Origin: Pseudonocardiales bacterium
Lineage (GTDB): Bacteria; Actinomycetota; Actinomycetes; Mycobacteriales; Pseudonocardiaceae
DNA: 34,691 bases
Reading direction: 5' to 3'
Assembly: GCA_019241525.1 (NCBI GenBank)
Contig: JAFAWY010000007.1
Location: 1-34,691 of the forward strand
In this document: piece after piece, positions 1 to 34,691 of the stretch
How positions within the stretch are numbered: the first letter of the stretch is position 1
How the letters are laid out: every line of letters starts with the position of its first letter
The notes under the pieces: generated by a model
What the model saw: the letters and a program-made list of their open reading frames with translations, nothing else
Database searches by the model: none
Told to the model about the DNA's origin: nothing
Translations under genes and position numbers: made by a program

Positions 1-202
1 CGCCGAAGGTGTTGGTGGTGAGGATCCGCGCGCCGGCCTCGGCGTACTGCTCGTGCAGCTGGGCGACGACCTCCGGACGGTCGACGTTCCACAGCTCGCC
101 GGCGCCGCCGTCGTCCAGCCCGTGCTCCTGCAGGAGGGTGCCCATCCCGCCGTCCAGGAGGATCGGGGCGTCGTGGCCGAGGAGGGCGCTCAGCCGGTTC
201 AC
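1..202 (-). CDS. homocysteine S-methyltransferase family protein (5' part only)
   Basis: Only the first 67 codons lie in the window; the gene runs off the left edge. The N-terminus carries the motif DGGMGTLLQ followed about 40 residues later by GARILTTNTFG. This is the start of the Pfam S-methyl_trans (PF02574) TIM barrel of homocysteine S-methyltransferases, which transfer a methyl group to homocysteine through a zinc-bound thiolate; the zinc cysteines would lie outside the window. The GTG start overlaps the stop of the preceding small gene in a GTGA, so the two are translationally coupled. Third codon positions are almost all G or C (66 of 67), more extreme than the genes to the right. Substrate (S-methylmethionine, betaine or methyltetrahydrofolate) cannot be told from this fragment. 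Confidence 0.85.
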   Translation of the reverse strand, partial: MNRLSALLGHDAPILLDGGMGTLLQEHGLDDGGAGELWNVDRPEVVAQLHEQYAEAGARILTTNTFG

Positions 203-516
203 GACGCGGCCCCGGCGTCCTGCGCGGGCCCGAGCGCATCGAGGTACGCCGTCACCCGGTCCTCCGACCACTGCGCCTCCAGCTCCGAGACCACGCGGTC
301 ACACACCTCGGCGCCGCTGCCCTCGGCCGGCGTCCACTCGCCGCGGGTCCAACCCTCCAGGTAGGCATCGCTGCCGGTCTCACCCAGACGCATCGCTGCC
401 TCGTCGATCGCCTCCTGGAACCGGCCAGCCAACGGGCTCTTGGTGACGCTGTCGCCCTCCCGCGCGACGACCAGTGAGGGCAGCTCGCGCCAGTACGTCA
501 CCTGATACTCCGCCAC
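199..516 (-). CDS. small 'virulence factor' family protein (PF13769-like)
   Basis: A 105-residue soluble acidic protein with no signal peptide or membrane segment. The N-terminal pattern (YxVTYWRELPSLVVAREG), then FQEAIDEAAMRLG, then DAYLEGWTRGEW resembles the Pfam 'Virulence factor' family PF13769. That name is historical and the molecular function is unknown. The gene is coupled by a 4-bp overlap to a homocysteine S-methyltransferase, so a role connected with methionine or one-carbon metabolism is an inference from context. The GTG start at 516 is preceded by TAACCT six bases upstream, a possible leaderless arrangement. Family assignment is from remembered patterns. Confidence 0.7.
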   Translation of the reverse strand: MAEYQVTYWRELPSLVVAREGDSVTKSPLAGRFQEAIDEAAMRLGETGSDAYLEGWTRGEWTPAEGSGAEVCDRVVSELEAQWSEDRVTAYLDALGPAQDAGAAS

Positions 517-528
517 CCCTCGAGGTTA
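517..528 (-). promoter_or_regulatory. candidate leaderless -10 element for the small family gene
   Basis: On the minus strand TAACCT (528-523) fits the actinobacterial -10 consensus TANNNT and ends six bases before the GTG start at 516. Transcription would then begin at or next to the start codon. No clear -35 is seen. Inferred only from sequence. Confidence 0.4.
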
Positions 529-635
529 GCCGCAGCGGCTCCTCCCGGGCTGTCGCATCGAGCTGGTGAGACAGGCACACTTCGCGACCCGAAAAGGTGG
601 CTGGCGCACCGGCGAACTCATCCGAGCTCACAAGG

Positions 636-707
636 CGCCCCCGGAAGGATTCGAACCTTCGCTCCCGCCTCCGGAGGGCGGTGCTCTATCCCCTGAGCTA
701 CGGGGGC
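636..707 (-). tRNA. tRNA-Arg (anticodon CCG)
   Basis: The minus strand folds into a complete 72-nt cloverleaf. The acceptor stem GCCCCCG/CGGGGGC is perfect and the D-arm is GCTC/GAGC. The anticodon stem CCGCC/GGCGG holds the loop CTCCGGA, with CCG at the anticodon. The T-arm is GAAGG-TTCGAAT-CCTTC. The discriminator is G and no CCA is encoded. It decodes the arginine codon CGG. It lies 1.7 kb from the ArgRS-like gene and divergent from it. The sequence 3' of this tRNA (below 636) shows a codon bias different from the rest of the window, which matters because tRNA 3' ends are common integration sites. Confidence 0.97.
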
Positions 708-761
708 CTGCCGCGGCAGAGCGTACCTCTTACTTGTGGTCCACGCCCAACGCGGTGTCGG

Positions 762-1520
762 TCAGCGTGGTGGCGGCAGTGGTTGCGCGCCGCGCTGGAC
801 GAGCAGCTGGGTCATGTAGTCGCTCTCGGCGCCCTGGGAAACGACCATTTTCTCCGCCAGGTTGCGCACCTGGGCTATCTCACCGTGCTGCGCGGCGTAC
901 TGAGCCATCGGTGCGCCGCCCTGATGGTGTCGCAGCATCAGCTGCAGGAACAGGACGTCGAACTGGGCACCGTTGGCGGCGCGGAGCCGGTCCAGATCCC
1001 CAGGGGACGCCATCCCCGGCATCGTTGCCATGCCGGCCGATCCGTTGCCGTGTGCCATGTCCGCCATCCCCGGCATGGAACTGGTTGCCGGCATCCAGGT
1101 CATGTACCGGCCGGTGGGCAGCGCAGCGGCGTCCCACAGGCTCAGCCAGCCCTGCATCTGACCGATCTGCTCGAGCTGATTGGTCTCGATGTCGAAGGCG
1201 AGCAGCCGGATCGCGGGGTCGGTGCTGCGGTCGCGCGCCAGGCCGGCCATCAGCACCGCCTGCCGGTGATGCACCGACATATCCTGGGCGAACCCGACAT
1301 CCACTGTCCCGCCTTCAGGCTGCGACCACACTCCACCTATCAATGGCAATGAGGTGCCCAGCGCCGCTCCGAGGAGCAGCATGGTGACCATCGCCCCGCT
1401 GACCAACAGCACTCGTGTCCAACGAGCCGGCCGCCTGGCACCAGCAGGCGCCTCAGCACTTTCGGCGCTGTGAGTGTCCAACTCTCCGTGCACGACTGCT
1501 TCTGCCATGACGCGGTTCAC
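762..1520 (-). CDS. membrane-anchored DUF305 protein with methionine-rich loop
   Basis: 252 residues with a cytoplasmic tail, one transmembrane segment around residues 36-60, and an extracytoplasmic DUF305 (PF03713, ferritin-like helical fold) domain. DUF305 hallmarks are visible: FAQDMSVHHRQAVLMA near residues 78-92 and LMLRHHQGGAPMAQ near 194-207. Between these halves, residues 140-170 contain eight methionines and a histidine, including MPGM twice. Such Met/His-rich stretches occur in copper-binding proteins, so a periplasmic-side metal role is an inference. The ATG start overlaps the stop of the upstream DUF3105 gene as ATGA, so the two are co-translated; an internal Met four codons later is an alternative start. 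No enzymatic function is known for the family. Confidence 0.88.
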   Translation of the reverse strand: MNRVMAEAVVHGELDTHSAESAEAPAGARRPARWTRVLLVSGAMVTMLLLGAALGTSLPLIGGVWSQPEGGTVDVGFAQDMSVHHRQAVLMAGLARDRSTDPAIRLLAFDIETNQLEQIGQMQGWLSLWDAAALPTGRYMTWMPATSSMPGMADMAHGNGSAGMATMPGMASPGDLDRLRAANGAQFDVLFLQLMLRHHQGGAPMAQYAAQHGEIAQVRNLAEKMVVSQGAESDYMTQLLVQRGAQPLPPPR

Positions 1521-2329
1521 CGGCCAGGGCCGGATGACGGGGTGCCGCCTGGAGCGGCCCCGTCACCGGGGGCCGCCCCGCGGCCGCCGGAATAGGTCAG
1601 CGGCACGGCGTTCGGACCGGGCGGCGCGGCAACGAACGGTGGCGGTTTGGCGGTATCAAACAGACCCGGGAGCTCGTCGCAGCTGGCCCCGATCTCCGGA
1701 TAGGTGTACTGGTTGAGCCGCAGTGCCTGGATGAAGTGGTCGATCCGCTTGTCAGCGGCATCGGTCACTTTGAGCTGGTGTCCCCACGACTGCAGGGAGA
1801 TCGGCGCGTCCAAGCCGGGATACGGGGACAGCATGAGGTAGTTCGAGCCCTGCACCCGGTCGCGTAGGGACTGCAGCGCCGCACCGGTGACCTTGCCTGG
1901 GTCGTAGGCAATCCATACCGCGCCATGTTCCAGTGAATGGACCATGTTCTCGTTGCGCACCGGCGTGGTGTAGACCACACCATTGCAGGCCGCCCATGTT
2001 CCGTCGTGCGGACCTCCGAACGGAGGGCTGTGGTCGTAGGCCACCCGCTGGTCCGGGCCGATGTGACCTCGGCCGGCACTGTAGTTCTCGGTGACCACGC
2101 CCGGGATGTGGGCCGAAGGATCTTTATTGTCAGCGGTCGGGGTAAACGCGCGGCGGTCCTCGTACCGGGTGAACATGTATCCGAAGACGCCGACCGCGAA
2201 GATCAGAACCGCAGCAACGGCAGCTATCGTTCCCCACGGTCTGGGCTTGGTCGCCGTGACGACTGGGCGCGCACCGCGCGCTGCCTTGGTTGTCTTGCCA
2301 CTTGGCATGCCTGATCGGTCCTCGCTCAC
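1517..2329 (-). CDS. membrane-anchored DUF3105 protein
   Basis: 270 residues: a basic cytoplasmic N-terminus, one transmembrane helix at about residues 33-52, and an extracytoplasmic domain matching DUF3105 (PF11303). Recognisable family motifs are YDHSPPFGGPHDGTW, then VHSLEHGAVWIAYDP, and a C-terminal YPEIGASCDELPG segment. Two extracytoplasmic cysteines could form a disulfide. The last 40 residues are a Gly/Pro/Ala-rich tail of low complexity. The gene is coupled to the DUF305 gene by a 4-bp overlap, a pairing I recall from other actinobacteria. The function is unknown. The GTG start at 2329 has a poor Shine-Dalgarno; ATG at 2308 is an alternative. Confidence 0.87.
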   Translation of the reverse strand: MSEDRSGMPSGKTTKAARGARPVVTATKPRPWGTIAAVAAVLIFAVGVFGYMFTRYEDRRAFTPTADNKDPSAHIPGVVTENYSAGRGHIGPDQRVAYDHSPPFGGPHDGTWAACNGVVYTTPVRNENMVHSLEHGAVWIAYDPGKVTGAALQSLRDRVQGSNYLMLSPYPGLDAPISLQSWGHQLKVTDAADKRIDHFIQALRLNQYTYPEIGASCDELPGLFDTAKPPPFVAAPPGPNAVPLTYSGGRGAAPGDGAAPGGTPSSGPGR

Positions 2330-2424
2330 GATGGGTCTGCCGCCAGACCGCGGCGTCAGTGTAGGGAGGTTGGGTCAAGACCAGGTGAACCTGGGCTACC
2401 GAACTCCTCCTTAGACTCGCAGGC
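2330..2424. promoter_or_regulatory. divergent promoter region, DUF3105 / nrtL
   Basis: Rightward, TAGACT (2412-2417) sits seven bases before the GTG of nrtL, the typical spacing of a leaderless actinobacterial transcript. Leftward, TACACT (read from 2363 to 2358) is a possible -10 that would leave a leader of about 20 nt containing a small GTCTG-GCGG-CAGAC hairpin (2332-2345 area) just before the DUF3105 start. A TTGACC (2378-2373) is present but only 9 bp from that -10, too close to act as its -35. Confidence 0.45.
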
Positions 2425-3624
2425 GTGACCCCCGCCGCACTGGCCGACCTGGTCCGATCTGTCGCGCACGGCGTTCTGGCAGACCGTGGTCTCGACCCCG
2501 GCGCGCTTCCGGACACCGTGACGGTTCACCGACTGCGCGATCCCCAGCATGGTGACTACGCCACGAACGTGGCATTGCAGACCGGAAAGAAAGCGGGGGT
2601 ACAACCTCGGGACCTCGCCGGGTGGCTGGCTGAAGAGTTGTCCCGACGCCCTGGAGTGCGCACCGTCGACGTCGCCGGTCCTGGCTTTATCAATTTGTGG
2701 CTAGGAGCCGAGGCGCATGGCGACATCCTCACTCAAGTGCTCGCTGCTGGGAAGCGCTTTGGATCAGGTCACGAGCTTGGCGGCTGGCGGATCAACATCG
2801 AATCAGTGCCGGCCAACCGCACTGGCCCGGTCGACCTTGCCGATGCCCGCCAGGTGGCGGTCGCCGATGCGCTGGTCCGGATCCTCACTTTCGCGGGTGC
2901 TGTGGTGACCCGGGGACACGCCAGCGGGGAGGCGGCCAGCGACCGTCGAACTCCTGGCTACGACGTATCAATCTATGTGCTCGGCAGCGGCAATGCCGAC
3001 CAGCTCACGGCGGTCGGCGCCGCACCGGGTAGCGACTCGCCCACCGTGGAGGTGCTGGCGGGACAGCAAGTGAACCTGGTCCAGAAGGCCGCCAGGGGGC
3101 AACTGACCCAGCGTGGGACCACCATCGCGGACCTGATGGAGGCGATCGGGGCGGACGCCACGCGCTACGCGTTGGTCCGCAGCGCTTTTGACTCGCCGCT
3201 CGCCATCGACCGCGACGTCTGGTCAAGACGGACCGACGACAACCCGCTGTTTGTCATCCAGTACGCGCATGCTCGGCTGGCAGCGCTGGCCCGTAACGCC
3301 GCTGATCTGCGGGTCAGTTGTTCGGATCCGCAACTCACACTGCTAGGCCACCGCAGTGAAGGTGAGTTGATCCGCACGCTGGCTGACCTGCCCCGTGTCG
3401 TCACCCGGGCCGCAAGGCTGCGCGAGCCCCACCGGGTAGCCCGTTATCTCGAGGAGCTGGCTGGCGCATACCACAGCTTCTGCGCCGCATGCCGGGTGTT
3501 GCCGCTGGGAGACGAGCGACCTAACCCGCTGCACGCCGCCCGGTTGGTGCTGTGCGAGGCGACCCGGCAAGTGCTGGCCAATGGCCTGGACCTGCTTGAC
3601 GTCAGCGCACCGGAGTGGCTGTGA
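2425..3624 (+). CDS. nrtL: ArgRS-related anticodon-binding protein without catalytic motifs (NrtL-like)
   Basis: 399 residues, clearly homologous to bacterial arginyl-tRNA synthetase (usual length about 550) but lacking about 150 residues of the catalytic core. Residues 1-95 match the ArgRS N-terminal domain ([10 protein letters not shown] at 42-51). At 123-142 the segment that normally reads INxEFVSANPTGPxHxGGxR is [20 protein letters not shown], so the HIGH signature is gone. The sequence then jumps from about residue 173 to [10 protein letters not shown]. The KMSKR signature is replaced by LTQRGTT near 227-233. The C-terminal DALR anticodon-binding half (275-399, [17 protein letters not shown]) is well conserved. 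It should bind tRNA but not charge it, so a true argS must exist elsewhere. I recall RefSeq naming such proteins NrtL. The GTG start looks leaderless, and the stop overlaps lysA. Confidence 0.85.
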
Positions 3625-5042
3625 GGGCGCATCCTGCCGGGCCGCGCCATGCCGACGTGCTGGCCCGGGCCTCCACCGCAGGTCCGTGCCCAGCTGGACC
3701 CGAGCAACTGAACATCCTGCACCCCACGGTGTGGCCGCGCGGGGCGCACCGCGGCGACGACGGTGCGGTGCGGCTGGCTGGCGTCGAGGTGGGTGAACTC
3801 GCAGAGGCTTACGGCACGCCGTTGTTCGTCGTGGACGAAGCCGACTTCCGGGCCCGGTGCGCTGAGCACGCCGCGGCCTTTGGTGCCCAGCATCGTGTGC
3901 ACTACGCAGCCAAGGCCTTCCTGTGCGGTGAGGTCGTGCGTTGGGTCGCCGAGCAGGGCTTGAGTCTGGACGTGTGCACCGGCACCGAGCTCGCGCTCGC
4001 TCTGCACGCCGGATTCCCTGCCTCCCGGATCGCGATGCATGGCAACAACAAGTCTGCTGACGAGTTGACTGCTGCCGTGACGGCAGGGGTCAGCGCGGTG
4101 GTGCTCGACTCCTTCCTGGAAATTGCCCGGCTTGACGACATCGCCCGCCGCCACGGCGTGGTGCAACCGGTGCTGATCCGGGTGACCGTCGGCGTCGAGG
4201 CGCACACGCACGAGTTCATCGCCACTGCCCACGAAGATCAGAAATTCGGCTTCTCGCTGGCGGCCGGAGACGCCATTGAAGCTGTTCGAAGGGTGCTCAA
4301 ATGTCAGGGGCTGCTCCTGGTGGGCCTGCACAGCCACATCGGATCGCAGATCTTCGACGCGGACGGCTTCGAGCTCGCGGCGCACCGGATGGTGGGTCTG
4401 CTGGCATCGCTGCGGGATGAACACGGTGCGGACGCATTGAGCGGGGTAGGAGTCCTCGACCTGGGCGGCGGTCTGGGTATCGCCTACACCGCAGACGACG
4501 ACCCGCCGCAACCGGCCACGCTGGCTACGCATCTGCGGGCCATCGTGGACTCGCGTTGCCGGGAGGCTGGCATACCGAGCCCGGAGCTGGTCGTCGAGCC
4601 GGGCCGGGCGATTGCCGGACCTGGCACGATAACTCTCTACCAGGTGGGAACCATCAAAGACGTTACGGTGGCGGCATCGGCACAGCGGCGCTATATCTCG
4701 GTGGACGGCGGAATGAGCGACAATGTGCGCACCGCACTGTACGACGCAACTTACGATTGCCGGCTGGTGTCCCGCCGCTCAGAAGCGCAAGCGGTGCTGT
4801 CCCGGGTGGTCGGCAAGCACTGCGAGTCCGGTGACGTGGTGGTCCGGGACTGCTGGCTCCCCGATGACCTCGCCCCGGGTGATCTGCTTGCGGTGGCCGG
4901 CACCGGTGCGTACTGCTACGCCATGTCCAGCCGCTACAACCTGTTACCGCGACCAGCGGTAGTCGCCGTCCGAGATGGCTCGCACCGGCTGCTGCTGCGC
5001 CGGGAGACGATCGCCGACCTGCTGTCGCTGGAGGTCTCATGA
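3621..5042 (+). CDS. lysA: diaminopimelate decarboxylase
   Basis: PLP enzyme that decarboxylates meso-diaminopimelate to L-lysine, the last step of lysine synthesis. The alanine-racemase-like barrel carries the PLP lysine in HYAAKAFLC (K98 from this start), the HSHIGSQI motif, the glycine loop [23 protein letters not shown], the substrate cysteine motif CESGD, and [11 protein letters not shown] near the C-terminus. The chosen GTG overlaps the nrtL stop as GTGA and gives 473 residues with the N-terminus [10 protein letters not shown]; another GTG two codons upstream (3615) is possible. Length and motif order are normal. It overlaps hom by ATGA, so lysine and threonine enzymes are made from one coupled message. 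Confidence 0.97.
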
Positions 5043-6412
5043 GCAGGCCCGGGCAGGGTGGCTCGCAGGGCCGGGCCGTTGGGCGGGAGGCCTGCTCGCA
5101 GGGCCGACCCATCGGCGTTGCCTTACTAGGTTGTGGCACGGTGGGCCGGGAGGTATTGCGGCTGCTCACCGAGCAGGCAGACGAACTCGCGGCGCGGGTC
5201 GGTGCCCCCGTGCGGCTGCTTGGGGTAGCGGTGCGGCGTCCTCGGCGGCATCCCGATGTACCCGCAGACTTGCTCACCACTGACGCCGCCGAGCTGGTTG
5301 GCCGCGACGGCGTGGACGTCGTGATCGAGGTGATCGGAGGCATCGAACCGGCCCGGTCCTTGCTGCTCGATGCATTGCGCGGCGGCCGGAGTGTGGTGAC
5401 AGCCAATAAGGCACTGCTGGCCGAGTGCGGACCCGAGTTATACGGCGCCGCCGACGCCGCCGGCGCTGACCTCTACTTCGAAGCGGCCGTGGCCGGAGCG
5501 ATCCCGTTGCTGCGGCCGCTTCGCGAGTCGCTGGCCGGGGACCGCATCACCCGGGTCACCGGCATCGTCAACGGCACGACCAATTTCATCCTGTCCGCAA
5601 TGGACTCCTCCGGCGCCGGCTATGCCGAAACTCTTGAGGAGGCCAGCAGGCTGGGCTACGCCGAGGCCGACCCGACCGCCGACGTGGACGGCTACGACGC
5701 TGCGGCCAAGGCGGCGATTCTCGCCTCACTGGCCTTCCACACTCGCGTGACCAACGCTGACGTGTACCGCGAAGGTATCGCGGAGGTGTCCGCCGGGGAC
5801 GTGATCGCGGCCCGTCAGCTGGGCCGCACGGTCAAGCTGCTGGCCATCTGCGAGCGGGTGACCGACGGCTCGGGGGCCGAGTCGGTCTCGGCCCGGGTCT
5901 ACCCGGCAATGATCCCCCGCTCGCACCCGCTGGCCTCGGTCGGTGGTGCCTTCAATGCGGTGTTCGTCGAGGCGGATGCCGCGGGCGCGCTGATGTTCTA
6001 CGGCCAGGGCGCCGGTGGTGCGCCGACCGCCAGCGCGGTACTCGGGGACCTGGTCGCGGTCGCCCGCAACCGGGTAGCGGGGGGCTACGGACCGCGCGAG
6101 TCCGCCTACGCTGATCTACCGATCCGGCCGATGGAAGACACCCCGACGAGCTACCACATCAGCCTTGAGGTTGCCGACCGTCCCGGTGTGCTGGCGCAGG
6201 TGGCGCAGATCTTCGCCGAGCACGAGGTGTCGATCATGGTGGTGCGCCAGACTGGTCGTAGTTCCGACGACGTACCGGCCGGGGCCAACTTGGTGATCGT
6301 GACGCATGCGGCGCCGGATGCCGCGCTGCGTTCTACTGTGGACAAGCTTGCCGGCCTGGATGTGGTTCGTGACGTGGTCAGCGTGATGCGGGTGGAGGGC
6401 GACGTGACGTGA
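5039..6412 (+). CDS. hom: homoserine dehydrogenase
   Basis: NAD(P)-dependent reduction of aspartate semialdehyde to homoserine, the branch point toward threonine and methionine. The Rossmann motif GCGTVG is at residues 31-36, followed by the substrate-binding region with [32 protein letters not shown] and the catalytic-domain stretch [18 protein letters not shown]-terminal ACT domain (about 370-445, [19 protein letters not shown]) suggests allosteric feedback, typically by threonine. The N-terminus carries about 20 extra residues before the first strand, containing a short duplication (a 13-base unit occurs at about 5078 and 5096). ATG overlaps the lysA stop, and the stop overlaps the thrC GTG. 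Confidence 0.97.
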
Positions 6413-7488
6413 AGCTGCAGCTGGGAGCGCCTCGTTCCTGGCCGGGGGTGATCGAGGCCTACCCGGACCGGATCCGCACCTGGCCGGGCTGCCGGGTGGT
6501 AACCCTGCAGGAGGGCGGTACTCCGCTGCTGCCCGCGCCGACGCTGTCAGCCAGCACTGGTTGCCAGGTGCTGCTCAAGATTGAAGGCGCCAACCCTACG
6601 GGCTCGTTCAAAGACCGCGGGATGACCATGGCGGTGACCGAGGCGCTGGCTCGGGGCGCGCAAGCGGTGCTGTGCGCTTCCACCGGAAATACCGCGGCAT
6701 CGGCTGCCGCCTACGCAGCTCGGGCCGGTATCCCCAGTGCAGTCCTGGTGCCCCAAGGCAAGATTGCGTTGGGCAAACTGGCGCAGGCCACCGCCTACGG
6801 TGCCCAGATACTGGCGGTGGACGGCAACTTCGACGACTGTTTGGAGCTGGCCCGCAAGACGGCCGCCGATTACCCGGTCACTGCGCTGGTGAATTCGGTG
6901 AACCCGGTGCGGTTACAGGGCCAAAAGAGCGCTGCTTTCGAGATCTGCGATGTGCTGGGGCGGGCTCCGGACGTGCACTGCCTACCGGTCGGCAACGCCG
7001 GCAATATCACCGCTTACTGGCTGGGCTACACCGAGTATCACGCCGACGGGGTGGTGTCTGGCCGGCCGCGGATGTTCGGCTTCCAGGCCGCCGGCGCCGC
7101 GCCGTTGGTGCATGGTGCACCAGTGCGGAACCCCGACACCATCGCGACCGCCATCCGGGTGGGCAGTCCCGCCTCCTGGGACGGGGCGATACGGGCGCGG
7201 GACGAATCCGGCGGCCTGTTCGAGGCGATCACTGACGAGCAGATCCTCGCCGCTTACCGGATGCTGGCCCGGCAGGAAGGGGTGTTCGTCGAACCGGCCT
7301 CGGCTACCGCCGTGGCTGGTCTGCTGCGGGTCGCCGAGGATAGGCGGCTTCCTCGCGGTTCCCTGGTGGTCTGCACGGTCACCGGTCACGGCCTCAAGGA
7401 TCCCGACACTGCCTTGCAGGGAATACCCACCCCTAATCCGATCGCTGTGGATCCCGCCGCCGTCGCAGCCGCCCTGTCCCTTGCGTAG
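6409..7488 (+). CDS. thrC: threonine synthase
   Basis: PLP-dependent conversion of O-phosphohomoserine to L-threonine. The 359-residue protein belongs to the fold-type II PLP enzymes: PLP lysine in [11 protein letters not shown] (K68), phosphate-binding/serine loop [19 protein letters not shown], and the later glycine-rich [15 protein letters not shown] that cradles the PLP phosphate. The C-terminal VTGHGLKDP motif is also typical. The length fits the short bacterial class found in actinobacteria. The GTG start overlaps the hom stop as GTGA, so translation is coupled. 153 bp then separate it from thrB, the first real gap in this operon. Confidence 0.97.
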
Positions 7489-7520
7489 CGCAGCCCCACC
7501 AGCCCGCACCGCGCAGGTCC

Positions 7521-7555
7521 ACATCTCGGGCGTCCCCACCCCGGCATCGAGATGT
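7521..7555 (+). other. short inverted repeat between thrC and thrB
   Basis: ACATCTCG (7521-7528) and CGAGATGT (7548-7555) are perfectly complementary around a 19-nt spacer. The hairpin is in the only sizeable gap of the nrtL-thrB operon and is not followed by a T-run, so it is not a convincing terminator. It may be an operator, an mRNA processing or stability element, or chance. Confidence 0.35.
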
Positions 7556-7641
7556 CTCGGGCTGAGCAGGAGGGCCTCCATAAGCTCGGTATGTCTCCAT
7601 GCCGGGCAAAGGAGAGTTGCGCGGCACGGGAGAGCTGCGTG

Positions 7642-8532
7642 ATGGGTGGCACGGTGCGGGTGCGGGTGCCCGCGTCGACGGCGAATCTGGGGCCAGGATT
7701 TGACGCGCTGGGGTTGGCGCTGGCGCTGTATGACGAGATCGAGGTGATCCCAGCAGTGTCCGGGTTGCGCGTTGAGGTGCACGGTGAAGGCGCCGGGAAA
7801 GTGCCCACTGACGGGAACAATCTGGTGGTCCGGGCGCTGCTGGCGGCGTGTGCCCGGTGCGGTCATCGGCCCGGCGGGTTGGTCCTGCGCTGTCGTAACC
7901 GCATCCCGCACTCCCGGGGCCTGGGCTCGTCGGCGGCCGCCGCCGTCGCCGGAGTACTGGCCGGCTATGCCGTGGTGGGAATGGAACCGGACGAGGCGGC
8001 GTTGCAGGTGGCAGCTGGGTTCGATGGGCATGCCGACAATGCGGCGGCGAGCCTGCTGGGTGGCCTGGTGATCACCTGGAAAGAGGAGACGTCTTTCCGC
8101 GCCACGCGCCTGGAACCACATCCGGATGTGATGCCTGTGCTGTTGGTGCCCGAACAGACCTCGGCAACCGAGGCCACTCGCGGGTTGCTGCCCGCTGCGG
8201 TGCCGCATGCCGACGCCGCCTTCACCGCGGGCCGCGCTGCGCTGCTCATTCATGCGTTGACGGCTGATCCGCGACTGCTGCTGGCCGCTACGGAAGACCG
8301 GCTACACCAGCCCTACCGGCGCGCGGCTTATCCGGCGACCGGGCAGCTGGTGGAGGCATTGCGCGCGGCGGGGGTCCCTGCCGCGGTATCGGGCGCCGGA
8401 CCGACGGTGCTCGCATTGCCGATCAACGGTGAGCTGCCCGCGCGGCTTGGGCCGGGCGGGGAGGCCACTGCGGGCTTTACCCAGTACCGGCTCGGCGTGG
8501 CGCGCACCGGTGCGATCATCGAATGGGGCTGA
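7642..8532 (+). CDS. thrB: homoserine kinase
   Basis: GHMP-family kinase that phosphorylates homoserine, giving the substrate of ThrC. Signature motifs: the N-terminal VPASTANLGPGFDALGLAL; the ATP-binding glycine/serine loop PHSRGLGSSAAAAVAGVLAG; the substrate region GHADNAAASLLGG; and the C-terminal AVSGAGPTVLAL. I chose ATG at 7642 because GGGAGAG lies about eight bases upstream and the protein then starts directly before the first strand (297 residues, normal for the family). GTG at 7639 is also possible, and longer in-frame starts up to 7552 would add a cysteine-rich, unlikely extension. Probably in the same operon as nrtL-lysA-hom-thrC. Confidence 0.95.
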   Translation: MGGTVRVRVPASTANLGPGFDALGLALALYDEIEVIPAVSGLRVEVHGEGAGKVPTDGNNLVVRALLAACARCGHRPGGLVLRCRNRIPHSRGLGSSAAAAVAGVLAGYAVVGMEPDEAALQVAAGFDGHADNAAASLLGGLVITWKEETSFRATRLEPHPDVMPVLLVPEQTSATEATRGLLPAAVPHADAAFTAGRAALLIHALTADPRLLLAATEDRLHQPYRRAAYPATGQLVEALRAAGVPAAVSGAGPTVLALPINGELPARLGPGGEATAGFTQYRLGVARTGAIIEWG

Positions 8533-8670
8533 GAGTCGATCTTCGAAACACTGATCTATGGGCACCTGATGTATGGCCCACCTAATCTACGGGGTGGTTG
8601 TTGCCCGTATCGCGGTGGACCGATAGGCTCAGGGGAGTTCAGACACCGTGTGCACGGGCGCCGGTGCCGC

Positions 8671-8692
8671 GTTCGGGGCCTCTCACCCGAAC
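8671..8692 (+). terminator. hairpin after thrB, just upstream of the presumed rho promoter
   Basis: GTTCGGG (8671-8677) and CCCGAAC (8686-8692) form a perfect 7-bp GC-rich stem with an 8-nt loop. It lies between thrB and the candidate rho promoter, three bases before TTGATC. It lacks a T-run, as many actinobacterial terminators do. It could end the lys/thr operon or be an operator. Confidence 0.35.
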
Positions 8693-8694
8693 AC

Positions 8695-8725
8695 TTGATC
8701 TCCCGCCCTCCGGTTAACGTAGTAG
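8695..8725 (+). promoter_or_regulatory. rho: candidate rho promoter
   Basis: TTGATC (8695-8700) resembles a -35. TAACGT (8715-8720) fits a TANNNT -10 at a short 14-bp spacing, and an overlapping TAGTAG (8720-8725) lies at 19 bp. Either would start an mRNA near 8727-8733 with a leader of about 185-190 nt before rho. The whole thrB-rho gap (8533-8916) is otherwise free of genes except the leader ORF at 8765. Confidence 0.35.
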
Positions 8726-8764
8726 CGGGAAGGCTGGCACCCAGACCCAGGCCAGGAGTTGAAC

Positions 8765-8794
8765 ATGTCCCGTGCCGGTCGGCTTGACCACTGA
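8765..8794 (+). CDS. nine-codon leader peptide ORF upstream of rho
   Basis: ATG at 8765 is preceded by AGGAG (8754-8758) at a six-base spacing, the best Shine-Dalgarno in the leader. The ORF encodes MSRAGRLDH and ends with TGA at 8792. Its last four codons form the 5' arm of the strong hairpin at 8781-8820, so a ribosome translating or stopping here would keep that hairpin open. This geometry is typical of leader-peptide attenuation. Whether it is translated is unproven. Confidence 0.5.
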   Translation: MSRAGRLDH

Positions 8795-8820
8795 TTTGGC
8801 AGTGATGTGGTGGTCAGGCC
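8781..8820 (+). promoter_or_regulatory. rho: long hairpin in rho leader
   Basis: GGCTTGACCAC (8781-8791) pairs with GTGGTCAGGCC (8810-8820): eleven pairs with one G-U, around an 18-nt loop. An alternative fold pairs CACTG (8789-8793) with CAGTG (8800-8804). The two folds are mutually exclusive, and the outer one overlaps the leader ORF. A second small hairpin (GCCCG-TCT-CGGGC, 8886-8898) sits directly before the rho Shine-Dalgarno (AGGAAGGA, 8904-8911). Confidence 0.6.
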
Positions 8821-8916
8821 AACCCAACGCATGCGGACCCTAGGCGCCGTCGGTACACCGCCGGATGGCGAACAGGCTGGCTTGAGCCCGTCTCGGGCCG
8901 GTTAGGAAGGACCTGC

Positions 8917-10884
8917 GTGAGCGAAATCAACGTGTTGGGCAGCGATGTTGCTGCTACGGCATCTTCGGATGAGCACCCGGCTGAGCAAGCCGGGATGGCG
9001 GAGGCGGCTCCCGACAACGGCACCGCGCCGCGTCGCCGTGGGGGGCTGTCCGGAATGGTGATGGCTGAACTCCGCCAACTGGCCAGCCAGCTGGATGTCC
9101 CCGGCATTGCCGGGATGCGCAAGAACGAGCTGATCGCCGCGATCAAGGAGCGCCAGGGCGCGGTCCCGGGCCAGCGGCAGGCCGTCGCCGAGCAACTCAC
9201 CCTTGAGGATGCCAACGCGTCGTCGGGTTCCCAGACGCGGACCGGGACTGCGACCCAGACTCCGGACCCGACACCAACGGTCGCGGTAGTCGCCGCTGCC
9301 GAACAGCCTCCCGCACCAGCCGCCGAGCCGGCTCGGACCGAGGCACCCACGGTGGCTGAATCTGACCAGATCCCCGCCCAACAGGATCGGGAACAGCAGG
9401 ACGGCGATACCGACGGTGCGGACCGCTCCCGCAACCGGCGGCGACGTCCAGTTCGCAACGGCGACACATCTCGATCGTCGATCGATCAGGCCGCAGCCGA
9501 TCGACACCATACCCAGGGCGACCAGACCTCCAACGTACAAGGCGGCAGCAACCAGAACGGTGGGCAGGTGGCCGCCAGCCCGAACGGTTCTCGCGACGCC
9601 CGCGACGCCCGCGACGATGACGACGAGGCCGGCCGGCGTCGCGGGCGACGTTTCCGCGACCGCAACCGCCGCAACCGGGGAGACCGCAGCAGCAGTGAGC
9701 GCGGTGGTGACCGTCGGGACAGCGGTGAGCTCGAGGTCCGCGAGGACGATGTGCTGTTGCCCGTCGCCGGAATCCTCGACGTGCTGGACAACTACGCGTT
9801 CGTGCGTACCTCGGGGTACCTGTCCGGGCCGAATGATGTGTACGTATCGCTGTCGCTGGTCCGCAAGTACGGCCTGCGTCGCGGTGACGCCATCACCGGT
9901 GCGGTCCGTCAGCCCCGGGAAGGGGAACAGCAGCGGCAGAAGTTCAATCCTCTGGTCCGCGTCGACACCATCAATGGTCTGGATCTCGAGCAGGCCAGGC
10001 AGCGCCCGGAGTTCACCAAACTGACCCCGCTCTACCCCAACGAGCGCCTGCGGCTGGAGACCGAGCAGGGCTTGATGACGACCCGGGTCATCGACTTGAT
10101 CATGCCGATCGGGAAGGGACAGCGGGCGCTGATCGTCTCGCCGCCCAAGGCCGGTAAGACGATGATCCTGCAGGCGATCGCCAATGCGATCACCAAGAAC
10201 AACCCGGAATGCCATCTCATGGTCGTGCTCGTCGACGAGCGGCCTGAGGAAGTCACCGACATGCAGCGCTCGGTGAAAGGTGAGGTCATCGCCTCTACCT
10301 TCGACCGCCCGCCGTCGGATCACACCACGATCTCCGAGCTGGCCATCGAACGGGCCAAGCGGCTGGTCGAGATGGGGCACGACGTCGTCGTGCTGCTGGA
10401 TTCGATCACCCGGCTGGGCCGGGCGTACAACCTGGCTGCACCGGCATCAGGCCGGATCCTGTCTGGTGGTGTGGACTCCACCGCGTTGTACCCGCCGAAG
10501 CGATTCCTGGGCGCGGCCCGCAACATCGAAGACGGTGGCTCGCTGACCATCTTCGCGACCGCGCTGGTCGAGACCGGGTCGACAATGGACACAGTGATCT
10601 TCGAGGAGTTCAAGGGTACCGGCAACGCCGAGCTCAAGCTCGACCGCAAGATCGCTGACAAGCGGATCTTCCCGGCGATTGACATCAATCCCTCCGGTAC
10701 CCGCAAGGAGGAGTTGCTGCTGTCCCCAGATGAGCTGGCCATCCACCACAAGCTGCGGCGTGTGCTGTCCGGGCTGGAGTCCCAGCAGGCCATCGATCTC
10801 GTGCTCGATCGTCTGCGCAAGACCAGGACCAACATCGAGTTCCTGATGCAGGTCTCCAAGTCCGCGGCCGGCAACGGCGAATAG
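8917..10884 (+). CDS. rho: transcription termination factor Rho
   Basis: Hexameric RNA-dependent ATPase/helicase that terminates transcription. Residues about 45-88 are the Rho N-terminal SAP-like helix bundle (MAELRQLASQLDVPGIAGMR). Residues about 90-275 are a long disordered insert rich in Arg, Asp, Asn and Gln, including RDARDARDDDDE, as in other high-GC actinobacterial Rho proteins. From about 277 comes the cold-shock-like RNA-binding domain (NYAFVRTSGYLSGPNDVYVS). The RecA core has Walker A PPKAGKT at 409-415, Walker B VVVLLDS near 490, and the later GTGNAEL R-loop region. It is 655 residues, longer than E. coli Rho (419) because of the insert. The GTG start has AGGAAGGA upstream. The long structured leader suggests post-initiation autoregulation. 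Confidence 0.97.
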   Translation: MSEINVLGSDVAATASSDEHPAEQAGMAEAAPDNGTAPRRRGGLSGMVMAELRQLASQLDVPGIAGMRKNELIAAIKERQGAVPGQRQAVAEQLTLEDANASSGSQTRTGTATQTPDPTPTVAVVAAAEQPPAPAAEPARTEAPTVAESDQIPAQQDREQQDGDTDGADRSRNRRRRPVRNGDTSRSSIDQAAADRHHTQGDQTSNVQGGSNQNGGQVAASPNGSRDARDARDDDDEAGRRRGRRFRDRNRRNRGDRSSSERGGDRRDSGELEVREDDVLLPVAGILDVLDNYAFVRTSGYLSGPNDVYVSLSLVRKYGLRRGDAITGAVRQPREGEQQRQKFNPLVRVDTINGLDLEQARQRPEFTKLTPLYPNERLRLETEQGLMTTRVIDLIMPIGKGQRALIVSPPKAGKTMILQAIANAITKNNPECHLMVVLVDERPEEVTDMQRSVKGEVIASTFDRPPSDHTTISELAIERAKRLVEMGHDVVVLLDSITRLGRAYNLAAPASGRILSGGVDSTALYPPKRFLGAARNIEDGGSLTIFATALVETGSTMDTVIFEEFKGTGNAELKLDRKIADKRIFPAIDINPSGTRKEELLLSPDELAIHHKLRRVLSGLESQQAIDLVLDRLRKTRTNIEFLMQVSKSAAGNGE

Positions 10885-10940
10885 GCCGGCGTGTCGCGCC
10901 CTGGTGCACCGCGTGTCGTGCTCGGCTGCCCGGTTGACGC

Positions 10941-11732
10941 GTGACGCCCGCCGCACAGCTCAACGGTGCTCCGGTCAACCCTGAGCAGATCACTGCGCTC
11001 GCGTTGATCAACTACGGGCACTACACCTCGATGCGGGTCGAGGAGCTGCGGGTGCGCGGTCTGTCCCTGCATCTGGACCGCCTGGTGCAGGACTGCCGCC
11101 GGCTGTTCGATGCGCAACTGGATCCCGATCTGGTGCGGCGCCTCGTCCGCCATGTGCTTGCCGAGGCGCCCCGATCGGTCGTGGTCCGGGTGACCGTGTT
11201 CGATCCCGATCTGCCGCTGGCGCAGATCGGCGCGGATGCGCAGCCGCACCTGCTCGTCACCACCCGGCCGGCTGCACACCCGGCGCCTGCTGCGCTGCGC
11301 TTGCAATCGAGCCACTACTGCCGGGAACAGCCCACCGTCAAGCACGTGGGGCTGTTCGGCTCGTTGCGGCAGCGGCGCCTCGCGCAGCGCAACGGATTCG
11401 ACGATGTGCTGTTCACCGACTCAGGTACCACGATCTCCGAAGCGGCTACTTCGAATATCGGTTTCCTCAACGGCGACCGGCTGATCTGGCCGCAAGCGTC
11501 ATGCCTGACCGGTGTGACCATGAGACTGATCAACCAAGTACTGGGCACGCAGGCCAGCACGGCACCGGTCAGTCTTAGCGTGCTAGCCGGGATGGACGCC
11601 GTCGTCGCCACCAATGCCGTGGTCGGGGTCCGTCCGGTCGCGGCCATCGACGGTGTGCGGTTCCCGACCGACCATCCCATGATCGACACTCTGAGCAAGC
11701 GATATACCGAGATCACGCCAGAGCGGCTGTGA
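10941..11732 (+). CDS. class IV aminotransferase family protein
   Basis: 263 residues of the fold-type IV PLP family (PF01063), which includes branched-chain aminotransferase, D-amino-acid aminotransferase and aminodeoxychorismate lyase. Visible family features are NYGHYTSMRVEELRVRGLSLHLDRL at the N-terminus, the probable PLP lysine in PTVKHVGLF, the PLP-contacting glutamate in TTISEAATSNIGFL, and the CLTGVTM phosphate-binding turn. These support an active PLP enzyme, but the substrate is not determined by the motifs. It lies between rho and rpmE, 56 bp after rho. The GTG start at 10941 has no clear Shine-Dalgarno and could be a few codons off. Confidence 0.88.
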   Translation: MTPAAQLNGAPVNPEQITALALINYGHYTSMRVEELRVRGLSLHLDRLVQDCRRLFDAQLDPDLVRRLVRHVLAEAPRSVVVRVTVFDPDLPLAQIGADAQPHLLVTTRPAAHPAPAALRLQSSHYCREQPTVKHVGLFGSLRQRRLAQRNGFDDVLFTDSGTTISEAATSNIGFLNGDRLIWPQASCLTGVTMRLINQVLGTQASTAPVSLSVLAGMDAVVATNAVVGVRPVAAIDGVRFPTDHPMIDTLSKRYTEITPERL

Positions 11733-11745
11733 CCCGCGGGAACAT

Positions 11746-11765
11746 CCGCGCCCCACGCGCGGTTT
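11746..11765 (+). terminator. candidate terminator after the aminotransferase gene
   Basis: CCGCGC (11746-11751) and GCGCGG (11757-11762) form a 6-bp perfect stem with a CCCAC loop, followed by TTT. It begins 14 bp after the stop codon. The short T-run makes it a moderate candidate. The rest of the 150-bp gap to rpmE shows no certain promoter. Confidence 0.45.
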
Positions 11766-11882
11766 CATCTCACGTTGGGCCATCTGGTACCGATCTGGCA
11801 CACTGTCACGGCCCACAGTCCGGCTCCGGTTCACCCCGTACGCCACATCTGGGGACCCGGCGGCCATAACGAAAGGACAACC

Positions 11883-12095
11883 ATGAAGCAGGGCATCCAC
11901 CCGCAGTATGTCGAGACGCAGGTCACCTGCGGCTGTGGCAACTCCTTTGTCACCCGTAGCACCAAACGCGACGGCCAGATTCACGTTGAAGTGTGTTCCA
12001 ACTGCCACCCCTTCTACACAGGCAAGCAGAAGATTTTGGACACCGGTGGCCGTGTCGCGCGGTTCGAGAAGCGCTATGGCAAACGTCAGAAGTAA
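11883..12095 (+). CDS. rpmE: 50S ribosomal protein L31 (bL31, zinc-binding form)
   Basis: 70 residues starting MKQGIHPQY, the universal bL31 start, with ATG preceded by AAAGGA. Four cysteines (C16, C18, C38 and C41, in TCGCGN and [13 protein letters not shown]) form the zinc site, so this is the zinc-containing C+ form. Such organisms often hold a zinc-free paralogue elsewhere for zinc starvation; none is in this window. The gene is followed at once by prfA, putting two translation components together. Confidence 0.97.
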
Positions 12096-12101
12096 TTAAC
12101 C

Positions 12102-13178
12102 GTGCCGGGAATTGCAATGGATAGTGCTGCGGTTCAGGCGTTGCTGGATCAGCACGCTGAGCTGGAGAACAGGCTTGCCGATCCGTTGCTGCATGCCGAC
12201 CCTGACGCAGCGCGCAAGGTTGGCCGCCGCTACGGCGAGCTTTCCCGAATCGTGCGGGTCGTCCGGGAGTTGGACCAGGCCCGCAACGACATGGCGGTCG
12301 CCCGTGAACTGGCGGTCGAGGATCCGGTTTTCGCCACCGAGGCGGATACCCTCGCCGACCGGATCCCGGCCCTGGAAAGCGAGCTGGCCGAGCTGCTGTT
12401 GCCGCGCGACCCGCACGACGATTCGGATGTGGTGTTGGAGATCAAGTCGGGGGAGGGCGGTGCCGAGTCGGCGCTGTTCGCCGCAGATTTGCTGAGGATG
12501 TACCTGCGTTACGCCGAGCGGCACGGCTGGCAAGCGCAGGTGCTCGACGCCACCGAATCCGATCTGGGCGGGTACAAGGACGTCACGGTCAGCTTGAGAT
12601 CGTCGCAGACCCAGCCTGGGGTATGGGAGCGGCTGAAGTTCGAGGGCGGGGTGCACCGGGTGCAACGGGTCCCGGTCACTGAGTCGTCCGGCCGGATCCA
12701 CACCTCGGCAGCCGGCGTGCTGGTCTACCCCGAGCCGGATGATGTCGAGATCGAGCTGGACGACAAGGATCTGCGCATTGACGTCTACCGTTCTTCCGGT
12801 CCGGGCGGGCAGAGCGTCAACACCACCGACTCCGCCGTGCGCATCACGCACCTGCCGACCGGCATCGTGGTGTCCTGCCAGAACGAGAAGTCGCAGATCC
12901 AAAACCGGATTCGGGCTACCGAGGTGTTGCGGGCGCGGCTCCAGGCACTGGCGGAGGAGAAGGCCCAGCAGGAAGCCTCCGAGCAGCGCCGGTCACAGGT
13001 ACGCACGGTGGACCGATCCGAGCGGGTGCGCACCTACAACTTCCCGGAAAACCGGATTTCCGATCACCGGGTGAACTACAAGGCCTACAACCTCGATTCG
13101 GTACTCGACGGGGATCTCGACGGGGTACTGGACGCGCTGGTCAAGGCTGACCGTGAGCTGCGCCTGCGCGGCTCATGA
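12102..13178 (+). CDS. prfA: peptide chain release factor 1
   Basis: RF1 recognises UAA and UAG and triggers peptidyl-tRNA hydrolysis. Visible are the helical N-terminal domain, the PVT tripeptide codon-recognition motif (about 191-193, in [15 protein letters not shown]), and the catalytic GGQ in [17 protein letters not shown] (about 235-237). The C-terminus has the usual [25 protein letters not shown] block. The first start is GTG at 12102, seven bases after rpmE; ATG at 12117 is equally possible since neither has a strong Shine-Dalgarno. The stop overlaps prmC as ATGA, tying RF1 synthesis to the enzyme that methylates its GGQ glutamine. Confidence 0.97.
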
Positions 13179-14068
13179 GCAGGCAGCCACTGCGACTTGC
13201 GGTCCTGGAAGCGGAGCGGATCCTCACCGACGCTGGCGTGGCGTCCCCGCGGGTAGACGCTGAGCTCCTCGCCGCACACGTGGTCGGTGTGCCGCGGGGA
13301 CGGTTGCCGATGGTTCCGCTGGTCGACCCACCGGTCGTCGACGCCCTACGCACGCTGGTGCACCAGCGAGCGCAACGGGTGCCATTGCAGCACCTCACCG
13401 GAACCGCGGCCCTGGGCGCCATCGAGGTGGCCGTCGGTCCGGGCGTGTTCATCCCACGTCCGGAAACCGAGGCCATGCTGGCCTGGGGACTGGCGGCCCT
13501 GGAAGGCATCGTGGAACCACTGGTGGTCGATCTGTGCACCGGATCCGGTGCACTGGCGCTCGCCGTCGCGCACGCCAGGCCCGATGCGCAGGTCCATGCC
13601 GTGGAGCGTGACCCCGTAGCGCTGAGCTGGGCGCGGCGCAACGCCGATGTGCGCGCCGCTGCCGGCGACACGCCGGTGGTGCTCTATGCCGGTGACGTGG
13701 CCGATCCCACGCTGCTGACGGCGCTCGACGGGCTGGCGCACCTGGTGTTGTGCAACCCCCCTTATGTCCCCCTCGGTACGTCGTTGCCGCCCGAGGTGGC
13801 CTGGCATGATCCGCCTGCCGCGGTCTTCGCCGGTGCCGACGGTCTCGCGGTGATTCCTGACGTGGTGCGCATCGGCACCAGGTTGCTCCGCGAGGGCGGC
13901 ACTATCGCCATCGAACACGATGAGTCGCATGCGGTGGCCGTTCCGGCGCTGCTCGCCGCACGGCGGGTCCTTACCGGGGTAGCCGACCACACTGACCTCA
14001 CCGGCCGGCCGCGGTTTGCCACCGCGCGGCGGGCTCGATTCAACCCACACGCGCCGCTGCGTACTTGA
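13175..14068 (+). CDS. prmC: release factor glutamine N5-methyltransferase
   Basis: SAM-dependent enzyme that methylates the glutamine of the GGQ motif in RF1 and RF2. An N-terminal helical domain leads to [11 protein letters not shown], the SAM-binding glycine motif [14 protein letters not shown] (about 117-130), the acidic ribose-binding VERDP, and the catalytic LCNPPYVP motif (NPPY at 194-197). Length (297) is normal. It starts within the prfA stop codon. Its 3' end overlaps the 3' end of the convergent SGNH hydrolase gene by 29 bp, so the last codons serve both strands. Confidence 0.96.
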
Positions 14069-14936
14069 GGGTGTCCAGCGCAAAATCAGCCACCGCCTGC
14101 ATGCCAGCGGCATTGGGATGCACGGGAGCGGCTGGGCTGGTTGGTGTGACAGCCTCCACCCACTTCACGCCCGGCGGCTGGCAGGCATCACGGCCTAACG
14201 AGCGAGCGTAGGAGTCGACGAAGAATGCGCCGTGGCGGAAAGCCTGACTGGCCAGCATGCCCGTGAGCTGCTGTTGCACCCCGTCCAGGTACGGTACGTC
14301 ACCACGGGCGATCGGCATCACCGGATAGCAGCCTCGCGTCGGCGGCAAGATCCTCAGGTAACCCACAAGCAGCACCGTGGCATGGGGTGAACGCTGGTGG
14401 ATTCCTTCCAGCACGGCCGCGACCTTGGGCGCTACCGCCGCGATGCGCTGCGCGTTGATGTCGCTGCCTCCGGCAGTGGCCTCACGCTGGCAGGGATTGC
14501 CAAGCGGATCGAGGGCCGCGGCCCGGGCGCAGGTGTAGATGATCTCAGTGAAGCCGATGTCGTTGCCGCTGATGGTCAGCGTGACCAGGTCTGTGTCTGG
14601 GCGCAGCGCGTTGAACTGCGGCGGGTTGGTGCCCAGCAGCAGCACCGACTGGGCGGCCGTCATGTTGTCGGTCTTGGCGCCGCTGCAGCTGACGTCGGTG
14701 AAATCCCGGATAGCGAGTGCCGCGGCGAGCAGCGACGGGTAGTTGTTGGTGGACCGTTCGCAGCCAACCGGATCGGGACGCTGTATCGGGATCAGCGGGC
14801 CCGCCGTGTATGAATCGCCCAGCGCGACGTAATGGCGGGGCAAAGCCAGCGTCTTGGCGGCCGCGCTGGCGGGGATACCGAGCGCAGCCAATACGGTGGC
14901 GATGGTCGCGAATATGACTCGCCGATGCAGGGACAT
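14040..14936 (-). CDS. secreted SGNH-hydrolase family esterase/lipase
   Basis: 298 residues with a Sec signal peptide (hydrophobic 8-24, likely cleavage near ASAAAK at 23-28). The SGNH motifs are complete: block I YVALGDSYTAG with nucleophile S42; the block II region ending VSCSGAKT; block III TISGNDIGF (N125); and block V VHPNAAGM with H273. The residue three before that histidine is Ala rather than Asp, suggesting the Ser-His dyad seen in the Streptomyces scabies esterase type. Six cysteines after the signal peptide could make three disulfides, as in that subfamily. The substrate is unknown but probably lipid or ester outside the cell. GGAGG lies only three bases before the ATG. It is convergent with prmC. 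Confidence 0.9.
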   Translation of the reverse strand: MSLHRRVIFATIATVLAALGIPASAAAKTLALPRHYVALGDSYTAGPLIPIQRPDPVGCERSTNNYPSLLAAALAIRDFTDVSCSGAKTDNMTAAQSVLLLGTNPPQFNALRPDTDLVTLTISGNDIGFTEIIYTCARAAALDPLGNPCQREATAGGSDINAQRIAAVAPKVAAVLEGIHQRSPHATVLLVGYLRILPPTRGCYPVMPIARGDVPYLDGVQQQLTGMLASQAFRHGAFFVDSYARSLGRDACQPPGVKWVEAVTPTSPAAPVHPNAAGMQAVADFALDTLKYAAARVG

Positions 14937-15031
14937 GGTCCTCCGGACGTCTACCGGACACGGATCGTTCCGTCTTGATCACTATCTGTCAACATCTGGC
15001 CAGGCGTGTCGCTGGTAGCAAGCCGCGGTCG

Positions 15032-15045
15032 TAGGGTTCGAGGCG
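15032..15045 (+). promoter_or_regulatory. tsaC: candidate leaderless -10 element of tsaC
   Basis: TAGGGT (15032-15037) lies seven bases before the GTG chosen as tsaC start, matching TANNNT at leaderless spacing. No Shine-Dalgarno of note precedes that GTG, which supports a leaderless message. Confidence 0.45.
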
Positions 15046-15692
15046 TGAGCACCGTTTACGACTGCGCGCAACCGGACCGCCGCCTTGCTGGGCTCACCGC
15101 GGCAGCGAGCGCCGTCCGTGCGGGCCAACTCGTCGTGCTACCGACCGACACCGTCTACGGGCTGGGTTGCGATGCGTTCTCTGCAACGGCGGTGCAGGCG
15201 CTGCTGTCCGCCAAAGGCCGGGGTCGTGACATGCCGGTTCCAGTGCTGGTGGGCTCGTGGTCCACGGTGGATGGCCTGGTTCTGGGTGTGCCAGCGTCGG
15301 CACGTGCGCTGATTGAAGCGTTCTGGCCCGGCGGGCTGTCACTGGTCCTGCGGCATGCGCCGTCGCTGAGCTGGGACCTGGGCGATACGCGGGGCACCGT
15401 CATGCTCCGGATGCCGCTGCACCCGGTGGCGCTGGAACTGCTCCGTGAGGTCGGTCCGATGGCGGTGTCGAGCGCGAACCGTTCCGGTCTGCCGCCGGCG
15501 ACCACCATCGGGCAGGCCCGCGAACAGCTTGCAGATCGCGTCGGCGTATTCCTCGACGGTGGACCCGCCGGCCAGGTCGCATCGACCATCGTGGACCTCA
15601 CTGCTGACCATCCGGTGGTGCTGCGCGAGGGTGCGGTGAGCGCGGCAGCGATCGGCGAGGTGCTCGGGCACGCCGTTCACGGCGCCTCCTGA
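15045..15692 (+). CDS. tsaC: L-threonylcarbamoyladenylate synthase (Sua5/YciO/YrdC)
   Basis: Makes threonylcarbamoyl-AMP from threonine, bicarbonate and ATP for the universal t6A modification at position 37 of ANN-decoding tRNAs. The YrdC fold is recognisable from VRAGQLVVLPTDTVYGLGCDAF, then SAKGRGRDMPVPVLV (basic KxR-type nucleotide site), FWPGGLSLVL, VMLRMPLHP and MAVSSANRSGLPP. At 215 residues it is the short form without the Sua5 C-terminal domain. I chose GTG at 15045 because upstream sequence to 15006 looks unlike the family and a -10 sits at leaderless distance. The order prfA-prmC-tsaC-wecA is conserved in actinobacteria. Confidence 0.95.
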   Translation: MSTVYDCAQPDRRLAGLTAAASAVRAGQLVVLPTDTVYGLGCDAFSATAVQALLSAKGRGRDMPVPVLVGSWSTVDGLVLGVPASARALIEAFWPGGLSLVLRHAPSLSWDLGDTRGTVMLRMPLHPVALELLREVGPMAVSSANRSGLPPATTIGQAREQLADRVGVFLDGGPAGQVASTIVDLTADHPVVLREGAVSAAAIGEVLGHAVHGAS

Positions 15693-15777
15693 TCAGGGCA
15701 GAGACCCGGGCACGGAGGCATATCGGGGCCAGCGCCGGGACGTGCGGGCCTCGTGAGCGCCGCGATGGTGCGCGGAC

Positions 15778-15790
15778 TAGCCTGCGTGCG
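15778..15790 (+). promoter_or_regulatory. wecA: candidate leaderless -10 element of wecA
   Basis: TAGCCT (15778-15783) ends six bases before the GTG at 15790. There is no Shine-Dalgarno. It fits the TANNNT leaderless pattern repeated across this window. Confidence 0.4.
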
Positions 15791-16938
15791 TGGGATCCGT
15801 CCCCGTTGTATCCGTCCTGCCGCTGCGGGAATACCTGCTGGTCGGCCTCACCACCGCGGTGGTCACGTTCTTGCTCACCGGGCTGGCGCGGATTCTCGCC
15901 CTGCACGTCGGTGCAGTGGCGATGCCGCGCGAGCGCGATGTGCACCGCGCACCAATCCCGCGGCTAGGTGGGGTGGCCATGTACGGCGGGATCCTCGGTG
16001 GTGTCCTGCTGTCTCACCAGTTACCCGTGCTGCGCCGATCCTTTGAGTTTTCCGGAGACGTCGTCGGTGTGCTGATAGCCGGCGGCATCATCATGCTGAT
16101 CGGCGCCCTGGACGACCGGTTCGAACTCGACTCGCTGACCAAGTTCGCCGGGCAAGTCACCGCTGCGGGGGTACTGGTGCTTTACGGCGTGCAGTGGTTC
16201 ATCTTCTGGGTGCCGTGGAACGGGGTGGCTGGTTCGGTTGGCTCGACGCTAGTCCTGGGACAAGACCAGGCGGTGCTGGTCACCGTCGCCTTGGTAGTGG
16301 CGCTGATCAATGCGATGAACTTCGTCGATGGGCTGGATGGGTTGGCCGCGGGAATCGGGTTGATCGCAGCCGTCGCCATCGGAGCCTTCACGTTGCAGCT
16401 GCTGTACCGGTCAGGAGGCAGTGTGTCGGTCTACCCACCGACGCTGATTGCAGCCTTGGTCGCGGGAGCCTGCCTGGGTTTCTTACCGCACAATTTCCAG
16501 CCCGCACGGATCTTCATGGGTGACTCCGGAGCAATGCTGATCGGGCTGATGCTCGCCGCTGCATCAACCAGCGCATCGGGCAAGCTTGACCCCAACAATT
16601 ACGGAGCCACCGACGCGCTGGCGCTGTTTTCCCCGCTATTGGTAATGGCCGCGGTGCTGTTCGTCCCCCTACTGGACCTGCTGCTAGCCGTGATCCGCCG
16701 GACCCGTGCAGGTCGTAGCCCGTTCGCCGCCGACAAGCTGCACCTGCACCACCGGTTGCTGGAGATCGGGCACTCGCACCGCAAAGCAGTCCTGGTGATC
16801 TACCTGTGGGCGGCTTTACTCGCTTTCGGGGCCGTTGCGCTGACCCTGTTCGACGTTTACGTGGTGGTGTGGTCGATCATGCTGGGCTTGCTGATCGCTG
16901 TGGTGGGTTCGGTGATTCCCCGACTACGCACCCGGTAA
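15790..16938 (+). CDS. wecA: undecaprenyl-phosphate GlcNAc-1-phosphate transferase
   Basis: Polytopic membrane enzyme of the PNPT family that transfers a sugar-1-phosphate (GlcNAc-1-P in the actinobacterial orthologue, called WecA or Rfe) from UDP-sugar to a polyprenyl phosphate. In mycobacteria this starts the arabinogalactan linker. About ten to eleven hydrophobic segments are visible. Motifs in order: HRAPIPRLGG (prenyl-phosphate side), the acidic GALDDRFEL, the catalytic INAMNFVDGLDGLAAG, RIFMGDSGAMLIG, and the nucleotide-side KLHLHHRLLEIGHSH. Length 382 is typical. The precise sugar is inferred from gene order next to the atp operon, where mycobacteria keep rfe. Confidence 0.93.
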   Translation: MGSVPVVSVLPLREYLLVGLTTAVVTFLLTGLARILALHVGAVAMPRERDVHRAPIPRLGGVAMYGGILGGVLLSHQLPVLRRSFEFSGDVVGVLIAGGIIMLIGALDDRFELDSLTKFAGQVTAAGVLVLYGVQWFIFWVPWNGVAGSVGSTLVLGQDQAVLVTVALVVALINAMNFVDGLDGLAAGIGLIAAVAIGAFTLQLLYRSGGSVSVYPPTLIAALVAGACLGFLPHNFQPARIFMGDSGAMLIGLMLAAASTSASGKLDPNNYGATDALALFSPLLVMAAVLFVPLLDLLLAVIRRTRAGRSPFAADKLHLHHRLLEIGHSHRKAVLVIYLWAALLAFGAVALTLFDVYVVVWSIMLGLLIAVVGSVIPRLRTR

Positions 16939-17041
16939 TCGCTACCTGCACAGGGCCGCCGCCGCAGCTGTGGCAGAAGTGCAGCTAGATGAGGGTGGGG
17001 CGAAGCGAGCGTAACAGCGGAGTGTGATAGCTTCTGTTTTG

Positions 17042-17059
17042 TCCCGCCCGGGGGCGGGA
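17042..17059. terminator. compact GC hairpin between wecA and the atp operon
   Basis: TCCCGCC (17042-17048) and GGCGGGA (17053-17059) form a 7-bp perfect stem with a CGGG loop. The TTTT lies on the left side (17037-17040), so the U-tract would serve leftward transcription. For wecA it would be a hairpin without U-tract. It may insulate the atp operon. Confidence 0.4.
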
Positions 17060-17091
17060 ATGTGAAGTCAGGTCGGCCCATCGGCAGTGCT

Positions 17092-17097
17092 TACGAT
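17092..17097 (+). promoter_or_regulatory. candidate -10 of the atp operon
   Basis: TACGAT (17092-17097) matches TANNNT and would give a start near 17104, about 90 nt before atpZ. No convincing -35 is present at 17-18 bp. TAGCTT (17026-17031) is a second candidate further upstream. Confidence 0.3.
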
Positions 17098-17193
17098 CAC
17101 GGTTTTGTGCTGTGCGCGCTGCCCCTGGACTGCAAGGAGTGCTTTTGAGCGATGGCGGCGGGCGACGTCATGCGCCCGCTGAGGTAGGTGGTC

Positions 17194-17403
17194 GTGGATC
17201 AACGAAACGGCCCGGACCTTTCGACACTACTCGGCCTCGGTGCTGCGACTGCCGCGATCCTGGTGGTCGGGCTCGGTGTCGGATGGCTGGCCGACCTGGT
17301 ACTGAATACGCTCCCAGTGTTCATCTTGGTCGGCTTGGCGCTCGGCATCGTCGGTGCTGGGGGCTATATCTACACCAAGTTCACCCAGTTTCTGAAGGAG
17401 TAA
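17194..17403 (+). CDS. atpZ: AtpZ/AtpI-type small membrane protein of the ATP synthase operon
   Basis: About 69 residues with two transmembrane helices (LLGLGAATAAILVVGLGVGW and a second FILVGLALGIVGAGGYIY), and GWLADLVLNTLPVF between them. This two-helix pattern is the ATPase_gene1 / AtpZ family (PF09527) found as first gene of atp operons, where it helps c-ring assembly or ion supply. The start is unclear. GTG 17194 and GTG 17188 are both possible, served by GAGGTAGG (17181-17188). A stronger AAGGAG (17134-17139) lies upstream but points to TTG 17145, which is in another frame, or to ATG 17152, which is in frame but stopped by TAG at 17185. A small sequence error or frameshift in the 5' end is possible. 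Confidence 0.8.
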   Translation: MDQRNGPDLSTLLGLGAATAAILVVGLGVGWLADLVLNTLPVFILVGLALGIVGAGGYIYTKFTQFLKE

Positions 17404-17414
17404 GCGTCCAGTCC

Positions 17415-17933
17415 ATGGCGACAACACCCAATCAGTCCATCGGGAGGCCAACGGGGAGCCCAGCCGCCAGCCCGGATGCGAACCGCCCAAATCCAAGTGG
17501 CCCAAGTCCGATCGGCACAGATGCGACCGTATCGCCTAAATCAGCAGTGAAGCTGGGTAGGGTCGCGCCAGTCGCGGCGTGTCTTGGCGTTGCCAGCTTC
17601 CTGGTGCTCGTGCCGGCGGGTTACCCGATCGCTGCGGTGTTGTTCTGCGGTGGACTTGCTCTAGGTCTGTTTAATGTCGCACTGGTACAGCGTTCCGCGG
17701 CGCGTTTTGCTGCCAGCGAGAACGCCCTCAAGCGGCGATTTGCCATGTCGGCGCTCGCGCGTCTCGCGTTGATCAGCGCGGTGGCGGTGGCGCTGGCCCT
17801 GGCATTGCGCCCGCAAGGCTTGGCGGTATTCGCCGGGCTGGCGGCCTGCCAACTTCTGATGATCTTTACTGCGGCGGTTCCGCTGGTCAGGGAGCTACGC
17901 CAAGCCCAGTTCGAGGTTTCTCATGACAAGTGA
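17415..17933 (+). CDS. atpI: ATP synthase subunit I (AtpI)
   Basis: 172 residues. Residues 1-50 are a Pro/Ser/Asn-rich, probably disordered N-terminus; the rest has four hydrophobic helices in the usual AtpI layout (PF03899), with the KRRFAMSALARLALISAVAVALAL segment split by basic residues near the middle. AtpI is an accessory, non-essential protein that assists insertion and ring assembly of subunit c. It starts 11 bp after the preceding gene and its 3' end overlaps atpB by 11 bp, consistent with translational coupling. Sequence conservation in this family is poor, so the call rests on topology and position. Confidence 0.85.
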   Translation: MATTPNQSIGRPTGSPAASPDANRPNPSGPSPIGTDATVSPKSAVKLGRVAPVAACLGVASFLVLVPAGYPIAAVLFCGGLALGLFNVALVQRSAARFAASENALKRRFAMSALARLALISAVAVALALALRPQGLAVFAGLAACQLLMIFTAAVPLVRELRQAQFEVSHDK

Positions 17934-18663
17934 GCTCTTTGCTGCCGCTGAGGGCGGCAACGTACAGGTCGGTGAGCATCCCCAGTGGCACATCCTGGGT
18001 ATGACGATCAACGCGGACACCGTGATCTCTACCGCTATCGCCGCGCTGATTGTGGTGGCGTTCGCCCTCTACCTCGCGCGCACGGCGACCGGCAAAGTGC
18101 CCAGCCGGCTGCAATTGATTTTCGAGACGGTAACTGAGCAGGTGGAGCGCCAGGTGGAGAGCAACCTCGGCATCCGCACCGCGCCATTCGTCGTGCCGCT
18201 GGCCATCACCCTGTTCTTCTTTATCCTCATCGCGAACTGGCTGGCCGTCCTGCCGCATGCCTGGGAAGAGTACATCCGGCCCCCTACCGCAGACGTCAAC
18301 CTCACCTTCGCGATGGCCATCTTCGTGATGATTCTGGTGTGGATCACCGGAATCCGGGTCAAAGGCAGGCACTACTTCAAGCATTTCGTCGAGCCTTACC
18401 CGGTGCTGCTCCCGCTGAACCTCGTCGAGGAGCTGACCAAACCGATCACCCTGTCCCTGCGGTTGTTCGGCAACATCCTGGCCGGCACCGTTATGGTCAG
18501 TGTCCTTGCGCTGATGCCGGCCGCTATCCAGTGGCTGCCCACCTCTGCCTGGAAACTGTTCGATCTGTTCATCGGGCTACTCCAAGCGTTGATCTTCGCG
18601 CTGCTGACGATCCTGTACTTCGCATTCGCGGCGGCCCCGCAGGAAGAAGAGGGGGCCCACTGA
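17923..18663 (+). CDS. atpB: F1Fo ATP synthase subunit a
   Basis: The Fo stator channel protein that carries the two proton half-channels. The 246 residues have five to six membrane helices. The essential arginine is R180 in ITLSLRLFGNILAG, facing the c-ring glutamate, and the following LLQALIFALLTILYF helix is also typical. The N-terminal segment GEHPQWHILGMTINADTV matches actinobacterial subunit a. ATG at 17923 lies inside the 3' end of atpI. Confidence 0.96.
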   Translation: MTSELFAAAEGGNVQVGEHPQWHILGMTINADTVISTAIAALIVVAFALYLARTATGKVPSRLQLIFETVTEQVERQVESNLGIRTAPFVVPLAITLFFFILIANWLAVLPHAWEEYIRPPTADVNLTFAMAIFVMILVWITGIRVKGRHYFKHFVEPYPVLLPLNLVEELTKPITLSLRLFGNILAGTVMVSVLALMPAAIQWLPTSAWKLFDLFIGLLQALIFALLTILYFAFAAAPQEEEGAH

Positions 18664-18686
18664 CGTTTGCCTCGGACCCTTGCTCC

Positions 18687-18705
18687 GCCCTTGTTCGCCA
18701 AGGGC
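18687..18705 (+). other. hairpin in the atpB-atpE spacer
   Basis: GCCCTTG (18687-18693) and CAAGGGC (18699-18705) form a perfect 7-bp stem with a TTCGC loop. It sits in the largest spacer inside the atp operon (112 bp), 70 bp before atpE, the subunit needed in the most copies. It may be an mRNA stability or processing element. Confidence 0.4.
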
Positions 18706-18721
18706 CCAGCAGTGTCGCTGA

Positions 18722-19060
<339 letters not shown>

Positions 19061-19085
19061 GTTTGTCCTATCGGGGATGGTATTT

Positions 19086-19721
19086 ATGAGCTCGTATTAT
19101 CTGGCTGCAGCGGGGGGCGGTGGCAATCTCTTCCTGATTCCCAACGCGACCTTTTTCGTCGAGTTGGTGATCTTCCTAATCGTCCTGGCAGTGGTGTGGC
19201 GCTACGCAGTTCCCCCGGTGAAGCGGGGGATGGACGAGCGCCGGGAGATGGTCCGCCGGCAGATCGAAGAGAGTCAGCAGGCCAGCAAGCGGTTGGCCGA
19301 GGCCGAAGACCGCTACTCCAAGGCGCTGGCCGAGGCGCGAGTGGAGGCGGCCAAGATCCGCGAAACTGCCCGTGCCGATGCGCAGGACATCAAGGATGAG
19401 ATGCGTCATCAGGCCGAGCAGGAGGTCGCCCGCATCCGTGAGCGTGGCGAGGAGCAATTGGCGCACCAGCGCGAGCAGATCGTCCGTGAGATGCGCAGCG
19501 AGCTCGGCAACCTCGCGGTGACGCTGGCCGGCCGCATCGTCGGCGAATCAGTGGCTGATGACGCCCGGCGGGCCGGCACGGTCGATCGTTTCCTGGATGA
19601 GCTGCATGGTATGGCCGCTTCAGATAGTTCCTCGGGTGACACCGGCGGCCCGTCCAACAGCAGCGCCGACAGCGCCGGTGATGGGGTTGTCACTGCCCGC
19701 AACGGGCGGCGGAGGCGGTGA
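19086..19721 (+). CDS. atpF: F1Fo ATP synthase subunit b
   Basis: Peripheral stalk subunit of 211 residues. One N-terminal membrane helix ([19 protein letters not shown]) is followed by a long charged amphipathic coiled coil (about 45-160) and a C-terminal tail. The last 35 residues are Ser/Gly/Asp-rich, ending in RNGRRRR. I chose ATG 19086, served by GGGGATGG; an in-frame ATG at 19077 has no room for a Shine-Dalgarno. Subunits b and delta are separate here, unlike mycobacteria. The stop overlaps the GTG of atpH. Confidence 0.95.
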
Positions 19722-20551
19722 TGCAGCCGGCCAGCAGGGCGGCGTTGGCCGCGGCCCGGGACAAGCTCGAGAGCCGGATCGACAGTGCCGATGTCGCCGA
19801 TCTCGCTCGGTTGGGTGAGGACTTGGGCGCGGTCGCAGCAGTGCTCGACGCGCAGCCAGTGATCCGGCGACACCTTGCCGATTCCGCTGTTCCCCAGCAG
19901 GCCCGACGAAAGCTGCTCGAGGCGTTGTTCGACGGCAAGGTAAGCCCGCTGAGTCTCGAAGTTCTGGGTGACGTGGTGGCGTCGCGCTGGTCGCGGCCGC
20001 GCGACCTGGTCGACGGTGTTGAGGAGCTGGCCCGGCAGGCGCTGCTGGCCCAGGCCGACCGCGATGGCAGCCTCGACGACGTTGAGGACGAACTGTTCCG
20101 GTTCGGCCGGATCTTGGTCGCCCAGCCGCAACTGGCGACGCTGCTGGGTGATGAGACCGCACCGGCCGCCCGGCGCGGGGAACTGCTGGAAACAGTGCTG
20201 GCCGGACGCGCCGGTCCGGTCACCTCCCGCCTGCTGAAGCAGGCGGTGCGTTTACCTCGGCGCAGGCCTCTCGCTGAGCTCATCGAGCAGCTCGTGGATC
20301 GGGCAGCGGCACGGCGGCACCGCTCGGTCGCCTACGTCACCGCAGCCAGCCCGCTGTCACCAGAGCAGGAACAGCGGCTGACCGACGCGCTGAAGGCGAT
20401 CTACCGGCGGCCGATGTCGCTCAAGATTGACGTGGAGCCGGCAGTGCTCGGTGGATTGGTGATCAGAGTGGGCGATGAGGTGATCGACGGCAGCGTGTCC
20501 GCACGGCTTGATCAGGCACGGCAGTGGATGACTGGGGGGATGTCCCGGTGA
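19718..20551 (+). CDS. atpH: F1Fo ATP synthase subunit delta
   Basis: Peripheral-stalk connector at the top of F1. 277 residues, longer than the 177 of E. coli but similar to other actinobacterial delta subunits, which carry an N-terminal extension. The C-terminal OSCP-like region shows [22 protein letters not shown] and [29 protein letters not shown], the typical delta ending. The GTG start overlaps the atpF stop as GTGA. The 73-bp spacer to atpA holds nothing else evident. Confidence 0.94.
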
Positions 20552-20624
20552 GCGTCCCGATGAGCGGCAGGCATCCCCATGACCAGACGGATGACACGAG
20601 ATTAGAGAGCAGGGACCGATAGCC

Positions 20625-22280
20625 ATGGCGGAGCTGACGATCTCTCCGGAGGAGATCCGGAGCGCGATCGAGAACTACGTCACCTCCTTCGAGACCGAGA
20701 CCTCCCGGGAAGAAGTGGGCATAGTCACCTACTCCGGTGACGGTATCGCCCGGGTGGAAGGCCTGCCCTCGGCGATGACCAGCGAACTGCTGGAGTTTCC
20801 CGGTGGCGTGCTGGGTGTCGCCCAGAACCTGGACGTGCGCGAGATCGGTGCCGTCATCCTGGGTGAGTTCGAGAAAATCGAGGAAGGCCAAGAAGTCAAG
20901 CGCACGGGCAAGGTGCTCTCGGTTCCGGTCGGAGAAGGCTTCCTGGGCCGAGTGGTGGACCCGCTGGGTTTGCCGCTCGACGGGCTGGGCGACATCGAAG
21001 CCGACGAGCAGCGCGTCCTGGAGTTGCAGGCACCCTCGGTAATCGACCGCCAGCCAGTCAAAGAACCGCTGCAGACCGGAATCAAAGCCATCGACTCGCA
21101 GACGCCGATCGGCCGTGGCCAGCGCCAGCTCATCATCGGCGACCGCAAGACTGGCAAGACCGCGGTGTGTATCGACACCATCCTCAACCAGAAGGCCAAC
21201 TGGGAAACCGGTGACCCGGCCAAGCAGGTTCGCTGCATCTACGTGGCGGTCGGCCAGAAGGGCACCACGATCGCCGCGGTCCGGGAGACCCTGGAGGATC
21301 GCGGCGCGCTGGCCTACACCACGATCGTGGCGGCGCCGGCGTCAGATTCGGCCGGCTACAAGTGGCTGGCTCCCTACACCGGCTCTGCGCTCGGCCAGCA
21401 CTGGATGTACCAGGGCAAGCACGTGCTGATCATCTTCGATGATCTGTCCAAGCAGGCCGAGGCCTACCGGGCCATCTCGCTGCTGCTGCGCCGCCCACCC
21501 GGCCGGGAGGCTTACCCGGGCGACGTGTTCTACCTGCATTCACGGTTGCTGGAACGCTGTGCCAAGCTGTCTGACGAGCTGGGCGCGGGATCGTTGACTG
21601 GCCTACCGGTCATCGAAACCAGGGCCAACGACATCTCCGCCTACATCCCGACCAACGTGATTTCCATCACCGATGGTCAATGCTTCTTCGAGTCTGATCT
21701 GTTCAACCAAGGTGTCCGGCCGGCAATCAACGTCGGTGTGTCGGTCTCCCGGGTCGGCGGTTCAGCGCAGATCAAGGCCATGAAGACGGTCGCCGGCACG
21801 CTGCGGCTGGAGCTATCTCAGTACCGCGAGCTGGAGGCATTCGCCGCGTTCGGGGCGGAGAACCTCGACGCCACCTCGCGACGCCAGCTGGAGCGCGGTG
21901 CGCGGCTGACTGAGCTGCTCAAGCAGCCGCAGTACTCACCGCTGTCGGTCGAAGAGCAGGTCGTGGCGATCTTCCTCGGTACCCGCGGCCACCTCGATGA
22001 TGTACCGGTGGACGACGTGCGCCGATTCGAGTCGGAGTTCCTCGCCTACGTCCGCAGGCACCATTCGGGCATCCTGGACACCATCCGGGAGACCAAGGCG
22101 TTTAGCGAGGATACGGAACAGCAGCTCGTGGATGCGGTGACGGAGTTCAAGAAGGAGTTCACCACCTCCGACGGCTCATCGCTGGTTAACGAGGCCGAGG
22201 CCGATGCAATGGATGCCGAGGACGTCGAGCATGAATCGGTGAAGGTCAACAAGCCGGCGCCGAAGAACAAGAAGAAGTGA
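20625..22280 (+). CDS. atpA: F1Fo ATP synthase subunit alpha
   Basis: Non-catalytic nucleotide-binding subunit of the F1 hexamer, 551 residues. Walker A is GDRKTGKT (172-179), Walker B lies in [17 protein letters not shown], and the alpha-subunit signature region [21 protein letters not shown] is intact. Like mycobacterial alpha it has a C-terminal extension beyond the E. coli length (513), here acidic and then ending in a lysine cluster (PAPKNKKK). In mycobacteria that extension helps suppress ATP hydrolysis; the same role here is inference. Confidence 0.97.
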
Positions 22281-22288
22281 CGGGATAG

Positions 22289-24695
<2,407 letters not shown>

Positions 24696-24745
24696 CCTTG
24701 AGCAACGGTATGGCGGCAGGGCAGTGTTAGGGCGAGGAGACACGC

Positions 24746-25126
24746 GTGGCTGAGATGTCCGTCGAGCTCGTGGCGGTGGAGCGGCCGGTCTGGTCTGGCC
24801 ACGCGACCTCGCTATTTGCCGAGACCACCGTCGGCGAGCTCGGCATCCTGCCCGGGCACACGCCGCTGCTCGGTGAGCTCGTCGAAGGCGGCATCGTCAA
24901 GATCACCACGACCGACAACGAGGTCGTGACGGCTGCGGTGTTCGGCGGCTTCCTCTCGGTGACCGGAGATCGGGTCAGCGTGCTTGCCGAGGCCGCCGAA
25001 CTCGCCGACGAGATCGACGTCCAGGCGGCCCGGGACGCACTGACGCGGTCCGGGGACGATCCGGACGCCGCGTCCGCGCGGGCCAGGGCCACCGCCCGGC
25101 TCAAGGCGACCGGCGAGAACGGCTGA
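24746..25126 (+). CDS. atpC: F1Fo ATP synthase subunit epsilon
   Basis: Rotor and regulatory subunit, 126 residues. The N-terminal beta sandwich is recognisable from [37 protein letters not shown] and [17 protein letters not shown]. The C-terminal two-helix part is short and Arg/Ala-rich. The GTG start is preceded by GAGGAG. It ends the atp operon: the next gene is convergent and starts its stop codon only two bases away, so no terminator fits between them outside the coding sequence. Confidence 0.95.
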
Positions 25127-25128
25127 TC

Positions 25129-25707
25129 TCACGTGCCGTGGTTTGCCCCAGGCGACCACAGCACGTCCCCGTTGGGATTGGCCACCCGCGCCAGGATGAA
25201 CAGCAGGTCAGAAAGCCGGTTGAGGTAGCGCGCGGTCAGCGGGTTCGTCCGCTCGGCATCAACGGCCAGCAAGGCCCAAATGCTCCGCTCTGCCCGGCGG
25301 GTCACCACCCGGGCGTTGTGCAGCAATGCCGCACCGGCGGTACCGCCGGGCAGGATAAACGAGTCCAGCTTGGGCAACGGGGCGTTGAACTCGTCGCACC
25401 AACCTTCCAGCCGGGTGACGTAACCTTCGTCAATCCGCAACGGGGGGTATTTCGGATTTTCCACGATGGGGGTGCACAGGTCGGCGCCCACGTCGAACAG
25501 GTCGTTTTGCACTTGCTGGAGCACGGTCACCAGCTGCGGTGCCAGCGCTCCCAGTGCCAGCGCCACGCCGAGCGCACAGTTGGCCTCATCGACATCGGAG
25601 TAGGCGACCAGTCGCGGATCGGTCTTACTCACCCTGGAGAAATCGCCGAGGCCGGTGGTCCCGTCATCGCCGGTGCGGGTATAGATCCTGGTGAGGTGCA
25701 CAGCCAT
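25129..25707 (-). CDS. PduO-type ATP:cob(I)alamin adenosyltransferase
   Basis: Transfers the adenosyl group of ATP to cob(I)alamin, making coenzyme B12. 192 residues with the three family signatures: N-terminal [11 protein letters not shown] (ATP site), [12 protein letters not shown], and [20 protein letters not shown]. The ATG at 25707 is preceded by TAGCCT at seven bases, a likely leaderless start; longer upstream extensions overlap murA and are not needed. It is divergent from murA and convergent with atpC. The adenosylcobalamin-dependent mutase 3 kb away is a plausible customer. Confidence 0.95.
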
Positions 25708-25765
25708 GGGTTGCAGGCTACGGCGTGCACGGCCACGGGTACGGCACCCGCTAGCGTGCACTCCC
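25708..25765. promoter_or_regulatory. back-to-back leaderless promoters, adenosyltransferase / murA
   Basis: Leftward TAGCCT (25720-25715) is seven bases from the ATG at 25707. Rightward TAGCGT (25752-25757) is eight bases from the GTG at 25766. Only 31 bp separate the two -10 elements, so the two -35 zones must overlap. The palindrome CGTGCACG (25724-25731) lies in this shared part. Confidence 0.5.
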
Positions 25766-27037
25766 GTGAGTGAGCACTTCCGGATCTGTGGTGGCGCCCG
25801 GCTGACCGGCGAGGTACAGGTCGTCGGTGCAAAGAACAGCGTGTTGAAGCTGATGGCGGCCGCGTTGCTGGCGGAGGGCACCACCACGCTGACCAACTGC
25901 CCCGAGATCCTGGACGTCCCGTTGATGGCCGATGTGCTACGCGGCTTGGGCTGCGATGTCGAGGTTGCCGGCTCGCAAGTACGTATCGTCACACCCGCTG
26001 AGCCCAAGCACGAGGCCGACTACGGATCGGTGAGCAAGCTGCGGGCGTCGGTGTGCGTACTCGGCCCGCTCCTGGGCCGCTGCCGGCGGGCCAAGGTGGC
26101 GCTACCCGGTGGTGATGCCATCGGATCCCGGCCCCTGGACATGCACCAGAACGGCTTGCGCAAGCTGGGCGCCCGCAGCGAGATCGAGCATGGTTGCGTC
26201 GTTGCCGAAGCCGAGGGGCTGCATGGTGCGCAGATCTGGCTGGACTTTCCCAGCGTAGGGGCAACTGAGAACATTCTCATGGCCGCGGTGCTGGCCGAAG
26301 GCACCACGGTGATCGACAATGCTGCGCGCGAGCCGGAAATCGTGGATCTGTGCGTGATGTTGAAGCAGATGGGTGCGCAGATATCCGGTGAAGGCACCTC
26401 CACGCTCACCGTCGAAGGCGTGGACGTGCTGTCACCCACCGAACACCGGGTGATCGGAGACCGCATCGTCGGCGCCACCTGGGCTTTCGCCGCCGCGATA
26501 ACCCGGGGCGACGTGACCGTCTGCGGCGTCAACCCGCATCACCTTGACCTGGTCCTGGAAAAGCTGCGACTGGCCGGTGCCCAGGTGGACCTTTCCTTTC
26601 CGGATGCCTTCCGGGTAGTGATGCCCGGTCGACCCACTGCGGTCGACTTCGTCACCCTGCCCTACCCAGGTTTCGCCACCGATCTGCAGCCGATGGCGAT
26701 CGCGTTGTCCGCAATTGCCGAGGGCACCTCGATGATCACCGAGAACGTCTTCGAAGCCCGGTTCCGGTTCGTGGAGGAGATGATCCGGCTGGGCGCCGAT
26801 GCCCGTACCGACGGTCACCATGCGGTCATTCGCGGCGTCGAGCGGCTGTCCAGTGCTCCGGTCTGGGCCAGCGACATCCGGGCCGGCGCCGGATTGGTGC
26901 TCGCCGGATTGTGCGCGGACGGCGTCACCGATGTGTGGGACGTCTTCCACATCGACCGGGGTTACCCCCGCTTCCTGGAGAACCTGACCGCCCTGGGCGC
27001 CGACGTCCGCCGCGTCACCGCGCCCCCAGAGCGCTAG
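25766..27037 (+). CDS. murA: UDP-N-acetylglucosamine 1-carboxyvinyltransferase
   Basis: First committed enzyme of peptidoglycan synthesis, adding enolpyruvate from PEP to UDP-GlcNAc. 423 residues with the inside-out alpha/beta barrel pattern: [22 protein letters not shown] (K23), [13 protein letters not shown], and the C-terminal [18 protein letters not shown] and [14 protein letters not shown]. In the active-site loop [13 protein letters not shown] the residue that is Cys in E. coli MurA (the fosfomycin target) is Asp, at residue 117, the same as in M. tuberculosis MurA. GTG 25766 has a -10 at leaderless spacing; an earlier in-frame start at 25691 would overlap the adenosyltransferase. Confidence 0.97.
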
Positions 27038-27043
27038 CGCTCT
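27028..27043. terminator. palindrome spanning the murA stop codon
   Basis: AGAGCGCTAGCGCTCT is a perfect 16-bp palindrome that contains the murA TAG. As RNA it gives a 6-bp stem with a CTAG loop on either strand. It lies in the 29-bp gap between the convergent murA and acyl-CoA synthetase genes, so a two-way terminator is likely. Confidence 0.5.
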
Positions 27044-27066
27044 CCGCTGTCACCTTCGGGATGAGG

Positions 27067-28695
27067 TTAGGCGTCGGGCACGAGGGGCAGCGCGCCCTGC
27101 GCGTAGTTGCTGCGGATCAGTTTTTTGTCGAACTTGCCTACCGAAGTCTTCGGTATCTGCGGGATAAAGGCCCAACGTTCAGGTAACTGCCAGGTAGGTA
27201 CCGAGGAACTGAGGTGATCGCGTAGCTCGGCGACGCTGACCTGCTCACCTTCGGCGACCACCACAGTCGCCAGTGGCCGCTCTCCCCACCTGTCGTCGGG
27301 GATGGCCACGACCGCAGCCTCGATGACCTTCGGGTGGCCCATCAGCAGGTTTTCCAGGTGTACTGAGGAGATCCACTCCCCACCTGACTTGATGACATCC
27401 TTGGCGCGGTCAGTGATGGTAAGGAAACCCAGCTCGTCGAGGGTGCCCACGTCACCGGTGCGCAACCAGCCGTCATGAAACCGGGCCGGGTCGGCATCCT
27501 GGTAGTAGCGGGCGGTAACCCAGGGTCCGCGGACCTGGATCTCACCCACGGCCGTGCCGTCATTGGGCAACACCACATCGCCGTCGCCGACGATCCGGCC
27601 CTCCACACCGGCGACCAGCCGGCCTTGACAGGCCCGGTAGCGCCAGGATTCCTCGGTGTTGGCGCCGACCGGCGGGGTAGCCACGGACCCGATCGGTGAG
27701 ATTTCCGTCATTCCCCAGGCATGCTTGATCTCGATGCTGAATTCCTCGGAGAAAGCTCTGATCATCGCCAGCGGTACAGCAGAACCGCCGCAGAGCACCT
27801 GGCGGAGGGAAGACATGTCCCCGCCATGCTCGCGCAGGTAGCGCAGCACGTCACCCCATACGGTCGGCACCGCACCCGAGATCGTCGGTTGCTGCGCCTC
27901 GATCAGCCTGACCAGCGACTCAGCCGCCAGAAACCGGTCAGGCATGACCAAACTCGCGCCAGACATCAGCGCGCCATAGGGCAGCCCCCAGGCAGTGGCG
28001 TGAAACATCGGAACTACAGGCAATACCCGGTCATACGGGGTCAGCCCAGCCGCCTCGCCCGTGCACAGGCACATCGCGTGCAGGTACGTCGAGCGGTGGC
28101 TGTACACCACGCCTTTCGGGTTGCCGGTGGTGCCGCTGGTGTAGCACATCGCAGCGGCGCAGCGTTCGTCGATGTTGCTCGGCCAAGCAAATTCCTCAGG
28201 CTGGGCAGCCAGCAACTCGTGGTAAGAGTGCAGCTGCGCGCTGGTCCCCTCCAAAGGCGAGGCATCGGCGGGGCCCACGACGACCACGTGGCGGACCGTC
28301 TTCATCTCCGGCAGGGCGCGGGCCAGCACCGGCACCAAGGAACCGTCGACGATCACCACGTCGTCCTCGGCGTGGTTGGCGATCCAGGCCAGTTGCTCGG
28401 GTGCCAGCCGGAGGTTGAGCGTATGCACCACCGCCCCCATGGCCGGGATTGCCAGGTAGGCCTCCAGGTGTTCCTGATTGTTCCACTGGAAGGTAGCCAC
28501 CCGCTGATCCACGGTGACGCCAAGCTCGGACAGTGCGCCAGCCAGCTGCGCGGCACGCCGTCCCAGCTGCGCGTAGCTCGCCCGGCGAGCACCTTCGCCG
28601 GTCCAGGTAACCACCTCACCGTCCCCGTGCACGGTGACGCCGTGCCGCATGATCATGCCCACGGTGAGCGGGACATCCATCATCGTGCTGTCCAC
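27067..28695 (-). CDS. fatty-acyl-CoA synthetase (AMP-forming), FadD type
   Basis: Activates a fatty acid through an acyl-AMP intermediate to acyl-CoA. 542 residues of the ANL superfamily: the P-loop-like [18 protein letters not shown] (about 184-201), the A5 motif [10 protein letters not shown], the hinge region [17 protein letters not shown] and [15 protein letters not shown], and the catalytic lysine region [11 protein letters not shown] near the C-terminus. I chose GTG 28695, preceded by AGGAGG nine bases upstream; a start at 28734 would encode the Shine-Dalgarno itself. The chain length preferred is not readable from motifs. It is divergent from the mutase with 85 bp between starts, so shared regulation is plausible. 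Confidence 0.93.
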
Positions 28696-28747
28696 GGCAG
28701 TGCCCCTCCTCTCCTCGATTGTGGCGCTCGCCACACCAAGTGCCCAG

Positions 28748-28773
28748 TATCCTCCAGCTAGAACGGCTGGAGG
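28748..28773 (+). promoter_or_regulatory. inverted repeat over the -10 and Shine-Dalgarno of the mutase gene
   Basis: CCTCCAGC (28751-28758) and GCTGGAGG (28766-28773) are perfect complements around a 7-nt spacer. The right arm includes the Shine-Dalgarno GGAGGT of the mutase, six bases before its ATG. TATCCT (28748-28753) is a possible -10 overlapping the left arm. If transcription starts near 28760 the repeat acts as a DNA operator; if upstream, as an RNA hairpin hiding the ribosome site. Confidence 0.5.
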
Positions 28774-28780
28774 TGCCCTG

Positions 28781-30811
28781 ATGCCCTATCCCAGCGATCA
28801 CGAGCGGGACCGGCCGTGGGTGATGCGCACTTATGCCGGGCACTCGTCGGCGCGCACATCCAATGCGTTGTACCGGCGCAACCTCGCCAAGGGACAGACC
28901 GGCCTGTCGGTGGCTTTCGACCTGCCCACCCAGACCGGCTATGACCCCGACCACGAGCTGGCGCGCGGGGAAGTCGGCAAGGTTGGCGTACCGATCAGCC
29001 ACATCGGCGACATGCGCTCGCTGTTCGACGGCATCCCGCTGGCGCAGGCCAACACCTCGATGACGATCAATGCCACCGCGATGTGGCTGCTGGCCCTGTA
29101 TGCGTCGGTGGCTGCCGAGCATGGCGCGGATCTGGCTGAGCTGTCGGGTACCACGCAAAACGACATCATCAAGGAGTACCTGTCGCGCGGCACCTACGTC
29201 TTCCCGCCGGGTCCTAGCCTGCGGTTGATCACCGACATGGTCGTCTACTCGGTCAAGCACATCCCGAAGTGGAATCCGATCAACGTCTGCAGCTACCACC
29301 TCCAGGAAGCTGGCGCTACCCCGGTGCAGGAAGTTGCCTACGCCCTGTGCACCGCGATCGCCGTGCTCGATTCGGTTCGGGACAGCGGGCAGGTCGCAGC
29401 AGAAGACTTCGCCAAGGTTGTCGGGCGGATGTCGTTTTTCGTCAACGCCGGGGTGCGCTTCGTCGAAGAGATGTGCAAGCTGCGCGCCTTCAGCCGGCTG
29501 TGGGACGAGATCTGCCAGCACCGCTACAGCGTCATGGATCCTAAGCTGCGTCGATTCCGCTACGGCGTGCAAGTGAACTCGCTGGGGCTGACGGAATCGC
29601 AACCCGAGAACAACGTCCAGCGCATCGTGCTGGAGATGCTGGCGGTGACACTGTCCCGGGATGCCCGGGCTCGGGCGGTGCAGCTACCCGCGTGGAACGA
29701 GGCGTTGGGCCTGCCGCGCCCCTGGGACCAGCAGTGGGCACTGCGGATGCAGCAGGTGCTGGCATACGAAACCGACCTGCTGGAGTACGAAGATCTTTTC
29801 GACGGTTCCCGGGTAGTCGAAGCCCGTGTCGCCGAGATCGCAACTGGCGCGCGGGAGGAGATCGACCGCGTGCAGGGCATGGGCGGGGCCATCGCCGCCG
29901 TCGAATCCGGATACATGAAAGCGCAGCTGGTGTCGTCACTGGCAGCGCGGCGTCGGCGGATCGAGGACGGCCAAGACGTGATCGTCGGCGTCAACCGGTT
30001 CGCCGAAACCGACCCCAGCCCGCTGCAAGCCGAAGGAGCGGGTGCGATCGAAACCATCGATTCGCAAGCGGAGGCAGAACTGATCGAGGCCATCCGGGCG
30101 TGGCGGGCTGATCGGGACCCTGCCGTGGTCGCCGACGCCCTGGAGCAGTTGGTGGAGGCGGCCAAGACGGACGTCAACCTGGTGGAGCCGTCCATGGTCT
30201 GCGCCCGCGCCGGGATCACCACAGGAGAGTGGGCCGGGGCGCTGCGCGGAGTGTTCGGCGAGTACCGGGCGCCGACCGGGATCGCCGGTGCCACTGTGTC
30301 GGTGTGGGGGGCCGGCGCCGCCGGTGAGGCAATCGCACGGGTCCGGCAGCGGGTACGAGCCGTCAGCGAGGAACTCGGTGAGCGGTTGCGGATGCTGGTC
30401 GGCAAGCCCGGACTCGACGGGCACTCCAACGGCGCTGAGCAGGTTGCGGTTCGCGCCCGGGACGTCGGGTTCGAGGTGATCTACCAGGGCATCCGGCTCA
30501 CGCCGGCCGAGATCGTCGCTGCCGCGGTGGCTGAGGACGTGCACGTGGTCGGTCTGTCGGTGCTGTCCGGTTCGCACCTGGAGGTGGTGCCCGCAGTGAT
30601 CGACGGGTTGCGCGCTGCGGGAGCCGGGGACGTGCCGGTGGTGGTCGGCGGCATCATCCCCCCGGATGACGCCGAGGCGCTGCGCGCTCAAGGCGTCGCC
30701 CAGGTATTCACCCCCAAGGACTTCGAGCTCACCGAGATCATGAATCGGATCGTGGATCTCATCCGAACCCGGTGGGGCGCGGTACACGAGGATTCCCGGC
30801 ATGCGGGTTGA
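28781..30811 (+). CDS. meaA: (2R)-ethylmalonyl-CoA mutase (MeaA/Ecm)
   Basis: Coenzyme-B12-dependent rearrangement of ethylmalonyl-CoA to methylsuccinyl-CoA in the ethylmalonyl-CoA pathway. The single 676-residue chain contains the mutase barrel (TYAGHSSARTSNALYRRNLAKG, FDLPTQTGYDPDHELARGEVGKVGV, NTSMTINATAMWLLALY, KWNPINVCSYHLQEAGAT, NSLGLTESQPENNVQRI, LPRPWDQQWALRMQQVLAYE). Then follows the C-terminal B12-binding domain with DGHSNGAEQ and VVGLSVLSGSH. These segments match Rhodobacter Ecm and Streptomyces MeaA closely and differ from two-subunit methylmalonyl-CoA mutase. ATG 28781 has GGAGGT upstream. The 3' end overlaps the crotonase gene by 11 bp. No ccr gene is in the window. Confidence 0.93.
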   Translation: MPYPSDHERDRPWVMRTYAGHSSARTSNALYRRNLAKGQTGLSVAFDLPTQTGYDPDHELARGEVGKVGVPISHIGDMRSLFDGIPLAQANTSMTINATAMWLLALYASVAAEHGADLAELSGTTQNDIIKEYLSRGTYVFPPGPSLRLITDMVVYSVKHIPKWNPINVCSYHLQEAGATPVQEVAYALCTAIAVLDSVRDSGQVAAEDFAKVVGRMSFFVNAGVRFVEEMCKLRAFSRLWDEICQHRYSVMDPKLRRFRYGVQVNSLGLTESQPENNVQRIVLEMLAVTLSRDARARAVQLPAWNEALGLPRPWDQQWALRMQQVLAYETDLLEYEDLFDGSRVVEARVAEIATGAREEIDRVQGMGGAIAAVESGYMKAQLVSSLAARRRRIEDGQDVIVGVNRFAETDPSPLQAEGAGAIETIDSQAEAELIEAIRAWRADRDPAVVADALEQLVEAAKTDVNLVEPSMVCARAGITTGEWAGALRGVFGEYRAPTGIAGATVSVWGAGAAGEAIARVRQRVRAVSEELGERLRMLVGKPGLDGHSNGAEQVAVRARDVGFEVIYQGIRLTPAEIVAAAVAEDVHVVGLSVLSGSHLEVVPAVIDGLRAAGAGDVPVVVGGIIPPDDAEALRAQGVAQVFTPKDFELTEIMNRIVDLIRTRWGAVHEDSRHAG

Positions 30812-31556
30812 GCGGGACGGGGACACGGTCCGGATCACGATGACTCGGCCACAGCGGCGCAACGCGCTGTCCGCCGACCACCTCGCAGAGTTGCGCGACG
30901 CGTTCGCCGGCGCGGGTCGGACAGACGCCACCGGAATCGTGCTCGGAGCCGAGGGTCCGGTGTTCTCGGCGGGGCATGACTTCGCCGATGTGGCGGCGCG
31001 CGATTTCGCCGGCGTCCGCGAGTTGCTCACGCTGTGCACTGACGTCATGCGCACCATCCAGGCGGTCCCGCAGGTGGTCGTGGCCCGGGTGCACGCGCTG
31101 GCCACCGCGGCGGGCTGCCAGCTGGTGGCGTCCTGCGACCTGGCAGTGGCGGGCGAGTCGGCGGGCTTCGCCCTGCCCGGCGGTAAAGGTGGTTGGTTCT
31201 GCCACACACCCGCGGTACCGGTTGCGCGGGCGATCGGGCGCAAACGGCTGATGGAGATGGCGCTGACCGGCGACGTGGTGGATGCCCGCACCGCTGCGGA
31301 ATGGGGCCTGGTCAATCGCGCCGTTCCCGACGCCGAACTGGACACAGCGGTGAACGAGCTGCTGGTCCGGGCGACTCGCGGTAGCCGGACCAGCAAGGCC
31401 CTGGGCAAGTGGACCCTCTACGCCCAGCTAGACCGCCCCGAGGTCGATGCCTACGGCATCGCCCTGGAGGTGATGGCCAATGCCTCCCAAACCGCCAGCG
31501 CCAAGGAAGGCATGGCGGCTTTCCTCGCCAAACGCACACCCGTGTGGCCCGACTGA
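30801..31556 (+). CDS. enoyl-CoA hydratase/isomerase family protein without the two catalytic glutamates (ECHDC3-like)
   Basis: 251-residue crotonase-fold protein. The CoA/oxyanion part is present (RPQRRNALS, VFSAGHDF). In the next segment, ATAAGCQLVASCDLAVAGES, the position of rat enoyl-CoA hydratase E144 is Q107, and in FALPGGKGGWFCHTP the E164 position is G127. Both hydratase acids are therefore missing. The stretch from AAGCQLVASCD to FCHTPAV resembles the ECHDC3 group. A hydratase reaction is unlikely; a different acyl-CoA reaction or a binding role is possible. The start lies inside the mutase 3' end, so the two are translated together. Confidence 0.88.
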   Translation: MRVERDGDTVRITMTRPQRRNALSADHLAELRDAFAGAGRTDATGIVLGAEGPVFSAGHDFADVAARDFAGVRELLTLCTDVMRTIQAVPQVVVARVHALATAAGCQLVASCDLAVAGESAGFALPGGKGGWFCHTPAVPVARAIGRKRLMEMALTGDVVDARTAAEWGLVNRAVPDAELDTAVNELLVRATRGSRTSKALGKWTLYAQLDRPEVDAYGIALEVMANASQTASAKEGMAAFLAKRTPVWPD

Positions 31557-31580
31557 GTGCGCCGGATCTCCGAGGCCGAT

Positions 31581-31650
31581 AGTGCCGTGAACTCGACACT
31601 GACTACGTGGCGAGGTGGCAGCAGGTCGATCTCGTCGAGTTCACGGCGCT
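31581..31650. repeat. 70-bp inverted-repeat element with 17-bp arms
   Basis: AGTGCCGTGAACTCGAC (31581-31597) and GTCGAGTTCACGGCGCT (31634-31650) are complementary at 16 of 17 positions, with a T-G wobble as the only exception. The arms enclose 36 nt. It fills much of the 159-bp gap between the crotonase stop and nucS. Possible roles are a strong terminator, a dispersed palindromic repeat (REP/MITE type), or an operator. No T-run follows on either side. Confidence 0.65.
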
Positions 31651-31701
31651 TGCACCGATTAGGTAACCGCCTCGCCTGACCGGGCGCGGACGGCGGTCCC
31701 C

Positions 31702-31716
31702 TAGGCTGGTGCACCG
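31702..31716 (+). promoter_or_regulatory. nucS: candidate leaderless -10 element of nucS
   Basis: TAGGCT (31702-31707) is eight bases before the GTG start of nucS and no Shine-Dalgarno is visible, which fits a leaderless transcript. Confidence 0.45.
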
Positions 31717-32375
31717 TGCGGCTGGTCATCGCAAAGTGTCAGGTGGACTACGTGGGCCGGCTTACCGCGCATCTGCCGATGGCGTTGCGGTTGCTGCTGG
31801 TCAAAGCCGACGGATCGGTGAGCGTGCACGCCGACGACCGCGCCTACAAGCCGTTGAACTGGATGAGCCCTCCGTGCACCCTGGTCGAAGGGCCGGGGCG
31901 CTGGACGGTCACCAACCGCACCGATGAGCAACTGATCATCGAGATCGCCGAGGTCGTGCATGATGTCCAGCACGACCTCGGCGTGGACCCCGGGCTGGTC
32001 AAGAATGGCGTGGAGGCGCACCTGCAGGCGTTGCTCGCCGAGCACACGGGGGTGCTGGGCCCGGGCTTCACCCTGATCCGCCGGGAGTACCCCACGGCCA
32101 TCGGACCGGTGGATCTGCTGTGCCGGGACGGCGATGGCGTGACGGTAGCGGTGGAGATCAAGCGTCGAGGCGAGATCGATGGGGTCGAGCAACTCACCCG
32201 CTACCTTGACCTGCTCAACCGCGATCCGCAGCTGGCGCCGGTCCGTGGGGTGTTCGCCGCTCAGCAGATCAAACCGCAGGCGCACACGCTGGCCACCGAT
32301 CGCGGGATCCGCTGCGTCACCGTCGATTATGACGAACTGCGTGGAGCGGACAGCGTGGAACTGCGGTTGTTCTGA
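31716..32375 (+). CDS. nucS: mismatch-specific endonuclease NucS (EndoMS)
   Basis: Actinobacterial/archaeal nuclease that cleaves both strands at mismatches and replaces MutS/MutL repair in these bacteria. 219 residues. The N-terminal DNA-binding domain begins [15 protein letters not shown] and contains [10 protein letters not shown]. The C-terminal RecB-like nuclease has GPVDLLCRD (D133), [21 protein letters not shown] (E147, K149) and Q159. The protein ends in LRLF, resembling the C-terminal beta-clamp-binding tail of mycobacterial NucS. Length and motif order are normal. It is probably transcribed alone from its own promoter. Confidence 0.96.
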
Positions 32376-32391
32376 ATCCACCAGGTGTTCG

Positions 32392-32410
32392 GCGTACGCT
32401 CGATGTACGC
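32392..32410 (+). promoter_or_regulatory. inverted repeat over a candidate -10 of the aldehyde dehydrogenase gene
   Basis: GCGTAC (32392-32397) and GTACGC (32405-32410) are a perfect 6-bp inverted repeat with 7-bp spacing. TACGCT (32395-32400), a TANNNT -10 candidate, overlaps the left half-site. GGTG and CACC further out extend the symmetry imperfectly. The layout suits a dimeric repressor site; no regulator gene is in the window. Confidence 0.4.
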
Positions 32411-32434
32411 GCACCACCGGGGGAGAGGACGAGG

Positions 32435-33940
32435 ATGGCGCAGCGCGTGGACAGCAGCCAGCCGCAGGCTCACCAGAGCCTTACCCGCTTCCCGTCGATC
32501 GACCCGCGCACCAGCGAGGTGATCGCCTACCACCAGGTCGATGACGAGGCTTCGGTGCACGCGGTTGTCGCCCGGGCTCGCGAGGCCGCCGAGTGGTGGC
32601 GCGAGCTGGGGTTTGCGCAACGCCGCCGCCGGCTGCTGTCTTGGCGCGCGGCGCTGACCCGGCAACTCGACGAGCTGGCCGAGCTGATTAGTGCAGAAAC
32701 CGGCAAACCTCGCGATGACGCTCGGTTGGAATGTGTGCTGGTGATCGCCCATTTGGATTGGGCCGCCCGCCATGCCAAGCGGGTGCTGCGCCGCCGCCAG
32801 GTGGGGTCCGGCCTGCTGATGTTCAACGAGGCCTCCTCCGTGGGTTACGAGCCCTACGGGGTGGTCGGGGTGATCGGGCCGTGGAATTACCCGGCGCACA
32901 CCCCCATGGGCTCGATCAGCTACGCGCTGGCCGCCGGCAACGCGGTGGTGTTCAAGCCCAGCGAGCTGACCCCGGGAGTGGGCCAGGCATTGGCTGACAG
33001 CCTCGCAGCTGTGATCCCGGAGCAGCCGGTTCTGCAGGTCGTCACGGGTTTTGGCGAAACCGGGGCAGCGCTGTGCCGCGCCGGGGTGGACAAGCTGGCG
33101 TTCACCGGTTCCACCACCACCGCGCGGAAGGTGATGGCGGCATGCGCCGAGACGCTGACTCCAGTGGTCATCGAGTGCGGTGGCACTGACGCGCTGCTGG
33201 TCGATGCCGACGCCGACCTCGCCGCGGCTGCCGACGCGGCGGTCTGGGGCGCGATGAGCAATGCCGGGCAGACCTGCGTCGGGGTGGAGCGGGTATACGT
33301 CGTCGATGATGTGGCCACGTCGCTGACCGAACGCATCACCGCCCAGGCCCGGAAGCTGCGCGCGGGTGGCGAGCCGACCGCCGATCTCGGCCCGATCACC
33401 AGGCCAGAGCAAGTCGACGTGATTCGCGATCACGTCGCGGAGGCGCTGGCTCAAGGCGGCACGGCCGTGGTCGGTGGCGCGGACTCGGTGAGCCCGCCGT
33501 TCGTGCAGCCGGTGGTGCTCACCGATGTGCCGGAAACCTCAACAGCGGTGGCCGAGGAGACCTTCGGCCCGACGCTGACGGTGCATCGGGTACCGAACCT
33601 GGACGAGGCGGTACAACGGGTCAACGCCGGCCGCTACGGGTTGGGTGCTGCGGTGTTCTCCAGGCGGCGAGGCGCGCGGATTGCCAGCCGGCTGCGCTGT
33701 GGGATGGTGGCGGTCAACGGCGTGATCTCCTACGCTGCGGTGCCGGCCCTGCCCTTCGGCGGGGTCCGGGATTCCGGGTTCGGTCGGATCCACGGTGCTG
33801 ACGGCCTCCGCGAGTTCAGCCGGTCCAAGGCCATCACTCGGCGGCGGTTCCGACCTCTGATCCAGGTCCTCACCTTCGATCGGCCGCCCTGGGCGGTCCA
33901 GTTGCTGCTGCGGATTGTCCGGGTGCTTTACGGTCGCTAA
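32435..33940 (+). CDS. NAD(P)-dependent aldehyde dehydrogenase
   Basis: 501 residues of the ALDH superfamily. The oxyanion asparagine is N151 in GVIGPWNYP, the cofactor lysine K174 in VVFKPSELTP, the glycine motif FTGSTTTARKV, the general base E247 in VVIECGGTDALLV, and the nucleophile C281 in SNAGQTCVGVERVYV. All catalytic residues are present. It resembles the succinate-semialdehyde-type group of actinobacterial ALDHs, but substrate is not certain. The C-terminus adds a hydrophobic, basic tail (PWAVQLLLRIVRVLYGR) that could associate with membrane. ATG is preceded by GGAGAGGACGAGG. The downstream dehydrogenase starts 15 bp later, so they likely form an operon. Confidence 0.92.
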   Translation: MAQRVDSSQPQAHQSLTRFPSIDPRTSEVIAYHQVDDEASVHAVVARAREAAEWWRELGFAQRRRRLLSWRAALTRQLDELAELISAETGKPRDDARLECVLVIAHLDWAARHAKRVLRRRQVGSGLLMFNEASSVGYEPYGVVGVIGPWNYPAHTPMGSISYALAAGNAVVFKPSELTPGVGQALADSLAAVIPEQPVLQVVTGFGETGAALCRAGVDKLAFTGSTTTARKVMAACAETLTPVVIECGGTDALLVDADADLAAAADAAVWGAMSNAGQTCVGVERVYVVDDVATSLTERITAQARKLRAGGEPTADLGPITRPEQVDVIRDHVAEALAQGGTAVVGGADSVSPPFVQPVVLTDVPETSTAVAEETFGPTLTVHRVPNLDEAVQRVNAGRYGLGAAVFSRRRGARIASRLRCGMVAVNGVISYAAVPALPFGGVRDSGFGRIHGADGLREFSRSKAITRRRFRPLIQVLTFDRPPWAVQLLLRIVRVLYGR

Positions 33941-33955
33941 TCGGGAAGGCACGAG

Positions 33956-34691
33956 ATGACTCAGATCAAGACGGTCGGTGTGGTCGGTGTGGGCACGATG
34001 GGTGCCGGGATCGCCGAGGTGCTGGCCCGCACCGGTCACGACGTGGTGGCCGTCGAGGTGGACGACAACGGCATAGCCCGGGGTCGCGGGCATCTCGAAC
34101 ACTCCACCGGACGCGCCTTGGAACGCGGCAAGCTCGACGAGGCGGCTCGCCGCGAGCTGCTTGACCGGATCAGCTTCACCACCAAGCTCACCGACCTGGC
34201 CGACGTGGACCTCGTCATCGAGGCGGTGCCGGAGCGGCTGGACCTCAAGAGCCACGTCTTCACCGAGCTGGACGGGGTCGTGCGCAGCGATGTCGTGCTG
34301 GCGTCCAACACCTCGAGCCTGTCGATCACGGAGCTGGCTGTGCGGACCAAACGGCCAGATCGGGTCATCGGGATGCATTTCTTCAATCCCGCACCGGTGC
34401 TCAAGCTGGTGGAGGTGGTGCGCACCGTGGTCACCGATCCGGAGGTCATCAGCGCCGTGACCGACCTCGCGACCACGCTGGGCAAGACACCGGTGGTGGT
34501 CGGCGACAGGGCCGGGTTCATTGCCAACGGGCTGCTGTTCGGCTACCTCAACCATGCGGCGAGCATGTTCGAGTCGTGCTACGCCTCCCGGGAGGATCTC
34601 GACGCCGCGATGCGCTACGGCTGCGGGTATCCGATGGGGCCGCTGGCGCTGCTGGACCTGATCGGGCTGGACACCGCCTACGAGATCCTCG
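33956..34691 (+). CDS. 3-hydroxybutyryl-CoA dehydrogenase family protein (3' end outside window)
   Basis: The first 245 codons are present and the gene runs off the right edge. The NAD-binding motif VVGVGTMGAGIAEVLA starts at residue 9, followed by EAVPERLDLK, the SNTSSLSITEL substrate loop, and the catalytic GMHFFNPAPVLKLVEVV with His and Glu. RAGFIANGLLFGYLNHA begins the C-terminal helical domain. It oxidises 3-hydroxyacyl-CoA or reduces acetoacetyl-CoA; the FadB2/Hbd type is likely as it stands alone without a hydratase domain. ATG has GGGAAGG upstream. It is probably co-transcribed with the aldehyde dehydrogenase gene. Confidence 0.93.
   Translation, partial: MTQIKTVGVVGVGTMGAGIAEVLARTGHDVVAVEVDDNGIARGRGHLEHSTGRALERGKLDEAARRELLDRISFTTKLTDLADVDLVIEAVPERLDLKSHVFTELDGVVRSDVVLASNTSSLSITELAVRTKRPDRVIGMHFFNPAPVLKLVEVVRTVVTDPEVISAVTDLATTLGKTPVVVGDRAGFIANGLLFGYLNHAASMFESCYASREDLDAAMRYGCGYPMGPLALLDLIGLDTAYEIL

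Follow-up and report, generated by a model that had tools for sequence, protein, structure and literature searches.

The open reading frame at positions 2,425–3,624 of the window, the whole stretch of 34,691 nucleotides analysed here, encodes a remnant of arginyl-tRNA synthetase (ArgRS), which is best explained as a former resident ArgRS that was reduced after an enzyme swap and kept for an inherited non-catalytic job, likely as an RNA-binding clamp. The probability of this reading is put at roughly 0.45. Sequence comparison supports its elements, namely the losses, the retention of the domains, the place, the promoter in most lineages, the selection, the repeated origin and the presence of a separate ArgRS. 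Beyond the preliminary description, which was drawn from the letters of the window alone, the stripped state is recurrent and accompanies a separate ArgRS, and the operon looks leaderless.

Structure of the ArgRS remnant and its operon

The frame (plus strand, GTG start) encodes 399 residues, and open reading frame, profile and structure evidence agree on an NrtL-like stripped ArgRS, in line overall with the preliminary description. The N-terminal (Add1) domain (PF03485; residues 1–112, positions 2,425–2,760) is fully kept in size and the DALR anticodon-binding domain occupies residues 272–399 (3,238–3,621), with an eroded catalytic core remnant of 159 of about 308 residues between them in the alignments (2,761–3,237). 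A Pfam search of the protein, as had been proposed, matched only Arg_tRNA_synt_N (residues 24–92, 1.1e-16) and DALR_1 (PF05746; residues 278–397, 1.1e-28) and found no class I catalytic domain (PF00750). When two full-length ArgRS from the family are set alongside, the HIGH-motif site (2,833–2,844) reads DLAD in place of HLGG and the KMSK-motif site (3,100–3,123) reads QLTQRGTT in place of LRMSKRAGT or VRMSKRAGT; the ancestral motif at the former site is HLGG/HIGG, not the textbook HIGH. About 154 residues are missing (399 against 553 model positions). The loss of both motifs and of about 150 core residues, as first described, is thereby borne out, and the homology claimed from end to end applies to the flanks but not to the core, which is partly deleted and eroded. 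The protein lacks the class I catalytic domain with motifs of the HIGH and KMSK types that marks a functional ArgRS, and it scores 176.3 bits against the argS profile TIGR00456, below the cut-off of 261.65. The structure prediction suggested earlier gave a confident AlphaFold2 model (pLDDT 89.8, pTM 0.89), the 24 best PDB matches of which are all ArgRS chains.

The stop of the frame overlaps the GTG start (3,621) of lysA (3,621–5,042) in the tetranucleotide GTGA. Overlaps of 4 nt likewise join lysA to hom, which encodes a homoserine dehydrogenase with an ACT domain (5,039–6,412), and hom to thrC of the PALP family (6,409–7,488), all on the plus strand, as in the coupling first described. The GHMP kinase gene thrB (7,552–8,532, plus strand, start codon provisional) and then rho lie downstream. 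Full argS holds the place before lysA in mycobacterial relatives, as had been stated earlier.

Retained domains and tRNA-contact residues

Across 48 aligned stripped proteins, including 10 of the 12 Streptomyces-like ones (L010 and L012 were left out), the N part comprises 75–124 residues (112 in ArgRS), the DALR part 110–162 (128 in ArgRS) and the core 13–161 (308 in ArgRS). Positions counted as conserved when 95% or more of 70 full ArgRS agreed, and the shares of them kept in the N and DALR parts are 99% and 80% in the window's genus, 79% and 71% in other members of its family, 71% and 63% in family f5, 38% and 54% in f88, and 32% and 24% in f7.

The window protein carries the motif AGPGFIN (2,674–2,694, plus strand), in which A84, F88 and N90 align with A78, F82 and N84 of Escherichia coli ArgRS. 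These residues form the pocket for A20 of the D-loop, to which F36 and Q40 also belong (excerpt of PMC8975779). All three are present in 11/11 genus members, and across the stripped proteins F88 is found in 46/48, N90 in 37/48 and A84 in 27/48. The counterparts of F36 and Q40 are H42 and A46 in the window, as in the full resident ArgRS of the family.

In the DALR domain, 44 of the 48 stripped proteins retain R433 and 42 retain Y429; of two tyrosines invariant in ArgRS, Y426 is changed in every one and Y502 in 42. The window protein has Y429 and R433 but differs at both Y426 and Y502, in a DALR half that was earlier called intact. We take Y429, R433, Y426 and Y502 to correspond to yeast Y491, R495, Y488 and Y565, residues of the anticodon pocket; a literature search for residue-numbered anticodon contacts found nothing. 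If Y426 and Y502 contact the anticodon, cognate anticodon reading would be gone, and since Y426 is changed in 48/48 remnants, ordinary anticodon reading may be gone. It may also be that Y426 faced the lost core instead of the anticodon. The change suggests RNA binding that is relaxed or redirected and not identical to that of ArgRS. The final 128 residues, compared by median only, carry a net charge of 0 in remnants versus −3 in full ArgRS.

Conservation and selection within the genus

The stripped frame stands directly before lysA with the GTGA overlap in all 11 genomes of the window's genus. Two of its forms are long (399 and 401 residues) and nine are short (259–271 residues), with the N domain joined almost directly to DALR in the latter. 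The two long forms keep 100% of the ArgRS-conserved positions in the N domain and 84% of those in DALR. A short form modelled alone reached a pLDDT of 92.4 and a pTM of 0.88, and its 16 PDB matches at E ≤ 0.001 are all ArgRS, including the tRNA complexes 1f7u, 2zue and 5b63; the TM score is 0.70–0.71 over the query against 2zue and 5b63_A but with an rmsd of 7.6–10, and is lower against 1f7u.

Over 55 genus pairs the dN/dS of the remnant (NG86) has a median of 0.31 and a range of 0.22–0.50, against 0.13 for lysA; as controls, frame-shifted readings of these codons gave 1.37 and 1.57. Because the median lies at 0.31, well below 1, the remnant is, as far as codon comparison indicates, not simply decaying and is under purifying selection in the genus. 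Between the two long forms, the only pair from which regional values were taken, dN/dS is 0.17 in the N domain, 0.34 in DALR and 0.46 in the leftover core. Values outside the genus are higher, with medians of 0.41–0.63 and ranges of 0.50–0.85 in genus g281 and 0.27–0.76 in the Streptomyces-like forms. Frequent frameshifts in relatives, named earlier as a sign of decay, were not seen, a single uninterrupted frame covering the matched region in 49/50 stripped loci. A pseudogene was rejected for the genus on its intact frames and on a dN/dS far below the frame-shifted control.

Separate catalytic ArgRS

The true argS that had been expected elsewhere in the window genome was located on another contig (C28) as a complete ArgRS of 595 residues, with PF00750 at 365 bits and its own anticodon and N domains. 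A separate PF00750 ArgRS was found in 41/41 stripped genomes tested, a set beside which stand nine further Streptomyces-like genomes, and exceeded 200 bits in 38 of them; the genus members G516, G546 and G547 carry a separate ArgRS of a different, weaker-scoring type. In the survey of regions upstream of lysA (see below), a separate ArgRS occurs in 11/11 stripped genomes, versus a second copy over 200 bits in 5/67 with a full resident (Fisher p 5.6e-10, kinship ignored), and a weaker extra copy occurs in G556, G572 and G614. The genomes G526, G495, G451 and G414 also combine an intact resident with a separate ArgRS, and the first three belong to genera with stripped members (g263, g281 and g254); a strong second ArgRS accompanies the intact resident in nine genomes, and G399 and G445 have the resident ArgRS alone. 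Because some genomes hold both enzymes, we infer that the swap came first and the stripping later.

Three types of catalytic ArgRS occur in the window's genus, and the remnant is always present with each, which argues that it is not the partner of one enzyme. The catalytic ArgRS of the window genome is 77% identical to that of an f89 genome from another family, which suggests horizontal transfer, and exchange of the catalytic ArgRS looks to have been horizontal. Contamination of the metagenome-assembled genome is an unlikely source of the second ArgRS, versions 78–92% identical being carried by six other genus members.

Recurrence of the stripped state in actinobacteria

Regions upstream of lysA were surveyed in 80 genomes, drawn from the 144 of 148 class-sample genomes with a lysA match. 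Sixty-seven hold a full ArgRS, 11 a stripped form, and two are cut by contig ends; in no region long enough to judge was an ArgRS-derived gene absent. The partial loci L219, L230 and L244 were scored as full on their unbroken visible part, and L234, which has no HMM match, was counted as stripped by eye from its place and ends. The L234 protein (G307; frame 1,606–2,505 on the minus strand of its stretch) is extremely diverged, only its ends and layout being NrtL-like. In L182, L220, L243, L244 and L251, the full ArgRS lies about 0.8–2.1 kb upstream of the lysA BLAST match and does not adjoin it. No lysA match at 1e-60 was obtained in G588, G599, G621 and G643, three of which belong to the f89 genus g316.

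The stripped forms of the survey come from one Streptomyces-like genus, 7/7 judged members of f88, one genus of f89 and two of f7. The labels Streptomyces-like, Frankia-like (f89) and Streptosporangiaceae-like (f88) are guesses from resemblance, and f1 and f2 are taken to be Pseudonocardiaceae and Mycobacteriaceae. In the window's family, 19 genomes with weaker ArgRS matches comprised 17 stripped and two full cases, and at least 24 of its 150 genomes are stripped. Of the 126 others, 30 were seen to be full (28 loci plus G414 and G526), and the status of the remainder comes from the ArgRS matches listed and open-frame length alone.

On a quick LysA tree of 67 rows, the stripped state requires at least seven changes within the window's family, three of them forced by well-supported (starred) branches, and genera g263, g281, g254 and g240 each mix stripped species with species that have an intact resident ArgRS. 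These changes are read as separate losses because a core, once deleted, is not likely to come back. In a tree of the ArgRS parts, on which long branches are a limit, the minimum is three changes; the window's genus groups with ArgRS from its own family (support 83, or 99 when the mycobacterial family is counted in), and the f89 form joins the ArgRS of f89 (support 100). A single origin of all stripped forms, set up as one clade of 29 stripped rows, was rejected by the AU test (p 0.022), and smaller unions were not rejected (genus with Streptomyces-like, 0.22; genus with f89, 0.065; f5 with f88 and f89, 0.16). Families f5 and f88 group together and may share one origin. The AU tests exclude the two f7 rows, and both they and the ArgRS-part tree exclude the 17 later-found forms of the window's family; f7 is counted as a separate origin from its family code and its full-length member L030, not from a tree. 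By the best trees together with the family codes, stripping would have happened about ten times, seven of them in one family; well-supported branches alone give about five.

Promoter and neighbouring tRNA gene

A −10-like element, TAGACT (2,412–2,417, plus strand), lies 7 nt before the GTG codon and marks a predicted leaderless start of the operon; the same element is found in 11/11 genus members. The pattern TANNNT occurs 5–9 nt before the start, which was located by the motif, in 91/91 full resident argS scanned (of 102 full genes), versus 2.2% of base-shuffled upstreams, and the argS-lysA operons therefore look leaderless across the class. The element is kept in 39/48 stripped genes and was found in 0/9 of those from f88 and f7, where the protein nonetheless persists. 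A 5' leader or attenuator was considered and set aside, there being no room for one if the operon is leaderless.

A gene for tRNA-Arg(CCG), identified by ARAGORN and from the sequence, is a divergent neighbour of the operon (634–707, minus strand), and its D loop AGGGGATA is read as carrying A20. It recurs as a conserved neighbour of argS or NrtL and lysA in 73/80 named loci (flanks of up to 6 kb) and in 10/11 Streptomyces-like loci, on the strand opposite to argS in all 40 loci among the matches listed. In the window, divergent DUF3105 (1,517–2,329) and DUF305 (762–1,520) genes separate it from the remnant; in 4/11 genus loci the tRNA gene is no more than 1.5 kb upstream of lysA.

Relation to known proteins

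The name NrtL, given in the preliminary description, exists as NCBIfam NF045898 ("ArgS-related anticodon-binding protein"). The window protein shares with it the N and DALR domains without a catalytic domain and the place before lysA, seen in 12/12 Streptomyces-like loci. The full NrtL profile matches the window protein at 3.1e-74, but at 250.4 bits against a cut-off of 340; a full ArgRS scores 252, no worse than the window protein, and two short genus forms score 172 and 196. Only 9/396 phylum-sample genomes pass the cut-off, all from one Streptomyces-like genus. The Streptomyces-like NrtL of G182 (L012) is split across two frames, which may reflect a broken gene or a sequencing error. On the ArgRS-part tree the window form sits with the ArgRS of its own family, apart from the Streptomyces-like NrtL, and it probably represents a parallel origin. 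The earlier interpretation is supported in part, as to the loss of motifs and core, an argS elsewhere, purifying selection and the place of argS in mycobacterial relatives, with tRNA binding or sensing as a putative role; the name applies in part, the layout fitting and the score falling short.

By place, promoter type and similarity (49–61% identity over the matching pieces listed), the direct ancestor of the window protein is the resident ArgRS of the same family, which differs in its intact core with HLGG and MSKR, both gone in the window. HisZ, a relative of HisRS described as a regulator of HisG, is likewise related to a synthetase, does not charge tRNA and is linked to amino-acid biosynthesis. 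It keeps a synthetase-like catalytic fold, whereas the window protein has lost that fold and keeps the tRNA-reading domains. GluQ-RS/YadB, a truncated synthetase with another task (excerpt of PMC9437257), shows the reverse cut, its catalytic domain being kept and its anticodon domain missing. No paper on NrtL or on a protein of the window type was found among the matches listed from the open-licence literature, in keeping with the earlier statement that the function appears undescribed; the "nrtl" papers among the matches listed concern solvent models, telomeres and image quality and not this protein, and none on recurrent ArgRS stripping was found there among the matches listed.

Proposed function and alternative explanations

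It is proposed that the ArgRS resident in the argS-lysA-hom-thr operon already did a second job linked to this operon, one that involved no catalysis. Once arginylation had passed to another ArgRS encoded at a separate locus, the resident gene would have lost its catalytic core and become a two-domain, non-catalytic protein in which the second job was kept. With less certainty, the job would be RNA binding, most likely to tRNA-Arg at its D-arm and anticodon arm, and this non-charging clamp might report on or buffer tRNA-Arg and so tune lysine and threonine synthesis to arginine supply. RNA binding is the first guess because both retained domains are tRNA-reading, and a second job already present in the ancestral enzyme is suggested by the repetition of the same reduction at the head of the operon. 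That the actinobacterial ArgRS has an ancient second function of this kind at argS-lysA, with the core cut at each hand-over, is given slightly less than even odds. In corynebacteria, arginine is reported to induce, and lysine to repress, the argS of the argS-lysA operon (excerpt of PMC7923171, citing Oguiza 1993), which would give RNA binding a plausible purpose; a 2009 account, in the excerpt available, knew of no transcriptional regulation of argS-lysA (PMC2744654). The low retention in the f88 N domain (38%) and the f7 DALR domain (24%) fits poorly with one strict RNA target, and a leaderless mRNA offers no 5' leader in which a tRNA-like operator could lie.

The changed tyrosines, the eroded f88 N domains and the missing 5' leader leave some weight with other explanations, chiefly a role like that of HisZ, in which the remnant no longer binds RNA and acts as a subunit that regulates LysA or Hom or helps in their assembly, in the way that HisZ serves HisG. 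Such a role, which we regard as unlikely, would suit the constant 4-nt overlap with lysA in the genus (11/11 members), the change of Y426 in all remnants and the retention of the place before lysA even where the leaderless element is missing. However, the gap between the remnant and the lysA match reaches about 1 kb in L206 and about 126–204 nt in L204, L205, L249 and L250, and a subunit gives no reason for keeping the A20-pocket residues in most lineages. The GTGA overlap in the genus, together with the TANNNT element in 91/91 full and 39/48 stripped genes, could also mean that the frame is kept mainly to carry a leaderless promoter and as an upstream cistron coupling lysA translation, the protein being minor. 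This is improbable given that selection acts at the protein level, as dN/dS indicates, that both folds are near full size though a short frame would suffice, and that the protein persists in f88 and f7, where the element is gone.

That each of the stripped genomes tested also encodes a separate ArgRS would be expected if the remnant were a tRNA-Arg chaperone that aids the acquired enzyme on poorly read host isoacceptors. We give this only a small chance; the remnant persists alongside three types of ArgRS within a single genus, the ArgRS of the window genome carries its own anticodon and N domains, and the nine genomes with a second strong ArgRS and an intact resident imply that a stripped helper is unnecessary. 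It is very improbable that the gene has lost all function and is slowly decaying. The variable length and sequence, the split frame in L012 and the dN/dS of up to 0.85 in g281 would fit decay, but the frame is single and uninterrupted at all but one of the 50 stripped loci, dN/dS in the genus lies far under the frame-shifted control, and the genus largely keeps the ArgRS-conserved residues.

That an essential enzyme has repeatedly been cut down to one and the same pair of domains is a strong natural indication of a hidden second function. In the mixed genera, species with an intact resident ArgRS, with both enzymes or with the remnant stand next to one another, and the second function can be tested without killing the cell, a separate enzyme charging tRNA-Arg while the remnant is removable. 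This function could explain the reported control by arginine and lysine of the corynebacterial argS-lysA, an industrially interesting operon.
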